Below are positions 1 to 64,000 of a stretch of 64,000 nucleotides of DNA, piece by piece; position 1 is the stretch's first letter, and each line of letters starts with the position of its first letter. The position numbers were made by a program, and so were the translations under genes. Source of the DNA: Candidatus Electrothrix scaldis (lineage in GTDB: Bacteria > Desulfobacterota > Desulfobulbia > Desulfobulbales > Desulfobulbaceae); the NCBI GenBank assembly GCA_033584155.1, contig CP138355.1:1444501-1508500 (forward strand), given 5' to 3'. The notes under the pieces were generated by a model. That model made no database searches. It worked only from the letters and a program-made list of their open reading frames with translations, and was not told where the DNA came from.

Positions 1-1149
1 GGTAAGCTCGGTGTCATCCTGAAGGGTTATTTGATAGCGAACCGAGGGTACAGTGAGGATCAGGGGAATGTCGAACTCCCGCTCCAGTCGCTCCTGAACC
101 ACCTCCAGATGAAGCAAGCCAAGAAAACCGCAGCGGAAGCCAAAGCCCAGGGCCGCAGAAGAGTCTTTCTGAAAGGTCAGGGCAGCATCGTTGAGCTTGA
201 GTTTTTCCAGGGCCGCCGCCAGATCCTCATACTCATCCGTGGAAATGGGATAGATAGAGGAGAAAACAACCTGTTGCACTTCCTGGAAACCAGGGAGCGG
301 GGCAGGGCATGGGGCGTCTTTATGGGTGATGGTGTCGCCGGGTTTGGTGTCAGCAATGTTTTTCACCCCTGCGATGATATAACCAACCTGACCAGCAGAA
401 AGGCTTTTTTGGGCTGTTCGGGTCAGGTGAAACTGGCCCACCTCTTCAACCCGGTATTCTGCGTTGTTATGCATGAACAGGATCTGCTCACCCACTTTAA
501 GGGTGCCGTTGATAATGCGAACCGAGATCACTGTGCCCCGGTAAGGATCATAGGAGGCATCAAAGATCAGGGCCTCTAAGGGTTTGTCAGGATCGCCTTC
601 TGGTGGGGGCAGGTGAGTAACAATGGTCTCTAAAATTTCCTGCACACCAACCCCGGTCTTGGCAGAGCATTTTTGGATAATCTCTCCGTCCAGCCCCAGA
701 TCCTCCTCGATTTCTTCAGCGACCTTTTCCGGTTCTGCAGCAGGAAGATCAATCTTGTTGATAACCGGGATGATTTCCAGGTCGTTTTCCATGGCCAGGT
801 AGAGGTTGGCCAGGGTCTGAGCCTCAACGCCCTGGGCCGCATCAATGAGGAGCAGGGCTCCTTCGCAGGCAGCCAGAGCACGGGAAACCTCATAGCTGAA
901 ATCCACATGACCTGGGGTATCGACCAGATTCAGGGCATACTCCTGACCATCTTTGGCGGTGAAAGGCAGGCAGATGGTCTGGCTTTTAATGGTGATACCC
1001 CGCTCCCGCTCAATATCCATATTATCAAGGAGCTGGTCTTTGAATTCCCGATCTGTGACTCTCCCGCAGAGCTGGATCATCCGGTCGGACAGTGTGGATT
1101 TGCCGTGATCAATATGAGCGATTACACTGAAGTTGCGTATATTTTTCAT
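1..1149 (-). CDS. lepA: Elongation factor 4 (LepA), N-terminal part, cut by window edge
   Basis: Ribosome-bound translational GTPase that back-translocates or remodels stalled ribosomes. Reading leftwards from the ATG at 1147-1149 gives MKNIRNFSVIAHIDHGKST, the G1 loop of translation factors, then ERGITIKSQ (switch I), DTPGHVDF (G3) and NKIDLPAAEPEK (G4), followed by the domain II beta-barrel. The tripeptide order and the KNIRNFSIIAHIDHGKST-type opening are diagnostic for LepA rather than EF-G. About 383 of the usual 600 or so residues are present; domains III onward and the LepA-specific C-terminus lie beyond base 1. It is transcribed divergently from rpoH. No frameshift or missing GTPase residue is seen in the part present. 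Confidence 0.95.
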   Translation of the reverse strand, partial: MKNIRNFSVIAHIDHGKSTLSDRMIQLCGRVTDREFKDQLLDNMDIERERGITIKSQTICLPFTAKDGQEYALNLVDTPGHVDFSYEVSRALAACEGALLLIDAAQGVEAQTLANLYLAMENDLEIIPVINKIDLPAAEPEKVAEEIEEDLGLDGEIIQKCSAKTGVGVQEILETIVTHLPPPEGDPDKPLEALIFDASYDPYRGTVISVRIINGTLKVGEQILFMHNNAEYRVEEVGQFHLTRTAQKSLSAGQVGYIIAGVKNIADTKPGDTITHKDAPCPAPLPGFQEVQQVVFSSIYPISTDEYEDLAAALEKLKLNDAALTFQKDSSAALGFGFRCGFLGLLHLEVVQERLEREFDIPLILTVPSVRYQITLQDDTELT

Positions 1150-1454
1150 TAGTGTGTTTGTGTGTTTTTCAGTCCGGCCTGTTAGGCTGGGCGGTTATCC
1201 TCTGTTCCTTTTTGAGGATGGATGGCAAACGTGAACCTCTTTTCCTGTGGAAACAGGACTGCGGGGAAGGTAGCATAAATAGGGAAAAATTTAAACTCCT
1301 TCGGAAGAGGCAGAGCTGCTTTCCTGCCTTGCAGCTACATTTTTGCCTTATTGCCGTGAACTTTTACGAAAAATGAGGTAGACTCCCGATAATTGTCTGT
1401 CCGCAGATCGAATATTGTCCGGGAAAATGCCTGGAACCTAACTTCTAAAGACTT
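1150..1454. other. Divergent intergenic region lepA/rpoH
   Basis: A 305-base stretch between two divergent genes. It must hold the promoters of both, but I could not pick a convincing -35/-10 pair with correct spacing for either direction. No RNA gene or strong hairpin was recognised. Open frames across it look like chance. Confidence 0.5.
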
Positions 1455-2426
1455 ATGAGTGAGGAAAATAAGCTCGACCAACAGCATCATCCTCTGGTGG
1501 TGACATCCACCGACGAGAACCTGCCAGCGGTCAGTAATCCTGCCCTGCATCGCTATCTCCAAGAGATCAGTCAGTATGAATTGCTGAGCCGGGAAGAGAC
1601 CGAGGAGTTGGCAATGCATTTTAAAGAAACCGGTGACCCTGACGCTGCCTATCGGCTGGTTTCCTCCAACCTGCGTTTGGTGGTCAAGGTGGCAATGGAT
1701 TTTCAGAAGTACTGGATGCAGAACTTTATGGATTTGGTCCAGGAAGGGAATGTTGGACTGGTGCAGGCAACTAAAAAGTTTGACCCCTATCGCGGGGTGA
1801 AGTTCTCCTATTATGCGGCCTACTGGATTCGTGCCTACATCCTGAAGTTTATCATGGATAACTGGCGTCTGGTTAAGATAGGTACCACCCAGGCCCAGCG
1901 TAAACTCTTTTTTAGTCTGAATAAAGAAAAGAAACTGCTTGAGGCCCAGGGCTTCAAACCTGATGTGAAGTTGCTGGCAGAACGTCTGAACGTCAAGGAA
2001 AGTGAAGTCGTTGAGATGGGCCAACGCATGGACGGTTGGGATGTTTCGCTGGAGGCCCCGGTGCGCAATGATTCGGAAGATGACCAGAAGAGTTTTCTCC
2101 CTCATCATGGGCCTGGAGTCGAGGATATCGTGGCAGGTCACGAGGTTCGTGATCGTGTAGCTGGGGTATTAGCTGGGATGGATCAGGATCTGAATGAGAA
2201 AGAAAAGGTTATTCTGACTGAGCGCCTGCTTAACGATGAACCCGAAACCCTTCAGGCCATTGCTGATAAGTTCGGTATCTCACGGGAACGGGTCAGGCAG
2301 ATAGAAGCTAATCTGTTGAAAAAGTTGAAAGGGGTCTTTGAGCAGGAATTACCTGATGTGCAGGACTTTATCAGCTCCGAGCGAATTGTTCCCGCAACCG
2401 GTTCTGATCAAGCCGAGCGTCGTTGA
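1455..2426 (+). CDS. rpoH: RNA polymerase heat-shock sigma factor (sigma-32, RpoH)
   Basis: Sigma-70 family factor that directs RNA polymerase to heat-shock promoters. The 323-residue protein has region 1.2/2.1 from about residue 27 (ALHRYLQEIS), region 2 with NLRLVVKVAMDFQ and FMDLVQEGNVGLVQATKKFD, region 2.4 (YWIRAYI), and the RpoH-box-like sequence GTTQAQRKLFFSLN near residue 140, which separates RpoH from RpoS/RpoD. Region 4 carries the helix-turn-helix TLQAIADKFGISRERVRQIE near residue 270. The ATG is poorly served by a ribosome site (only AAAG a few bases upstream), so translational control of this gene is possible but not shown. It is 323 residues against 284 in E. coli, with short extensions at both ends. 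The Hsp70/GrpE operon at 30587-36350 is a plausible target. Confidence 0.93.
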   Translation: MSEENKLDQQHHPLVVTSTDENLPAVSNPALHRYLQEISQYELLSREETEELAMHFKETGDPDAAYRLVSSNLRLVVKVAMDFQKYWMQNFMDLVQEGNVGLVQATKKFDPYRGVKFSYYAAYWIRAYILKFIMDNWRLVKIGTTQAQRKLFFSLNKEKKLLEAQGFKPDVKLLAERLNVKESEVVEMGQRMDGWDVSLEAPVRNDSEDDQKSFLPHHGPGVEDIVAGHEVRDRVAGVLAGMDQDLNEKEKVILTERLLNDEPETLQAIADKFGISRERVRQIEANLLKKLKGVFEQELPDVQDFISSERIVPATGSDQAERR

Positions 2427-2555
2427 GATGCCTTGTGTATATGTCGTTAACTCTCCTTGCCACTTTTTCTTGGGCGGGATTATAATATAATAATATAAAA
2501 GAAATTGTTGTGCTGTTACACCGCAAATGCGGGGTAGCAGGCCCGGAGCTTCGCA

Positions 2556-3752
2556 ATGAAGGTACCCCTTTTAGATCTGCAGCCGCAGACAGAATTTTTT
2601 CGTGAGCAAATTATAAAGGAAATAACTGAGGTCATTGATTCGACCCGTTATATTCTGGGACCCAAGGTGACCAAGCTGGAGCAGGATATTGCTGAATACA
2701 GCGGTGCTGCGGCAGCTATCGGGGTTTCCAGCGGTACCGATGCTCTCGTTGCCAGTCTGATGGCTTTGGAATTGCAGCCCGGTGATCAGGTGCTGACAAC
2801 CCCTTACACTTTCTTCGCCACGATGGGCTCAATTATTCGGGTTGGGGCAGTACCGGCCTTTGCTGATGTGGATGAGCGGACCCTTAATCTTGATCCGGTC
2901 AAGGCGGCTGAAATTCTTGAGGCCGATGTAGCTGGCGAGCGAAAGATTAAGGCAATTATGCCGGTCCATCTCTTTGGTCAATGCGCAGATATGTCCGCAC
3001 TTATGTCCTTGGCTCGTCAGTATGAGATTCCGGTGATTGAAGACGCGGCCCAAGCCATCGGAGCAGAGTACCCCCTTGTTGATGCAGATGGGGATGGTGA
3101 GGTGGTGTGGAAAAAAGCCGGTTCTATGGGGCTTGCAGGGTGTTTTTCCTTTTTCCCTTCTAAAAACCTGGGAGGGATAGGAGACGGCGGCATGATTACC
3201 ACCTGTGATACAGATTTTGCCGAAACCCTGCGTTGCTATCGTAATCATGGGGCAAAGCCCAAATATTATCATTCGAAGATTGGGGGTAATTTTCGGCTTG
3301 ATCCGATTCAGGCTGCTGTCCTGAGCGTTAAGCTGCCTCGATTAGAAGAATGGCACCAACAGCGGCGGGAAAATAGTGAGCTGTATCGTAAGCTTTTTGC
3401 CCAGGCTGGTCTGTTTGGAGAGCAAATCTCTCTGCCGGAAGCTGTGTACTCTGATGTTCCAGGCGCGGAAGAACATAATATCCATATATATAATCAGTTT
3501 GTTATTCGAACGACCCAGCGGGATGGCCTGCGGGAATATTTGCAGGGAAAATCCATTGGTTGTGAGGTGTATTATCCGGTTTGTTTGCATCAGCAGAAAT
3601 GCATGGAGCCCTATGGCCCATATAATGCCCTTTCGCTTCCCGTTGCAGAGCGAGCAAGTAGAGAATCGTTGGCTTTGCCCATTTATCCGGAGTTGAGCGA
3701 TGAACAGCAGGAGTATGTTGTTGAAACTATCGCTGAATTTTTTCGATCTTAG
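2556..3752 (+). CDS. DegT/DnrJ/EryC1/StrS-family PLP-dependent aminotransferase
   Basis: Aminotransferase of the type that aminates UDP-keto-sugars for surface polysaccharides, fold type I, PLP dependent. The N-terminus MKVPLLDLQPQ, the substrate loop GVSSGTDALVASLMAL, PYTFFATMGSI, the aspartate-containing VIEDAAQAIGA and the catalytic lysine in FSFFPSKNLGG are all present in order, and NHG/GGNFRLDPIQAAVL follow. The length, 398 residues, is normal. The closest named relatives by motif are WlbE/WbpE-type UDP-2-acetamido-2-deoxy-3-oxo-glucuronate aminotransferases, but the exact sugar cannot be read from sequence. It stands alone between rpoH and greA with its own terminator, so its pathway partners are elsewhere. 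Confidence 0.88.
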   Translation: MKVPLLDLQPQTEFFREQIIKEITEVIDSTRYILGPKVTKLEQDIAEYSGAAAAIGVSSGTDALVASLMALELQPGDQVLTTPYTFFATMGSIIRVGAVPAFADVDERTLNLDPVKAAEILEADVAGERKIKAIMPVHLFGQCADMSALMSLARQYEIPVIEDAAQAIGAEYPLVDADGDGEVVWKKAGSMGLAGCFSFFPSKNLGGIGDGGMITTCDTDFAETLRCYRNHGAKPKYYHSKIGGNFRLDPIQAAVLSVKLPRLEEWHQQRRENSELYRKLFAQAGLFGEQISLPEAVYSDVPGAEEHNIHIYNQFVIRTTQRDGLREYLQGKSIGCEVYYPVCLHQQKCMEPYGPYNALSLPVAERASRESLALPIYPELSDEQQEYVVETIAEFFRS

Positions 3753-3837
3753 AGCTCTGTGAGAGTTTTTTGGAAAACTTCCTGAAAAGGAGGTTGCTGT
3801 TTGCTCCCTGAAGAGCGCGAAGTGTTTTTGTTTGTTG

Positions 3838-3883
3838 CTGCCCCGTCCTTTTTGTTTTTGGCCGGGGCAGTTTGTTTTTATTT
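3838..3883 (+). terminator. Intrinsic terminator after the DegT-family aminotransferase gene
   Basis: An 8-bp perfect stem, CTGCCCCG paired with CGGGGCAG (3838-3845 with 3863-3870), closes a 17-base loop and is followed by TTTGTTTTTATTT. It lies 85 bases after the stop codon and 46 bases before greA. Confidence 0.8.
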
Positions 3884-3928
3884 AATGCATGTTAAAGAAT
3901 GTTTTATTCAAAGCGGTAGAGGATAAGT

Positions 3929-4414
3929 ATGGTTGAACGTATCCCTATGTCCAAGACTGGACACGATCAGTTAAAAGAAGAACTTGAGCAATTGGAAAAA
4001 GTGGACCGTCATGAGGTTGTCAGAGCGATTGAAATCGCTCGCGCCCATGGTGATTTGAAGGAAAATGCCGAGTATCATGCAGCAAAAGAGCGTCAGGGTA
4101 TGATCGAAGGGCGGATTATGGAGCTGAAGGACAAGCTCGGTCGTGCCGAGGTGATCGACTGCACCGCAGTGAGTACAGGTAAGGCGGTATTTGGTACGGT
4201 TGTTACCTTGATGGATATGGAGACCGATGAAGAGGTCACCTATCAACTGCTTGGACCAGAAGAGGCTGATGTGAAAAAGGGCTCCATCTCAGTTTTGGCC
4301 CCCTTAGGGCGTTCCATTTTGGGAAAGGAAGTTGGGGATGAGGTGGTAACCAAGACACCTGGTGGTGTTCGAGAGTTTGAAGTCGTGGAGATCCAGGCAG
4401 GTGTAGTTTGTTGA
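3929..4414 (+). CDS. greA: Transcription elongation factor GreA
   Basis: Binds the secondary channel of RNA polymerase and stimulates cleavage of backtracked RNA. The 161-residue protein has an N-terminal antiparallel coiled coil (about residues 9-80) with the catalytic acidic tip GDLKENAEYHAAKERQ, where the conserved Asp and Glu are intact, and a C-terminal FKBP-like domain ending in TPGGVREFEVVEI. Length matches the family (about 158). The frame offers a second Met at codon 7 (MSKTGHDQLKEEL) closer to the usual GreA start; the upstream ATG is kept because GCGGTAGAGGATAAGT precedes it. It has its own transcription unit between the terminator at 3838 and the rpsF promoter at 4441. Confidence 0.94.
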   Translation: MVERIPMSKTGHDQLKEELEQLEKVDRHEVVRAIEIARAHGDLKENAEYHAAKERQGMIEGRIMELKDKLGRAEVIDCTAVSTGKAVFGTVVTLMDMETDEEVTYQLLGPEEADVKKGSISVLAPLGRSILGKEVGDEVVTKTPGGVREFEVVEIQAGVVC

Positions 4415-4440
4415 TTGCTGCGGGGCCTGTCGTATTTCTG

Positions 4441-4470
4441 TTGACACGTTTATAATTCGAGTGGTATATA
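4441..4470 (+). promoter_or_regulatory. Predicted sigma-70 promoter for the rpsF ribosomal cluster
   Basis: TTGACA at 4441-4446 matches the -35 consensus exactly and TATATA at 4465-4470 is a good -10 box, 18 bases apart. Start of transcription would fall near 4477, giving a leader of about 78 bases before rpsF, whose start is preceded by the strong ribosome site GCGAGGAGG. Confidence 0.65.
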
Positions 4471-4554
4471 AAAATATTTTAACTTTTTTCTATTTTAACC
4501 TTCCCGCTCTCTCTGGAAAAACAGTGAGGGCCATTATGACCGCGAGGAGGACTT

Positions 4555-5019
4555 ATGCGTCATTACGAAACAACGTATATTCTTCGTCCTAATTTGGGCG
4601 AGGAACAGTTTACAGAGATTATTGAGCGCACCAACGCCATTGTACAGGATGATGGTGGTTCAGTTATCGATATTGATCGCTGGGGCATGAAAAAATTGGC
4701 CTATGAGATCAAAAAGGAAGCGCAGGGCTACTATATCTATATGAACTACGCTGCTCCGGGAAGCACTATTCAGGAGATTGAGCGTATTTTCCGTATTGAT
4801 GACAGAGTGCTCCGCTATCTGACCGTAAAATTGGCAGAAGAGATAGACAGTGAGGGGATTGATCAGGAAAAAGAGAGAATTGCCGCTGTTGCTGCTGCAA
4901 AGGTTGCTGAAGCAGAGAGACTTGCTCAGCAAAATGACGAGGCGGATGACGACGAAGATGGTGATGTCAATGAGAATGAGGACTCAGACAATTCTGATGA
5001 TGATTCTGACGACGAATAA
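4555..5019 (+). CDS. rpsF: 30S ribosomal protein S6
   Basis: Small-subunit protein that pairs with S18 on the platform of the 30S subunit. The opening MRHYETTYILRPNLGEEQ and the body KKLAYEIKKEAQGYYIYMNY and RIFRIDDRVLRYLTVKL are typical S6. At 154 residues it is longer than the usual 95-135 because of a C-terminal tail that is almost purely Asp/Glu/Asn/Ser after residue 125 (EADDDEDGD, then DSDNSDDDSDDE). An acidic S6 tail is known in E. coli, where glutamates are added after translation; here it is encoded. It heads the rpsF-rpsR-DUF2232-rplI cluster. Confidence 0.96.
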   Translation: MRHYETTYILRPNLGEEQFTEIIERTNAIVQDDGGSVIDIDRWGMKKLAYEIKKEAQGYYIYMNYAAPGSTIQEIERIFRIDDRVLRYLTVKLAEEIDSEGIDQEKERIAAVAAAKVAEAERLAQQNDEADDDEDGDVNENEDSDNSDDDSDDE

Positions 5020-5069
5020 CATCAACTCTCTTGTTTTCTAATAACCTAGAATTACTATAAGGTAAAAAT

Positions 5070-5309
5070 ATGGCTCCCCGTAAAAAAGTGTTTTATCGTA
5101 GAAAGGTCTGTAGATTCTGTGCGGATAAAGAACTGACTATTGATTACAAAGATGTAAAAGTTCTGAAAAGTTTTGTCACGGAGCGTGGTAAAATTATTCC
5201 GAAACGGATTTACGGTACTTGTGCTGCTCATCAGCGCCAGTTAACTGAGGCTATCAAGCGAGCACGTCATCTTGCCTTGATCCCTTATTCCGGCTCTGTC
5301 CAGTATTAG
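5070..5309 (+). CDS. rpsR: 30S ribosomal protein S18
   Basis: S18 binds S6 on the 30S platform. The 79-residue product has the family core [23 protein letters not shown] followed by [20 protein letters not shown] and [10 protein letters not shown]. An N-terminal pair CRFC (residues 14-17) with the later Cys in GTCAAHQ is the zinc-type (C+) form of S18. It follows rpsF by 50 bases with AAGGT upstream, in the usual rpsF-rpsR order. Confidence 0.96.
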
Positions 5310-5416
5310 ATTACGGATTGAGTAATTTTTGATTTTGTCCAACTGCTGCGGCAGAAGAAGAGCGGAGCAAGTGCGGAATTACGCAGTTGTGAGATAACAA
5401 TGAACAGTACGTCGTG

Positions 5417-6391
5417 ATGGAACGACCTGGAAATATCTCACAGAAGAAAGGGACGTTTTTGACTTTTCGTTCGCTGCTGATTGCACTGCTCTTTTTTTTA
5501 CCGATAGCACTCCCAGGCTTGTTTGGTTGGTTGAACGGTCTGCTTGCAGTACCGATTTTTTTGCTCTTACAGACAGCTGCCCATGAGCGAAGGGCCGGTG
5601 AGCAGATGAGGAACGGCTTGCTGCTGGCAGGTCTTGCTTCTTTGGTCTTGGGGCGCATTGCAATGTTTCTTTTTACATTGACAATGCTTCCCCTGGGATA
5701 CAGTCTGCATTTGAGTTCTAACCGCCGTCAAAGTCCTGCAGAAACCGGTATGAACGGCATTATAACACTGGGATGTACCTGGTTGTTATTCTGGGCCGTG
5801 TACGGCACGATTGCTGGAATAAATCCCTATCTTGCTTTGCTCGGTAATATGGATGCCTTTATGGAGCAAGTCGTCACGGTTTATCGGACTAATGCTGATC
5901 TGCCCGCAGAGGTTCTTTATAATCTGGAGCTGATTATAGCAGGAATACGAGAGCTGTTACCAAAGATTTTGCCAGGGCTCCTTGCTGGTATGGTTTTAGC
6001 GACCGTGAGCATGAATATGGTTTTTTCCAATGCCCTACTCAGGCGGCTGGCACCGGAAAAGGCCACGTGGCCGCCATATGGTGAGTGGCGTTTACCTGAT
6101 AAGGTCGTGTGGCTCCTTATTTTTGCCTCTGCCCTGTTGCTGGTCGGCAAGGGAGGAGTAAATAATATTGGGCTGAGCTTGGTCTTTATTTCCGGGGTGC
6201 TGTATTTTTTTCAGGGCATAGCCGTTGTTATTCATGTCCTGAATCGCTGGAACATTCCGCGCGCATTTCGTTTCCTTTTATATGTGTTTCTGGTTTTTCA
6301 GCGTTATGGAATGCTTCTTGTCGCTTTTGTTGGGGTGGCTGATACCTGGGCGGACTTTCGCAAGTTGGACCATGAAGATAAAACTGAATGA
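5417..6391 (+). CDS. DUF2232 (YybS-like) integral membrane protein
   Basis: Hydrophobic protein of about 324 residues with some eight predicted membrane segments, starting at LLIALLFFLPIALPGLFGW and ending near FLLYVFLVFQRYGMLLVAFVG. Its position between rpsR and rplI, its length and the segment pattern match the DUF2232/YybS family, found at this site in many delta- and Firmicute genomes. The function is unknown; the fold is related to ECF-transporter substrate components, so a transport role is only an inference. A GTG one codon earlier (5414) is an alternative start. Neither start has a strong ribosome site. Confidence 0.75.
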   Translation: MERPGNISQKKGTFLTFRSLLIALLFFLPIALPGLFGWLNGLLAVPIFLLLQTAAHERRAGEQMRNGLLLAGLASLVLGRIAMFLFTLTMLPLGYSLHLSSNRRQSPAETGMNGIITLGCTWLLFWAVYGTIAGINPYLALLGNMDAFMEQVVTVYRTNADLPAEVLYNLELIIAGIRELLPKILPGLLAGMVLATVSMNMVFSNALLRRLAPEKATWPPYGEWRLPDKVVWLLIFASALLLVGKGGVNNIGLSLVFISGVLYFFQGIAVVIHVLNRWNIPRAFRFLLYVFLVFQRYGMLLVAFVGVADTWADFRKLDHEDKTE

Positions 6392-6426
6392 TTAACAATC
6401 CTGTACTTGAGTGAGGATATTATATA

Positions 6427-6888
6427 ATGGAAGTTATACTGAAAAAAACCATTGATACCCTGGGACGCGAAGGGGAAGTTGTCAATGTAAAGCCTGGTTA
6501 TGCACGTAACTATCTTATTCCGCAAAATTTGGCTTCTACAGTGAACAAGGCCAGCTTGGCTCGTTTACAGAGAGAGCAGGAAGCTATTGAGAAGCGTCAT
6601 GCGGAAGAGAAAAAGAACGCGGAAAAACTTGCTGCACAGCTTGAGAATATGACCGTTATTATCACCCGTAAAGTCGGGCGTGAAGGCCGCTTGTTCGGTT
6701 CTGTTACCACTGGTGATATTGCTGCACAGCTGGCAGAGCAGGGTGTTGATCTGGATAAACGGGCAATTATGCTGGCTGATGCCATCAAGGCCACTGGTGA
6801 GACCAAGATTACAGTGAAAGTGGGCTATCAGATGACCACCGAGATCACCGTTCAGGTCGCGCCGGAAGCGGAGGCTGAAGTAGCTTGA
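6427..6888 (+). CDS. rplI: 50S ribosomal protein L9
   Basis: Large-subunit protein at the base of the L1 stalk. The N-terminal RNA-binding domain carries MEVILKKTIDTLGREGEVVNV then KPGYARNYLIPQNLA, the L9 signature, followed by the long central helix (residues 40-76) and the C-terminal domain with GREGRLFGSVTTGDIA. At 153 residues it is normal length. It starts 35 bases after the DUF2232 gene and closes this operon, with a terminator immediately downstream. Confidence 0.97.
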   Translation: MEVILKKTIDTLGREGEVVNVKPGYARNYLIPQNLASTVNKASLARLQREQEAIEKRHAEEKKNAEKLAAQLENMTVIITRKVGREGRLFGSVTTGDIAAQLAEQGVDLDKRAIMLADAIKATGETKITVKVGYQMTTEITVQVAPEAEAEVA

Positions 6889-6912
6889 TTTTTCTTCAGA
6901 CTGCTGTGTGTT

Positions 6913-6955
6913 AAGCGGCGTGTTGCCTTGGTGGTGGCACGCCGTTTGTTGTTTA
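6913..6955 (+). terminator. Intrinsic terminator after rplI
   Basis: AAGCGGCGTG at 6913-6922 pairs with CACGCCGTTT at 6938-6947 (ten pairs, one G-U), and the right arm runs into TTGTTGTTTATT. It separates the ribosomal cluster from dnaB. Confidence 0.78.
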
Positions 6956-7024
6956 TTGTGTTATTTTGTTGTACATTCGCCTGCGGTTAATTTGTAGGCA
7001 TTATTCTCTCCAAGGGCGCTTACC

Positions 7025-8425
7025 GTGTCTGATAATCCAGCCTTTTTCGAGAGCGAACGCTCGTCAACCACCCCTTCTTCCTCTAAAATGATTCCGCCCC
7101 AGAATTTGGAAGCGGAACAGGCTCTGCTTGGTACTATCCTGATCCAGGATAAGTCCCTGTTAAAGATTGTAGAAATTCTTTCGCCTGACGATTTTTATCG
7201 AGATGCCCATAAGGTCATTTTTGAGGCGATGCTGGGGCTGTTTGAACGGACAGAGCCTCATGATATAGTCACGGTGATGAGTCTACTCCGGGATCAAAAT
7301 CGTTTGGAGCAGGCTGGCGGTGCGTCGTATCTGTCATCTCTTACTGATGTTATTCCCTTTACAGGGATGCTTGTTCATCATGCCAGAATTATAAGGGAAA
7401 AATCTATTCTGCGACGGCTTATCGCGACGAGTAGTGACGTGGCTGCCCGTTGCTATGACGCTCAGGGTGATCTTGAGGCCCTTGTAGATAAGGCCGAACA
7501 GACAATTTTTGAAATAGCTCAGGCCAAGAAAAAACAGGGCTTTGAGCCTATGTCCCGAATCGTTCCTAAGGCCTTTGATAGAGTAACAAAGCTTGCTGAG
7601 CGGAAGGAACATATTACAGGTATCTCAACCGGTTATGATGAGCTGGATCGGATGACAGCCGGTTTGCAACCCTCTGATTTGATTATCCTCGCTGGTCGTC
7701 CTTCTATGGGAAAGACCGCCTTGGCGATGAATATGGTTCAGCACGCCGCCCTGATCAATAAGGTGCCGGTGGCAGTATTTAGTCTGGAAATGTCTATGGA
7801 ACAGCTTGCCCTGCGTATGCTCTGTTCCGTAGGCCGGATTGACTCTCAGCGCATTCGTACCGGACACCTCCAGGAGCATGATTGGCCTAAGCTGACCCGG
7901 GCGACAGGGATGCTTGCTGATTCTCCGGTGTATATTGATGATACCGCCGGTATGACCGTCCTGGAGATGCGTGCCAAGGCTAGGCGACTGAAATCAGAAC
8001 ATGATCTCGGGCTGGTCGTGGTGGATTACTTACAGCTTATGCAGGGAAATTCCAGGATAGAAAACAGGACCCAGGAGATCAGTGATATCTCCCGTTCGCT
8101 TAAAGCTATGGCCAAGGAACTGGATGTCCCGGTTATTGCGCTTTCCCAGCTGAACCGAAGTTTGGAATCCCGTACAGATAAACGTCCCCAACTTTCTGAT
8201 CTTCGCGAATCTGGCGCAATCGAGCAAGATGCTGATGTTATTATGTTTATTTATCGGGATGAGGTGTATAATAAGGCTGAGGATAATCCTAACCGGGGCA
8301 TTGCCGAGCTCATTGTTGGTAAGCAGCGTAACGGTCCCATCGGTACAGTACGGCTCACTTTTCTTGGTCATATTACCACCTTTGAAAATTATACCCAGCA
8401 GGAACCGCCGGTGGGCTATGAGTAG
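7025..8425 (+). CDS. dnaB: Replicative DNA helicase DnaB
   Basis: Hexameric 5'-3' helicase of the replication fork. The N-terminal helical domain starts at PPQNLEAEQALLGTIL (residue 24), then a linker and the RecA-like motor: Walker A GRPSMGKTALAMNM near residue 225, FSLEMSMEQLALRML, Walker B LVVVDYLQLM, and motif IALSQLNRSLESR with DLRESGAIEQDADVI. All catalytic motifs are intact; length 466 is normal and there is no intein. The start is GTG, chosen because it is the first start after an upstream stop and gives the usual short N-terminal tail; its ribosome site (AAGGG) is modest. Confidence 0.97.
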   Translation: MSDNPAFFESERSSTTPSSSKMIPPQNLEAEQALLGTILIQDKSLLKIVEILSPDDFYRDAHKVIFEAMLGLFERTEPHDIVTVMSLLRDQNRLEQAGGASYLSSLTDVIPFTGMLVHHARIIREKSILRRLIATSSDVAARCYDAQGDLEALVDKAEQTIFEIAQAKKKQGFEPMSRIVPKAFDRVTKLAERKEHITGISTGYDELDRMTAGLQPSDLIILAGRPSMGKTALAMNMVQHAALINKVPVAVFSLEMSMEQLALRMLCSVGRIDSQRIRTGHLQEHDWPKLTRATGMLADSPVYIDDTAGMTVLEMRAKARRLKSEHDLGLVVVDYLQLMQGNSRIENRTQEISDISRSLKAMAKELDVPVIALSQLNRSLESRTDKRPQLSDLRESGAIEQDADVIMFIYRDEVYNKAEDNPNRGIAELIVGKQRNGPIGTVRLTFLGHITTFENYTQQEPPVGYE

Positions 8426-8597
8426 GCGCGTATGAGTAGGTGGTTGGAAACTTTGATTGACAATATTCTTCAGACAGGTAATCTGTTTTTTTACAAAATA
8501 CGTGATTGATTTTTCCAGGATTTTAGACAGAAACATTTTCATCTCGACGGGCTTTAAAGGGGGGCTCGTTGTATTTTCATAGAAAGAAGAGATATAT

Positions 8598-11111
8598 ATG
8601 AGCATGACAGCGCAGGAGAACCAAAAATACGATTTTAAGACCATCGAGGCAAAATGGCAGCAATATTGGCAGGAAAAAAAATCGTACAAGGTGAGTGAAG
8701 ACCCGAACCGGGAGAAGTACTACCTGCTGGAGATGTTTCCCTATCCCTCCGGTCGTATTCATATGGGCCATGTCCGTAATTACTCCATCGGCGATGTGAT
8801 TGCCCGTTATAAGCGAATGCGTGGCTATAATGTGTTGCATCCTATGGGCTGGGATGCCTTTGGTCTGCCTGCGGAAAATGCTGCGCTTAAACATGGTGTG
8901 CATCCTGCCCAGTGGACTTACGAGAACATCAGTTATATGCGCAACCAGCTCAAGGCTATGGGCCTGAGTTATGACTGGGAGAGGGAAATCGCCACCTGTC
9001 ATCCTGAATATTATCGTTGGGAACAGCTCGTTTTTCTTCAGCTCCTGGAAAAGGGGCTGGTCTATCGGAAAAAGACCACGGTTAACTGGTGCGAAGACTG
9101 TGCCACGGTTTTGGCCCGGGAGCAGGTGATTGATGGCTGCTGTTGGCGGTGTGATCAGCAGGTTGTGCCGAAAAATATGTACGGCTGGTTCCTCAAAATT
9201 ACGGATTATGCCGATGAACTCCTGGAAGATCTGGAACAACTGGGTGGATGGCCGGAAAAGGTTGTCACTATGCAGCGGAACTGGATCGGGAGAAGCCAGG
9301 GGCTCGCCTGTGATTTTCAGGTGGAAGGAAAGGATGAGAAAATCACCATCTTTACCACCCGACCAGATACCATTTACGGCGTGACCTTTATGTCCTTGGC
9401 AGTGGAGCATCCTCTTCTTGAGCAACTTATTGCCGGAACAGAGCAGGAACAGCCGGTTCGCGAGTTTATTGAGAAGACCCTGGTGGAAAAGCAGCGTATG
9501 GCTGTGGATCAGGAACCGGAAAAACACGGTGTCTTTACCGGGAAGTACTGCATCAACCCCTTTAACGGCGATCGCGTGCCCATCTACGTGGCGAATTTCG
9601 TGCTCATGGAGTATGGAACCGGCGCGGTTATGGCTGTTCCAGCCCATGATCAGCGAGATTTTGATTTTGCCCGGAAATACGATTTGCCTATTCGTCCGGT
9701 GGTTCAACCGGAGGAAAAACTGGTTGGCGCTAACATGGAAGAAGCCTGGGATGGAGACGGTGTCCTGGCAGATTCTGCCGACTTTAGCGGGCTGACTTCA
9801 GCTGCGGCGAAAAAGGCTATTGTTGAGTATGCAGAGCAAAAAGGATTCGGCAAGGCACATATCACCTACAGGCTCCGGGACTGGGGTATTTCACGGCAGC
9901 GTTATTGGGGAGCTCCTATTCCGGTCATCCATTGTGATACCTGTGGGGCAGTCCCGGTACCCGCTGAACAACTGCCTGTGCTTTTACCTGGTTCTCTGCC
10001 ACCTTACGGGAGTCATACTCCCTTGCATCAGCAGGAGAATTTTTACACAGTAACCTGTCCTCAATGCGGTCAGCCTGCCAAGCGAGAGACTGATACAATG
10101 GATACCTTTATGGAGTCCTCCTGGTATTTTGCTCGCTACACCAGCCCACGCAATGAGAATGCTCCTCTTGACAAAGAGGCGGCACAGTATTGGCTGGCGG
10201 TTGATCAGTATATCGGCGGGGTGGAGCACGCAATTCTCCATTTGCTCTATGCCCGTTTTTTTACCAAGATTCTTCGCGATCTTGGCTACCTGACTATTGA
10301 TGAGCCTTTTGCGAATTTGTTGACCCAGGGCATGGTTATAAAAGATGGGGCTAAAATGTCTAAATCCAAAGGCAATGTGGTTGATCCCCATGATTTGATA
10401 AGTCAGTATGGTGCTGATACGGTGCGACTATTTTCCCTGTTCGCAGCGCCGCCGGAAAGAGATCTGGAATGGAATGCCCAAGGAGTAGAGGGGAGTTTCC
10501 GCTTTTTGAATAGAGTATTCCGGCTCATTCAGACGCACGCAGATTGTTTTGCTGGCTCTGAGGAGAGAAATGGAGAGGCTGCCCCAATCCAACTGGATAA
10601 ACTGTCGCGGGAAGATCGGCAGCTGCATCGGAAAACCCACCAAAGTATCCAAAGAGTCACTGACAGTATTGAGAGTAATTTTCATTTTAATACGGCAATC
10701 TCCGGTGTCATGGAGCTGGTGAATCAAATCACTGCTGCAAGCAGCGAGGGCGCCGCGCAACCGGTAGATCAGGCTGTTTTACGGGAGGCCCTGCAAACCG
10801 TTCTGATGCTTCTTTTTCCGATGGTCCCGCATTTCTGCCAGGAACTTTGGGAGAGCACGGGCCATAAGGAACTGCTGGACAATCAACAATGGCCTGCGTA
10901 TGATGCAGAGGCAATAAAGGAAGATGAGCTGACCATTGTGGTTCAGGTCAACGGCAAGGTGCGCTCGCGCTTACAGGTTGCGGCGGACATTGACCAGGAA
11001 AGCATCAAGCAAGCTGCATTGGATGACGAAAAGATTACAGGTTTCATTGGCGACAAGGCTGTGAAAAAAATTATTGTGGTTAAGGGTAAACTTGTTAATA
11101 TTGTCATATAG
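8598..11111 (+). CDS. leuS: Leucyl-tRNA synthetase
   Basis: Class Ia synthetase charging tRNA-Leu. The 837-residue protein has the HIGH motif as [16 protein letters not shown] (about residue 50), the CP1 editing domain with [12 protein letters not shown] and [17 protein letters not shown], a zinc-type insertion with paired cysteines (CDTCGAVP and CPQCGQP), the [11 protein letters not shown] block, [12 protein letters not shown], and a C-terminal anticodon-binding and tRNA-arm region. Length and order match bacterial LeuS. ATG codons at 8598 and 8604 compete; the first follows GAAAGAAGAG. The lptE gene follows by about 100 bases. Confidence 0.97.
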
Positions 11112-11209
11112 AATTCGCGGACAAGAAGTCTCCCCGAAGCGGAGGAGCCTGCAAGGGTTTGACATGTTTGCATGGAAGATATAATCTTAAATGGATAGGG
11201 GATAAAGAG

Positions 11210-11761
11210 GTGACTGGTCGGATTCGAAATTTGCTGTTTTTTTTATCTGTTTTTCTCTTGCTCGGAGGTTGTGGGTATTATTTCCCCAATGTGTATACCG
11301 GACCTGAGATGCTGGTGTATATGCCGAACTGGAAAAACCGTACGGATAAACTCGGTATTGATAATACCATGTATCAGTCGCTGTCTGCATGGTTTCAGAA
11401 GTCGGAAAAAATTAATCTGACCAAGGATCAGGGCGGCGCTGATTTGATCCTTGCCGGTGAAATCATCTCCATTGACCTCCCCGGTATCGGATGGGATACC
11501 GATGCACAGACAACAGATGTAAAGGTGGAACTCCGCTTGCGTTATGTACTGAAAAACCTCAAGACCGGTAAGATTCTTTGGGAGGTCCCCAACGATGTCT
11601 GGACGGAAAATTATAATACCCTGACCGATAGGGCGGATAATGAAGACGAGGCGGTTGAAGAGATTCTTGATGATGTTTCGGAAAAAATTTATCTTGGAAC
11701 GCTGACAAAGATACGCAAGATGAATAGAGAGCTGTCGATTGACGAGGCGAAGGATAACTGA
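11210..11761 (+). CDS. lptE: LPS-assembly lipoprotein LptE
   Basis: Outer-membrane lipoprotein that plugs the LptD barrel in lipopolysaccharide export. It has a signal peptide FLLFFLSVFLLLGG-type hydrophobic stretch with lipobox LLGGC and mature start CGYYFPN, then a LptE-like domain (DLILAGEIISIDLPGIGWD, LRLRYVLKNLKTGKILWE). The GTG at 11210 is chosen because it puts a short charged head (VTGRIRN) before the hydrophobic core; a TTG at 11159 would add 17 unlikely residues. Position after leuS is common for lptE. About 183 residues; identification rests on context, lipobox and pattern, not on a close match. Confidence 0.75.
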   Translation: MTGRIRNLLFFLSVFLLLGGCGYYFPNVYTGPEMLVYMPNWKNRTDKLGIDNTMYQSLSAWFQKSEKINLTKDQGGADLILAGEIISIDLPGIGWDTDAQTTDVKVELRLRYVLKNLKTGKILWEVPNDVWTENYNTLTDRADNEDEAVEEILDDVSEKIYLGTLTKIRKMNRELSIDEAKDN

Positions 11762-11831
11762 TATCTTCGTGTTTTTTCTTGCAATGGCTGCTTTTGGTCA
11801 TTGCGGCTGAAAGGGAATACGGAAAACTCGC

Positions 11832-11876
11832 ACGGCTCTGTTCAGAACGGATGAACAGAGCCGTATTTGTTTGGTC
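11832..11876 (+). terminator. Intrinsic terminator between lptE and adenine deaminase
   Basis: A 12-bp perfect stem, ACGGCTCTGTTC with GAACAGAGCCGT (11832-11843 with 11853-11864), encloses a 9-base loop and is followed by ATTTGTTTGG. The U-run is modest but the stem is very strong. Confidence 0.75.
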
Positions 11877-11899
11877 TCTATTTTCTTAAAGGAGCAGGA

Positions 11900-13678
11900 G
11901 TGAAGCGAGGAGCACTGGTCAACGAAAAGGCATTGCATAAGCAGCTTATTGACTGTGCTGCAGGGCGAATCCCGGCTGATTTGGTGCTGAGGAATGGTCG
12001 GATTGTCCATGTCTTCACCGGAGAAATAGCTCAGGGTGACATTGCTATCATCAATGGGTATATTGCCGGTGTTGATGAGCAGGGAGGATACCAAGGGAAG
12101 GAAGAAGTTGACTTGGCTGGTTCTTATGTCAGCCCTGGTTTTATTGATGGACATATTCATATTGAAAGTTCTCTGCTTGTACCTTCTCAATTTGCTGCTG
12201 TTGTTTTGCCCCGTGGAACAACCACGGTGATCTGTGATCCGCATGAAATTGCCAATGTATGTGGCGTGGCAGGGATCGATTTTATACTTTCGCAGGATTC
12301 TCCTCTGACAGTATACGGGATGGCACCTTCCTGTGTTCCGGCCACCCATATGGAGACCGGCGGTTTTCAGCTCTCGGCTGATAATATAAAAGAGCTTCTT
12401 GAACGTCCTGATATTATCGGGCTGGCGGAAATGATGAATTTTCCAGGTACGGTTGGCGGAAACCCTGATGTTTTGGAAAAGATTTTTTCCGCTCGTAGTC
12501 AGGGACGACTGGTTGATGGGCATGCCCCAGGGCTCAGTGGGAAAGCCTTACAGGCTTATGTAGCTGCTGGGATCAGTTCAGATCATGAATGCACGACCTT
12601 GGTAGAGGGGCTGGAAAAATTACGGGCCGGAATGGCGGTTTTTATCCGGGAAGGCTCAACCGCACGTAATATGGAAGCCCTAGCTCCTTTGCTTCGTGGC
12701 CCGGCAGCTCACCGCTGTTTGTTGGTAACGGATGACCGCCATGCTGATGACCTGATAGAATTTGGGCATATTGATTTTTTACTGCGTCGGGCTGTGGCTT
12801 TAGGGGCAGATGCTGTGACAGCTTTACAGATGGTGACAGTGAATCCTGCCCGCCATTTCGGTTTGAATCACCTCGGGGCGATTGCACCTGGATACAGGGC
12901 AGACCTTGTGGTACTTGAGGATATAGAGCAGTTTAAGGTTCAAGAAGTATATTGCGCCGGTACCTGCGTGGCCCAGGATGGAAAGGTGCTGGCTGAAATC
13001 CCGGAGCATATGGGTGCTGGCAATCCTGCTATTTCAGCAACGGTGAGGATTCACCCTGACTCGCTTGATCTTCGGGTTCTTGCTGCTCCTGGAAAAATAA
13101 GGGTAATAACCTGTTCAGACGGTCAGCTTGTTACAGGTCAGGTTTTTCTAGAACCGCTCATCAAGGATGGGTTGATCGTTGCTGATCCTGATCGTGATAT
13201 ACTGAAGATCGCAGTAGTTGAGCGGCATCATGGCACGCAGAGTATGGGGATTGGCTTTGTGCAGGGCTTTGGTCTAAAGCGAGGGGCTATTGCCTCAACA
13301 GTTGCTCATGATTCGCATAATCTGATAGTTGTTGGGGCTGATGATGCCTCTATGATGCTGGCCATAAGAAAGATAGGTGAAATGCAGGGCGGGATGGTCG
13401 TAACTGATGAAGATCATGTACTCGAAACCCTCCCCCTGCCGATTGCTGGCTTGATGACAACGGAGTCTGCTGAAAAAGTACGCAGGCAGCTTCGGCAACT
13501 TGAAATCGCAATGAAAAAAATAGGGGGTGCGACACAAAATCCTTTTATGCTCCTCAGTTTTCTCGCTTTGCCGGTAATCCCCGAGTTAAAAATCACGGAT
13601 AAAGGCCTTGTTGATGTGATTAAATTCTGTAGGGTCCCCTTGCAGGGAGATATGGAAAAAAATAAAAAAATAGTATAA
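11900..13678 (+). CDS. ade: Adenine deaminase (amidohydrolase type)
   Basis: Metal-dependent amidohydrolase converting adenine to hypoxanthine in purine salvage. Motifs: ADLVLRNGRIVHVFTGEI near the N-terminus, metal ligands in SPGFIDGHIHIESS, CDPHEIANVCG, GLAEMMNFPG, VDGHAPGLSG, SSDHECT, and LVTDDRHADDL, then the Ade-specific C-terminal domain with GFGLKRGAIASTVAHDSHN. All fit the Ade family (about 570-600 residues). The GTG at 11900 is chosen over a TTG at 11867 because AAAGGAG sits 5-11 bases before it and the upstream TTG overlaps the end of the terminator hairpin. It is a single-gene unit. Confidence 0.92.
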   Translation: MKRGALVNEKALHKQLIDCAAGRIPADLVLRNGRIVHVFTGEIAQGDIAIINGYIAGVDEQGGYQGKEEVDLAGSYVSPGFIDGHIHIESSLLVPSQFAAVVLPRGTTTVICDPHEIANVCGVAGIDFILSQDSPLTVYGMAPSCVPATHMETGGFQLSADNIKELLERPDIIGLAEMMNFPGTVGGNPDVLEKIFSARSQGRLVDGHAPGLSGKALQAYVAAGISSDHECTTLVEGLEKLRAGMAVFIREGSTARNMEALAPLLRGPAAHRCLLVTDDRHADDLIEFGHIDFLLRRAVALGADAVTALQMVTVNPARHFGLNHLGAIAPGYRADLVVLEDIEQFKVQEVYCAGTCVAQDGKVLAEIPEHMGAGNPAISATVRIHPDSLDLRVLAAPGKIRVITCSDGQLVTGQVFLEPLIKDGLIVADPDRDILKIAVVERHHGTQSMGIGFVQGFGLKRGAIASTVAHDSHNLIVVGADDASMMLAIRKIGEMQGGMVVTDEDHVLETLPLPIAGLMTTESAEKVRRQLRQLEIAMKKIGGATQNPFMLLSFLALPVIPELKITDKGLVDVIKFCRVPLQGDMEKNKKIV

Positions 13679-13791
13679 TCATTAAAAACAGCTTCATATA
13701 TGTGATTATCTGGCGTATAGTCAAAAAATGGAGAGATGCCGGTCAGCTCACCCCTACCGGACAAACAATGCAATGTTAATGAGGAAATCAG

Positions 13792-14190
13792 ATGAATTAC
13801 GGTGTAGTCAGCCAGGAACAGCTAGAAAAGATTGATGAAATCCTGTCAGAGCAGCTCATCAAAATAGGCGTGGACTGTGTCATTATTATCGACATGGCAG
13901 GAAACATCATTACGGCTAAGGATAACGGCACTTCCAAATATGATGTTTATTCATTTGCAGCTCTGGCAGCCGGTAACTTCGCCACTGTTGATGCTATGGC
14001 GAAATTGGTCGGAGAACAGGAGTTTTCCTTGCTCTTTCATAAGGGGACGGATTGCAATATCCACTTTTCAAAGATCGACGAGGAGCTCTTATTGATCACT
14101 ATGTTCGGTAAGCATATATCACTTGGGTTCCTGAGGTTGAATGTCGTTAAGGCACTGGAACAGATAAGAAAGCTCTGGGCGGGTAAGTGA
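13792..14190 (+). CDS. Roadblock/LC7 domain protein (MglB-like)
   Basis: 132-residue single-domain Roadblock/LC7 protein. It shows the LC7 pattern: helix VSQEQLEKIDEIL, strand CVIIIDMAGNIITAK, central helix YSFAALAAGNFATVDAMAKLVGE, strands FSLLFHKGTDCNIHFSKI and ELLLITMFG, final helix. In Myxococcus, MglB is such a protein and acts as GTPase-activating protein for MglA; here too the Roadblock gene immediately precedes an MglA gene. It is separated from it by 75 bases with AGGAGAG, so both probably share a transcript. Ribosome site GAGGAAATCAG precedes the ATG. Assignment as MglB proper, rather than another LC7 regulator, is inference. Confidence 0.82.
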   Translation: MNYGVVSQEQLEKIDEILSEQLIKIGVDCVIIIDMAGNIITAKDNGTSKYDVYSFAALAAGNFATVDAMAKLVGEQEFSLLFHKGTDCNIHFSKIDEELLLITMFGKHISLGFLRLNVVKALEQIRKLWAGK

Positions 14191-14265
14191 TTTTATTATG
14201 TCCTCAGGGAGTCGTCTCGTCTCTTCAATAGCATTAATTCCATACATAATAGCAGGAGAGAAGCA

Positions 14266-14871
14266 TTGAGCTTTATTAATCTACGCGAGAAAATCGTACA
14301 GGTCAAAATTGTTTATTATGGTCCGGGTAGGGGTGGCAAAACATCCAATCTCGAATATATCAATCGTAAATTCAGCAAGCAGATTCAGTCAGAAATGGTG
14401 AGTCTGAAGACGCATGGCGATCGGACCCTGTTCTTTGACTTTCTTCCCTTTGATATGGGAAAGATCAAAGGCTATGAGCTGAAAATTCAGCTGTATACTG
14501 TACCTGGCCAGGTAAAGTATAATGCGACGCGTAAGCTTGTTCTGAAAGGGGTGGATGGTATTGTTTTTGTTGCGGATGCGCAGGAAGCTATGCGCGAGAA
14601 AAATATACGCTCTTTAAACCAGCTTCATGAGAACTTGAAAGGGTATAAAGAGTCTATTTTCAAGATTCCTCTTGTCATGCAATATAATAAGGTTGACCTG
14701 CGGGATCAGGGAATTCCAGTATTGCCGACAGCTGTTCTGGAGAAGGATTTGAACAGTAAATTGAAGGTGCCTTCCTTTGAGGCTAGTGCCTTGACAGGGT
14801 ATAATGTTCCAGAAACACTGAAAAAAATAATTTCATCGACAGTGGTTTCGGTACAAAAGAAACTCTTGTAA
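14266..14871 (+). CDS. mglA: MglA-family small Ras-like GTPase
   Basis: Ras-like GTPase of the MglA family, the switch that sets front-rear polarity in gliding Myxococcus. The P-loop is YYGPGRGGKTSNLEYI; VSLKTHGDRTLFFDFLPFD, YTVPGQVKYNATRKLVLKG and GIVFVADAQ match MglA closely, including the arginine of the intrinsic finger region and the PGQ glutamine; MQYNKVDL is the base-specificity motif. The P-loop reads RGGK where Myxococcus has LSGK. Start is TTG with GCAGGAGAG seven bases upstream. At 201 residues it matches MglA length. The next gene, 68 bases on, encodes a giant acidic protein that may be an effector or partner. Confidence 0.93.
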   Translation: MSFINLREKIVQVKIVYYGPGRGGKTSNLEYINRKFSKQIQSEMVSLKTHGDRTLFFDFLPFDMGKIKGYELKIQLYTVPGQVKYNATRKLVLKGVDGIVFVADAQEAMREKNIRSLNQLHENLKGYKESIFKIPLVMQYNKVDLRDQGIPVLPTAVLEKDLNSKLKVPSFEASALTGYNVPETLKKIISSTVVSVQKKLL

Positions 14872-14939
14872 AGGGATACGATAACGGTATAGGTACGCTG
14901 TTGAAGTACTGGCACCTCAGATGAGTCCGGATAGAAATT

Positions 14940-17900
14940 ATGCCCCCAGCAATAGACCAATTTGAAGACCTCACACAATTTGCAGATGAGTCATTTGACA
15001 ATGACGAAGTCGATTTGTTTGAATTTACCGATGATGAGGAATCCCCCCTTCTTCGTCTGAAGTCAATAGTTCTCTCTCTGGATTGGGATATCACCGAGGA
15101 TACTCTGGCCGAGTTGACCGAAGAACTCGCTAATCTGCGTTCTTTGTGGGATGGGGACAAAGTCGCGCAGATCTATCTTCAGGGCATGGATAATATTGGC
15201 ACGTACCTCCAGAAAGAAGGTGCGTATGCTCATCCGAATGCCATTAAGTTGCTTCTTACCCTTTTTTATAATTATGAAAAGATAATATCCTCGACCGAAC
15301 TCAGCAGTGAAGCTGTAAGTGCTATGCTGAAGGCTGATGTTCGTAAGTTTAAAGTGCTGCAATATCAAATTGGCACCTCTGAAACTGGAGAACACGGCGA
15401 CGAACATCTGGAGGAGCATGTAGAGGCAGCGCCACCGCCTGAAGACATAATTAAAGAAGATATTGAGAATAGTGGTATAGGCCAGCGTGAGGTGGAAGAT
15501 GATCCTCTGACTAGTATGGAGGCTACCATTCTTGGCTTAGAATGGGAGGTCACCCAGGATGGCTTAGAAAGATTTCATTCCGAAGCAACTGAACTGCGTG
15601 AGTATTTAACGGATAATCGGGATGCTCAAATTCTTGTCCAAGGTTTGCAAGCCTTGGGATCATATATTCGGGAAGAAAAATCAAATGCCCACCCGGATTC
15701 TTTTACCATTCTTCATGCGTTTTACGATGCACTGAAGCTTCTGATTCAAGATACAAATCTAACGGCTGAGCAACGGAAACGGGTTTTGATTGAGCAAATC
15801 AGTAGTTTGAATAGCTTGAAATCCATTATCGCTCAATCGGCGGCTGAACGAGCAGAGGAACAGAAAGCGAAAGAGGCTGCTGAGTCCGCAGAGGCAGAGA
15901 AACTTCTTGAGAAATCTGAAGAGGCAGATCCATCTGAGACTCCAGCACCGGAACAGACCGCTGATGGAGAACCTGATTTAGCTGTTGCTCCTGAAGTTGA
16001 GGAAGATGAAGCAGAATTTGACTCTCCTATAGCTGGTGATGATGAACTTGACCTCTTCTCTGATGGTTTTGATGATGACGCTGATTTTTCTGCTGGCGAA
16101 GAAAATGGAGAAGAATTTTTTCTTGATGATGAGGACAGCTTATCGGCTGATAGCCTGAGCGAAGAAGATGAGCTCGCAGGTGAGTTTGATTTTGATGATG
16201 AAGATGGTGGGCTGGACTTTGAGGCAGAAGGAAGCCTTGATGGGGATATTTTTGCTAGCGAGGAAGGAAGTAGCGGTCAGGAGTTTGCTTTAAGTGACGA
16301 TGATGAGGGCGAGGACGGATTAATTCAGCCTGCCTTGACAGATGCAGACGAGGATGGGGGCTTTAATGAGGATCTTATCGCTGCTGAAATTGATAATGAT
16401 AAGGCGGCGGAGCTTGATGATAAACTCGATTCCTTCTTTGAGTTCGATAGTGATGATACGGCGACAGTCGATAAGGAAGAAGAAACGCCTGCTGTTGCTG
16501 AGAGTGAGAATATCGTTGATGAGCAGCCTGAGCCCGAAGTAGTAGCAGGAGAAGAAGAGAGCGAGCTGGGAGAATCAGAGGTAGAACTTGACGATTTTTT
16601 TGATTTTTCCGATGAAAATCCCGATGATGAAAAGATCAGCGAAGAGGAGAAAGCTCAAGCTGAAGCCTGGAAGGATGAAATTCTGGCAGCGGATTTTGAT
16701 GGGCCGGATGGAGATGAGGAAGTCCTTTTAGAAGGTGAGGAGGACTATGAGTCGTTTTTCGACTTTGACGATGAAGAAGACGACGAGCTCGCGCTGGATG
16801 GTCAAGAGGGCGCAGATGATCTTGCAAGTGATGCCCCAGGTGATGATACGTTTGCTGCGAACGATGAATTGAGTTTTTCCCTGGGCGACGAAGCTGAGGA
16901 CCAAGAAAGTCCGGGAGTTATTGCCGCCTTATCAGATGCTGATGAGGAAGGGGGCTTCAACGAAGAGACGATATCATTTGAGCTTGATGAAGAAAAAGCA
17001 GCAGAGCTTGATGATAAACTCAATTCCTTTTTCGAGCTGGATGAGCAAGGCTTAGGAGACATAGGAGATTCAGATTCTTCTGACAATCACGAGGCTGAAT
17101 TGATGGAGGGCGATGTCGCTCATGTTGAAGCAGCCGCTCCTGCTGATGCACTAGGCGATGAGTCCGATGAGATGAGCCTTGAATTAGATGACGACAGTCT
17201 TGAATTGTCATTTGATGAAAATGACGAGGAAGAGGAGTTTACCGGAGATATAGCTGGGCTTTCCCTTGATGAGGGTGAGGATGAGGAGCAAGCCTCCCCA
17301 GAAACAACAGAGCAAAGTGATGAGTCTCGTCCAGAGTCAGAAGAAGAAATTGAAGGGCTAGATGATTTCTTTAACCTGGATGATGAGGATGAAGAACTTC
17401 CCGAAATTGCGAGTTTGGGTTCGGGTGGCCCGGAAGATATCCCAGCATTAGATGATGAATTTGTTATTGCGCTTGATGACGACGATGGAGAAGACAGTGA
17501 CGTCGCCTTAGGGCTTGATGATGATACGGGAACTGAGGATAGCTTCTTCGATTTTGAGGAGACTTCAGGAGAAGAGATTGCCTCAATAGGAGAGGAATCA
17601 TCGGAGAAAGAGGCAAGTGAAGATGAGTTGGATGATAACCTCACCGTATCGTTTGATGAGGAAGAAACAGATGACGAAGAGTTTTCAGATTTCGCTTTTG
17701 AGGATGAAGAAGATTCTTCTTCTCTAGATAGCTTTTTCGACTTGGAGGATGAGGAAGAAGACGTTGCGTTGACTGATGTTGTTGACGAGACCGAGAACAA
17801 ATCTCCTGAAGACGATGATGTTGCCTTGCCGCTTGATGATCAAGAGGCCGATTTGTCATTTGGTGACGAGGAAGATTCTGCTGATAGCCTTTTTGGATTC

Positions 17901-20900
17901 GAAGAGGATGAAGCCGAGACCGGCGAGACAAATGAGAAGAGCGAATCCGATGAAGAGTTTGCTTTATCGCTTGGTGCAGATGACTCTGACGACGATGATT
18001 TTGATCTCTCGTTTGATGATGTTGAACATGTCGCTCTCACAAGAGGCTCTGCCGAACACGAGTCTGATGAATCAAAGGCGGCTGTAAAAAGTGAGGCGAG
18101 TGAATCAGAAGACGGTTTTGATTTATCGTTTGACGATGACGACTCTGACGACGATGATTTTGATCTCTCGTTTGATGATGTTGAGCATGTCGCTCTCTCC
18201 AAAGGTTCAGCCGGACCCGAGTCCGATGATCGTTTCTTAGGCTTTACTGCTGAGCCTGTTGGTGAAGCAGGCGCTGTGGTTGGGAATGAGAAGGGCGAAT
18301 CCGAAGACGAAATTGCTTTGTCACTTGATTCGGATGATCCAGAAGACGAAGAATTTGCGCTTTCATTTGATGATGACGAGTCAGGTACAGGTGATGATGC
18401 AGCTATTTTTGAGGAAGCAGAAGATCTCGATGTAGAAGAGGCTGATAACCTTTTTGGCTTTGAAGAGGATTCGACTGCGGCATCTGTACCTAATGAGACG
18501 AGTAAATCCGACGATGACTTCGCTTTATCGCTTGGCGAGGATGACTCTGATGATGAGTTTTCTCTTTCGTTCGATGATGCAGATTCATCAGGTGCTGATG
18601 CTGTTGATTCCGATGAAGCAGATAGTTTCTTTGGGCTTGATGAGGATTCAGCTGATGCCGCAGAAATTTCTGAGGTAGCAGTTGCGAGTGAATCCGACGA
18701 TGAATTTTCTCTGTCGCTTGACGATGAAGACTCGTCCGATGACGAATTTACGCTTTCATTCGATGATGAAGATTCATCTGGTGTTGACACTGTGGATTCC
18801 GGCGAAGCAGATAGCTTCTTCGGTCTTGACGATGATTCAGCTGTAGCATCTGAGACAGTCGAAGTTTCCGATGAGGATGAATTTTCCTTGTCGCTTGGTG
18901 ATGAAGACTCGTCCGATGACGAGTTTGCGCTTTCATTTGATAACGAAGATTCGGATGTAGATGCTGGCTCCGAAGTAGCGGCTTTAGGAGTATCAGGAGA
19001 GGAAGAAGAACTTGATTCGGATGACGAATTTGCTCTATCGTTTGATGATGAGGATTCATCAGGCGCGGATGATGACGTATCTGCCTCCGCAGATTCGGAA
19101 GATCTTGGTTCTGAAGAAACAGATAGCTTCTTCGGCCTTGAAGAGGATTTAGCTGTAACATCTGAGGCAGCGGAGATTTCCGATGAGGAAGAATTTTCCT
19201 TGCCGCTTGATGATGAAGATGCCGACGACGAATTTGCACTTTCGTTTGATGACGAAGATTCGGATGTAGATGCTGCCTCAGAACTAGCGGTTTCAGCAGC
19301 ATCAGAAGATGAAGAAGAACTTGATTCTGCGGATAGTTTCTTTGGTTTTGAAGAAGATTCTAGCGATGAATCAGAATCTCTTGGGCTTGCTGAAGATATT
19401 GATTCGGATGACGAATTTGCTCTATCGTTTGATGATGAGGCTTCATCAGGTGCGGATGATAATGTATCTGCTCCCGCAGATTCGGAAGGTCTGGATTCTG
19501 AAGAAGCAGATAGCTTTTTTGGCCTTGAGGAGGATTCCGCTGTAACATCTGAGGCAGCGGAGGTTTCCGATGAGGAAGAATTTTCCTTGCCGCTTGATGA
19601 TCAAGATACCGACGATGAGTTTGCGCTTTCATTTGATGATGAAGATTCGGATGTAGGTGCAGCCTCAGAAGTAGCGGTTTCAGCAGCATCAGAAGATGAA
19701 GAAGAACTTGATTCTGCGGATAGTTTCTTTGGTTTTGAAGAAGATTCTAGCGATGAATCAGAATCTCTTGGGCTTGCTGAAGATATTGATTCGGATGACG
19801 AATTTGCTCTATCGTTTGATGATGAGGATTCATCAGGCGCGGATGATGAAGTATCTGCCTCCGCAGATTCGGAAGGTCTGGATTCTGAAGAAGCAGATAG
19901 CTTTTTTGTTCTTGAAGATGATTTAGTCGTAACCTCTGAGACAGTAGAGGTTGAAGCTGGTGATTCTGAAGATGAGTTTGCGCTTTCGCTTGATGGAGAA
20001 GATTCGGGTGTAGATGCAGCCTCTGAAGTAGCTGCTTCAGCAGCATCAGAAGATGAAGAAGAACTTGATTCTGCGGATAGTTTCTTTGGTTTTGAAGAAG
20101 ATTCTAGCGATGAATCAGAATCTCTAGGGCTTGCTGAAGATATTGATTCGGATGACGAATTTGCTCTATCGTTTGATGATGAGGATTCATCAGGCGCGGA
20201 TGATGAAGTATCTGTCTCCGCAGATTCAGAAGGTCTGGATTCTGAAGAAGCAGATAGCTTTTTTGTTCTTGAAGATGACTCAGCCGTGACCTCTGGGGCA
20301 GCAGAGGTTGAAGCAGACGGTTCTGAAGATGAGTTTGCCTTATCGTTTGATGATGATGATTCAGAAGATGATGAGTTTGCGCTTTCATTTGATGATGATG
20401 ATTCGGATGTAGGTGCAGCCTCAGAAGTAGCTGCTTCAGGATTATCAGAAGAGTCGGAAGAGTCCGATTCAGAAGATAGTTTCTTCGGTATTGAAGAAGA
20501 GTCTAGCGTTGAATCTGATGACGAATTTGCTCTCTCGTTAGATGATGCAGATTCATTAGTTGCGGATGATGATAGAGTATCTTCTTCCGTGGAGTCGGAA
20601 GATCCTGCTTCAGAAGAATCTGATAGCTTCTTTGGTTTTGAAGATGACTCAGCCGTGACCTCTGGGGCAGCAGAGGTTGAAGCAGACGGTTCTGAAGATG
20701 AGTTTGCCTTATCGTTTGAGGATGATGATTCAGAAGATGATGAGTTTGCGCTTTCGCTTGATGGCGAAGATTCGGGTGTAGATGCAGCCTCTGAAGTAGC
20801 TGCTTCAGCAGTATCAGAAGAGTCCGAAGGTCTAGTTTCGGAAGATAGTGACTCGGATGACGAGTTTGCGCTATCGTTCGATGGTGAAGAGTCATCTGGT

Positions 20901-22859
20901 GTTGACACCGTGGATTCCGGCGAAGCAGATAGCGTCTTCGGCCTTGACGATGATTCAGCTGTAGCATCTGAGACAGCCGAGATTTCCGATGAGGAAGAAT
21001 TATCCTTGCCGCTTGATGATGAAGATACCGACGACGAATTTGCACTTTCGTTTGATGGCGAAGATTCGGATGTAGGTGCTGGCTCGGAAATAACGGCTTC
21101 AGCAGAATCAGAAGAACTTGATTCGGAAGATAGTTTCTTTGGTCTTGAAGAAGAGTCTAGCGCTGAATCTGAATCTCTTAGTCTTGATGAAGATAGTGAC
21201 TCGGATGACGAATTCGCACTTTCGTTCGATGGTGAAGAGTCATCTGATGCGGCAGAATTTTCTGAAGTGGCAGGAGAAATTGACTCTGACGATGAAGACA
21301 CCGAAGATGAATTTTCCTTGTCGTTTGACAGAGAAGAGGGCTCTGATAGGGATGAGTTATCAGAATTCTCTTTTGGAAGCGATGACGAAGATGATGGTAT
21401 TGCCGATTCAGAAGACTCAGAAGAGATTGATTCTGCTGATAGCTTTTTCGGTCTCGAAGAAGATTCCGTCGGTGCGACCGAGCCAGCTGATGTTGAAGGA
21501 GATGATGATTCCGAAGATGAGTTTGCCTTATCGTTTGAGGATGAGGACGACTCTGCACCAGATGAGTTATCCGAGTTTTCATTCGGTGGCGCTGAAGAAG
21601 AGGAAGTTGTAACTGATTCTGAGAAATCTGAAGAAATTGATTCTACAGACAGCTTCTTTGGACTCGAAGATGACTCGACCGTTATACCCGAGGCAACTGA
21701 GAGTAAAGAAGATGATGATTCCGAAGATGAGTTTGCCTTATCGTTTGAGGATGAGGACGATTCTGCACCAGATGAGTTATCCGAGTTTTCATTCGGTGGC
21801 GCTGAAGAAGAGGAGATTGTAACTGATTCAGAGGAATCTGAAGAAATAAGTTCTGCTGACAACTTTTTTGGTCTTGAAGAAGACGAGGCCTCTAACGAAT
21901 TTGAGACTGCAGAGTTGGAAGATGAAAGTGATTCCGACGATGAATTTGCCTTGGCATTTGACGGAGACGAATCGGATGAACAGGGCCTATTGCTTGATAA
22001 CAAAGAGGGTTTCGAAGGTGAATCAGGCGTCGAAGATGAGGATGACGACGTAGATCTGAATCTTGATGCAAACCTTCTTGAGCTGGATGAAAGCGATACT
22101 GACAGTATCCCGGAAGATGGGGAAGCTGCAGTTGCTTTGTTGGATGACGAAAGTGAACTTTTGCTTGATCAGGAGTTCGAGCAGGAGGATAGAGAAGAAA
22201 GTGGAGAATCTGAGCTCTTGCTGGCCGATGACATCGGAGAAGATGAGGCTGTGGATTGGGCTCCAGAGGATCCTTTGGCCGTTGAAAATGATGACAGCGG
22301 CGAAGCCATCCTTCATGATGATGAAGCCGGGGAGCTGGAAGCTGAGGAAGAAGAGACTTCGCTTATTTTCGATGCAGCGCCATTTGCAAGTGCAGCTGCC
22401 GCTGTTTCTACTGCTCCAACTCTTGATAATGTCCGCCATGTTAACGAATTGGCAATTGCTGCGAAGAAGGCTACAGGTGGGGCTACCGCCCAGCAAACAG
22501 TCGTTCTGCATCTTTTGGAGTCTGCGACAGCTCTTATTGGACAAAAAGCAGAGCTGGACAATGATGACCAGATTGTGGTTCAGGAGTTAGCCGCAGGACT
22601 TGAATTGGCTGCTGATGATCCTTTTGAACTCACGGCCTTGGTGCATCATTATACGGCGTGGCAGCAGGATTTCTTCCGCTCGATTTTGACTCAGAGAGAG
22701 GGGGGAGGGATTGCACAAGCAGCCTCAACAGCACCTGTTATTTCCGATTGCATCAGCAATCAGGAGGCAGTGTATCAAGTGCAACAAGGATTCTCCCAAC
22801 TGCGTCAAGCTATGCTGGAAGAATTCAATCAATTGAGAAAAGAACTGCAAAAAGGCTAA
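14940..22859 (+). CDS. Giant acidic Asp/Glu/Ser repeat protein (2639 aa), function unknown
   Basis: I do not recognise a named family. The 2639-residue protein has three parts. N-terminal: two related helical modules, near residues 37-125 and 188-290, sharing the pattern L-W-(D/E)-(I/V)-T-x-D and AQI-x2-QG-x4-G-x-Y plus AHP. Middle: about 2100 residues that are nearly all Asp, Glu, Ser, Phe, Ala and Leu, with dozens of copies of a DSDDEFALSFDDEDS-like unit alternating with ADSFFGLEEDS. C-terminal: from about residue 2480 a helical domain (NVRHVNELAIAAKK, VVLHLLESATALIG) ending in a short coiled coil. No signal peptide or membrane segment is seen, so it is probably cytoplasmic and largely disordered, with a very low pI. 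It directly follows mglB-like and mglA genes, which suggests a polarity or scaffold role. Alternatives are a cation-binding or phosphorylated scaffold. Confidence 0.85.
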   Translation: MPPAIDQFEDLTQFADESFDNDEVDLFEFTDDEESPLLRLKSIVLSLDWDITEDTLAELTEELANLRSLWDGDKVAQIYLQGMDNIGTYLQKEGAYAHPNAIKLLLTLFYNYEKIISSTELSSEAVSAMLKADVRKFKVLQYQIGTSETGEHGDEHLEEHVEAAPPPEDIIKEDIENSGIGQREVEDDPLTSMEATILGLEWEVTQDGLERFHSEATELREYLTDNRDAQILVQGLQALGSYIREEKSNAHPDSFTILHAFYDALKLLIQDTNLTAEQRKRVLIEQISSLNSLKSIIAQSAAERAEEQKAKEAAESAEAEKLLEKSEEADPSETPAPEQTADGEPDLAVAPEVEEDEAEFDSPIAGDDELDLFSDGFDDDADFSAGEENGEEFFLDDEDSLSADSLSEEDELAGEFDFDDEDGGLDFEAEGSLDGDIFASEEGSSGQEFALSDDDEGEDGLIQPALTDADEDGGFNEDLIAAEIDNDKAAELDDKLDSFFEFDSDDTATVDKEEETPAVAESENIVDEQPEPEVVAGEEESELGESEVELDDFFDFSDENPDDEKISEEEKAQAEAWKDEILAADFDGPDGDEEVLLEGEEDYESFFDFDDEEDDELALDGQEGADDLASDAPGDDTFAANDELSFSLGDEAEDQESPGVIAALSDADEEGGFNEETISFELDEEKAAELDDKLNSFFELDEQGLGDIGDSDSSDNHEAELMEGDVAHVEAAAPADALGDESDEMSLELDDDSLELSFDENDEEEEFTGDIAGLSLDEGEDEEQASPETTEQSDESRPESEEEIEGLDDFFNLDDEDEELPEIASLGSGGPEDIPALDDEFVIALDDDDGEDSDVALGLDDDTGTEDSFFDFEETSGEEIASIGEESSEKEASEDELDDNLTVSFDEEETDDEEFSDFAFEDEEDSSSLDSFFDLEDEEEDVALTDVVDETENKSPEDDDVALPLDDQEADLSFGDEEDSADSLFGFEEDEAETGETNEKSESDEEFALSLGADDSDDDDFDLSFDDVEHVALTRGSAEHESDESKAAVKSEASESEDGFDLSFDDDDSDDDDFDLSFDDVEHVALSKGSAGPESDDRFLGFTAEPVGEAGAVVGNEKGESEDEIALSLDSDDPEDEEFALSFDDDESGTGDDAAIFEEAEDLDVEEADNLFGFEEDSTAASVPNETSKSDDDFALSLGEDDSDDEFSLSFDDADSSGADAVDSDEADSFFGLDEDSADAAEISEVAVASESDDEFSLSLDDEDSSDDEFTLSFDDEDSSGVDTVDSGEADSFFGLDDDSAVASETVEVSDEDEFSLSLGDEDSSDDEFALSFDNEDSDVDAGSEVAALGVSGEEEELDSDDEFALSFDDEDSSGADDDVSASADSEDLGSEETDSFFGLEEDLAVTSEAAEISDEEEFSLPLDDEDADDEFALSFDDEDSDVDAASELAVSAASEDEEELDSADSFFGFEEDSSDESESLGLAEDIDSDDEFALSFDDEASSGADDNVSAPADSEGLDSEEADSFFGLEEDSAVTSEAAEVSDEEEFSLPLDDQDTDDEFALSFDDEDSDVGAASEVAVSAASEDEEELDSADSFFGFEEDSSDESESLGLAEDIDSDDEFALSFDDEDSSGADDEVSASADSEGLDSEEADSFFVLEDDLVVTSETVEVEAGDSEDEFALSLDGEDSGVDAASEVAASAASEDEEELDSADSFFGFEEDSSDESESLGLAEDIDSDDEFALSFDDEDSSGADDEVSVSADSEGLDSEEADSFFVLEDDSAVTSGAAEVEADGSEDEFALSFDDDDSEDDEFALSFDDDDSDVGAASEVAASGLSEESEESDSEDSFFGIEEESSVESDDEFALSLDDADSLVADDDRVSSSVESEDPASEESDSFFGFEDDSAVTSGAAEVEADGSEDEFALSFEDDDSEDDEFALSLDGEDSGVDAASEVAASAVSEESEGLVSEDSDSDDEFALSFDGEESSGVDTVDSGEADSVFGLDDDSAVASETAEISDEEELSLPLDDEDTDDEFALSFDGEDSDVGAGSEITASAESEELDSEDSFFGLEEESSAESESLSLDEDSDSDDEFALSFDGEESSDAAEFSEVAGEIDSDDEDTEDEFSLSFDREEGSDRDELSEFSFGSDDEDDGIADSEDSEEIDSADSFFGLEEDSVGATEPADVEGDDDSEDEFALSFEDEDDSAPDELSEFSFGGAEEEEVVTDSEKSEEIDSTDSFFGLEDDSTVIPEATESKEDDDSEDEFALSFEDEDDSAPDELSEFSFGGAEEEEIVTDSEESEEISSADNFFGLEEDEASNEFETAELEDESDSDDEFALAFDGDESDEQGLLLDNKEGFEGESGVEDEDDDVDLNLDANLLELDESDTDSIPEDGEAAVALLDDESELLLDQEFEQEDREESGESELLLADDIGEDEAVDWAPEDPLAVENDDSGEAILHDDEAGELEAEEEETSLIFDAAPFASAAAAVSTAPTLDNVRHVNELAIAAKKATGGATAQQTVVLHLLESATALIGQKAELDNDDQIVVQELAAGLELAADDPFELTALVHHYTAWQQDFFRSILTQREGGGIAQAASTAPVISDCISNQEAVYQVQQGFSQLRQAMLEEFNQLRKELQKG
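19309..20310 (+). repeat. Three near-identical long tandem repeats inside the acidic protein gene
   Basis: Units start at 19309, 19696 and 20053, giving periods of 387 and 357 bases (129 and 119 codons). They share long stretches of identical bases, from GAAGAAGAACTTGATTCTGC through GAAGAAGCAGATAGCTTTTTT, far more than the rest of the repeat region, which points to recent duplication by unequal recombination or slippage. Both period lengths are multiples of three, so the frame is kept. Confidence 0.85.
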
Positions 22860-22868
22860 GTCGATAAT

Positions 22869-23498
22869 ATGGTCGATTTCCTGAAAGGCACTTTTTCATC
22901 ACTGAGCAGAAAGTACACCATGTCCGTTACTGGTTTTCTCCTTGGTGTCTTTCTGCTGATCCACGCGGCAGGTAATAGCTTTATCTTTCAGGGGAAGATG
23001 GCCTTTAATGCCTATGCGGAACAACTCCATTCCTTAGGGCCTCTGGTTCCTATGGTGGAATTACTTCTGCTCTTCACTTTTTCTATACATATCATCTTTG
23101 GTCTTACTCTTTACTTAGCAAATCGAGTGGCTACTGGTAGCCGGTACGCTGTGAAGCATTCCGCTGGAGGACAAACCTGGGGCTCGCGTACCATGCCGTG
23201 GACTGGACTCACTCTTTTGGCTTTTCTCCTCCTACATCTCAGTAACGTTCGTTTTATTGAGGAAGGCGCATTAATTGGGGATGTCGTGGAGCAGACACTG
23301 GCAAATCCCATCTATACCCTGCTCTATCTGGTGGGCATCGTTGCTCTAACTCTGCACGTCAGTCATGGCTTCTGGTCTTTATTACAAACTTGGGGCTTGT
23401 ATCATCCTCGCTATAACCGTCTCACTCGGCTAGGAGCCTGGGCCTTAGCAGCACTTATCAGCTTGGTCTTTTGCGCAGTTATTGTGGTCTTATGGTGA
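22869..23498 (+). CDS. sdhC: Fumarate reductase/succinate dehydrogenase cytochrome b subunit
   Basis: Membrane anchor carrying haem b and the quinone site of a succinate:quinone oxidoreductase. The 209-residue protein has five hydrophobic segments (VTGFLLGVFLLIHAAGN, VELLLLFTFSIHIIFGLTLY, WTGLTLLAFLLLHL, LLYLVGIVALTLHVSHGFW and a final one), with histidines in LIHAAGN, SIHIIFG, LLHLSN and HVSHGFW in the positions expected of the di-haem, single-anchor (type B) class found in Bacillus, Wolinella and Desulfobacterota. It begins 9 bases after the acidic protein gene. The A gene follows after 275 bases. It could work as fumarate reductase or succinate dehydrogenase. Confidence 0.9.
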   Translation: MVDFLKGTFSSLSRKYTMSVTGFLLGVFLLIHAAGNSFIFQGKMAFNAYAEQLHSLGPLVPMVELLLLFTFSIHIIFGLTLYLANRVATGSRYAVKHSAGGQTWGSRTMPWTGLTLLAFLLLHLSNVRFIEEGALIGDVVEQTLANPIYTLLYLVGIVALTLHVSHGFWSLLQTWGLYHPRYNRLTRLGAWALAALISLVFCAVIVVLW

Positions 23499-23773
23499 AG
23501 AGGATTTTAAGCTCTTTATCTGCTTCCGGTCGTCACGAAGCAGCTCCTTCCCTGGAATCTGTCCCACTCTTTTGGAAGTATGTCTCTGCACTCATCTCTT
23601 GAGGTTGCAGGAAAAAAATTCGCACGGACGGATTCCTGAAGCCGAGTTCACTCAGCAAAGAAAGGAGCTTCCTCATTCATTCCTCTTGCTTGTCCAAGGA
23701 ACATCGCATAAGTTAGAGCAAAAGAGGTAGAAAAACGTTCTGTTTCCCTTACGCTTTTTAATAGAGACACTTC

Positions 23774-25702
23774 ATGCATCTTCATCCGAATATCCCCCCG
23801 GGCCCTTTACATGAAAAATGGGACGCCTGTCGTTTCAGCAATAAATTAGTGAGCCCGGCAAACCGGCGCAAATACGAAGTCATTGTGGTGGGTACCGGCT
23901 TGGCCGGGGCCTCAGCAGCGGCTTCTCTGGGTGAGTTAGGCTATAACGTCAAGTCCTTTTGTATCCAGGATAGCCCCCGTCGTGCCCACTCCATCGCCGC
24001 ACAGGGCGGAATTAACGCAGCCAAGAATTACCAGAACGACAGCGATTCAGTCTTCCGCCTTTTTTACGATACCATTAAGGGTGGTGATTTCCGTTCCCGC
24101 GAGGCCAATGTCTACCGCCTTGCTCAGATCTCCAACGCCATTATAGACCATTGCGCAGCTCAGGGTGTGCCCTTTGCCCGTGAGTACGGCGGTACCTTAG
24201 CAAATCGTTCTTTTGGCGGAGCCCAGGTTTCGCGCACCTTTTATGCCCGTGGGCAGACTGGTCAGCAGCTCTTGCTTGGGGCCTACTCTGCCTTGATGCG
24301 CCAGGTCGCTGCCGGAAAAGTCACCATCTTTCCCCGCCGGGAGATGATGGATGTGGTTGTGGTTGATGGGCATGCTCGGGGAATTATTGTCCGTAACCTG
24401 CTCACTGGTGCGTTGGAACGCTATTCAGCCAATGCGGTGGTCCTGGCTACGGGCGGCTACGGCAATGCCTTTTATCTGTCCACCAATGCGATGGCCAGTA
24501 ATGTCACGGCGGCTTGGCGGGCCCATCGGCGGGGAGCCGGTTTTGCCAACCCCTGCTTTGTTCAGATCCACCCGACCTGTATACCCGTGCATGGTGATTA
24601 TCAGTCCAAGCTGACCTTGATGAGTGAGAGCCTGCGCAACGACGGGCGGGTCTGGGTGCCAAAAAATGCGGACGATCAGCGCAATCCTGCGGATATTCCC
24701 GAAGCAGAGCGTGATTATTATCTGGAGCGCAAATATCCCGGCTTCGGTAATCTGGTTCCCCGTGACGTGGCCTCCCGCAATGCTAAGGAGGTCTGTGATC
24801 AGGGGCAGGGCGTGGGTGAGACCGGACAGGCGGTGTATTTGGATTTTGCCGAGGCTATTGAGCGCGATGGTGTGGCAACCATCCTGAAAAAATACGGTAA
24901 CCTTTTCCAGATGTACGAGCGCATCACGGCCTCCGACCCTGCCAAGGAACCGATGATGATCTATCCGGCAGTGCATTATACGATGGGCGGCCTGTGGGTG
25001 GATTATCAGCTTCAATCCTCCTTGGATGGCTTATTTGTCATTGGCGAGGCGAATTTTTCCGATCACGGGGCCAACCGGCTCGGGGCCAGTGCCCTGATGC
25101 AGGGCTTGGCAGATGGGTATTTCATTCTGCCTGCGACCTTGGGAAATTACTTGGCCAAGGCGGGCTCTGATCGTCCGTCAGCCGAGGATGCTGCCTTTTC
25201 CGAGACAGAGGAGGAGGTGAGGGCACGGGTTGCCCTGCTTCTGCGTAACCGGGATTGGAAAAAGTCCGGCACCCAGCCGGTGGATTATTTTCACCGCAAG
25301 CTTGGTGCCCTGCTTTGGGATAATTGCGGGATGGCCCGGAATGAAGAGGGGCTCAACAAGGCCTTGGCTGAGATTCCGGCGATTCGCGAAGACTTTTACA
25401 CCAATGTGTATGTGCCGGGAACCGGGAAGGAACTGAACCAATCGCTGGAACGCGCTGGACGGGTGGCGGATTTCCTGGAGTTCGCTGAAGTCATGGTTAT
25501 GGATGCTCTGGAACGCAAGGAATCCTGCGGTTGTCATCTGCGGGAGGAAAGTCAGACCGAGGAGCATGAGGCAAAACGGGATGATGCAAATTACTCGCAT
25601 GTGACGGTTTGGGAGCATAGAGGGGTAGGGCAACCACCTCTTTTGCATCAGGAGCCACTTGAGTTTGAGGCGGTTACGCCTTCGCAGCGGAGTTATAAGT
25701 AA
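23774..25702 (+). CDS. sdhA: Fumarate reductase/succinate dehydrogenase flavoprotein subunit
   Basis: Catalytic subunit with covalent FAD interconverting fumarate and succinate. It shows the dinucleotide fold [21 protein letters not shown], the FAD-attachment block [18 protein letters not shown], the active-site block [19 protein letters not shown], the arginine-containing [29 protein letters not shown] and [25 protein letters not shown]. At 642 residues it is the longer form that goes with type B anchors. Between sdhC and sdhA, 23499-23773 has no gene I can support. The expected B gene does not follow directly: a 4-kb accessory stretch lies between (25714-29744). Confidence 0.95.
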
Positions 25703-25713
25703 AGAGGGGTTGT

Positions 25714-26363
25714 ATGGCCTCGTCGTATAATCAATCTTATCTGGTTTATAAAATTGCCAAGGTGCTGGACCAGGACGATAAATATAATTTGCATATTGAA
25801 ATGACATTGGGTGCGGCTCTTCTGTTTTGATGTTAACATATTTATAATATATCAATTGTAGATTTCAAATTGAGTGTTATTCGCTCGAACTGCTCTACTT
25901 TTAATCCGGTAAAAATAGACCCCATAATTACCACCACATTAACAGGAGCAGTTTAGACAAATAGCACTTAAAGTAAAATGAAGTATTGGCACTTTTTCAA
26001 TACCCTAGCTTTGATTTAGAAGAGCCGCACCCAATGACATTGGACATCAATGGCACTGATTATATTCCTGATATTGTCTTGTACAAGAAAGAGCGGATTG
26101 ATTTCCTGCATGATAAAATCAAGGCGGATAAAACGCCTCTTCTGCTGGTCGAAATATTGTCTCCGAAGCAGGCTGTCAATGAAATCACGGAAAAGTTTGA
26201 AGTGTATTTACAGGCCGGGGTTAAATCCTGCTGGCTTGTGATTCCGCCGACCAAGACCATTGTGCTGTTTCAGGATATTCAGCAGCCCCGATCTTATTCA
26301 AGTGGGCGATTTACTGACCCGGTTATTGAGCTTGAGGTTGCGGTTGAGGATATTTTTTCCTGA
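25714..26363 (+). pseudogene. Uma2-family (DUF820) nuclease-like gene broken by a MITE-like insertion
   Basis: The gene starts at the ATG 25714 (AGAGGGG upstream), 11 bases after sdhA, and reads MASSYNQSYLVYKIAKVL and so on to HIEMTL, then runs into the insertion and stops at 25828-25830. The reading resumes at the second copy of the target site (26034, ATGACATTGGACATC) as MTLDINGTDYIPDIVLY, then LLLVEILSPKQAVNEITEKF and CWLVIPPTKTI to the stop at 26361-26363. Joining the two at the repeated ATGACATTGG restores one continuous frame of about 138 residues. The PD-(D/E)XK-type acidic residues (PDI, VEILSP) lie in the 3' part, which can still be read from a TTG at 25986 inside the insert; whether that is translated is unknown. 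Confidence 0.85.
25811..26033. mobile_element. 223-bp MITE-like insertion with terminal inverted repeats and 10-bp target duplication
   Basis: Flanking direct repeats ATGACATTGG occur at 25801-25810 and 26034-26043. The ends are inverted copies: the left junction reads CATTGGGTGCGGCTCTTCT and the right junction reads its exact complement, so 19 bases match, overlapping the target copies. The inside is AT-rich with no open frame of transposase size. Removing it plus one target copy restores the Uma2 reading frame. The GGCTCTTC core resembles ISL3-type ends, but the target duplication does not fit well, so the family is unassigned. Confidence 0.8.
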
Positions 26364-26420
26364 TTGATTGTAGGTAGATCCTATCTGTATAGTGATTCAT
26401 AAATAGAGTATGAGCAATCT

Positions 26421-28208
26421 ATGATCATCATTCCGAATCTTGCCATTGCCGGGTACCGAAGTTTTGGTCGGGAGCCGCAGTATTTTGATCAATTTGCGAA
26501 GATCAATCTGTTTATCGGGCAGAATAATGCGGGGAAGTCCAATGTACTTCGTTTTTTGAGTGAGGTTTATCCGCAGGTATGGCCGATGTTAGCTAAATTT
26601 CCACGGCCAAAACTAACGTTGGGCGAGCTTGATCGACATCTATTTGATAATCCATCGTTGCTTTTAGGGCTTGGTGAAAAAAATAACATGGACGAATTGC
26701 CTCCAAAACATCGGCTGATTCATCATGTGACCAATCCGCAGCAGAATTCCAAAGCAGCAAAACTTCTTTGCAGATTACTAAAGGAGAAGGCACGGATAAA
26801 CAATACAGAGATGGATTGGAGATGGACTTCATTACCTCCAATACCGGCAGAGAAAATAGAAACTCAGGAATCCTCGATTGCAGCAGTGAAAGTTCTTCCT
26901 GATGACGAAGTTATAGAGTTATGTAGGATTTTAAAGCAACAGCCTGATGGTGATGAACGAGAGATAATTGCAAGAAAGATACAACTACCTCTTTCTGAGG
27001 AAGATATCAAAAATATCAAGGTCAAGTTAATCCCAGCAATCCGAAAAATTGGAGAAAAGGGAAGCAGCTCTGATGATTTTGACGGCACAGACATCATCGA
27101 CCGGCTGGCAAAACTCCAGAATCCCGATGTGCATAACCAGCAAGACCGAGAACAATTCAACGAGATAACTGATTTCCTTCGCGATGTCGTTGATCGGCCC
27201 AATGCTGTTCTTGAAATCCCCTACGAACGGGACACCATTCATGTCCACATGGACGGCAAAGTCCTACCCATTGAATCCCTTGGAACCGGAATTCATGAGG
27301 TGGTTATTCTCGCCGCCGCAGCAACCGTGCTTTCTGAACATGTTGTCTGCATCGAAGAACCGGAACTTCATCTTAATCCTATCCTCCAACGTAAGCTGAT
27401 CCGCTATCTTGCCGCACATACCAATAATCAGTATTTCATCACCACTCATTCCAATGTACTGATGGATGTGCCCGAGGCCGAGATATATCATATCAAGCTG
27501 GTTAACGGTGCCTCCGAGGTCAAGCGGGTAACCTCCGGTAGTCAGAAGTCGGCGGTTTGCGAAGACTTGGGCTATCATCCTTCGGATCTCCTGCAAGCAA
27601 ATTGTATTATTTGGGTTGAAGGTCCATCAGACAGAATTTATCTTAATTGGTGGCTCCAGAGTGTAGATGAGGACTTGGTAGAAGGTATCCATTACAGTAT
27701 TATGTTCTATGGCGGCAGGTTGCTGTCGCATCTCTCTAATGCAGAGATAGATCAAGAGCATGTTGATGATTTTATCTCCTTACGCAGATTGAATAATCGT
27801 GGTGTGATCCTGATTGATAGCGACAAGGAAAAAGTTCGTTCCCGCATCAATGTAACGAAGAGCCGACTGCGAGACGAGTTTGATACCGGGCCGGGACATG
27901 CCTGGATAACTGAAGGACGGGAGATTGAGAATTACCTTCCTGAGGAGCAAGTGGAAACAGCAATTGGAGAGGTTTGCCCGAAGGCAAAGAAAAGAGGTCC
28001 GTTCGGAAAATATGATAACACCTTGAAGATTCAAGGAGCGCAGGGTAAGGAAACGCAGGCGAATAAGATTGGGGTAGCCCGTCATATAACGGAGCAGTGT
28101 AAACCAGATCTTTCACGGTATGACCTCAAGGCGCAGCTCAACAAGCTGGTCGGGTTTATCCGAGAATCAAATCCGGCTCCAGCTTCCGGCGGGACGGTTA
28201 TTTCTTAA
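26421..28208 (+). CDS. OLD-family ATPase-TOPRIM nuclease
   Basis: 595-residue protein of the overcoming-lysogenization-defect type, with an ABC-like ATPase and a TOPRIM nuclease, often in phage defence. N-terminus PNLAIAGYRSFG is the usual AAA_21-type opening; Walker A is IGQNNAGKSNVLRF (residue 30 on), the signature-like loop is SLGTGIHEVVILAAA, Walker B CIEEPELHLNP, and ITTHSNVLMD the switch histidine. The TOPRIM part has IIWVEGPSDRIYLNWWL (Glu), GVILIDSDKEK (DxD) and EGREIENYLP. No GajB-like UvrD helicase is adjacent, so it is not a Gabija pair; a stand-alone class 1 OLD is the best reading. Its 3' end overlaps the converging toxin gene by 11 bases. Confidence 0.88.
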   Translation: MIIIPNLAIAGYRSFGREPQYFDQFAKINLFIGQNNAGKSNVLRFLSEVYPQVWPMLAKFPRPKLTLGELDRHLFDNPSLLLGLGEKNNMDELPPKHRLIHHVTNPQQNSKAAKLLCRLLKEKARINNTEMDWRWTSLPPIPAEKIETQESSIAAVKVLPDDEVIELCRILKQQPDGDEREIIARKIQLPLSEEDIKNIKVKLIPAIRKIGEKGSSSDDFDGTDIIDRLAKLQNPDVHNQQDREQFNEITDFLRDVVDRPNAVLEIPYERDTIHVHMDGKVLPIESLGTGIHEVVILAAAATVLSEHVVCIEEPELHLNPILQRKLIRYLAAHTNNQYFITTHSNVLMDVPEAEIYHIKLVNGASEVKRVTSGSQKSAVCEDLGYHPSDLLQANCIIWVEGPSDRIYLNWWLQSVDEDLVEGIHYSIMFYGGRLLSHLSNAEIDQEHVDDFISLRRLNNRGVILIDSDKEKVRSRINVTKSRLRDEFDTGPGHAWITEGREIENYLPEEQVETAIGEVCPKAKKRGPFGKYDNTLKIQGAQGKETQANKIGVARHITEQCKPDLSRYDLKAQLNKLVGFIRESNPAPASGGTVIS

Positions 28209-28470
28209 ACAAGTCAGTGTGGGAACCTGTCCTCTCAAGGTATAGATTGCTCTCGGATATCCTGTAGATAAGCAGCCAATCAGGTTCAATATGACATTCT
28301 CGGTGATTTACCCAATTTCCGATGAGTTGATGATCTTTATACCTCGAATCAAGCGGCTTTTCATCGACAAGTATTTCAATAACCGTTTGCAGTTTGCCCA
28401 GATCTTTACACTGTTTTTTGATTCGTTTGAAATCTTTTTTAAAACGGGTTGTATAGTAAATCGTTAACAA
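28198..28470 (-). CDS. YafQ/RelE-family toxin (mRNA interferase)
   Basis: 90-residue RelE-superfamily toxin. The opening LTIYYTTRFKKDFKRIKKQ, KPLDSRYKDHQLIGNW, and RECHIEPDWLLIYRI match YafQ, a ribosome-dependent mRNA endonuclease; the His-rich catalytic set (H in KDHQL, H in RECHIEP, D in PDW) is present. It overlaps the antitoxin gene by 7 bases, the normal sign of translational coupling, and its end overlaps the OLD gene's end by 11 bases, tail to tail. Confidence 0.9.
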   Translation of the reverse strand: MLTIYYTTRFKKDFKRIKKQCKDLGKLQTVIEILVDEKPLDSRYKDHQLIGNWVNHRECHIEPDWLLIYRISESNLYLERTGSHTDLFKK

Positions 28471-28724
28471 TTGAGATCCTCAAAAAGGTCGGTAACAGTA
28501 TCCGCCCGATGAAGATTTTTACCGGCCTCGGAATCTCTAAGTGTTTTCTCCGTTATCCCATTGGGGATTTTAATTTCAAAAGGAATTCCTTTATGAAGTG
28601 TAATCTGCGTCAGATAGAGTGCGATTGCTTCGGACATGGTAATATGGAGCTGATTCAGTATTTTTTGAGCTTCCTGTTTTACTTGGGGATTGATCCGAGC
28701 TTGGATAGTTGCTGTTTTTTCCAT
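28464..28724 (-). CDS. RelB/DinJ-family antitoxin
   Basis: 86-residue ribbon-helix-helix antitoxin partnered with the YafQ-like toxin. N-terminus EKTATIQARINPQVKQEAQ followed by ILNQLHITMSEAIALYLTQI is the RelB/DinJ RHH fold that binds the operon promoter; the C-terminal part (EAGKNLHRADTVTDLFEDLN) should wrap the toxin. It is upstream of the toxin, the normal order. The region 28725-28880 between it and the divergent Rpn gene holds AT-rich sequence with its probable promoter. Confidence 0.9.
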   Translation of the reverse strand: MEKTATIQARINPQVKQEAQKILNQLHITMSEAIALYLTQITLHKGIPFEIKIPNGITEKTLRDSEAGKNLHRADTVTDLFEDLNC

Positions 28725-28880
28725 AGGTCACCTTAATGGTTTTGTATTTACATGTTCCATACATTATATATACATCTTAAGGTTACTTTTCGCAATAAAT
28801 ATGATGAGTGGGTCTCGCTTGACGGAAAAAGAAGAGTACCTTATGTGCTGGTGGGCTGGTAAAACCGTAAGGAGTAATCT

Positions 28881-29744
28881 ATGCGTTTCTTAGATGTACG
28901 AACCGATTTCGCCTTTAAAAAGGTTTTCGGCAGTGAGCGCTCGAAGAATGTCCTGATCAGTTTCCTCAACGCAATTATTGACTTCGGCGAGGAACAGGTG
29001 ACGGACCTCACCATTGTTGATCCCTACCAGATCCCTCTGCTCAAAGGCATGAAGGACAGTTATGTGGATGTCAAGGCGGTGCTTTCCAATAACAAGAAAG
29101 TCATCGTGGAGATGCAGGTGCTCAATGTTGAAGGGTTTGAGAAACGAGTGCTATACAATGCAGCCAAACTCTACTCAACCCAGCTGAAGAAATCCGGGAA
29201 GTACACAACGCTGGAGCCTATCATCGCCCTGACCATCACCGATTTCGAGATGTTTCCCGAATTCGCAAAGGCGATTTCTTACTGGACTCTTCGTGAGCGT
29301 GAAGTCCTGCTGCAATACAGCAATGACATTGAACTGATCTTTGCCGAGCTGCCCAAGTTCACCAAAACAGAGGAAGAGCTGACCGACATTGCGGATAAAT
29401 GGCTCTACTTTGTTAAACATGCTGGCGATCTGGAGTTCGTTCCTGAATCTTTCACAGAGCCCCAATTGCTTGAAGCCTTTGAGATTGCCAACACTGCTGG
29501 CTTAAGCGAGGAGGAACTGGATATCCAGTTTAAACGGCAGGATTTTATCGCTATGCAACAGGGAGCCGTGGAAAAGGCGGTTCAGAGCGGCCTCGAACGG
29601 GGAATACAACAGGGTGTTGAGTTGGGAAATATAGCAACAGCCCGAAACATGTTGCGTGATCAGATGCCAATAGAGACGATTTGTAAATACACTGGGCTGG
29701 AACGGGAAGTAGTTGAGCAGCTCCGGCAGGACGACCAAGAATAA
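28881..29744 (+). CDS. Rpn-family PD-(D/E)XK nuclease (recombination-promoting nuclease / transposase-like)
   Basis: 287-residue protein of the Rpn/PDDEXK_2 family, DNA nucleases that promote recombination or act in phage growth control. The opening RFLDVRTDFAFKKVFGSER is the family hallmark; the catalytic set is D in SYVDVKAV and the VIVEMQ motif, with VLYNAAKLYSTQL after it. A C-terminal GLERGIQQGVELG tail of the kind seen in many Rpn proteins is present. An AAGGAG ribosome site lies upstream of the ATG. It ends 19 bases before sdhB, so sdhB may depend on transcription through this accessory gene. Confidence 0.9.
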   Translation: MRFLDVRTDFAFKKVFGSERSKNVLISFLNAIIDFGEEQVTDLTIVDPYQIPLLKGMKDSYVDVKAVLSNNKKVIVEMQVLNVEGFEKRVLYNAAKLYSTQLKKSGKYTTLEPIIALTITDFEMFPEFAKAISYWTLREREVLLQYSNDIELIFAELPKFTKTEEELTDIADKWLYFVKHAGDLEFVPESFTEPQLLEAFEIANTAGLSEEELDIQFKRQDFIAMQQGAVEKAVQSGLERGIQQGVELGNIATARNMLRDQMPIETICKYTGLEREVVEQLRQDDQE

Positions 29745-29763
29745 TTGCAGACAAAAGAAAATA

Positions 29764-30525
29764 ATGGCAGCAAAGAAAATATCCATCACCGTAAAGATCT
29801 GGCGACAGGAGAGTGCAATAGCCGAAGGCAACCTGGAAACCTACACGTTGCAGGAAATCAGCACGGATATGTCCTTTCTGGAGATGCTGGATGTCCTGAA
29901 TGAGCAGCTGACCCTGGAAGGCAAAGAACCTGTGGCCTTTGACCATGATTGCCGGGAAGGAATCTGCGGTATGTGCGGAGCCGTGGTTGATGGTATCGCG
30001 CACGGGCCGGAGCAGGGAACCACGCTCTGTCAGCTTCACATGCGCCATTTTCAGGACGGGCAGGTGATCTGTATTGAGCCTTTCCGTTCCAGGGCCTTTC
30101 CTGTGGTCAAAGATCTGATGGTGGATCGCTCTGCCTTTGATCGGATTATCCAGGCGGGTGGCTTTGTCTCCATTAATACCGGTTCTGCCCCGGATGCCAA
30201 CAGCGTGCCGGTGAGCCAGCAAAAGGCCGAGCAGGCGATGGATGCAGCGGCCTGTATCGGCTGCGGTGCCTGTGTTGCCGCCTGTCCTAATGCTGCTGCC
30301 ATGCTCTTCACCTCGGCCAAGATTTCTCAGCTGGCCCTTATGCCCCAAGGACGACCGGAACGCAAGCAACGGGCCTTGTCTATGGTGGCGGCTATGGATA
30401 AGGAGGGCTTTGGTGCGTGCAGTAATCATCGGGAATGCGAGCAGGTTTGTCCGAAAGGGATTTCTATCCGCCATATTGCCCGAATGAATCGGGAGTACCT
30501 TGCAGCGACCTTATTTGGCGAGTAA
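29764..30525 (+). CDS. sdhB: Fumarate reductase/succinate dehydrogenase iron-sulfur subunit
   Basis: Iron-sulfur subunit linking FAD to the haem/quinone anchor. The 253-residue protein has a plant-type ferredoxin domain with CREGICGMCG and a later Cys in TTLCQLHM for [2Fe-2S], then a bacterial ferredoxin domain with ACIGCGACVAACPNAAAM and NHRECEQVCPKGIS for the [4Fe-4S] and [3Fe-4S] clusters. All cluster cysteines are seen. The ATG at 29764 (MAAKKISITVKIWRQ) is chosen over an upstream in-frame start that lies inside the Rpn gene's end. It belongs functionally with sdhC and sdhA but is 4 kb away. Confidence 0.94.
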   Translation: MAAKKISITVKIWRQESAIAEGNLETYTLQEISTDMSFLEMLDVLNEQLTLEGKEPVAFDHDCREGICGMCGAVVDGIAHGPEQGTTLCQLHMRHFQDGQVICIEPFRSRAFPVVKDLMVDRSAFDRIIQAGGFVSINTGSAPDANSVPVSQQKAEQAMDAAACIGCGACVAACPNAAAMLFTSAKISQLALMPQGRPERKQRALSMVAAMDKEGFGACSNHRECEQVCPKGISIRHIARMNREYLAATLFGE

Positions 30526-30586
30526 AATGACTGGATCAAAGTAAAAACAGACAGGAACCACTGGACAAGGCGCTGAAGAAATATTC

Positions 30587-32965
30587 ATGAAAAAATCAAT
30601 AGGCATAGACCTCGGGACGACCAATTCTGTTGTTGCTGTCAAAAAGGTGAGCACAGAGGTTCTGAAGAACGCTGAAGGCGAATACATCACCCCCTCCTGT
30701 GTGATGGTGAAGAAACGCCTGATGCGCAAGCCGGAATTTATCGTGGGCCGTGATGCGTTGGAATGGCTCCGTCAGGAGCCGGAAAATACCATCACGGCGG
30801 TCAAGCGGCTCATTGGTCGGAACTTTCATGAGAAAGAGGTACAGGAGCTAATCAATAAGCAGAGCCTGCACTACCAACTTTCCACCCATTCCCATGGTTC
30901 GGCCAATAGTCTTGCTCTCCTGATCAATGGCAAGGAGTTTACTCCAGAGGAGATTTCTGCCAAGATCCTGGCAAAGCTGAAGGCAGATGCCGAGGCAGCC
31001 TTGGGTGATGAGGTGGATGCAGCTGTAATCACCGTGCCTGCCTATTTTAATGATAAGCAGAAACACGCGACTAGGACAGCAGCGGCTCTGGCCGGACTCA
31101 AGGTACGTCGTCTTCTCCCCGAACCCACAGCGGCGGCTATTTCTTTCGGAGTAGATAAGATATCGGGTGATGACGGGAGAACCGTGCTGGTCTTTGACTT
31201 TGGTGGCGGAACTCTGGATCTTTCTATCCTCACCATCAGCGGTGGCCGCATCATCGAAATGGGCAAGGGCGGGGATATGTGGCTGGGCGGTGAAGATATA
31301 GACCAGCTGCTGATCGAGTATGTTTTGCAAGAGACGGCTCGGAAAGAGGGCATTGCGGATATCCAGGATATCCGTGCTCTGATTGATGAGCAGAAACCTT
31401 CCCGCAAGAATAAGTTCTTTGCAGAGCTGAAGACGGCTGTGGAAAAGGCCAAGATTGTCCTGAGTGACAAGAAGGAAGCTTATGTCGAGATTCTTGGTGT
31501 TTTGCAGGATAAGGACGGCGATCCCCTTGATGTGGAGGTGGAGTTGTCGCGTACCCGTTTTGAGAGCATGATGGTCCCCTTGCTGCGATCCATGCTGGAG
31601 CTGGTTCGGGGCGTGATTAGCGATGTCCATTTCACCGAAGACCTGATTGATAATGTGCTCCTTGTTGGCGGAAGCTCACGCATCCCCTGCGTGATCCAGA
31701 CCTTGCAGGAGGAGTTCGGGCAGGAAAAGGTGCTGCTCCATGAGCGGCCCATGCTCGCGGTAGCCGAAGGGGCAGCCATCCTTAGTCATCGCCTGGCAGA
31801 TACGGTTGAATGCCCGCAATGTACCAGGAATACGGCCCAGAATGCCGCAACCTGTTCCCATTGCGGCTTTGATCTGGAAGGTCATACTGTAGAACATGGA
31901 GTGGTGGAGATCGTTCATGCTGCTGCCCATGATTATTATATCAAGCTGGAGAATGATGAACGCTTCCTGATGGTGGAGAAAAATACCCCTCTCCCCTGTT
32001 CCAGCACTGAGGTCTTTCAGCTGGTTGATGCAGAGCAGGAGTTGGTTCATATGAAGTTTTATAATGTGGTCAACCGAAGGGAGCAGAGCATTGGCGATCT
32101 TTGGCTGGGCATTGATCAGGATAGGGATCAGGACAGGGATCAGGACAGGGATCAGGGGCGTGGGGCAGGAAAAGCTGAGAACCTGGAAAAATCCCTCAAA
32201 GCCCAGATGCCTGCCCGGATAGAGATAACCCTGGATATTGATGAAAATAATCTCATCTCGGTGAATGCATCCTTGCTGAATCATCCAGAGGTGGCCGTCT
32301 CCAGGACCCTCTCCCGGGGTAAGGCCGATGAGCGGCTTTTTCTCGAACTTGAGCAGGCTATTGCAACGGCGGAAAAAGAGCAGTACTCCAGCTATACGGT
32401 TATTGATTTGCAGAACCGGGCCCGCTCCATCGTTAAATCCATTAATGGGGTGGTTGATCCGAAAAAAGGAACTGTGGATGAGAAATTGTACGAGCAGGTT
32501 GCTCAGCAAATCCATAAGGCGATCAGGATCGCGGCAAATGAGGAGGCCCCCCTGACCCAACTCTATTATGCGGAAAGCATGCTGGATGATTATGCGGTGA
32601 TGATTGAGCCCAAGGTCCAGGATCTGCTTCGGGAACGGATTGAAAAATTACGGCAGATTGATGCAACAGGTTCGTATGAGGAGACGATGCGGGCCTCAGC
32701 TGCTCTTGCCGCAGCCCTGGATGATAAAAGGCTGGCCCAGGTCAATACCCTGATGCAAATAGAAAACGCCAGTGAGATCTGTTTTAAAACAGACCCCAGT
32801 AAGGCAAAGAAATTTATGCGGGTCATTGCAGAGGCCCTGGAGGCTGCGGAAAAGCAGGACGGTTCAGTGGCGGATAAGCTCAATGCCATTTTGCCGGAGG
32901 TGGATGAGGTCTTGGAAAACTATGCCATGAGTACCCAGAAAATTCACAGAGATATTCGGAAGTAA
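30587..32965 (+). CDS. DnaK-like Hsp70 chaperone with inserted zinc ribbon
   Basis: Divergent Hsp70 of 792 residues (DnaK is about 640). The nucleotide-binding domain has GIDLGTTNSVVAV, VITVPAYFNDKQKHATRTAA, LPEPTAAAISFG, VFDFGGGTLDLSIL and VLLVGGSSRIPCV, so ATP binding should be intact. At residues 408-430 a four-cysteine zinc ribbon (CPQC ... CSHC) is inserted just after the ATPase domain, in place of the normal linker, followed by a substrate-domain-like region and a long helical tail. Near residue 510 the charged run DQDRDQDRDQDRDQGRG comes from a 12-bp tandem repeat (about 32117-32160). It leads an operon that ends in grpE and lacks a standard dnaJ. It is not the housekeeping DnaK. Confidence 0.88.
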   Translation: MKKSIGIDLGTTNSVVAVKKVSTEVLKNAEGEYITPSCVMVKKRLMRKPEFIVGRDALEWLRQEPENTITAVKRLIGRNFHEKEVQELINKQSLHYQLSTHSHGSANSLALLINGKEFTPEEISAKILAKLKADAEAALGDEVDAAVITVPAYFNDKQKHATRTAAALAGLKVRRLLPEPTAAAISFGVDKISGDDGRTVLVFDFGGGTLDLSILTISGGRIIEMGKGGDMWLGGEDIDQLLIEYVLQETARKEGIADIQDIRALIDEQKPSRKNKFFAELKTAVEKAKIVLSDKKEAYVEILGVLQDKDGDPLDVEVELSRTRFESMMVPLLRSMLELVRGVISDVHFTEDLIDNVLLVGGSSRIPCVIQTLQEEFGQEKVLLHERPMLAVAEGAAILSHRLADTVECPQCTRNTAQNAATCSHCGFDLEGHTVEHGVVEIVHAAAHDYYIKLENDERFLMVEKNTPLPCSSTEVFQLVDAEQELVHMKFYNVVNRREQSIGDLWLGIDQDRDQDRDQDRDQGRGAGKAENLEKSLKAQMPARIEITLDIDENNLISVNASLLNHPEVAVSRTLSRGKADERLFLELEQAIATAEKEQYSSYTVIDLQNRARSIVKSINGVVDPKKGTVDEKLYEQVAQQIHKAIRIAANEEAPLTQLYYAESMLDDYAVMIEPKVQDLLRERIEKLRQIDATGSYEETMRASAALAAALDDKRLAQVNTLMQIENASEICFKTDPSKAKKFMRVIAEALEAAEKQDGSVADKLNAILPEVDEVLENYAMSTQKIHRDIRK

Positions 32966-34080
32966 TGGCTGCGACTCTAACCTGTCCTGTCTGTGAACGA
33001 CCTGGAGTACCGCTGAAAAGCACGAATTGCCCGCAATGCGATGCCGATCTGACTTGCTTTCAGGCCCTGGATACTCTGACCACCGCGAAAAAATCCCCCT
33101 CATCAGGACCTGCTGGAGAAGAAGCATCAGAGGAAAAGCAAAAAAACGCTCCGAGCACCCGGCGGGCTGTCCTCCTTTTACTCCTGCTCCTGGTGCTTAT
33201 TGGTTCAGGATTTTTCTGTTTTTTTCTCAAGGCAGAAGACAGTATGCACAATTTGAATCATCAGGTGGTCTCCTTAAAGGCAGAACTCAGGATGGCGCAA
33301 CAGCAGGAAACAGAACCTGCTCAGCAGATTCTCTGTGTTCTGCCGGGCATGGAAAAGGCGAGCGTAGAGGTCGATAAAGAAGACGATTCCTTTGCTGAGG
33401 ATGATCCGCTCATTTATGAGGAAGATAGAGAGGAGGCTGCCTCTGCTACTGAGGAGAGCAAGGAAGAGGCGACCTTTGTGGCTTCCTCGCCTCATGTCGA
33501 ATCAGAAGAAAAAATCGAAGCAGAGGAAGTGCTGGCAAGTGGGGAGACAACCCGAGAGGTAAATCAGCAGACAGGGGGAGAGGAGAGCGACACATCCGAG
33601 ACGGTAACGCTGCTCGAACCTGTGCTCAGGAAAACAAGGACAGATACACCCGGCGAGGATTCTACATCGGAGGGGCAACATGCCTCGCAGCCGCTGTTGC
33701 CGGAAAAACAATGGGCAGAGAAGACCTTTTTATACCTGGTGAAAGAGACAGATACGCTCTGGGATCTTGCCGAGCGGTTTTATGGTAATGGGAAGTACTA
33801 TCCTGTGATCATGGAGCAAAATCCCCGTCTTGTTATCAGTAATATTCATGATGAAGAGAGTCTGCGCCTTTTTAATGATCGTTCCGCACTCAAGGAGCTT
33901 TACAGCAGTCGGATTGAGTGGCGTGATGGCCTGACGCTGTGGAAGCATCAGGTGCAGGCAGGGGAAACCCGGCAGTCCATAGAAAAACGTTTTGCTTCTC
34001 CAGGAGATTCGGACAGGGTTTTCTATGAGAGAAAGCCGGATATTTCTCCTGGTGCAATTGTACGGGTTATTCTGCATTGA
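32965..34080 (+). CDS. Membrane protein with N-terminal zinc ribbon and C-terminal LysM-like domain
   Basis: 371 residues, overlapping the Hsp70 gene by one base (TAATG). It opens with a zinc ribbon, CPVCERPGVPLKSTNCPQC, echoing the one in the Hsp70, then one transmembrane segment near residues 68-92 (VLLLLLLLVLIGSGFFCFFL), a short coiled coil, about 150 acidic low-complexity residues, and a LysM-like module VKETDTLWDLAERFYG with YYPVIMEQNP near residues 257-290. The topology suggests zinc ribbon inside and LysM in the periplasm at peptidoglycan. It may tether the Hsp70 system to the envelope; that is inference. No named family recognised for the whole protein. Confidence 0.75.
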   Translation: MAATLTCPVCERPGVPLKSTNCPQCDADLTCFQALDTLTTAKKSPSSGPAGEEASEEKQKNAPSTRRAVLLLLLLLVLIGSGFFCFFLKAEDSMHNLNHQVVSLKAELRMAQQQETEPAQQILCVLPGMEKASVEVDKEDDSFAEDDPLIYEEDREEAASATEESKEEATFVASSPHVESEEKIEAEEVLASGETTREVNQQTGGEESDTSETVTLLEPVLRKTRTDTPGEDSTSEGQHASQPLLPEKQWAEKTFLYLVKETDTLWDLAERFYGNGKYYPVIMEQNPRLVISNIHDEESLRLFNDRSALKELYSSRIEWRDGLTLWKHQVQAGETRQSIEKRFASPGDSDRVFYERKPDISPGAIVRVILH

Positions 34081-34093
34081 GTTGAGAGCGGGC

Positions 34094-35515
34094 ATGGCGA
34101 AGAAAAAGCAGGGTGACGCCCCAGGATTTCTCGGATCTCTAGGATGTCAGGAGAAAATCAGGCTCACGGATTCTCTTACAGCCCAAGCCTGTGGTCGTTT
34201 CCAGGTTCTGGCCCGGCTCTGGCAGGAGGGGCGGGTTCGGGAAATGAGGAATGTCAGTCATGGGACCGATTTCCTGCATCCCGTTGTCCTGGAGTTGCAG
34301 GCCAAGGCCTCGTATATTGTTCTTCAGGAAAAAGGGAGACTGGCCAGCCCCGATGAGGTCCGACATTTTATTGATTGCTGGCTTTCCTTCCTTTTTCATC
34401 CCGCCTTATTTCGTTCTTTGTCCGAAAAGCCGGAGGCTCCAGAACAGTATCGCCTTGATCTTCTTGCCGCCGGGGAGAAAATGGTACGGAGATATGCTGA
34501 GCAGCAGGAGTCCGATGCAGAGCAATTGCTCCGGCATTGGGAGGAAGAGAGCCGCCTGCTCAAGACCCTTTGTTCCGTTAAGACTGAGGAGATGCCACTG
34601 TATACCCCGGCTCTGGCCTGGGAGGCAGGGATTGCAGAGCAGCTTATGCACCTGATAGAGGGAAACCTGGATGCTTTTACGGATCAGGAAGAATTTTTAG
34701 CCGCCGGGGCACTCTATTCTGTTGTTGGTCCGGGGCTTCTTCTGGTTCGCAGGGGGCAATATGAGCAGGCGAATAAAGAACTTGTTTCTCTCTGGAAAAA
34801 AAAGAAAAAGAACAGAGACTCCTTTCTTGCCTATGGGCTCGCCTGCTTGGCTATAGAATGCGGGGCTTATTTTCTGGAGCAGGGACGCTACGAGGATGCA
34901 GAGACGATGCTCACCGGACTCCTCCCGCTGCCAACACATGCCCAAAGATTGGAGCAAGGCTTGCTTGCAATACTGGACCGGGAGGATCAGTACCTGAACC
35001 CGGATTGGCTGACCGTGAGCGTCCATGTCTTGAGTGAGCTGCATAAGTATGCCGCTTCTACTGAGGCCGTTAAAAAAGCACTGAGCACCGTGTTGACACA
35101 TCAGGCAGTTTTGCTCCATAATATAGGGGCCGTTGATGCAAAGGTCCTATTGACCTCAATGGAGAAGGCGGTCACGCTGAATCCGGAAGATGAGTTCGCC
35201 CGCGTGACCTTTGATGATGTCCAAATGGATGCTGAGATACATTCCCTGCATCAGACCATGAGTTCTGGTCAGCTGGACAAGGCCTCCCGGATTGCGCAAA
35301 AGAGTTCCTATCCAGAGGTGACGAACCAGTTTTTCACCTTTGTTGCGCAGGTGATCGAACAGGTGGAAGATGGCGATTACCCTGATGACACCTCGGCGTT
35401 TTTTATACTTCAACAGCTGCTTGAGGGTGCCCTTAATGTTAACCCGGAACATCCGATGATCCGGGAGCTTGCCCTGCTGCTTGATGACCTGGAAGATCGA
35501 TTAGAGGAAATATGA
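34094..35515 (+). CDS. Helical repeat (TPR-like) protein of the Hsp70 operon, unknown function
   Basis: 473 residues from the ATG at 34094, 13 bases after the LysM gene. I do not recognise the family. It is almost entirely helical, with TPR-like stretches such as GQYEQANKELVSLWKKKKK and LEQGRYEDAETMLTGLLPL, and later VLLTSMEKAVTLNPEDEFA and LNVNPEHPMIRELALLLDDL. No signal peptide or membrane segment. A start further upstream (33992) would overlap the preceding gene and is less likely. Its place between a membrane tether and a J-like protein suggests a client- or co-chaperone-binding role. Confidence 0.7.
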   Translation: MAKKKQGDAPGFLGSLGCQEKIRLTDSLTAQACGRFQVLARLWQEGRVREMRNVSHGTDFLHPVVLELQAKASYIVLQEKGRLASPDEVRHFIDCWLSFLFHPALFRSLSEKPEAPEQYRLDLLAAGEKMVRRYAEQQESDAEQLLRHWEEESRLLKTLCSVKTEEMPLYTPALAWEAGIAEQLMHLIEGNLDAFTDQEEFLAAGALYSVVGPGLLLVRRGQYEQANKELVSLWKKKKKNRDSFLAYGLACLAIECGAYFLEQGRYEDAETMLTGLLPLPTHAQRLEQGLLAILDREDQYLNPDWLTVSVHVLSELHKYAASTEAVKKALSTVLTHQAVLLHNIGAVDAKVLLTSMEKAVTLNPEDEFARVTFDDVQMDAEIHSLHQTMSSGQLDKASRIAQKSSYPEVTNQFFTFVAQVIEQVEDGDYPDDTSAFFILQQLLEGALNVNPEHPMIRELALLLDDLEDRLEEI

Positions 35516-35757
35516 ATCCCTACCAACTCCTCAATATCAGCCCGCAGGCTACAGCTCGTGAGATCGTACAGGCTTCGGCCCTGGCCTTGCGGGAAAATAA
35601 GCATTCTGCCCGCGATATTGCTGAAGCAAGAAAAGAACTGATGAACCCTGTGACCAGGCGTCTTCTTGATTTTATTTATACCGTCGATGTGGAGCCTCTT
35701 CTGAAGGATGTTCAGAGTGGTTTGAGTGAGTTGCAGGAAGGCGAAATGCCTGGCTGA
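35512..35757 (+). CDS. Small J-domain-like protein lacking HPD
   Basis: 81 residues, starting inside the end of the previous gene (ATGA overlap), so probably translationally coupled. MNPYQLLNISPQATAREIVQA looks like helix I and the start of helix II of a J-domain, and AEARKELMNPVTRRLLDFIY like helix III, but the loop between has no HPD, the tripeptide needed to stimulate Hsp70 ATPase. It could be an inactive J-like adaptor (compare the J-like Pam16) or an unrelated helical protein. Context next to Hsp70 and grpE favours the adaptor idea. Confidence 0.62.
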   Translation: MNPYQLLNISPQATAREIVQASALALRENKHSARDIAEARKELMNPVTRRLLDFIYTVDVEPLLKDVQSGLSELQEGEMPG

Positions 35758-35768
35758 GGAGGATTTAA

Positions 35769-35816
35769 ATGATGAGCATGATGAGCATGATGAGAACGCA
35801 AGGATATTTTTGCTAA
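35769..35816 (+). CDS. Possible 15-codon leader peptide before grpE
   Basis: A GAGGAGGA ribosome site at 35755-35762 is well placed for the ATG at 35769, which opens a 15-codon frame MMSMMSMMRTQGYFC ending at 35816, six bases before grpE. It is made of a 9-bp repeat (ATGATGAGC). The good ribosome site in front of it, and the poor one for grpE, suggest coupling, but the peptide may be meaningless. Confidence 0.35.
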   Translation: MMSMMSMMRTQGYFC

Positions 35817-35822
35817 ACAGGT

Positions 35823-36350
35823 ATGACCATGTCAGAGCAGGATGTACAGAAGGCCCCGGATGAGCTCTTGCGGGAAAAACTGATCGCATTTCAGCGGGAA
35901 ATCGTTGAGCTCAAGCAGGACAATAAGGAGCAGCAAGAGGCGGCTGAGCAACAGGAGCAGGGGCTTTTATTTGAGCTGCTGGAGGTGCTGGATGCCTTTG
36001 ACAACCTGGACAAGAATATTCAGGGCAAAGAGGAGGGGCTGGACAAAACCGGGCAGCGGGTGGTCAAGAGTACCCGTGCCATACAGCGTAAACTGCTTCG
36101 CCTGCTCCGATCCCGCCATATTGAGCCGCTGGAATTTTCTGATAAAAAAGCGCGAATAGAGCAGTGTAAAATTATTGCCACGGAAAATGATCCTGCTCGG
36201 GAAAATGAGGAAATCATCTCCGTGGAAAAGAAGGGATATGTGGATACCGAACGCAAAGTAGTCCTGCGGAAGGCCGAGGTGATAACCGTGTATAACGACG
36301 GCCCTCCCATGCCCTTAGTTTATTCCTCCCACGACCTCAATCATTCCTGA
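35823..36350 (+). CDS. grpE: GrpE-like nucleotide exchange factor
   Basis: 175-residue GrpE-family protein that would release ADP from the Hsp70. It has the long N-terminal coiled coil (residues 10-55), then LFELLEVLDAFDNLDKNI matching the family's LLPVLDNFERAL, and the beta-wing region with ENEEIISVEKKGYVDTERKVVLRKAEVITV. The core is recognisable but divergent, as expected for a partner of the special Hsp70 rather than of housekeeping DnaK. ATG codons at 35823 and 35829 are both possible. It ends the operon. Confidence 0.82.
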   Translation: MTMSEQDVQKAPDELLREKLIAFQREIVELKQDNKEQQEAAEQQEQGLLFELLEVLDAFDNLDKNIQGKEEGLDKTGQRVVKSTRAIQRKLLRLLRSRHIEPLEFSDKKARIEQCKIIATENDPARENEEIISVEKKGYVDTERKVVLRKAEVITVYNDGPPMPLVYSSHDLNHS

Positions 36351-36380
36351 AATTTTTTGCAAGCTCAAACCTGTTTACTT

Positions 36381-37307
36381 TTACTCCATTGCCAGGGCAA
36401 TCAAGCGATCCAGCAGGGTCGGAAAGTCGAGCCCGGCTTGGGCTGCCGCTTGGGGCAGAAGGCTAGTCGGGGTCATGCCGGGGATGGTGTTGGTTTCCAG
36501 AAGGAAGATTTCATCATCCCGGACAATCATATCGGTGCGGCTGTACCCCCGGAGCTGTAAGGCCTGATGTGCTTTGAGTCCGTACTCCTGAGCCTTCTCA
36601 CGAATGCTGTCATCCACCTCTGCCGGGCAGACCTCGCGGGTGGCACCGGGCTGGTACTTGGCCTCGTAATCAAAGAACTCATATTTTGCATCCGGGATAA
36701 CTTCGACCAGGGGCAGAGGCATAAGCTCGTCATTGCCGAGTACACCCACGGTGATTTCCCGGCCTTTGATAAACTCCTCCACCATCACCTGACTGTCATG
36801 TTCAAAGGCAGTCTCCAGGGCAGGGGAGAGCTGTTCCGCCTCCCGGACCACGGACATGCCCAGGGAGGAACCCTGACGGATAGGTTTGACCACCACAGGC
36901 AGGTTGAGCTTGGCAAGCAAGGGAGCCGGATCAATGATGTGTTCCTTGTTGGCCATTTCCCAAGATGCAACCGGCAGACCGTGCAGGAGGTACATGGTCT
37001 TGGCCAGATTTTTATCCATTGCCAGAGCGCTGCCCAGCACACCAGAGCCCTGATAGGGGATGCCCAGCAGCTCCAACATGCCCTGGACCGTACCGTCTTC
37101 GCCGTGGATGCCGTGGAGGAGGATAAAGGCCACATCTACTTGCTTGGCATCAGCGGCAAGCCGGGCCAGATCTGTGGCCGGATTATAGCGCAGGACTTCA
37201 TATTTGTCTTTATTCAGGGCCTGTTCCACTCCAGCGGCTCCTCGCAGGGAGACCTCGCGTTCGCCGGAGGTACCTCCGGCGATCAGGGCCAGTCGTATTT
37301 TGCTCAT
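36381..37307 (-). CDS. ddl: D-alanine--D-alanine ligase
   Basis: ATP-grasp enzyme making D-Ala-D-Ala for peptidoglycan. The 308-residue protein has RLALIAGGTSGEREVSLRGA, LHGIHGEDGTVQGMLELLGIPYQGSG, the ATP-grasp lysine in LPVVVKPIRQGSSLGMSVV, EEFIKGREITVGVLG, and the metal-binding end FLLETNTIPGMTPTSLLPQAA. Length and order match DdlB. It converges on the grpE operon with a 30-base gap, so it is not part of it. The ATG is preceded by AATACCCCCT, with no strong ribosome site. Confidence 0.95.
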   Translation of the reverse strand: MSKIRLALIAGGTSGEREVSLRGAAGVEQALNKDKYEVLRYNPATDLARLAADAKQVDVAFILLHGIHGEDGTVQGMLELLGIPYQGSGVLGSALAMDKNLAKTMYLLHGLPVASWEMANKEHIIDPAPLLAKLNLPVVVKPIRQGSSLGMSVVREAEQLSPALETAFEHDSQVMVEEFIKGREITVGVLGNDELMPLPLVEVIPDAKYEFFDYEAKYQPGATREVCPAEVDDSIREKAQEYGLKAHQALQLRGYSRTDMIVRDDEIFLLETNTIPGMTPTSLLPQAAAQAGLDFPTLLDRLIALAME

Positions 37308-37418
37308 AGGGGGTATTCCTTGTTTCGGTGTTCAACGCCAGTATGTTAGGGGGATGTCATGAGGATGTTTTTTCATACAGCCTTTGTAACATATTCTCTA
37401 CGAAATCAATAGAGTTAA

Positions 37419-37443
37419 ATCAATAAGGTCAGACTCGATTGAT
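37419..37443 (-). repeat. Dispersed 25-bp repeat, copy 1
   Basis: First of four copies of a 25-base sequence whose ends are short inverted repeats (ATCAAT ... ATTGAT) around GAGTCTGACC. Here it runs in the opposite orientation to copies 3 and 4. It lies between ddl and the DUF4143 ATPase gene. Confidence 0.7.
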
Positions 37444-37476
37444 CTGAGGGGATGAAGTGAAATCCTGTGAGGAATT

Positions 37477-38877
37477 TTACTCCTGAATTGTTGCCCTGAT
37501 CAATCTCAGCAACTCTTCAACCAAGTACAGGGGAAGGGACAGCAACCGGAATGTCCCGGATGTGTTGGGCAGAGAAAAGGTTGTCTCATGCAGACTCGGC
37601 AGATCGGCATTGAAACGGACTCCCAAGGGACGACCCTTTTCCTGAAGAAAGACCTGAAGCGATTTCAGCGTGCCGGTTTTACCCGCCTTGACCTCTACCG
37701 GAAAAATCTTGCCGCCCACGGACAGAGCATAATCGATCTCTGAGGATGCCTGCCGTTTCTCTCGCACCCAATAGAAAAGCTCCGGTTCTTCATAGGGCGG
37801 TCGCGCATAGAGCAGGTGCTGGCCGATAAACTGTTCACACAGGGAACCCGCATTAATCAGAGCAACATCGTCCGCATGGGCAATGTCGGCATAGCTCATC
37901 CCGCAGGCCGTGGTCAGCAGGCCGACATCCAGAAAGAGGGGTTTCTGCACCTTCTGATTGCATTCCGCCCGTAAGGGTATGCCGTTTGCGGCGGTATGAT
38001 AAACCGGTGCATAAACACGGGCCAAGGCCAGGAGATGCAGGGTCTTTTTCACTTCAGTGCTTTTCTCATTCCGATCCAGGTTAACGTATTTCAGCTTCTG
38101 TCCCACATGGAGAGGCAGGCTTTGAAAGACGTTCTGGAGCAGACGGCGGTTGATCCGCTGCCCGTACTTGCTGAAGTCATCCCGATAGGTAAGCAGAACG
38201 GACTGTTTGACAGCATTCGCTTCGAGCATTGAACCGGTCTCCTGATAGACCTGAACAGCTTCCGGCATTCCACCCACTGCGCAGTAAATCTTGAAGTTCT
38301 GGATCAGCTCGTCGTGAATAACCTTGGGTAATTTGTCGGTGATTTCGAATTGCTCAAGAAATGCAGACAGCTGTTCTTTGCCGATACCGATCAAAAATTC
38401 CTTAAAGGTCATCGGGCCGAGATGGAGATACTCTATCCTGCCGACAGGCATAGAAAAGGTATGTTCCTCCAGAACAAATTCCAGCAGGGAACCAGCGGCA
38501 ATAACGTGGAGTTCCGGCATCAGCTCGTAAAAATAGCGCAGGGATGCCAGGATCCGGGGAGCGGCCTGGATCTCGTCAAGGAAGAGCAGGGTCTTGCCGG
38601 GCTGAATTTTCCGGGAGGTTTTGAGTTCAAGTAAGGCTGTAATCTGCCTGGGGTCTTTCGAGGTGAAGCAATCTATGTAGTCCTCATTGAGTTCGAGGTT
38701 GATCTCCATGAGGTCCAATGATGCCTGCTCGGCAAAGAGGCGCACTAAACAGGATTTGCCGACCTGGCGTGCTCCTCTGATGACCAGCGGTTTTCTCGTT
38801 TTTTTATTCTGCCAAGTAACCAGATGTTGTAATGTGCTTCGTTGTAACATATTTTTAGATGGGTCGAGGGGATACAA
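37477..38877 (-). CDS. AAA_14/DUF4143-type ATPase
   Basis: 466-residue ATPase with RGARQVGKSCLVRLFAEQ (Walker A), LLFLDEIQAAPRILASLRYF (Walker B) and the sensor-like LHVIAAGSLLEFVLEEH, then YLHLGPMTFKEFLIGIG and the C-terminal DUF4143 nuclease-like fold with SEIDYALSVGGKIFPVEVKAGKTGT. These proteins are common, often mobile, in anaerobes; their function is unknown, though the C-terminal D-(D/E)VK-type motif suggests a nuclease. Residues for both activities are intact. It is a single gene in a repeat-flanked island. Confidence 0.88.
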   Translation of the reverse strand: MYPLDPSKNMLQRSTLQHLVTWQNKKTRKPLVIRGARQVGKSCLVRLFAEQASLDLMEINLELNEDYIDCFTSKDPRQITALLELKTSRKIQPGKTLLFLDEIQAAPRILASLRYFYELMPELHVIAAGSLLEFVLEEHTFSMPVGRIEYLHLGPMTFKEFLIGIGKEQLSAFLEQFEITDKLPKVIHDELIQNFKIYCAVGGMPEAVQVYQETGSMLEANAVKQSVLLTYRDDFSKYGQRINRRLLQNVFQSLPLHVGQKLKYVNLDRNEKSTEVKKTLHLLALARVYAPVYHTAANGIPLRAECNQKVQKPLFLDVGLLTTACGMSYADIAHADDVALINAGSLCEQFIGQHLLYARPPYEEPELFYWVREKRQASSEIDYALSVGGKIFPVEVKAGKTGTLKSLQVFLQEKGRPLGVRFNADLPSLHETTFSLPNTSGTFRLLSLPLYLVEELLRLIRATIQE

Positions 38878-38966
38878 CGTTTACTTACAGGTTACTTTAA
38901 GGTTGGCATAGATTTTTGTAAAGGTTAAAATGAAGGTAAAAATACTTTTTGTAAGGGATTAAAAAG

Positions 38967-38990
38967 TCAAAAAGGTCAGGCTCGATTGAT
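38967..38990 (-). repeat. Dispersed 25-bp repeat, copy 2 (degenerate)
   Basis: TCAAAAAGGTCAGGCTCGAT followed by TGAT matches copy 1 in the same orientation with a few changes. With copy 1 it brackets the DUF4143 ATPase gene. Confidence 0.6.
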
Positions 38991-39031
38991 TTTAGGTGAA
39001 TCCCTGAAAAAGGTGGTGTGTCCCTTGTTAG

Positions 39032-39202
39032 CTGAACTTAGAGTATATTCAGCAGCTTATTGATGAATTGGTTCTGGAAAAGGATAAAGAGAGCTTCAAG
39101 GCCATGCTGGCCGACAACGTGGAACGTCTGCATGAGGGGAATGTGGCTCGGTATCGGCTGAAGCTCTCTGAGTTTCAGGAGTGGAAAATCAATCGAGTCT
39201 GA
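39032..39202 (+). pseudogene. C-terminal gene remnant in repeat region
   Basis: An in-frame fragment without start codon reads LEYIQQLIDELVLEKDKES, then FKAMLADNVERLHEGNVARY and RLKLSEFQEWK and stops at 39202 inside a repeat copy. It looks like the conserved tail of a small protein, and a shorter piece of it (LKALLADNVE) recurs at 39438-39472. A stop codon lies a few codons upstream, so no full gene is present. The family is not recognised. Confidence 0.5.
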
Positions 39203-39226
39203 CCCTATTGATCTGACCCTATTGAT
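39188..39226 (+). repeat. Dispersed 25-bp repeat, copy 3, with a second half-copy
   Basis: ATCAATCGAGTCTGACC then CTATTGAT at 39188-39212, followed at once by a 14-base partial copy CTGACCCTATTGAT. Opposite orientation to copies 1 and 2. Confidence 0.75.
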
Positions 39227-39264
39227 CCCTGAGGATGGATTACCAAGTAAGTAGGTCACCTTTA

Positions 39265-39334
39265 ATAATCGACACTTCTTGTGGTGTAACATGCCGACAG
39301 GTCAGCTTGGGAGCCAAACAGGAGTGTCGATTAT
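39265..39334. repeat. 12-bp inverted repeat enclosing 46 bp
   Basis: ATAATCGACACT at 39265-39276 is the exact complement of AGTGTCGATTAT at 39323-39334. It could be the ends of a deleted insertion or a hairpin; there is no T-run for a terminator. Confidence 0.55.
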
Positions 39335-39413
39335 ATATGGTTGAGTACTTATATTTATTGTATATGGTTAAGGATATTAACTTTACTTCATTTTAATTGA
39401 TTAGTTTGAACAA

Positions 39414-39472
39414 ATCAATCGAGTCTGACCCTATTGATCTCAAGGCCCTGCTGGCCGACAACGTGGAGGAAT
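39414..39472 (+). repeat. Dispersed 25-bp repeat, copy 4, fused to a second copy of the gene-tail fragment
   Basis: The 25-base repeat at 39414-39438 is identical to copy 3 and runs directly into CAAGGCCCTGCTGGCCGACA and ACGTGGA, a near copy of 39096-39126 in the remnant above. The two parts are therefore duplicated in a changed order, showing rearrangement. Confidence 0.7.
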
Positions 39473-40152
39473 AATAGGGGACGTAGCCCGATAATCTGCT
39501 CTTTTTGAAGAGAGCACAAATGGGTAGCCCAGCGAAAGTGGAAAGGAGTGGTGATGTGAAAAATACCCTCTTCTCAAAAAAGCCTATAAATCGGCCATTG
39601 TGTCCATTAATTCTAAATTCTACAACGTGACGTGCGGAATGTCGGTTATTGGCACATTTTCGCCAACAAAAACGACCTCTCTAATTCCCCTCCAAAACCT
39701 CCACACACTCAACCGAGAGGTCCTGAGGATGACATTTACGATGATTACGACCTTGCTTATTGAAATGGCTGGATTCCGTAAGAAGAAACCAAAAGATGGG
39801 GGCCAATAACTTGAACTTTTTGAAAATGCGGCGTGATGTAGTTGAAATAGCAGTGGATTAAACAGAAAGCGCTACGGCGCTCCAGGGGGATTACGCCTGA
39901 AAACACTAAGAATCCTTATTGGCTGCTTCAGACTAATAGATTAATCCCAGAAAACAGGTCGGAACAGTTTCTTTGGAGATTTTAAAGCGAAAAAAAGCCA
40001 TTATTACGGCTACGGGTAACCTTATCAACTCAGAAACGTGCTGCTTTTTAACATCCTTTATGTAAAAAACTGTACTTTGCGTGTTAAATTTTGTACAAAT
40101 AGAAAAGTAGAGGTATAATAAAGTGAAGAGATAAAAAATAGGGTTCGAAGAA
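39473..40152 (+). other. Non-coding or decayed stretch
   Basis: About 680 bases with no gene I can support. A frame from about 39600 and another ending PRGPEDDIYDDYDLAY at 39763 look slightly protein-like, but neither has a ribosome site or a recognisable domain. Confidence 0.4.
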
Positions 40153-40278
40153 ATGAAACGTCGTGATGCTATCCATATATTAATGCTCAGTCCCTTTTAT
40201 TTCCGTATGACAGTAAAAGAGCGGCTCGAACTCATCAAAGATTACTGCCGAGATATTTCACTCTCCTCTCATGTGTAA
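40153..40278 (+). CDS. Possible small protein (41 aa)
   Basis: ATG at 40153 opens MKRRDAIHILMLSPFYFRM followed by TVKERLELIKDYCRDIS, ending at 40278. The composition, with an amphipathic helix and LSPFYFR, looks like a real small protein, but the ribosome site (GAAG) is weak and no family is recognised. The 460 bases that follow hold no gene I can support on either strand. Confidence 0.4.
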   Translation: MKRRDAIHILMLSPFYFRMTVKERLELIKDYCRDISLSSHV

Positions 40279-40737
40279 GGAAGGCGTAATTATTCTGTCC
40301 GTCTTTTATTAGATTCAACTTGAAAAGTCTTAACTTGCTAATTCTTAATGAAAATCGTGCAAATTTTGGATAAAAAGTGCATGCTTTTCATGATCCCCCT
40401 CTCATAAAACATGCACATGATTTGGCACACCAAAGGTAAGCAGCTTAGTCTTAAAGACCTTCTTCTCCATTCGGTGGAAAACTGAATTGTAAAACTATGT
40501 AGATATAATGTGATAACGATTGAGTTAGCTTCCCATTACTGGACGACGAGTCCTAAAATCTTACCTGTACGAGCCTCTGACTTTTTGAGGAGACTCTTAT
40601 TATAGGGTGCAGTAGAGACGATGAGTGGGAGAATGTCGCGTGGAAAAAATGCGAATGATAAGATACCCCGCTTTTGCGGACATCTTGGATGTAAATCCGT
40701 AATGGTCTTTGCGTAACTGCTCGGCTAAGCTTCTTCT

Positions 40738-40884
40738 TTACATATTTTTCTGATGTGATACTTCTACAATTCTTCCCTGTTGTCCTGTTGTTGTGTGTGC
40801 AGAGTTATTCATTGCCGAGTGAAGTAAAAAAGCCGCTAAAAAGATCACAACAGCAAACAAAATTTGGTCGATTTTTTTTGTCAT
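40738..40884 (-). CDS. Small single-pass membrane protein (48 aa)
   Basis: Reading leftwards, an excellent ribosome site GGAGGAGAGGAG lies just before the ATG at 40884, followed by MTKKIDQ, then the hydrophobic segment ILFAVVIFLAAFLLHSA (residues 8-24) and a polar tail to residue 48. Lysines before and a polar tail after suggest the N-terminus inside. It is too short for domain assignment. The strong ribosome site and clean membrane segment make it credible. Confidence 0.6.
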   Translation of the reverse strand: MTKKIDQILFAVVIFLAAFLLHSAMNNSAHTTTGQQGRIVEVSHQKNM

Positions 40885-41430
40885 TGCTCCTCTCCTCCTG
40901 TGTTCTATAGATTTTCTTGTTAATAATAGGATTTCCTATCTTAAGGTGTCGTTAGTGTCAAAACGTAAACAGCCCTTGCTCTGTTGCCCAAAAAAACGAG
41001 CATTGGATTGAATTTGTTCTTTTTATACGCAGGTCTCAAAAGAAAATACGATGTTTTGGGGTGGATGACCAGGGTATTTCACGTCAAAAAGAGGAACTAT
41101 TTCGTCACACGCAGAGGATACCTCGCTCTGTCCATAACTATATTTTTTTGTTCGGGATAATTTATAAAAAGCCAGGAAGAGCCAAAGCAAGATGAGCTTT
41201 AGCAGGGAGGAGCGCTCAAAGCCTGGAAAATCTCGTTTGACAAAAAGTCACTTTTCTAATAAAGATTAATATCTGTTTATCCGTGAAGGATACAGATGCT
41301 CCCCTCCGACGGACTCTTTGACCCTAAGCCTGCCATGTAGGAGTACACATTGCCTTCACACCACAGATCTGGACTTTGGCAGTTTTGTTTTTCTGAGACA
41401 TGTAAAAAATAACCGACGGAATAAATTGAT
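40885..41430. other. Intergenic region before the lipoprotein gene
   Basis: 546 bases between the divergent small membrane protein and the lipoprotein gene, presumably with promoters for both. I see no RNA gene, no clear hairpin and no credible reading frame; a minus-strand frame at 41277-41708 is the shadow of the lipoprotein gene. Confidence 0.4.
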
Positions 41431-42045
41431 ATGAAATACCTTGCTCTTCCCCTGGTTCTTATGCTTCTTTTCTTTGCAGGTTGCGACCTGCTGGATGATG
41501 ATGACGATGATTCAAGTGACGGTGGAACGGAAGTTGTTGCGACAAGCGATACCTCGTCTTCTTCATCATCTTCCTCTTCTACTGCATCAACAACGAGTAC
41601 CGCGACCACAAATTCATCGACAGTGGTACTGAACGCCTCTTCTGACTTTAGTTGTACCAGTAACTGGACCACCCGTGATGGTGCCTGGGGTTTGAAGGCA
41701 CGTACCAATAGAGGAAGTTGTCAGACCTCTTTTCCTGGAGAGTCAGGTAATTATCGGGTTGTTATTACCGTTCAAACTGAGTTTGACGGGAATTCTCCTT
41801 ATGTCCTTTATATTAATGGGAACACTGCTGCCTCGGGAACATACCCTCTGGCTCCTGGATGTGAAGGCGACTGCCATCCTGACAATTGGCGTAGTCAGTG
41901 TCCTGACCGTAAGAGAGATTTGAGTGCGGGTACCCATAGTATCTCAAAGGGTGAGACCATCAAATTCTACGGCGAAGAAGACTGGAATTGTGATGAGCAT
42001 GGAGCATATGCCAAATGGCATAAGATCACTTTTACCCGCATCTAA
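41431..42045 (+). CDS. Predicted lipoprotein with Asp and Ser/Thr linker
   Basis: 204 residues. The signal peptide MKYLALPLVLMLLFFAGC ends in a lipobox (FAGC), then an acidic run LLDDDDDDSSDGG, then a Ser/Thr linker of about 35 residues, then a globular domain of about 130 residues rich in aromatics with six or more cysteines (SCTSNW, RGSCQT, CEGDCHPDNW, SQCPD, WNCDEHG), likely disulfide bonded. The beta-rich pattern (YRVVITVQTEFDG, PYVLYINGN, IKFYGEEDW) is like carbohydrate-binding or lectin modules, but no family is certain. The acidic residues after the Cys could influence sorting. It sits 15 bases before the next gene. Confidence 0.75.
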   Translation: MKYLALPLVLMLLFFAGCDLLDDDDDDSSDGGTEVVATSDTSSSSSSSSSTASTTSTATTNSSTVVLNASSDFSCTSNWTTRDGAWGLKARTNRGSCQTSFPGESGNYRVVITVQTEFDGNSPYVLYINGNTAASGTYPLAPGCEGDCHPDNWRSQCPDRKRDLSAGTHSISKGETIKFYGEEDWNCDEHGAYAKWHKITFTRI

Positions 42046-42060
42046 GGCTTTCATCAGGTT

Positions 42061-42510
42061 ATGCGTTGGAAAACGGGCGGGCTGGTCTGGCTCGCCCTTG
42101 CTTTTCTTTTCTGTACAGGCGTGGTTGGTGCCACGTCCTTTCCTTTTGCCTCCATTGAAAGCGGACTCTACAAGAACAAGAGCTTTGCCGAGGCAGTCAC
42201 CGCTTTTACTCCTTACGAAAAAATTTATCTGCTGGTGGAACTCCAGCAGCTCCAGCCTGGGAGCTTTACCCTGACGACAGATTGGCTTACCCCCTGGGGG
42301 GAGTTGGAACATCAGAGCCACCATTCCTTTGAGGTGACCAAGGTTATTCCGTCCTGGAAGGCATATTCTTGGCTTAATCTCTGGAAGAATGGTCCGGTAA
42401 AACGCCTTTTGACGGGCGAGGATTTTAAAAAAGAATTCTATGGTACCTGGACAGTACGGCTCTATCTCAATGGGCAGCAGATCCATAAGCAAATTTTTGA
42501 AATGCAATAG
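42061..42510 (+). CDS. Secreted protein of unknown function
   Basis: 149 residues with a signal peptide (GLVWLALAFLFCTGVVGATS, cleavage likely near residue 24). The mature part is beta-rich with EKIYLLVELQQLQPGSFTLT and a C-terminal YGTWTVRLYLNGQQIHKQIF that resembles a small immunoglobulin-like fold. No family recognised. It lies between the lipoprotein and the SAM hydrolase genes, 6 bases before the latter, so the three are probably one transcript. Confidence 0.72.
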   Translation: MRWKTGGLVWLALAFLFCTGVVGATSFPFASIESGLYKNKSFAEAVTAFTPYEKIYLLVELQQLQPGSFTLTTDWLTPWGELEHQSHHSFEVTKVIPSWKAYSWLNLWKNGPVKRLLTGEDFKKEFYGTWTVRLYLNGQQIHKQIFEMQ

Positions 42511-42516
42511 GGAAAG

Positions 42517-43317
42517 ATGTCCACGAAAACAAGCGGTATCATAAGCCTGACCACGGATTTTGGCGTGACTGATCCCTATGTTGGGCAGATGAAGGGAGCT
42601 ATTCTTCAGAGGAATCCATCGGTGCAACTGGTAGATCTCAGCCATGAGATTTCCAGGCAGGATATCATCGGGGCAGCTATTATGCTGCACAGCAGCTATG
42701 CCTTTTTCCCAGCAGCAACGGTGCATCTGGTTGTTGTTGATCCCGGCGTGGGGAGTGAACGGAGGATTTTGGCTGCTGAAGGGGAGGGATATTATTTTAT
42801 TGTCCCGGATAATGGGATATTCTCTCTTCTCCTGCGGGATGGGCTTCTCAACCGGGTGTATCTCGTAGAGGAAAAAGCGCTTTTTGCCAAGAAAGTGAGT
42901 ACCACCTTTCACGGGCGGGATATCATGGGGCCTGTGGCAGCGGCCTTGGCAGGAGGGTTGGCCTTGGAAGAGGTGGGGACAGAGGTCCTGCCTGCCTCTT
43001 GTATTTGTTTGGACCTGCCTGTTGCGCGTATCTCAGAGACAAGCATTCATGGTGAGGTTATGCAGGTCGATCATTTCGGTAATATCCGTACGACAATTCG
43101 CCGTGCGGATATGCAGCATGTTACGGATCCGCATCAATGTCAGGTGCAACTTAAAGGGTACGAGATAGGAACTCTCAGTTCTACCTATGCTGAGGCCATG
43201 CCTGGAGAGCTGCTTGCCCTGTTTGATAGTGCTGGTTATCTTGAGATTGCGGTGAATAGAGGCAGTGCTGCTGAGCTGACGCAGTGTCGTATTAGTGACC
43301 TCGTACAGGTCAATTGA
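42517..43317 (+). CDS. SAM hydrolase (DUF62; chlorinase/fluorinase superfamily)
   Basis: 266-residue member of the DUF62 family, SAM hydroxide adenosyltransferases that split SAM to adenosine and methionine. Markers: ISLTTDFGVTDPYVGQMKG with the conserved Asp pair, VDLSHEISRQDIIGAA, HLVVVDPGVGSERRIL and FIVPDNGIFSLLL, FHGRDIMGPVAAALAGG, and VDHFGNIRTTI near the C-terminus. The motif set (DFG, VVDPGVG, PDNG, HGRD, DxFGN) fits hydrolases, not the bacterial fluorinases. The biological role is unclear. Confidence 0.9.
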   Translation: MSTKTSGIISLTTDFGVTDPYVGQMKGAILQRNPSVQLVDLSHEISRQDIIGAAIMLHSSYAFFPAATVHLVVVDPGVGSERRILAAEGEGYYFIVPDNGIFSLLLRDGLLNRVYLVEEKALFAKKVSTTFHGRDIMGPVAAALAGGLALEEVGTEVLPASCICLDLPVARISETSIHGEVMQVDHFGNIRTTIRRADMQHVTDPHQCQVQLKGYEIGTLSSTYAEAMPGELLALFDSAGYLEIAVNRGSAAELTQCRISDLVQVN

Positions 43318-43356
43318 TCATAGTGAAAATGCATTCTCTCTGAGAGGCGGGGAGGG

Positions 43357-45093
43357 TTATTGAGAGGATAAGGTAAGCCCTGCCTGGACAGCCTTTTGCA
43401 ACTGTTCCTGGTTGAAGGGCGCCTGGAGAAGGCAGATATCCCCACTTTCTTGCATCTTTTTTACTGGCGGGTCCTCTAGGCTTGTGCAGATGAGCAAGGC
43501 CTTCTGTGAAGGATGAAGGAAGCGAATTTGTTCGTAAAAGGACTGCACTTCCTCCGGCTTATTATCTTTGAGGTTCAGGGTAACGAGATCTACCGTATTC
43601 CGGTTAAGATAAGAAAGTGCTCCAGTGTCATCCGCAACGGATAAGGCCTGATAACCTTGTTCTGTCAGAAAATCACTCATCGTCTCTCGTTGTTTTTTGT
43701 CCTGTTCAATGATCAGAAGGCGTTGTCCTTGTCCTTGTCCTGGCCGTTCCTGCTTGCTGCCTTTATTTGTTGTACCAATGCAAATTTTCCTGAGAGGGAA
43801 GTAGAGATCAAAGCGGTTGCCCTGCTCATCTTTCAGGTCGACGAGGTCAACCCAGCCATCGTGTTCTTCGGTAATGTTGCGGAGCACTGCCAAGGCTATT
43901 CCGGTCCCCTTTTCTTTGAGATTTTTCTTACTGTAAAAAGGTTCAAAAATATGGGCTCTAGCAACAGCGGATAAGCTGGGGCCTGTGTCTGCTACAGAGA
44001 GGATGACATACTCTCCCGAGCTTTTCTCTGGAGAAGGGGGAGAGGATATATATCTGCGGTCGAGAGAAATGGTGATCGTCCCAACTCTTTCCCTGCTGCT
44101 GAGTATTGTATCATTGGCATTGTGCAGCAGATTATGCAGGCATTGGCGGATATGGGGAGGAGAGCAGGAAACAGGAAGAGAATCAGAGCTCAGGCGGGTA
44201 TGGAGGGTGATTCCTGGCTGTTTAGCAAAAATGAGCAGAGCTTCTTTCTCTTGAAGAATGTTGTCTGTCAGTTTATTGAGATCAATGATTTCTTTCACCG
44301 CAGAGCCAGCCTTGGCAGCGCTGAGCAGGTCAGTGACCAGGGCGACCGCCTGTTGAGCAGAATGGTTGAGAGCTGACAGGGAAGGTCGTAAGGAGCTGCC
44401 CTCAGGGAGGTTGCGCGAAATTTGTTCTGGGTAATGGAGGATAGCGGTTAGTATATTATTGAGGTCATGAGCCACCCCGCCAGCCATCATACCTATACTT
44501 TCAAATCGACGGGATTTTTGCAGGCGTTCGGTGAGTTTCTGGTGTTTCCTTGCCTGTTCTTGTTCTTCCTGCTGTCTTGCGCTCAGATCCTGGAAAACAA
44601 AAAGGGTGCCTAGGGGCTCACCCAGCTGGTCCTGGATATCCTTTCTCTGGACCTTGGCCGGATACTCGCTGTTATCTTTTCTTTTTGCCCGAACGACCTG
44701 TCGTTCTTCGGTTATTGCAGGGGGTTCAGGGAGGATGAGAGTGGAGGGCTGTCCAAAAAGTTGTTCCTTTGTATACCCAGAGGTATCCCGTGCAATGCTG
44801 TTACTATATTGGATGCGACCAGACGGGTCTGTTATTAGAACGCCCTCGTGCAGGGCATCAACAGTCTGTTGAAAGAGGGTTGTTGCCTTCTTCGCATCAA
44901 TCAGGTCCGCTGTCTTTTGTTGGAGATTCTTGTTCAGTTCCGTATTGAGTACCTGGAGCTGATCGAGATCTTTTTTTCTGCTGCGATTGTTGAACAGCAA
45001 GAAGAAAAGGAGAAGAAGGGTACCGCCCCATCCCCATACGAGGTAAGAGGGCAGGGCGGTATGGATTGTGGCGTATGCATGTTCAAAATTCAT
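43357..45093 (-). CDS. Hybrid sensor histidine kinase with degenerate receiver
   Basis: 578 residues: one membrane segment near residues 20-36 (YLVWGWGGTLLLLFFLLF), a coiled coil, a PAS domain (about 75-185, LHEGVLITDPSGRIQYSN), HisKA with GGVAHDLNNILTAIL (phospho-accepting His intact), a HATPase domain with LHNLLHNANDTI (N box) and KGTGIALAVL, then a C-terminal receiver. The receiver's phospho-Asp position reads DLVTLNLKD (Asn for Asp) and the switch Lys before Pro-Phe is Ala (LLQAPF), so it cannot be phosphorylated normally. The usual G1 box DxGxG is also changed (DTGPS). No partner response regulator is adjacent. Confidence 0.85.
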   Translation of the reverse strand: MNFEHAYATIHTALPSYLVWGWGGTLLLLFFLLFNNRSRKKDLDQLQVLNTELNKNLQQKTADLIDAKKATTLFQQTVDALHEGVLITDPSGRIQYSNSIARDTSGYTKEQLFGQPSTLILPEPPAITEERQVVRAKRKDNSEYPAKVQRKDIQDQLGEPLGTLFVFQDLSARQQEEQEQARKHQKLTERLQKSRRFESIGMMAGGVAHDLNNILTAILHYPEQISRNLPEGSSLRPSLSALNHSAQQAVALVTDLLSAAKAGSAVKEIIDLNKLTDNILQEKEALLIFAKQPGITLHTRLSSDSLPVSCSPPHIRQCLHNLLHNANDTILSSRERVGTITISLDRRYISSPPSPEKSSGEYVILSVADTGPSLSAVARAHIFEPFYSKKNLKEKGTGIALAVLRNITEEHDGWVDLVDLKDEQGNRFDLYFPLRKICIGTTNKGSKQERPGQGQGQRLLIIEQDKKQRETMSDFLTEQGYQALSVADDTGALSYLNRNTVDLVTLNLKDNKPEEVQSFYEQIRFLHPSQKALLICTSLEDPPVKKMQESGDICLLQAPFNQEQLQKAVQAGLTLSSQ

Positions 45094-45134
45094 TTCTCAA
45101 CCTACTGGAAAGAAAAAAGAACAAGGCGGGGTTT

Positions 45135-46835
45135 TTAACCTCTTGCCCTCCTGCCCTTCCAAGGTTTACGTGTTTTTCCCATATTGCTTTTATTATTACG
45201 TCGTCCTCTGCCGCCGCCATTATTGGCGGGCTGGAGAATCTTTGCAGTCACTGGTTTTCCATTAATCTCAAAACGCTGAAATGCACCGAGAATCTGGGGG
45301 ATGAAACGGCTGTCACCCTCAATGGTGGCGCTGTTGCGCATAATTTCGATCTTGCCTACCTTAATGCGTCCACCGCCTGGAACGGCATTAATCAGACTGA
45401 TGAGATTTTCTGGAAGAACGCCGTTGCGACGCCCAACATTGAGGTGAAAACGGGTAAATGCCTTGCCGTTTGCTCCCTTGTCGCTATTTTTTCTATCCCT
45501 GCCGCTCACCTGCTGATTAAGATCAGGAGCGTCTTTGTAATATTGCAGGAAGCGATTAAATTCTAAGGAAATAAATTTTTTAATCAGTTCTTCCCGGTCC
45601 AAATGGGAAAGCTGCTGCTCAATACTTGCATAAAGGGGATCAATTTGCTCATGGTCGACTTCGGTTGTGCTGATGACTTCCATCAGGCTCTGCAGCTGGG
45701 TGGTGCAGACTTCTTTGCCAGTGGGAATCTGGACCTTTTTGAAGCTTTTGTTGATTCTTTGTTCAATATGTTTGATGCGATAGCGCTCTCGCATGTCAAT
45801 CAGGGCTATGGATGTGCCGCTGCTTCCGGCTCGTCCGGTCCGACCACTGCGATGGGTATAGGCAGCAATATCATCGGGCAGGCTGTAGTTGATGACATGG
45901 GTCAGATCGTTGACATCCAGTCCTCGGGCTGCCACATCAGTAGCGACCAGCAACTGGAGGTGCTTTTTCCGAAACTTTTCCATAACCAAATCTCGCTGGG
46001 CCTGGCTCAGGTCGCCGTGCAGGGAGTCTGCCCGATAGCCATCTTGGATCAGCTTGTCTGCCACGTCCTGGGTGTCCTTTCTGGTACGGCAAAAGATAAT
46101 GGAGTAGTTTTTCGGGTTATTATCTACAATCCGTTTTAAAGCAGGATAGCGGTCCCGACCGTTGATCAGGTAATATTCGTGGGTTACATTTTCTGCCCCG
46201 GAGTTTTTTCTGCCCATGGTGATTTCCACAGGATCGGTCATGTAGCGGCTTGCAATGTTTGCTACCTCCTTGGACATGGTGGCTGAGAAGAGCAGGGTGT
46301 TTTTGTCTTTCGGGGTTTCAGCCAGAATGGCGTTAAGTTCATCCTGGAAACCCATTTGCAGCATTTCGTCAGCCTCGTCAAAAACCGCATAACGGACAGC
46401 GGAGATGTCGACCACGCCTCTCTTGATCAGATCTCGCAGGCGACCTGGAGTGGCCACGATAATCTGGACGCCTTTACGGAGTTCCCGAATCTGTTGCTCA
46501 ATGCTTGCTCCTCCGTAGATAGCCAGTATTCTCATTCCTTTGGTGAAACGGGAAAAGCTTGCCAGATCTCTTGACACCTGCATGCAGAGTTCACGGGTCG
46601 GACAGAGGACCAGGCCTTGGGTGCGTTTACTTTTCGGATCGGTCAGCTGGACCAAGGGCAGGCCAAAGGCTGCGGTCTTGCCGGTTCCGGTTTGAGCGAG
46701 GCTGACAATATCAACAGCCTGCTCCAGCATCAGGGGGATAACCTTGGTTTGCACGGGGGTTGGTTCCTCAAAGCCTTGTGCGAGAACAGCTTGAAGGATT
46801 TCATCATTGATGCCGATGTCTGTAAATGTGATCAT
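45135..46835 (-). CDS. deaD: DEAD-box RNA helicase (DeaD/CsdA type)
   Basis: 566-residue ATP-dependent RNA helicase, used in ribosome assembly and cold shock. Motifs in order: Q-motif EEPTPVQTKVIP, SLAQTGTGKTAAFGLPL, PTRELCMQV, VATPGRLRDL, VFDEADEMLQMGF, LLFSATM, then IIFCRTRKDTQDVA, VATDVAARGLDV and YTHRSGRTGRAG. After residue 430 comes the DbpA-type RNA-binding domain (FHLNVGRRNGVLPENLISLI and VGKIEIMRNSATIE), then a basic Gly/Arg/Asn tail ending RKPWKGRRARG. All catalytic motifs are present. A hairpin and T-run lie about 100 bases upstream of its start. Confidence 0.95.
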   Translation of the reverse strand: MITFTDIGINDEILQAVLAQGFEEPTPVQTKVIPLMLEQAVDIVSLAQTGTGKTAAFGLPLVQLTDPKSKRTQGLVLCPTRELCMQVSRDLASFSRFTKGMRILAIYGGASIEQQIRELRKGVQIIVATPGRLRDLIKRGVVDISAVRYAVFDEADEMLQMGFQDELNAILAETPKDKNTLLFSATMSKEVANIASRYMTDPVEITMGRKNSGAENVTHEYYLINGRDRYPALKRIVDNNPKNYSIIFCRTRKDTQDVADKLIQDGYRADSLHGDLSQAQRDLVMEKFRKKHLQLLVATDVAARGLDVNDLTHVINYSLPDDIAAYTHRSGRTGRAGSSGTSIALIDMRERYRIKHIEQRINKSFKKVQIPTGKEVCTTQLQSLMEVISTTEVDHEQIDPLYASIEQQLSHLDREELIKKFISLEFNRFLQYYKDAPDLNQQVSGRDRKNSDKGANGKAFTRFHLNVGRRNGVLPENLISLINAVPGGGRIKVGKIEIMRNSATIEGDSRFIPQILGAFQRFEINGKPVTAKILQPANNGGGRGRRNNKSNMGKTRKPWKGRRARG

Positions 46836-46933
46836 AATTTCTGCTACCTGCTAAGGAACTGGCCGGGATCCGGCTCGGTGTATCTGTCGGTTTGGTACTG
46901 GGTATATTTCAGAGAGGAGATTGCTCTACTGAT

Positions 46934-46964
46934 AAAAAAACGCAACCCTGATAGAAGGATTGCG
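46934..46964 (-). terminator. Hairpin with U-run upstream of deaD (terminator or attenuator)
   Basis: Read on the minus strand, CGCAATCCT pairs with AGGGTTGCG (9 bp with one mismatch; 46956-46964 with 46941-46949) and is followed by seven T (46940-46934). It lies about 100 bases before the deaD start and 250 bases after the end of the CHASE kinase gene, so it may end that transcript or act as an attenuator in a deaD leader. The remaining 46836-47217 has no gene I can support. Confidence 0.6.
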
Positions 46965-47217
46965 TATCACGGTCGAACGATTTTTCAATATAAGAAAGGT
47001 GTCGAGCTGAATATACTACGAGCATACCCTACTCGGTATTGATAAGAAAAAAAACCTTTTTTTGGGGAGTAAGAATGTTTTTGCGGGAAAAGGGGCTGTT
47101 TGCCTGTTCCCCTCTCAGCGATTAGAGAGAGAAAACAAGGTCAGAATTTTTCAATATATTCGTTATCCCATGCTGGCCTATGATGTCGTAAAATCGGCTT
47201 TACTTTTTGTTGAGTTG

Positions 47218-49009
47218 CTATTTAATGGGGAAAGAGAGCCAGAAGGTTGCTCCTTTGCCTGGAGAGGATTCCACCCAAATCTTTCCCTCATGAAACTGCA
47301 TGACCTTTTTAACTACAGCGAGACCAATTCCTGTTCCTTCCGCCTCATTGTCCAGACGCTGAAAAAGCCCGAAGATTTTTTCATGAAAATTGGATTCTAT
47401 TCCAGGGCCATCATCTTTGACATAGAATATCACTTCCTTGTTTTTGCTTGTTCCGCCAATAGTCACCTCAGTCCCTTCCGGTTTAACGGCATATTTCAGC
47501 GCATTGCTCAGGAGGTTTTCAAAAACCTGGAGTACGCGGCTTTCATTTCCATGTATAGGAGGGAGATTTCTCTCAATCGTCAGGCGTATATTTGCACTGT
47601 TAAACCGGCGTTGCTTCTCTTCTTGTAATTTTTTCAAAAGAAGGTTCATATCCAGCTGTTTCTTGTCGAGGTCAATGCGACCAACTCTACTCAGCTCAAC
47701 CAGATCGTTTATTAATTGCCCCATCCTATTGTTTGCCTCGATAACTTTTTGGAGCTTTTCCACCGCCTTTTCATAGTCGCCCCGGTTGGGCCAGTTTATT
47801 TACGATACCGATAAAACCCATACTTGTCACCAGAGGGGATTTGAGATCATGGGAAACGGTATAGACAAATTGTTCAAGCTCGTCATTTGAGTGGCTGAGT
47901 TCTTTGCTCTTTTCCTCCAGCTCCTTGGTCATTTCTTTGGCCAGGGCCTCAGCAAGTTGTCTTTTTTTGGAACTTGTAAGGATTATAAAAAACAGCATGA
48001 GGTCAAAAAGGATACCACCAACTGCAAGAAATAAGGGCTGGTTTGCCTCACTTTGAGGAACGAAGCCTGGTTTTGAATAGAGGTAAAGCGACCAAGTCCT
48101 CCCCCCAATTGTTATGTTGTATAAGCCGTCATATTGGGGCTTATGTGCTTTGGTGTTATAGAAAAGGTTTTTCGACTCTGCGTGGTTATAAAGTATGGTT
48201 TCCGGTGAGGGCGTTGCTCCATCATATATCTCAAAGCTGATGTCCTCCTGGGCCGCAAGGAGGATTCCCTGCATGAGGTCTTTTGCCCTGAAGGGACTGT
48301 ATACGTAACCGACAAGTGCCTCCCGGCGTTGCTGGACCGTTTCTAATGCGGTGTGTTTTTTATAGAGAGGCAAGTAGAGAAGAAAGCCGTATTGAACATC
48401 CTCTTTGGTCTCCTGCACCAGAGTTACCCGGCCAGACATGGCTGGCACGCCGGTGTCTCTGGCCTGCTCCATAGCCTTTCTTCTTGTCTCTTGGGAAAAC
48501 ATATCGTAGCCAAAGGCCCGTTGATTCCGCCAGTCAAAGGGTTCCAGGTAGATGATCGCACTGTACATATCCCGTTCCCCATCAGGTTTAATCCGGTAAT
48601 CCGGGAAGCCCTCTGCGCGAAGAGCTTGTTCATGCGCTTCTTTTTTTGCAGGAGGCACCATCAAACTGAAACCGATACCCTGAATACCTGGATAGTATTT
48701 TTCGATATTGAGGTTGTCTGTAAATGCCTTCCATTCCTCTCGGCTGACTGACTCGGATGCCTTGAATAGGCCAAGTCCACTCCGTAGTACCACTTCGTAT
48801 TCCTGCATTCTTTTTGTAATTGCAGAAACGATGTCGGTTGCCTGGTACTCGAAGCGTTCCGCAATCCGCTTGTCTACTGCACGGTCTGCTATGTGCCACG
48901 CAAATCCAGTGATAATAAGGGCAATAACAAGGACAGCCCAGGGTGTGGCAGGAGCTTGAAGAAGACGATCAATGATAGATTTTTGTGCTATCTTGGCTGT
49001 TTTTTTCAT
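47218..49009 (-). pseudogene. CHASE-domain sensor histidine kinase split by one-base frameshift
   Basis: The first part (49009 to 47771) reads a membrane segment near residue 24 (PWAVLVIALIITGFAW), a CHASE sensor domain (about residues 60-290, EYEVVLRSGLGLF, GIQGIGFSLMVP), a second membrane segment near 335 and the HisKA motif YTVSHDLKSPLVTS, then stops soon after NKLAQPG. The frame resumes at once as GDYEKAVEKLQKVIEANNRMGQ and goes on to a full HATPase domain (FENLLSNALKY, VKDDGPGIE, GTGIGLAVV) to the stop at 47218. Dropping one base from the four-C run at 47780-47783 restores LAQPGDYEKAVEKL. It may be decay, phase variation in a short run, or a sequencing error. Confidence 0.85.
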
Positions 49010-49014
49010 GTTGT

Positions 49015-49128
49015 TTAAAGGAGAGGAGGGGGCTGATAAAGGCCTTTGGAGAAGATCAGCTTGGCGATGCGCATATCGTCCAGCAAGAATTTGAAAACAA
49101 CGTCGTATATGGGGGTGGCTACTCGCAT
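49015..49128 (-). pseudogene. 5' fragment of an Rpn-family nuclease gene
   Basis: Reading leftwards from ATG 49128, MRVATPIYDVVFKFLLDDM followed by RIAKLIFSKG matches the first 29 residues of the intact gene at 58669-59574 (MRVANPIYDVVFKFLMGDM), then diverges and stops at 49015 just before the CHASE kinase gene. The similarity at base level extends about 70 bases upstream of the ATG, so the fragment also carries the copy's leader. Confidence 0.8.
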
Positions 49129-49279
49129 TATCGATCGGGTTGTTTGGTGTGTCTTGGGAGATCGGGATGGTATAGTTGACGAACCATCAGGTAGATGCAG
49201 TATACTCGGTAATGGGGAAGGGGGCAATTGTTTCGGGAGGTGGTATGGGAGGGAAGGGTAAGTAAAGTGTAAACCACAG

Positions 49280-49308
49280 TTGACGCTTTATAACCAGCGT
49301 ATTATCAT
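49280..49308 (+). promoter_or_regulatory. Predicted sigma-70 promoter of the higBA pair
   Basis: TTGACG (49280-49285) and TATCAT (49303-49308) are spaced 17 bases apart and lie just upstream of the higB start at 49316, leaving almost no leader. AT-rich sequence between could be an antitoxin operator, though no clear palindrome was seen. Confidence 0.55.
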
Positions 49309-49315
49309 TGTATGT

Positions 49316-49646
49316 ATGATCGAACTGATTAAAAGTATCACTTTTGACCGATGGCTGAAAAAATTACGTGATCCACAGGCCAAGGCGCGGATTGCAATGC
49401 GTCTCCGTCGCCTGACTCTTGGCAATGCCGGAGATGTCCGACGGATTGGTAACGAACGGTCTGAGTGAACTGCGGATAGGCTACGGCCCCGGCTATCGCA
49501 TATATTTTATGCAGCAGGGGATGATGCTGATTATCCTGCTCTGTGCAGGAGATAAACGGACCCAACAAAAGGATATCACCAAGGCCAAGAAGCTTGCCGC
49601 CCGCTGGGAGGAGGAAAAAGATGGAAAAAACATTCAGTCGTTATGA
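49316..49646 (+). pseudogene. higB: HigB/RelE-type toxin gene inactivated by a 4-bp duplication
   Basis: From ATG 49316 the frame reads MIELIKSITFDRWLKKLRD and LRRLTLGNAGDVRRIGN, then shifts to ERSE and stops. In the next frame the sequence continues GLSELRIGYGPGYRIYFMQQ and ILLCAGDKRTQQKDITKAKK to the stop at 49646. The two are separated by AACGAACG (49451-49458); deleting one AACG restores GNGLSELRIGYGPG, the conserved centre of the phage-derived Gp49-like HigB family. The toxin is thus probably inactive, with its antitoxin gene intact. Confidence 0.88.
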
Positions 49647-49911
49647 GACAGCGGATTATTTGGAAACAGAAGAGGATATTCGTCTGTATTTAGAAGCATG
49701 TCAGGAAGAGGATGATCCGGTGCTTCTCACTGCCGCACTCAGTGATATTGCCCGTGCCCGCAATATGAGTCGATTGGCCGAGGATGCCGGAATGACCCGT
49801 GCCGGTTTGTACAAGGCATTATCATCGGACGGCAATCCCAGTTTTGCTACCATTTGCAAGGTGGCAAAGGCTCTGGGACTGAAGCTGCATATTCAGCCCG
49901 CTTCTTCATGA
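49621..49911 (+). CDS. higA: HigA-type antitoxin
   Basis: 96-residue helix-turn-helix antitoxin of the addiction-module type, overlapping the 3' end of the broken toxin gene by 26 bases. The N-terminus has ETADYLETEEDIRLYLEA, and the HTH is SRLAEDAGMTRAGLYKALS followed by GNPSFATICKVAKALGLKL, the standard pattern for antitoxins paired with Gp49-like toxins. GGAGGAGG sits just before the ATG. It should repress its own promoter. With no active toxin it may persist as a regulator or anti-addiction gene. Confidence 0.88.
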   Translation: MEKTFSRYETADYLETEEDIRLYLEACQEEDDPVLLTAALSDIARARNMSRLAEDAGMTRAGLYKALSSDGNPSFATICKVAKALGLKLHIQPASS

Positions 49912-50037
49912 TAAAACTCAGGGCGTTGTTTGCCAGAGGAGAGGGGAACGGTTGTTGTTCAACGAATGGTGGTCTCAAAGGAAGTGCGGGGCAGGTCGTT
50001 TTTGCTGGTGAGTGTTTCAGCGTCCCCTATTTACGCC

Positions 50038-51213
50038 CTATTGAAAATAAATAAATTTATTTTGATAAAGATACCCTATGAAATTTAAACAGTCTGTGCC
50101 GAATTGATTTTGTAATTGAGTTAAGGACATTGTTCCGTCCATTGCTGTTAAGAGGGGGTAGGCATCAGGACTTGCTGGGATAGAGTAATTATATCGGGTG
50201 ATGAGATAACCGAAATCTTCTTTTCGGATATTTTTAAAGAGTGGGGCTGGCTTCCACTGGGGATTGAGATCAATTTGGTGGATCGGGATTTGCGTCAGCG
50301 GCTCTTTCATGAGCCGATCTGGTTGGAATTCCTGCCCGTCACCTATAGGCAAGCGGTAACCGCCTCGGCATTGCGGTAAGGCAAGGCATTGTAAGCAGGG
50401 GGCTGGTAAGGATTCACGGTAATGTGTTGCCTTTTGTGATTGCCAGATTGTTTCGATGGAGTCCTCAAAGATATTGCCCAGGATATAGGGCATGGTGCTA
50501 TCTGGTCTGACCCATCCCTGCGGTGAGATGACACAATGCTCTATGCCGCTGTTTGCCCCTTCCGATGATGTTTCGATAAAACAGGGAGGAACGCTGTTTC
50601 CCAAACGGCATCGAACTCCTTGCCGTTGATACTCCTCAATAGCGGCCAGAGTATGGCGTAAGGTTTCCTCGTCAGGTTCCTGATGATGCGGAGGGCCGAG
50701 AAAACGATTAAAGACAGTATAGTTCGCTCCGAGTTTTTGGGAGAGAGCGATGATATCGTCAAGCTGTTCGCAGACATCTTTTGTAAGTACCGAGTTGGTA
50801 AAGACCTCAATGTCTGCTTCTGTTACACGCTGAATCGTTGTGCAGGCTTCTGCAAAGGCATTCTTTGCCTGGACAAAAGGGTCATGGGTTGCGGCATCCT
50901 TACCATGCAGGCTGATGAGCAGGCCTGTCAGATTATTGCAGGATGTGAAGAGGGGGAGTAAATCATTCTGCCAGCGCCCGGAGGTGAATACAGCATAATC
51001 TATATCAAAGCTGTCGATATACTCTATGATGGCCGGAAAATCTTTATGGAGGGTGGGTTCTCCGCCGGTCAGGCGGATGAGTTCTGCGTATTTCGAGCGA
51101 TGTTCGGGTGGGGCTATCCTGTCGAGGAGTTGTTTCCAGTCCTTGAGATGTTCCTGTTGGTTTTTACTCAAGGCATTGGCACAGCTTGATAACAAGTTGG
51201 CAGAGGATAACAT
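50038..51213 (-). CDS. Radical-SAM/SPASM-like protein lacking two SAM-cluster cysteines, with PqqD-like C-terminus
   Basis: 391 residues. It has LTGGEPTLHKDFPAIIEYID (the SAM-binding GGEP motif), LLISLHGKDAATHDPF, and a Cys-rich SPASM-like region (HCVISPQGWVRPDST, LPAPCLQCLALPQCRGGY), so it belongs with peptide- or protein-modifying radical-SAM enzymes. At the N-terminus, where CxxxCxxC should be, only Cys11 (SSCANAL) remains; Ser4 and Leu8 fall at the other two positions, and a stop codon lies 12 bases upstream, so no longer start exists. The last 60 residues (YPLLTAMDGTMSLTQLQNQF) look like a PqqD-type peptide-recognition domain. It begins 12 bases after the STAND-TPR gene, so it is in that operon. 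Confidence 0.7.
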   Translation of the reverse strand: MLSSANLLSSCANALSKNQQEHLKDWKQLLDRIAPPEHRSKYAELIRLTGGEPTLHKDFPAIIEYIDSFDIDYAVFTSGRWQNDLLPLFTSCNNLTGLLISLHGKDAATHDPFVQAKNAFAEACTTIQRVTEADIEVFTNSVLTKDVCEQLDDIIALSQKLGANYTVFNRFLGPPHHQEPDEETLRHTLAAIEEYQRQGVRCRLGNSVPPCFIETSSEGANSGIEHCVISPQGWVRPDSTMPYILGNIFEDSIETIWQSQKATHYRESLPAPCLQCLALPQCRGGYRLPIGDGQEFQPDRLMKEPLTQIPIHQIDLNPQWKPAPLFKNIRKEDFGYLITRYNYSIPASPDAYPLLTAMDGTMSLTQLQNQFGTDCLNFIGYLYQNKFIYFQ

Positions 51214-51225
51214 GCCAGCTAAATA

Positions 51226-54200
51226 CTATTCTTGTATAATTTGTCGGCTGTTGGGAATTTCTTTTATAAGACCTTCTAATATAGATGCAAATTCGGAGAT
51301 AGTCTTGAGTTCTCTTTGGCACTCATGATATAATATTGGATGGTCATCCCACTCTTCTTTCAGGACTCTATGTAGTTTTTCGATTACCGGGGCATCCATG
51401 AGCATCCTGATACGTCTAATTGTCACCCGTACAGTTACCGTGAAATCTCCGGGTGAATCAGCCTGCTTCATGAGACTGCAAGCATCTACGTAATATGTTA
51501 CCATCTGACGAAGCATTTTTTCTACGTCATGTGGTAATTTATATTTATTTAATTGAATTCTTTTCTTATATTCTTCTCGCAACGAATACCGTATGTCTCT
51601 ATAATAACCTTTCACTTTGCTTCGTTGCTCATCTTGATCAAAGAGGCGGGTAAAGATATCATCACCTTGGGTAACCTTTAATTTGGCAAGGACAGCAGGA
51701 TGTTCTTTTCCCTTCTCTTCAACTTTCTTTATAAACTGTCCGCAGAGATCGTCGGCTTCGATAAGTTGTTGATGATATTTTTTCTGAAAGTAAACGGTGG
51801 TTACATAACTCGCCATTGCATCAAGTTTTCGATAAACTATATCGTTTGGTATATCTTCCGGTGCAGCGTACGAAGCACAGTAACTTTCACACACTGTTAT
51901 TGTTTTACGTAAATAGTCCAATGCTTCTTCAAATTCTCCACACAGGCATTTAAACTCACCCAAGCGATAATAGGCAGCTCCCAACCATTGCGCGTTTATC
52001 CTGCTTAAGTCGTCATCAGCACGAGGCATCACTTCATCCGTTTTTTTCTTTTCTACTTGTTCTGCATATTCTTTTCCTTCAAGCAGCAGACATTCAGCTT
52101 TTCTAAAACCCTCCTCAAAATTCTTTATAAACGCCTCTCTAATTTCATCTCGTTCGTCCTGAAGATAAAACTTTGTATAAGAGCCGTGACGATAGTATAC
52201 AGTTCCTCTACCGGTTGCCAGCCGTTCTTTTAAGGACAATATTTCGACGGAGTTACTGCCTAGTTTTTCTTCTAATGCTCTTACCTCCTTTTCTGCTTTA
52301 TCGTATGCTCGCAGAACAAATTGTATGTTTCCGGCCCACATTTTTTTGTAATAACAAGCTGATTGCATGAGCCACATTGCTCGCTTGAACCGAAGTTCTT
52401 GAAGCTCTGATTGCTGGTCAGGGTGGAAGTCCTCATGCGTTTTTATTATAAGACTCCTTAAAGCATCTGTAATTGATTTGGCTTTAATAACTTTTTTCTC
52501 TATACTTATATACTTTTCATCGTCAAAAAAGAGTATTGTATATTTATTGAGGTCTTTCTTTGAAGCGGAGGGAAGACATAGTTCCGTTGATTCAACTACA
52601 AGTAAAAAATAATTTTTCGAGGCTTTGCTGTAACTGCCATTCTGTAAACCTTTTATGGTTTCTGAATAGCTATCCAACAGCTCGGTTTTTTTGGCTTCAA
52701 TGCACTTTTGAATAAAAACGACTAAACGGTGACGAATTATTCGGTAGGGATGATGTCTGAATAAGCCGAATTCCTCAAGGAGTTCTGCTGATTTCAGGTA
52801 GAATTCGACTGCTCTTTTTAGATCCTCTAAGTTTAGTTTTTGTATAGCCTCGTCAAAAGCCTCATTTCCCAACACGATCTGGTATCGGGAAAATACTTCA
52901 GGATACGATATATTCTCTTGTTTTAAGCTCTCAATAAATTCTTCGAAATCCTTTTTATAGGAATTAAATTGCCCTGCAACTTCCTGAGCTTCCGGTGTGT
53001 CCCAGGCTTTCGCAAGGTAGCAAAGTCGAACAAGACTTTCCAGAGCGCGTGCTTTTTCATATCGTTGCAGGTCTTCTTGAGCATCTTCCTGAAGCCCTTT
53101 TCTGAGAATTTCCTCTATTTTTTTGAACGAGATGTCCGGTACCTTTAATAAACATATATCTGCCTGTACCATGTAGGCTGTGAGCAATTCTTTTGTTGTT
53201 CCTAATCGCTCCAAATCTTGTATCACATTATCAACCTGTTCTTGACTTGATAATGTTAGTAAAATTTCTTCCTTGTGTTCCTCTAATTTTCCTTTGAATT
53301 CTTTAGCGCGATAATATTCCAGGAAAAAGGCATACAGCAGGCCTGATTCATGGAATTCCTGTCGTAGCTGCTCTGTTTTTATACGACCAACAAGCAATGG
53401 ATCATTTTCGACCCTTTCCAATGAATTTTCCAGATATTTTCTTGTTTCAAGCCGGTACCCCATATACCAACTTACTATAGCCAGAGTTGCCTGAGCGCGG
53501 GCGATCTCTCGATCGTTACGCTGTAAATTTTGCGCAATATGTAAAAATACACGAGCATGACGTACTGCTTCATACAAACGTCCAGTAGAAAAATATACCA
53601 AGGCCAAATTCACTAAGGTAATTTGGTACCCTTGCATTATTTTCCGGTAGTTGTTTTTCTTTGCTTCATCCCACTTTTCAGTTTCTCGAAGCAATCCCTC
53701 AGCTTCTTCATGAAACCTCTTTCTATTTTTCCCCAGAAGATGTTCAGCTTTGGCAAAATTACCCAATTGATAATAATTGTATCCTGTCCAATTGTCCGCC
53801 CAAAACTTGTCTAACGCAGCATTGTTTTTCTTGAGGATAGTTGTTGCTTTTGTAAATGTGGTGATAGCTTCGTTGAATCTAGCTAAACCAAATAGGGCCA
53901 TGCCCTTTTTCAAAAGAATAATGCCTTCAATTTCTTGATCTTTCCAGCGAGGATCATTCTTGTATTCTTCGATAATCTTGTCAGCTCGCTCTAACGCACC
54001 CTGATGATTTGCATAGGATTCAGTTTCGTATTCTATTCTTCGGGCCTCAATTTTTAGAAAATTAAGAGTGTTTGATTGTCCTTGATAGCGGAACTGAAGG
54101 TCTTCGGCAGCTTTCAATAAAAAGTTCGAGGCAAAATGATACTGTCCATTCTCCATGACCTGATCAAAGATAATGCAGAATCGTTCAACTCCTTGGTCAA

Positions 54201-55407
54201 AATTGAGCTGAAAACTGTAGTCCACCATTTCAAGGATGTATTGCTCTTGCTGCTCTGCATCAGATACGCTCTGCTCTTCTCCGAAAAGAATATTTTGATA
54301 ATATTTTATGAGAAGCTCTAGGTTGTTACGATAAAACTCTGGGTCTTCACTTTTGATGTATTGATCAAAAAGGAAATGCATAACATCATGCAGGATGACA
54401 CTGTCCTTCCCCTTGGGTTTAATAAAGGACCAAGTCTGCATCTGCTCTATATATTTTTCGCAGTCCTCTTTTTTTTCTCCTGTGAGATGGTGTAATATAT
54501 CTGCGTTCAAACGTTGATAGGCGATGGTGATATAGCTTGAAATAAAAAATCTCTCGTCTTCTTCAAGCTGGTGTCGGATATACTTGATGAGCCTGCCTTC
54601 AAATGCTTTTCCCGGTGTTATTCCGTCAAGTAGTTTTTGTACAGGATCATAAGAATGCTTGAGCCAATCTACAGCAAGAGCCAAACGAATAGGATGCCCA
54701 TCTGTGAGTCTGTATAGTTCCTGCATGTCTTCAAAAGCAATTCCCCCCTCTTCTTCTAGAATCCTGCTCAAGAACTCTATAGAGGTTGTTTGGGAAAAAG
54801 GACTGAGTTCTAGAGAGTCAAAGGGAATATTGAGTTCAGCAGGCAGGTAGCGCCCGGCAAGGATGACCCGGACATTACATTCATTGACTAGAAGAGGAAT
54901 AAGCTTGGTTTCAAGCCAATGAGAATGGGATGTCGAACATTCACCTCTGTCGGTGACTCGTTGAATATGCTCGTAACTATCAAAGAAAAAGATAAATTTT
55001 TTCTTTTTTTTGGAAATATGCTCGTGATACTTAGCTGAAAATTCTTCAAAGAAATGTTCAATGTTGTCTTTATGTTCCGGGAAATTACTTTTCTGACGAG
55101 ATGCAGTTATAAGACTTAATGGCTCTGTGAGATCAAGTTGCTCGGCAAGGGATTCAAGCACTCCGACCTTTCTTTGCATATCAAGGTGATAAAAATCCAG
55201 TAGCTGCTGCCCGACAACTATATTTTCCTCTTCTTTCCGGTAATCATCACGTACCCTTAAAAGAAGTTGTGTTTTCCCGAAACCGCCCCCGCCATTGCTA
55301 TGAATACATAGTAGTCGAGAATTATTCTCCGACTGTATAAAAGTATGAACAGTATCGAGTTCTTCTGTGCGACCGATAAATATGTTAGAACTCACATATT
55401 CAGACAT
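51226..55407 (-). CDS. Giant STAND-type NTPase with TPR array
   Basis: 1393 residues. The N-terminal NTPase has FIGRTEELDTVHTFI, Walker A SNGGGGFGKTQLLLR near residue 39, Walker B KKFIFFFDSYEHI, VRVILAGRYLP, and LTDGHPIRLALAVDWL, the GxP motif typical of STAND (NB-ARC/NACHT-like) switches, then a winged-helix-like stretch ending in a VILHDVMHFLFDQY motif. Residues about 430-1300 are TPR-like helical pairs (RFNEAITTFTKATTIL, NFAKAEHLLGKNRKR, YEAVRHARVFLHIAQN). No effector domain is seen at either end. Such proteins sense a ligand through the repeats and oligomerise. It lies 24 bases after the smaller ATPase gene. Confidence 0.85.
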   Translation of the reverse strand: MSEYVSSNIFIGRTEELDTVHTFIQSENNSRLLCIHSNGGGGFGKTQLLLRVRDDYRKEEENIVVGQQLLDFYHLDMQRKVGVLESLAEQLDLTEPLSLITASRQKSNFPEHKDNIEHFFEEFSAKYHEHISKKKKKFIFFFDSYEHIQRVTDRGECSTSHSHWLETKLIPLLVNECNVRVILAGRYLPAELNIPFDSLELSPFSQTTSIEFLSRILEEEGGIAFEDMQELYRLTDGHPIRLALAVDWLKHSYDPVQKLLDGITPGKAFEGRLIKYIRHQLEEDERFFISSYITIAYQRLNADILHHLTGEKKEDCEKYIEQMQTWSFIKPKGKDSVILHDVMHFLFDQYIKSEDPEFYRNNLELLIKYYQNILFGEEQSVSDAEQQEQYILEMVDYSFQLNFDQGVERFCIIFDQVMENGQYHFASNFLLKAAEDLQFRYQGQSNTLNFLKIEARRIEYETESYANHQGALERADKIIEEYKNDPRWKDQEIEGIILLKKGMALFGLARFNEAITTFTKATTILKKNNAALDKFWADNWTGYNYYQLGNFAKAEHLLGKNRKRFHEEAEGLLRETEKWDEAKKNNYRKIMQGYQITLVNLALVYFSTGRLYEAVRHARVFLHIAQNLQRNDREIARAQATLAIVSWYMGYRLETRKYLENSLERVENDPLLVGRIKTEQLRQEFHESGLLYAFFLEYYRAKEFKGKLEEHKEEILLTLSSQEQVDNVIQDLERLGTTKELLTAYMVQADICLLKVPDISFKKIEEILRKGLQEDAQEDLQRYEKARALESLVRLCYLAKAWDTPEAQEVAGQFNSYKKDFEEFIESLKQENISYPEVFSRYQIVLGNEAFDEAIQKLNLEDLKRAVEFYLKSAELLEEFGLFRHHPYRIIRHRLVVFIQKCIEAKKTELLDSYSETIKGLQNGSYSKASKNYFLLVVESTELCLPSASKKDLNKYTILFFDDEKYISIEKKVIKAKSITDALRSLIIKTHEDFHPDQQSELQELRFKRAMWLMQSACYYKKMWAGNIQFVLRAYDKAEKEVRALEEKLGSNSVEILSLKERLATGRGTVYYRHGSYTKFYLQDERDEIREAFIKNFEEGFRKAECLLLEGKEYAEQVEKKKTDEVMPRADDDLSRINAQWLGAAYYRLGEFKCLCGEFEEALDYLRKTITVCESYCASYAAPEDIPNDIVYRKLDAMASYVTTVYFQKKYHQQLIEADDLCGQFIKKVEEKGKEHPAVLAKLKVTQGDDIFTRLFDQDEQRSKVKGYYRDIRYSLREEYKKRIQLNKYKLPHDVEKMLRQMVTYYVDACSLMKQADSPGDFTVTVRVTIRRIRMLMDAPVIEKLHRVLKEEWDDHPILYHECQRELKTISEFASILEGLIKEIPNSRQIIQE

Positions 55408-55430
55408 GGTTCTTTCCCGTTGTTTACTTT

Positions 55431-56816
55431 CTACAATGATCTGAAGAAGTTATTCCAGTTCATCATCTCGTTGAAATAATCATCTGCTTCCAGCAAGCTT
55501 TTAAGGGATGCAGTATCCTCTCTGTATTCTTCAAGGTAATTATCAATTTCACTCCATAGAGTTTCTTCAAGGTCATGCCTTTCCTCTCCTTTGGCATTGT
55601 CAAGTTTCTGCCAGGAAATAGTATGATATAGCTGTTCGATAAAGTCGGTATGCCGACCTTCCAATTTTTCATGGGAAATCTTTTTATATATATTTCCTGT
55701 CTCTTGATGGAGTTTTATTAATTTTTCCAAATTATTATATTTTAAGTCCTCTAACAAGATGTGCCGGACAATAACTGGGAATTCATATCGTTCCCTGTCG
55801 TCGTTCCAATCAAAAAGATATTCTTCCTGAAGGGTACGAAGAAGTTTGTTAAAGAAAAAAGCGCGTTGCTTATTGTAGAAAGAAGTAACGTAAGATAATT
55901 GGGATAGTATTTCCCGTAAGACTTTGGTAGAAATGAAACGTAATGGAGCGAGGTTTTGCAAGAAAGAGAGAAGGGTTTCAGAGGGTGGGTAATGCTCTCC
56001 TGCTCTCAATATCTTAGCCTGATCAATAAAATCCGGCTGGATATATTTTTCAACGAGCAAGGCAGCAATACTTTTTTGGTATTTTTCGTCATCAACTTGT
56101 AGGTCATTCCAATGTCGAATGATAAGATGGATACTTTTTGGATGCCCAAGAGTTAATGAAAAAATATCGTCAATAAAAGTTTCTCTATTTATTCTATTGA
56201 GATTGATTTCTTGCTGCTCCGATAACAGCTGCTGCACCATTTCTTCTGTGCTTTCTTTGTCAAAGAAATCTAAATGACAAGTCGTTACTTGCTCCTTCAT
56301 ACGAAAAAAATTCCATTGCATTCTCCTGCGCCCGGCAGTAATAATTTTTAACTGTGGCTTTTCTTCCTTTTCAATAGCAAGATGAAATCTCAAAATTTTT
56401 TCTTCGAATTCCTTCCAGACAATAGGAGATATTTTTTCAGTATCGTCAAATAAAAATAAAAACTTCTTTTTGTTTATTGCAGCTTCAAAGCAATTTCTAA
56501 ATAAAATTACTGTAATATCTTCATCTAAAGGCGAACTGCTATCTGTATATTTTCTAAATTCTGAAAATGGAGGGGGGGTCATTATTTCATCAATTTTAAA
56601 TGAAATAATGGAAATAAGTTTTGTAAAGTCGATGTTTTCAGTAAGTCCAATATAAATTGGAACGTAGTCCTTTTTTGATACAAAATCTTCTTCTATGTAT
56701 TTAATAAAAGTAGTTTTTCCTATCCCCGCACTTCCATATTCATCAAGATGATTTCCTTCATTAAATACTCTTGAAAGAAATGCCACCTCTTTTTTTCTGT
56801 TTATTAATTGAGACAT
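55431..56816 (-). CDS. Smaller STAND-like ATPase
   Basis: 461 residues. It has INRKKEVAFLSRVFNEG, Walker A DEYGSAGIGKTTFIKYIE (about residue 28), Walker B KKFLFLFDDTEKISPIV, LKIITAGRRRMQW, and LTLGHPKSIHLIIRHW (GxP-like), so it is built like the NTPase half of its neighbour but ends in a helical winged-helix region without TPRs. The two ATPases may work as a pair. No known effector domain is fused. The base composition here is clearly more AT-rich than in the core genes, suggesting transfer. It starts 8 bases after the membrane protein gene. Confidence 0.82.
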   Translation of the reverse strand: MSQLINRKKEVAFLSRVFNEGNHLDEYGSAGIGKTTFIKYIEEDFVSKKDYVPIYIGLTENIDFTKLISIISFKIDEIMTPPPFSEFRKYTDSSSPLDEDITVILFRNCFEAAINKKKFLFLFDDTEKISPIVWKEFEEKILRFHLAIEKEEKPQLKIITAGRRRMQWNFFRMKEQVTTCHLDFFDKESTEEMVQQLLSEQQEINLNRINRETFIDDIFSLTLGHPKSIHLIIRHWNDLQVDDEKYQKSIAALLVEKYIQPDFIDQAKILRAGEHYPPSETLLSFLQNLAPLRFISTKVLREILSQLSYVTSFYNKQRAFFFNKLLRTLQEEYLFDWNDDRERYEFPVIVRHILLEDLKYNNLEKLIKLHQETGNIYKKISHEKLEGRHTDFIEQLYHTISWQKLDNAKGEERHDLEETLWSEIDNYLEEYREDTASLKSLLEADDYFNEMMNWNNFFRSL

Positions 56817-56824
56817 AGTGATAT

Positions 56825-57520
56825 CTACTTATTAGATTCGATATACATATCTAAATCAAGTATTTTCTTCTCTATTTCTGGGTATCTATTTTGAATTTTT
56901 AATATTTTATCTTCAAGGCGTTTTATCTCTCTTTTTAATGTTCTTCTTTTATCTTCATGTCCAATTGCTCGTGATAGATCATTTTCCTTATTACGCATTT
57001 CATCTCTAAGTTTTTCCTCGTCTTCTTCTAGGGAAAATAATTGATACCTGTAGCTATCAAGAGAGGTTTGTTTTTCTTGTATTTCTTCCTTGCTGTGCCA
57101 CCAAGAAAAAAAATATTCTTTGTCCTCAATATGACGTGTATGTCTTTCTGATATGTGATAAATTCCTGAAAAGAAAATTATCGAACAAGATAATATGTTT
57201 AATTCTCTATTGAAGTTAAAATTCGGAGTAAATGATATAGCATAACATACAGCAAAGACAAAACTTGTAGGTATAGTTATTAAAAAGAATAGTTTGCTTT
57301 TTGATGACAATCCTAAAGAAAAGGAGAAGAAAGAAGCTAATAGGGGGACCGAGGCAGGAGTAATCGTTCCCTCCATAAGAAACTCGAATAACAGGGGGAG
57401 AAGAGGCCAGAAAACTGTGAAGATAATAGCGGTGATGAAATTTTCCCGATTTTCCGATATCCTTATCGGAAGGATACAGTGATGGTAATTGCTCCTTTTT
57501 TGCTGATGATCGGATGGCAT
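56825..57520 (-). CDS. Membrane protein with C-terminal coiled coil
   Basis: 231 residues. Three or four membrane segments (FITAIIFTVFWPLLPLLFEF, VPLLASFFSFSLGL, LFFLITIPTSFVFAVCYAI, LNILSCSIIFFSGIY) are followed by a long cytoplasmic coiled coil from about residue 145 (LDSYRYQLFSLEEDEEKLRD, KRRTLKREIKRLEDKILK). The family is not recognised. It heads the four-gene minus-strand operon (gap 8 bases to the ATPase gene) and could be its membrane effector or anchor. The opening MPSDHQQKRSNYHHC is uncharacteristic, and there is no strong ribosome site. Confidence 0.72.
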   Translation of the reverse strand: MPSDHQQKRSNYHHCILPIRISENRENFITAIIFTVFWPLLPLLFEFLMEGTITPASVPLLASFFSFSLGLSSKSKLFFLITIPTSFVFAVCYAISFTPNFNFNRELNILSCSIIFFSGIYHISERHTRHIEDKEYFFSWWHSKEEIQEKQTSLDSYRYQLFSLEEDEEKLRDEMRNKENDLSRAIGHEDKRRTLKREIKRLEDKILKIQNRYPEIEKKILDLDMYIESNK

Positions 57521-57660
57521 CTTTCCTTTTTGATGATTTTTTTCAGAATGTATTTCTGTCTAATAAAGGAATATCAGGATATAATCCGATCAATCGTACC
57601 AATATTTTATTAAATCTGCATTCAAAAAACTGTAGTACGGTCAAGCAATCCAGCAAAGCC

Positions 57661-58006
57661 TTACTGCCCGTCTCCTTCCCCTTCATCTCCAGCCCCCTCA
57701 CCACCCTTCTTTTTAGGCTTTTTGCGCTCACTCAACCGGGTTCCTCCCGCCATCTCATACTCATTACTATCCCTGCCGTACTTCACCTTTACCCCGGCAA
57801 GAATCTGCGAGGACAGATCACGAAGATCCTTTTCTATCGCCTTAAAATTATTACCCGCCGCATCAGCCTGGGCAAGCAGCCCGTTGTAGGTATCCAGGGC
57901 TGTCTGCGCCTCGCTTATCTTGGTATCATAGGCGGCAACGGTGAGGCCATTGCCTAAATCCAGGTTCGGATCGATTGCCTTGAGATGATTTGCGTTTGTA
58001 GGCCAT
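57661..58006 (-). pseudogene. Small cytoplasmic protein gene with one extra base after the start codon
   Basis: A strong ribosome site (GGGAGGAAG) precedes the ATG at 58004-58006, but that frame stops after 26 codons. Deleting the single G after ATG gives MPTNANHLKAIDPNLDLG, then NGLTVAAYDTKISEAQTALD, LLAQADAAGNNFKAIEKDL and YGRDSNEYEMAGGTRLSERK, ending at 57661 after about 114 codons with a Lys/Gly/Glu tail. The pattern (helical hairpin then AGGTR-SERK) is a family of short uncharacterised proteins I have seen only as hypothetical. Either a real frameshift, a sequencing error, or a different start such as a non-ATG codon. Confidence 0.7.
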
Positions 58007-58214
58007 GAGACTTCCTCCCTGTTGAAGGAATTTTCTTTGGAGAATAGCTGGTTGGAGATGACTATTAATCTGCTTAAACTGTTTTGTTTAGCCTGTCAAG
58101 AAGTAAAAGGGAGGTTAGCCAGGAGAAATCAAGAGGATGTAAGCGTTTTTCTTTCTGCGGCAAGGAAATTTCGTTTAATGATACTTGTTGTGCTCTTGCT
58201 CACCAACCCTTGTT

Positions 58215-58529
58215 GATAACTCAACCTTCCTTGCTGACAGACAACAGACCCTTGCTGATCGCTGACAACCTTTCTGCAAGAGCAAACAACCTTCTGTTAA
58301 GAGCTGCGAACCTTTTGTCAGGAATAAATAACCTTCTGTTAGCAGCAAACAACTCTTTGTTTGTTACAAACAGCTTCCTGTTACGAACAAAATACCTTTT
58401 GTTTGTTCTTAACAACCTTCTCTCAGTAACAAACAACTCCTTGTTAGTTACCGTGAACCTTTTGTTTGTTACAAATAACCTTCTGTTTATAACAAACAAC
58501 TCCTTGTCAGTTACTGCAAACCTTTTGTT
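58215..58529. repeat. 21-bp tandem repeat, 15 units
   Basis: Fifteen units of 21 bases with a consensus close to AGTAACAAACAACCTTCTGTT (one further part-unit lies before 58215). Units vary at a few positions. Both strands are open across the array: a plus-strand heptad reads like NNLLLVT, and a minus-strand one like NRRLFVTNKELF. There are no unique spacers. The 58007-58214 and 58530-58668 flanks have no clear gene. Confidence 0.85.
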
Positions 58530-58668
58530 ATTTCGATAGAATAAAAAGATAGAAGGTTATGAATACTCCTGTTTGAAGGCAGGAAAAGCCGGGCAGGATG
58601 CGGCAAGGAAAAAAATGGTCACCAGAGTAGATATGCGGTACAGAAGTAGTATCCCGCCATAGCAAAAC

Positions 58669-59574
58669 TCAAGAGGATAACCCGAGACGGCTTTTCGCTT
58701 CATCTTCCGTCATCCCGGAATCGACAAGGGCCTGGATCGCCTTGGTCAGAGCCTTGCTTTGTTCCTCAATCACCTTTTCTTTTTTTATGATAGTTTGTTC
58801 TTTTTTCATGATAGTCTGTTCTTTCTTCATGATAGTCCGTTCCAGAGACTCCAGCTCATCCAGAATATCATCCTCCAGATCCATTGTCTCGCAGACATCC
58901 TCCTCCACTGCGGCCTTGAGCAGGCGGCGGATGACGATCCGGAATTCTTCGGGATAAGCCTCTTCATTCAGATTGAGGAAATGCCGACTGTCCGATGTCT
59001 GTTGGCTCTGATCAAAGATACTGAGAAGGATCTCCAGATCGTTCCGCCGTTTTTCTCTGAGCCGGGGAATTTGAATGATATAGCTGTCGTGAGTGAGGCT
59101 TTCAATGAACTCTTCTTTATGTGCCAATTCCTCCTGGGTGGCCGCATCAATATAACTGCGCTGCACCTTGACCACCGGGCTTTCAGTATGTTGCAGAGGG
59201 TGTCCCAGGAAGTAGATGCAGATGATGGGCAGGGCCTTTTCTCCGGCATTGTCATCTGTCGGGTAGACGTTGTTCGGATCCTGATAATGACCGCCGAGAT
59301 ATTTGCGGAAGCGCATGATATCCGTGGGCAGCTTGGCCTTCTGAATCTCAATCAGGGCCAGTTTACGGCTGCCGTCCTCCTGGCGGATTACGGCGGAAAA
59401 GTCGATGCGGAAGACCGTGAGGTTCAGGCCGATCTTTTTACGGAACTCGGTGGGCTTGAACTCCAGGGTTTCGATTTCCTGATCAAGGATTTTTGAGAGG
59501 ATCAGCTTGGCGATGCGCATATCGCCCATCAGGAATTTGAAAACAACATCATATATGGGGTTGGCTACTCGCAT
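58669..59574 (-). CDS. Rpn-family PD-(D/E)XK nuclease, second copy
   Basis: 301 residues from ATG 59574 (MRVANPIYDVVFKFLMGDMR). It is another Rpn/PDDEXK-type nuclease with IDFSAVIRQEDGSRKLALIEIQK, holding the D-(E)xQ-type catalytic set, then ICIYFLGHPLQHTESPVVKVQR. The C-terminus holds a tandem 21-bp repeat translated as TIMKKEQ repeated three times (58790-58843), then KALTKAIQALVDSGMTEDEAK. It differs from the Rpn gene at 28881 (other N-terminus). A start at 59637 is possible. A truncated relative lies at 49015-49128. Confidence 0.88.
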   Translation of the reverse strand: MRVANPIYDVVFKFLMGDMRIAKLILSKILDQEIETLEFKPTEFRKKIGLNLTVFRIDFSAVIRQEDGSRKLALIEIQKAKLPTDIMRFRKYLGGHYQDPNNVYPTDDNAGEKALPIICIYFLGHPLQHTESPVVKVQRSYIDAATQEELAHKEEFIESLTHDSYIIQIPRLREKRRNDLEILLSIFDQSQQTSDSRHFLNLNEEAYPEEFRIVIRRLLKAAVEEDVCETMDLEDDILDELESLERTIMKKEQTIMKKEQTIIKKEKVIEEQSKALTKAIQALVDSGMTEDEAKSRLGLSS

Positions 59575-59818
59575 GATTGATCTATCTGTCCGGTGTATTA
59601 TGGAAAATTGAGTTCGGTCTCTTGAGGAAACCATCACATACCATCAGGTATATCGCAGTATACTTTGTAAGAGAAACAGGCTCAATGCAAAATTTCCGTG
59701 TGGACTTGGGGAGATCAAAGGTCGATAAGGGCATTGTGGAGAGAAGCGGGAGATGAGCGGCAGGCGTTCTTGAAGTGAGGCGGTTGATAAAAAACAACCA
59801 CCCCAGCTTGCCGCTTAC

Positions 59819-60124
59819 TTACTCCCCAGCAAGCGTCACCTCTTTGCCCTCATCCTTAGCAGTCACCTTCCGGGTGTTGCCGTCTTTGACCTTCATTTCG
59901 GTGTCGGCCTTCAGGGTTTGGTTTTGGCTTGTGCCCGGCTCAATGGTTGCGGTGAAATTGCCACCGTACTGATCAATCAGCTCCACCTCGATTGCTGCGG
60001 AAGAGTTGTTTTTCAGGATGACATTGACTGCATCAGCAGCCCAGCCCATTGCCGCGCCAATAAACATGGTGCCGCAAACCAATAAGAGACAGATCGCTTT
60101 CCGTACTGCATTTTTTTTGATCAT
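59819..60124 (-). CDS. Small exported protein, unknown
   Basis: 101 residues with a signal peptide (KKNAVRKAICLLLVCGTMF, cleavage likely after the AMGWAADA region near residue 30). The mature part is beta-rich: VNVILKNNSSAAIEVELID, GGNFTATIEPGTSQNQTL and TRKVTAKDEGKEVTLAGE. It looks like a small beta-sandwich; no family recognised. AGGAATAC upstream of the ATG is a modest ribosome site. It is a single gene between the Rpn gene and the SLOG-like gene. Confidence 0.75.
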   Translation of the reverse strand: MIKKNAVRKAICLLLVCGTMFIGAAMGWAADAVNVILKNNSSAAIEVELIDQYGGNFTATIEPGTSQNQTLKADTEMKVKDGNTRKVTAKDEGKEVTLAGE

Positions 60125-60181
60125 TGCTGTATTCCTCCCGGAATGTTTGTTGTGAAAACGAACTACGTTGTGTTGAAAAAA

Positions 60182-60736
60182 CTATGCGCCAAAGCTATCT
60201 GCATAGAGTTGCTCAATAGCCGCCCTGCCCTCATCGCTCAGATAGCGGGTGCCAGAACCCACATAGGTATCAAAGGAGATTTTGGGCTGCTCTTCAGCCT
60301 GCCAGCTGTCATTCTTCCAACCAAACCAGCCCTGGCGGTTCTGATCATAGACATGCAGGGGGCGGTTGAACAGCTTGGCCAGCTCCACAGCCCAGCCTGT
60401 TCCGCCTTTCACCGAATTATCCTCAAGGATGGTTCCTACCACAAAGACCTGATGGCCCTTATTGACCATGTGGAAAATAGCCTGCAATACGCGGCGGATT
60501 TTTTCGGTTTCATAATAGGTGCGGTTCATCATACGTGAAGCGATTTCCATGCTGATGTCGCCACGTTGTAATTCTTCCTCGCTCAGGGAAATAGCATTGC
60601 GGTCCCGGTTGAGGCGGTGTCCTTCAAAGGTGAAGATAACCTCGTCAACGCCATATTTTTCCGCCATCTCGCCGAACACGGTTTCGGCACCCTTGAGGCC
60701 TCCATGATATAATGTGCATTCTTCTGCCTTCATCAT
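60182..60736 (-). CDS. Possible SLOG/Rossmann-like protein, unknown function
   Basis: 184 residues. CTLYHGGLKGAETVFGEMAE near the N-terminus, HQVFVVGTILEDNSVKGGTG and WAVELAKLFNRPLHVYDQNRQGW in the middle, and a short Gly-rich GSGTRYLSDEGR end look like a nucleotide-sugar-binding SLOG-type Rossmann fold (YpsA/DUF1273-like), where the GxxxGG and VYD elements occur. This is a fold guess, not an identified family. The gene is monocistronic; ATG codons at 60736 and 60733 compete. It follows the cmoB gene with a gap of 47 bases on the same strand. Confidence 0.6.
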   Translation of the reverse strand: MMKAEECTLYHGGLKGAETVFGEMAEKYGVDEVIFTFEGHRLNRDRNAISLSEEELQRGDISMEIASRMMNRTYYETEKIRRVLQAIFHMVNKGHQVFVVGTILEDNSVKGGTGWAVELAKLFNRPLHVYDQNRQGWFGWKNDSWQAEEQPKISFDTYVGSGTRYLSDEGRAAIEQLYADSFGA

Positions 60737-60783
60737 ATGTCACCTTAGTTTAGATTATTTTTGTACAGGCGCTGCGCGCTGTT

Positions 60784-61818
60784 TTATTTCTTTTCTGCTC
60801 GAAAAAAGACCCGCCAGGGGGCGGGGTAGCCCTCTATTGTAAACTCAGGGTTCTGCTTGTCAATAAAATCCTGATAGGATTCAAAAACCATCCAGTCGGT
60901 TTTCCGCTGTTCCGTGCTGTTCATGGGGTGGGAACAGAAGCATTTGATGTTGATAAAACCGGCCCGCTGCAACCAGTTATGGAGACAGGTTGCTGTGGGC
61001 ACAAACCAGGTCCCGGGCACCTTGGCATAGGTCTTTTCCGGGAACAAGGCTATAGACTCTTCGCCAGGAATAGCCTGGGATTCCAGCAGGAGGCAGCCGC
61101 CCGGCTTCAGAGCTGTGAGGAGATCCCGCAAGGCATCAATGGGGGAGGGCCGATGATAGAGGATTCCCAGGCAGAAGATCACATCAAAGCAATTGGGGAA
61201 CAGGGGAAGATGTTCGATCCCCAGCAGGTCAATGCAGAGGTTCTCCAACCCGGCAAAGCTGTTCAGGGTTTTGAAGGTATAATAATGATGGACATAGGGT
61301 TCAAAACCCAAGGCAAATTTCGGGTCCTGGGCAGCCATCCGGAACATATAATAGCCATTATTGCAGCCGATATCCGCCACTACCTTGTCCTTGAGTTCGG
61401 GCATCTCTGGGAGGAGGCGATTCCACTTACGCCAGCTCTGCCATTCCGAATCGATGTCGATATCAAAGACGGAAAAAGGGCCTTTACGCCAGGGCATGAA
61501 GTTTTTCAGAACCTGCAGAACCTGCGCATGCTCTTCATCGCTCAGATCCTCCCGTTTGCCAATCCGCACCGCATCTCCGCTGCAATTAAGGGTGGATGCA
61601 CGAAGATGGGCCACAGCCTCCAGCGGCTCGCGGTAGCGGAGAAAACCCTTCTTTGGTTGATTGATCCAGGCCTGTTTTTCGGCAAAGACCTGTTGTACCT
61701 CATCCTGAAGGGCGTCAGGGAAGAATTTGAGATATGGGGGCGTATCGTTCATATTTTGTTCTTGTTCCGATGGCTTGTCCGGGCTCATTACCAGAGGAAA
61801 CGAGCGGGAGAGGGGCAT
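60784..61818 (-). CDS. cmoB: tRNA U34 carboxymethyltransferase CmoB
   Basis: Converts 5-hydroxyuridine to 5-carboxymethoxyuridine at tRNA position 34 using carboxy-SAM. The core has FMPWRKGPFSVFDIDIDSEW, MPELKDKVVADIGCNNGYYMFRM (SAM-binding), GFEPYVHHYYTF, and FCLGILYHRPSPIDALRDL with LKPGGCLLLESQAIPG; these blocks are CmoB-specific. The N-terminus is uncertain: ATGs at 61818, 61788 and 61752 are in frame and none has a good ribosome site. The 61818 ATG lies inside GGTATAATG, a possible -10 box, so 61788 or 61752 may be the true start. No cmoA is adjacent. Confidence 0.9.
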   Translation of the reverse strand: MPLSRSFPLVMSPDKPSEQEQNMNDTPPYLKFFPDALQDEVQQVFAEKQAWINQPKKGFLRYREPLEAVAHLRASTLNCSGDAVRIGKREDLSDEEHAQVLQVLKNFMPWRKGPFSVFDIDIDSEWQSWRKWNRLLPEMPELKDKVVADIGCNNGYYMFRMAAQDPKFALGFEPYVHHYYTFKTLNSFAGLENLCIDLLGIEHLPLFPNCFDVIFCLGILYHRPSPIDALRDLLTALKPGGCLLLESQAIPGEESIALFPEKTYAKVPGTWFVPTATCLHNWLQRAGFINIKCFCSHPMNSTEQRKTDWMVFESYQDFIDKQNPEFTIEGYPAPWRVFFRAEKK

Positions 61819-61980
61819 TATACCGTTTTCAGCAGGAAGATACCAGTGCGCAGTTGCCTGGTTGAAAAGAACGGGGAATCCCTTGACATATTTCCATCAC
61901 CGGGTAAACAGAAAAGAGGGTCCTTCTGACCCTTTACTTCGCTGGGTTTCGCCGATCAAGTTTCATCACGAGAGGGAAAG

Positions 61981-63621
61981 ATGCTTCTTTTACAACCGCT
62001 TGTATACAGTATTCGCAACCGTTTTTTCCGGGGGAGGATGCTTCTGCGCACCGTGGGTATCCTGGTCTTTGGTGCGGTCTTAATTGGCTTTTTGCATAAT
62101 ATAACCTTTCGGCTTGTCAGTTTTTTTCATAGTCAGGATGATCTCGGGATTATTCTCAGTCTGAAGATCTTTCAGATGGCCTGGATGATCATGTTTGCCA
62201 TGCTCCTCTTTTCCTCGATGGTCTCGGCGGTCTCCTCGCTGTATCTTTCCTCGGATAACGAGATCCTCTACAGTGCCCCGATCCATGAGCGGCAGCTTTT
62301 TGGCATGCGTTTTCTCACCTCATTCCTCTATACGTCCTGGATGATGGTGATCTTTTCCATGCCCATCTTCGGTGCGTATGGGAAGATCTTTCATGCTGAT
62401 CTTTTCTATTACCTGCTCCTGCTCCTCTCGGTCCTGAGTATAGCTCTGATAGCCAATGGCGTTGGTTTGGGGGCGACAGTCATTCTGGCCAAGGTTTTTC
62501 CGGCCAAGCGGACCAAGGATATTACCGTGTATCTGTCCATGCTTTTCGGGATTTTGCTCTATCTGGTGATTCGGCTTATGCGTCCTGAAAAAATGGCAGA
62601 CCCGGACAGCTTCCCGGATATCGTGGCATATCTCTCCAGTATGCAAACCCCGGCCCTGTCCCTGTTACCCCCGGCCTGGGTGAACCAGTTGCTTAATGGC
62701 TATCTCCAGGATCGTCTGATCGATTGGACAGCTGTGGGCCTGCTCATCCTCACCCCGATTGTCTGCTACTGGGGTGGGGAGTGGTTAATGGAGCGTTTCT
62801 TTGCCAGCGGTTTTAATAAATCCCAGGAATCCTTTGGTGGGGATTTGAGCTTTGGCAGTAAACCCTATCAGCCTTCGCCGTTGCTTCGCATCTTCCATAA
62901 GGAGGCCAAGGTCTTTCTCCGTGACTCCTCGGAATGGTCGCAACTCTTTTTGGTGGGGGCCTTGGTGGTGGTGTATCTCTATAATTTTAAGGCACTGCCC
63001 CTGGAGCGAGCCTTTCTCTCCGCAGATAAGGTTGCCAATATCATTGCCTTTGCCAATATCGGGGTTGTCGGCTTTGTCGCCACCTCACTGGCAACTCGTT
63101 TTGTCTATCCCTCCATCGGGGCTGATGGGATGGCCTTTGCCATGATCCGTTCCTCTCCCCTGAGCCTGCAACGCTACCTGGGCTGCAAGTACCTCTTTTA
63201 TTGCATCCCCTTTACCCTGGTTATCCTCTTTTTGATCATCACCTCGAATTATCTGCTCCAGATCACCGGGCCGATGTGGTGGGTCTCCATTGCCATGAGC
63301 CTGATTACCACCTGGGGTGCCTTGGCCCAGGCCCTGGGCTTCGGGGCAATGTATGCGGATTTCAAGATTGAGAGCCGGGCTGCGGTGCAGGGCAGCTTCG
63401 GGGCTATCCTCTTCCTCTTTTGCGGCCTTGCTGTTCAGCTGCTGATTCTTGTCTTAGGCTTTATGGGGAATTTTCGTTTGATGAAGGGATGGCTGCTCTG
63501 GAATCAAATCGACAGCCATGGGATCTTGCTCTCCTGCCTGACTATTGTCGGGCTGGCTGCCCTGACCTTGCTCTTTTCTCTCTGGTGTGTGCGGAAGGGG
63601 ATCAGGGTGCTGGAGGCATAA
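61981..63621 (+). CDS. ABC-type exporter permease (PF16949-like)
   Basis: 546 residues with about twelve membrane segments, beginning LLLQPLVYSIRNRFFRG and ending LFSLWCVRKGIRVLEA. The pattern fits the putative ABC exporter permease family that has a short N-terminal cytoplasmic helix followed by paired six-helix bundles (for example LLLLSVLSIALIANGVGLGA and LLILVLGFMGNFRLMKGWLL). Many charged turns are cytoplasmic. The matching ATP-binding subunit is not in this window, on either side (the next gene is convergent), so it is either elsewhere or beyond the edge. The ribosome site AGAGGGAAAG precedes the ATG. Confidence 0.78.
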   Translation: MLLLQPLVYSIRNRFFRGRMLLRTVGILVFGAVLIGFLHNITFRLVSFFHSQDDLGIILSLKIFQMAWMIMFAMLLFSSMVSAVSSLYLSSDNEILYSAPIHERQLFGMRFLTSFLYTSWMMVIFSMPIFGAYGKIFHADLFYYLLLLLSVLSIALIANGVGLGATVILAKVFPAKRTKDITVYLSMLFGILLYLVIRLMRPEKMADPDSFPDIVAYLSSMQTPALSLLPPAWVNQLLNGYLQDRLIDWTAVGLLILTPIVCYWGGEWLMERFFASGFNKSQESFGGDLSFGSKPYQPSPLLRIFHKEAKVFLRDSSEWSQLFLVGALVVVYLYNFKALPLERAFLSADKVANIIAFANIGVVGFVATSLATRFVYPSIGADGMAFAMIRSSPLSLQRYLGCKYLFYCIPFTLVILFLIITSNYLLQITGPMWWVSIAMSLITTWGALAQALGFGAMYADFKIESRAAVQGSFGAILFLFCGLAVQLLILVLGFMGNFRLMKGWLLWNQIDSHGILLSCLTIVGLAALTLLFSLWCVRKGIRVLEA

Positions 63622-63625
63622 GGGA

Positions 63626-64000
63626 TTATTCTCTTTTCTCTAACCATTCCAAGGCTGCTTGTTCCACCTCCTGGACCGTGATGCTTTCCATGCATTGGAA
63701 ATGGCCCTTGGGACAATGGGTTTTCATGCAGGGGCTGCAATCCACAGGTTGACGGACAATGCTTGCCTTGTCAGAATAGGGGCCAGTGGCGATGTGATCG
63801 GTGGAGCCGAACACGGCAACCAGCGGAGTGTTGAGGGCTGCCGCCACATGCATGAGGCCGGAGTCATTGGTGACAAAGACGGAGCAGCGGGCAATACAGG
63901 CCAAGGCCTGGGCCAGGGTGGTTTTTCCGGTGAGATCCAGGACCCGTTCGCCAGCAGCACCAGAGATCTCAGTCGCAGCTTGTTGATCAGCAGCAGTTCC
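63626..64000 (-). CDS. Glycosyltransferase family 9 (heptosyltransferase-like), C-terminal part, cut by window edge
   Basis: Only the last 124 or so residues are present. LTGKTTLAQALACIARCSVF, then VTNDSGLMHVAAALNTPLVAVFGSTD is the nucleotide-sugar-binding motif of GT9 lipopolysaccharide heptosyltransferases (WaaF/WaaC), where the aspartate and HxAAAL block are invariant. The tail has a CSPC and CPKGHFQCMESI cysteine set typical of this group. The start is beyond 64000. It converges on the permease gene with only 4 bases between stop codons. Confidence 0.85.
   Translation of the reverse strand, partial: GTAADQQAATEISGAAGERVLDLTGKTTLAQALACIARCSVFVTNDSGLMHVAAALNTPLVAVFGSTDHIATGPYSDKASIVRQPVDCSPCMKTHCPKGHFQCMESITVQEVEQAALEWLEKRE

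Follow-up and report, generated by a model that had tools for sequence, protein, structure and literature searches.

Prokaryotic MITEs, as presented in the part of a review available to us (PMC10969869), are short elements devoid of a transposase that carry terminal inverted repeats, are accompanied by duplications, occur in many copies and have a related insertion sequence (IS) able to act in trans. According to the same part of that source, such an element can itself be a target for other transposons, as is the case of QMITE2 of Coxiella, a target of IS1111. The word ISKra4 is absent from the main text of the review, so far as that text was available, and another paper (PMC9208149) mentions both ISKra4 and MITE, with no link drawn between them in the available part. 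As for cable bacteria, the accessible parts of two genome papers (PMC10926707, PMC10030654) report that insertion sequences were called by ISEScan; MITE has no occurrence in the main text of the first of them (PMC10926707), and no paper joining cable bacteria with miniature inverted-repeat was found in the open literature searched.

Here, we analyse an element located in a stretch of 64,000 nucleotides of the Candidatus Electrothrix scaldis genome (hereafter the window). A sequence-only reading of the window had proposed a MITE-like element disrupting a Uma2 gene. By all features that could be tested the element is a MITE; we describe its borders and its copies, its likely helper, and the origin that its two halves suggest.

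Results

A precise insertion in a Uma2 gene

The borders of the element were read from the sequence and obtained by script (Table 1); an automated repeat search gave no repeat at this position, though the repeats are plain by eye and by script. The AT-richness that the sequence-only reading had given to the element is borne out (64% vs 53% for the window), but its length, put there at 223 bp, is in fact 224 bp. The same reading had assigned to it a 10-bp target duplication, ATGACATTGG, and 19-bp inverted ends, and both have to be shortened. The duplication, AATGACATT, is 9 bp long, as established by the exact 9-bp duplications of the sister copies, and the terminal inverted repeat, GGGTGCGGCTCTTCT, is 15 bp long, the extra CATT belonging to the duplication. 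The longer repeats are chance matches beside the true borders: ATGACATTGG appears to be repeated because GG happens to open the element and also to follow the target site in the gene, so that the left occurrence of the 10-bp sequence borrows two G from the element and the right one two G from the flank, and the inverted ends seem to reach 19 bp because the ends of the duplication are complementary (AATG...CATT).

Table 1. Coordinates of the features of the inserted element, its target gene and the related split copies (window positions unless a locus is given).
Feature	Position	Strand	Remarks
MITE type A, 224 bp	25809..26032	.	20 genome copies, all with exact 9-bp duplications
Left terminal inverted repeat GGGTGCGGCTCTTCT	25809..25823	+	
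Right terminal inverted repeat	26018..26032	-	
Target duplication AATGACATT, left copy	25800..25808	.	
Target duplication AATGACATT, right copy	26033..26041	.	also repeats the in-frame Uma2 ATG at 26034
Uma2 5' fragment	25714..25830	+	now 38 codons, stop within the element
Uma2 3' fragment, gene broken	26042..26363	+	intact orthologues in five other genomes
Left half	25809..25915	+	vs G007 5' end, terminal repeat removed: 86, best of 1000 shuffles 43; 3' end 16
Right half	25933..26032	-	vs G007 5' end: 56, best of 1000 shuffles 40; 3' end 18
Mini-element split by IS1380-family element, 1.9 kb	L057:5252-7154		
Mini-element split by IS1380-family element, 3.6 kb	L058:4299-7881		

Joining the flanks yields one frame of 138 codons, exactly the continuous Uma2 frame that had been predicted once the element is removed. 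This joined frame matches the Pfam Uma2 family (PF05685) with 57.6 bits (cut-off 27), and the 3' fragment alone reaches 53.9 bits. When the joined protein was searched against eight genomes of the genus Candidatus Electrothrix, the own genome (G000) included, uninterrupted orthologues free of stops and with 88-95% identity were found in five of the seven others (G005, G003, G001, G002 and G007), while G004 and G006 gave only distant matches (no more than 35% and 40% identity, respectively). The genus is assigned from one protein: for the neighbouring protein of 642 aa, the three nearest relatives include Candidatus Electrothrix marina (93%) and gigas (91%), and identity falls to 76% for the fourth. 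The five empty orthologous sites align without gaps with the joined flanks across the insertion point, over 138 bases. Of the genomes compared, G000 alone has the insertion, which is genuine and precise, the latter two points being those that the sequence-only reading had made. It had also been called fairly recent, which agrees with the window copy being one base away from five other copies of the genome; this base is unlike that of all other aligned type A copies.

Together with the target, the in-frame ATG of Uma2 was duplicated (26034-26036), so that a restart of the 3' fragment, which holds most of the Pfam match, would in principle be possible at this ATG. Downstream of the gene, positions 26421-28208 form a frame of 595 codons with an ATP-binding motif, which by eye looks like an OLD-type nuclease.

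Copies in the genome and in relatives

The own genome consists of one contig of 5,089,909 bases, with 33 exact matches to the 15-bp end, 17 of them forward and 16 reverse, against none for the reversed control. The MITE-like reading had called for a search of the genome for the end in inverted pairs and for a transposase-bearing element with the same ends: many such pairs are present, and one transposase-bearing element was found, its ends being nearly the same. By DNA search, the genome holds 20 copies of the mini-element, namely 11 of type A (98-100%), seven of type B (88-89%) and two split copies of type A; four weaker partial matches are the ends of an insertion sequence. Exact 9-bp duplications flank 20 of 20 copies (18 unsplit and two split). 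The copies are dispersed, lack a transposase gene and measure 224 bp, save one of 223; in type A the 15-bp terminal inverted repeat is exact, whereas the two ends of type B differ at one position. As five copies (L037, L038, L045, L048 and the split one in L057) share a single site of a repeated element, the number of distinct sites in G000 is 16. At one locus (L066, G000:C1:2487063-2487519) two copies, of type B and type A, follow each other head to tail, separated by a single 9-bp AATTGATTT. The repeat that surrounds them occurs elsewhere too, and there the same site carries only a B copy, only an A copy or an A copy interrupted by an IS1380-family element; in one such repeat (in L056) it is empty.

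In G005, ten copies were found, all ten with exact 9-bp duplications, and only one of them lies at a site common to G000 (compared with the 18 unsplit G000 copies, the two split ones being left out), a hint that many insertions postdate the split between G000 and G005. A single copy, 73% alike and lacking a matching duplication, is present in G001. A wider search covered 57 genomes, the own included, with no more than 14 candidates scored in each: among the matches listed per genome, those to the element came from G000, G001, G005 and G007, and the ones of G007 are insertion-sequence ends. The target duplications have A-rich starts and T-rich ends, as seen in a set of 24 from which the shared-site copies L038, L045, L048 and L084 were dropped and the two split copies and the G001 copy left out.

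Uma2 is not the only gene affected. In 12 of the 18 unsplit copies (L031, L032, L033, L034, L035, L036, L040, L044, L046, L047, L049 and L050), the joined flanks open a frame of at least 120 codons that extends 15 codons or more to either side, some of these being likely chance frames. A Pfam scan of one piece each from ten of these 12 copies gave four matches above the cut-off (ABC transporter, PIN domain, PKD domain and DDE endonuclease), two below it and four pieces with none. With Uma2 counted, at least five of the 18 unsplit copies reside inside genes that have a domain match.

An ISKra4-family insertion sequence as the likely helper

Within the ISKra4 family, one subgroup has ends starting with GGG and produces a 9-bp duplication. 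The helper candidate in G000 fits this subgroup, with the exception of one of its seven full copies, which has no matching duplication. It is represented by seven elements of 1689-1694 bp (1.69 kb) and one shortened to 1297 bp, and a further end of the helper type stands alone in the genome. Its ends read GGGTGCGGCTCYTTT; in the forms GGGTGCGGCTCTTTT and GGGTGCGGCTCCTTT they show one or two changes out of 15 relative to the type A end, which has TCT where the helper has TTT. The transposase matches the ISKra4-family model (NF033572) with 306.6 bits (curated cut-off 205), and its frame is open over 519-521 codons in five of the seven full copies. Exact 9-bp duplications are found at six of the seven; matching duplications are absent from the remaining one (L075) and from the shortened copy (L082). 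Two of the ISKra4-family copies, L077 and L080, have the same length (1694 bp) and the same frameshift, yet each sits at a site of its own, between exact 9-bp duplications that differ in sequence from one copy to the other; a copy that was already broken may thus have been moved in trans.

Past these ends the kinship is looser: in the first 86-107 bases, the G000 helper and the mini-element are only 69-71% alike. Among the matches listed, neither the own genome nor its relatives gave a closer parent, and a name search of the genome contigs gave no helper relatives. Two single ends were fetched as possible closer parents: the one in G001 opens a stretch of an ISKra4-family element, and the one in G007 matches over only about 40-59 bases. 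ISKra4-family matches number 31 in all in G000, and at five sampled places outside the seven no end lies within four mismatches of the mini-element end. Two of these five places (L239 and L240) make up a second ISKra4-family group in G000 and share an identical stretch of 1572 bp, with ends GGGAGCATTCCC that are unlike those of the mini-element. Altogether, the 1.69-kb insertion sequence is very probably the helper, and we infer from the shared ends and duplications, and from the sites that differ between G000 and G005, that the mini-element has been mobilised in trans.

Both halves resemble one end

The origin of the mini-element was addressed by removing the 15-bp ends and comparing the left and right halves of type A, type B and the G001 copy with the ends of ISKra4-family elements; the half scores given for the window copy were measured on the sister copy L032, which is one base different. 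Against the 5' (transposase-side) end of the G007 element, all six halves score higher (56-86) than every one of 1000 dinucleotide shuffles (best shuffles 40-44), whereas none of the six stands out against its 3' end (16-19; 449 to 779 of 1000 shuffles as good). The comparison of four elements, with 300 simple shuffles each, goes in the same direction: 16 of 24 comparisons with 5' ends are above the best shuffle (G007 6/6, G000 4/6, G005 4/6, G003 2/6) and 0 of 24 with 3' ends. Left and right halves also match each other in types A and B (0/1000 shuffles as good) and in the G001 copy (4/1000). Because both halves are homologous to the transposase-side leader, we favour, with some reserve, the idea that the mini-element consists of only one end of an ISKra4-family insertion sequence, this leader, present as an inverted dimer.

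Another scheme, in which the mini-element derives by internal deletion from an unseen ISKra4-family parent with ends alike over about 100 bp, appears unlikely. It would accommodate the fact that a direct parent was not found and that, when halves were set against known 5' ends, eight of the 24 comparisons are not above shuffles, among them the type A right half vs the G000 and G005 helpers and four of the six halves vs the G003 5' end. Yet no half has a match to the 3'-end interior of any of the four elements compared, and the two ends of the G000 ISKra4-family element share little past the terminal repeat.

Even less credit can be given to the view that the mini-element persists because it works as a hairpin RNA or a regulatory cassette, and not as a mere passive transposon, which we regard as very improbable. 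The predicted fold is very stable on both strands (z -7.2 and -7.6; 0/200 shuffles as stable), but strong folding is expected because the element is an imperfect palindrome. The base pairs changed on both sides are in excess (4 vs 1.6 in shuffles; 15/500 as high), whereas the cells changed on both sides (4 vs 3.1) and the covariation score (0.055 vs 0.058) show no such departure from shuffles, in a set of 11 distinct copies out of 29 aligned that amounts to about three separate lineages and is a weak test either way. On these three or so lineages the evidence leans against selection on the fold, and the copies found inside genes with a domain match also speak against a functional cassette. With covariation not clearly above shuffles, we take the strong hairpin for a probable leftover of the way in which the element arose.

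Finally, that the parent would be a 1.9-kb (L057) or a 3.6-kb (L058) element, of which the 224-bp form would be an internal deletion, can be practically discarded: both have identical ends and 9-bp duplications and the former holds a transposase frame of 474 codons, but this transposase belongs to the IS1380 family (292.8 bits against a cut-off of 180), the insert has inverted ends of its own, CCTAAATCC...GGATTTAGG, and the 5-bp repeats of mini-element sequence beside it (TATAT vs TTATA) lie at two different positions. The two candidates were rejected on the junctions, the own ends and the duplications of the insert; they are two separate insertions of IS1380-family elements into the mini-element. 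L058 carries the same protein sequence as L057, in pieces, and further pieces of the same element are found inside it. Identical ends in a longer element are no proof that it is the parent.

Discussion

This study documents a recently active family of mini-transposons together with its likely helper in a cable bacterium, and a gene disruption caused by one of its members, established against five intact orthologues. The proposed sequence of events would be as follows: (i), the family may have arisen long ago, when the 5' leader of an ISKra4-family insertion sequence was duplicated in inverted orientation, leaving two 5' ends and no 3'-end interior; (ii), the ISKra4-family transposase would pair the two 15-bp ends of the mini-element; (iii), insertion would take place through staggered cuts at AA-N5-TT-like sites such as those observed, producing the 9-bp duplications that flank the copies; and (iv), the window copy recently entered Uma2 and broke its frame. 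If the single-end origin is correct, its route would be a foldback duplication and not an internal deletion, and the family would offer a testable case of MITE formation and of the end needed by an ISKra4-family transposase. Two left ends would then form a competent substrate for this transposase, and it is tempting to speculate that a left-left pair might even outperform the left-right pair found naturally, because the mini-element occupies 16 distinct sites in G000 vs seven full helper copies.

How does this family compare with the systems already described? With the ISKra4-family insertion sequences (NF033572), the mini-element shares a near-identical terminal repeat, the 9-bp duplication and a homologous 5' leader; it differs from them in having neither a transposase gene nor a 3'-end interior and in its size (224 bp vs 1.69 kb). 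Like QMITE2, hit by IS1111 in Coxiella (PMC10969869, in the part available), it is the target of another transposon, here an IS1380-family element, although the element families are others and two separate insertions with 5-bp duplications are seen here. As in the prokaryotic MITEs of the same source, so far as it was accessible, the mini-element is short, lacks a transposase, has inverted ends, duplications and many copies, and goes with a related insertion sequence. It is a new family of a known kind, whose make-up is unusual and resembles two copies of one transposon end: unlike the MITEs described there, both of its halves look derived from the same single IS end.
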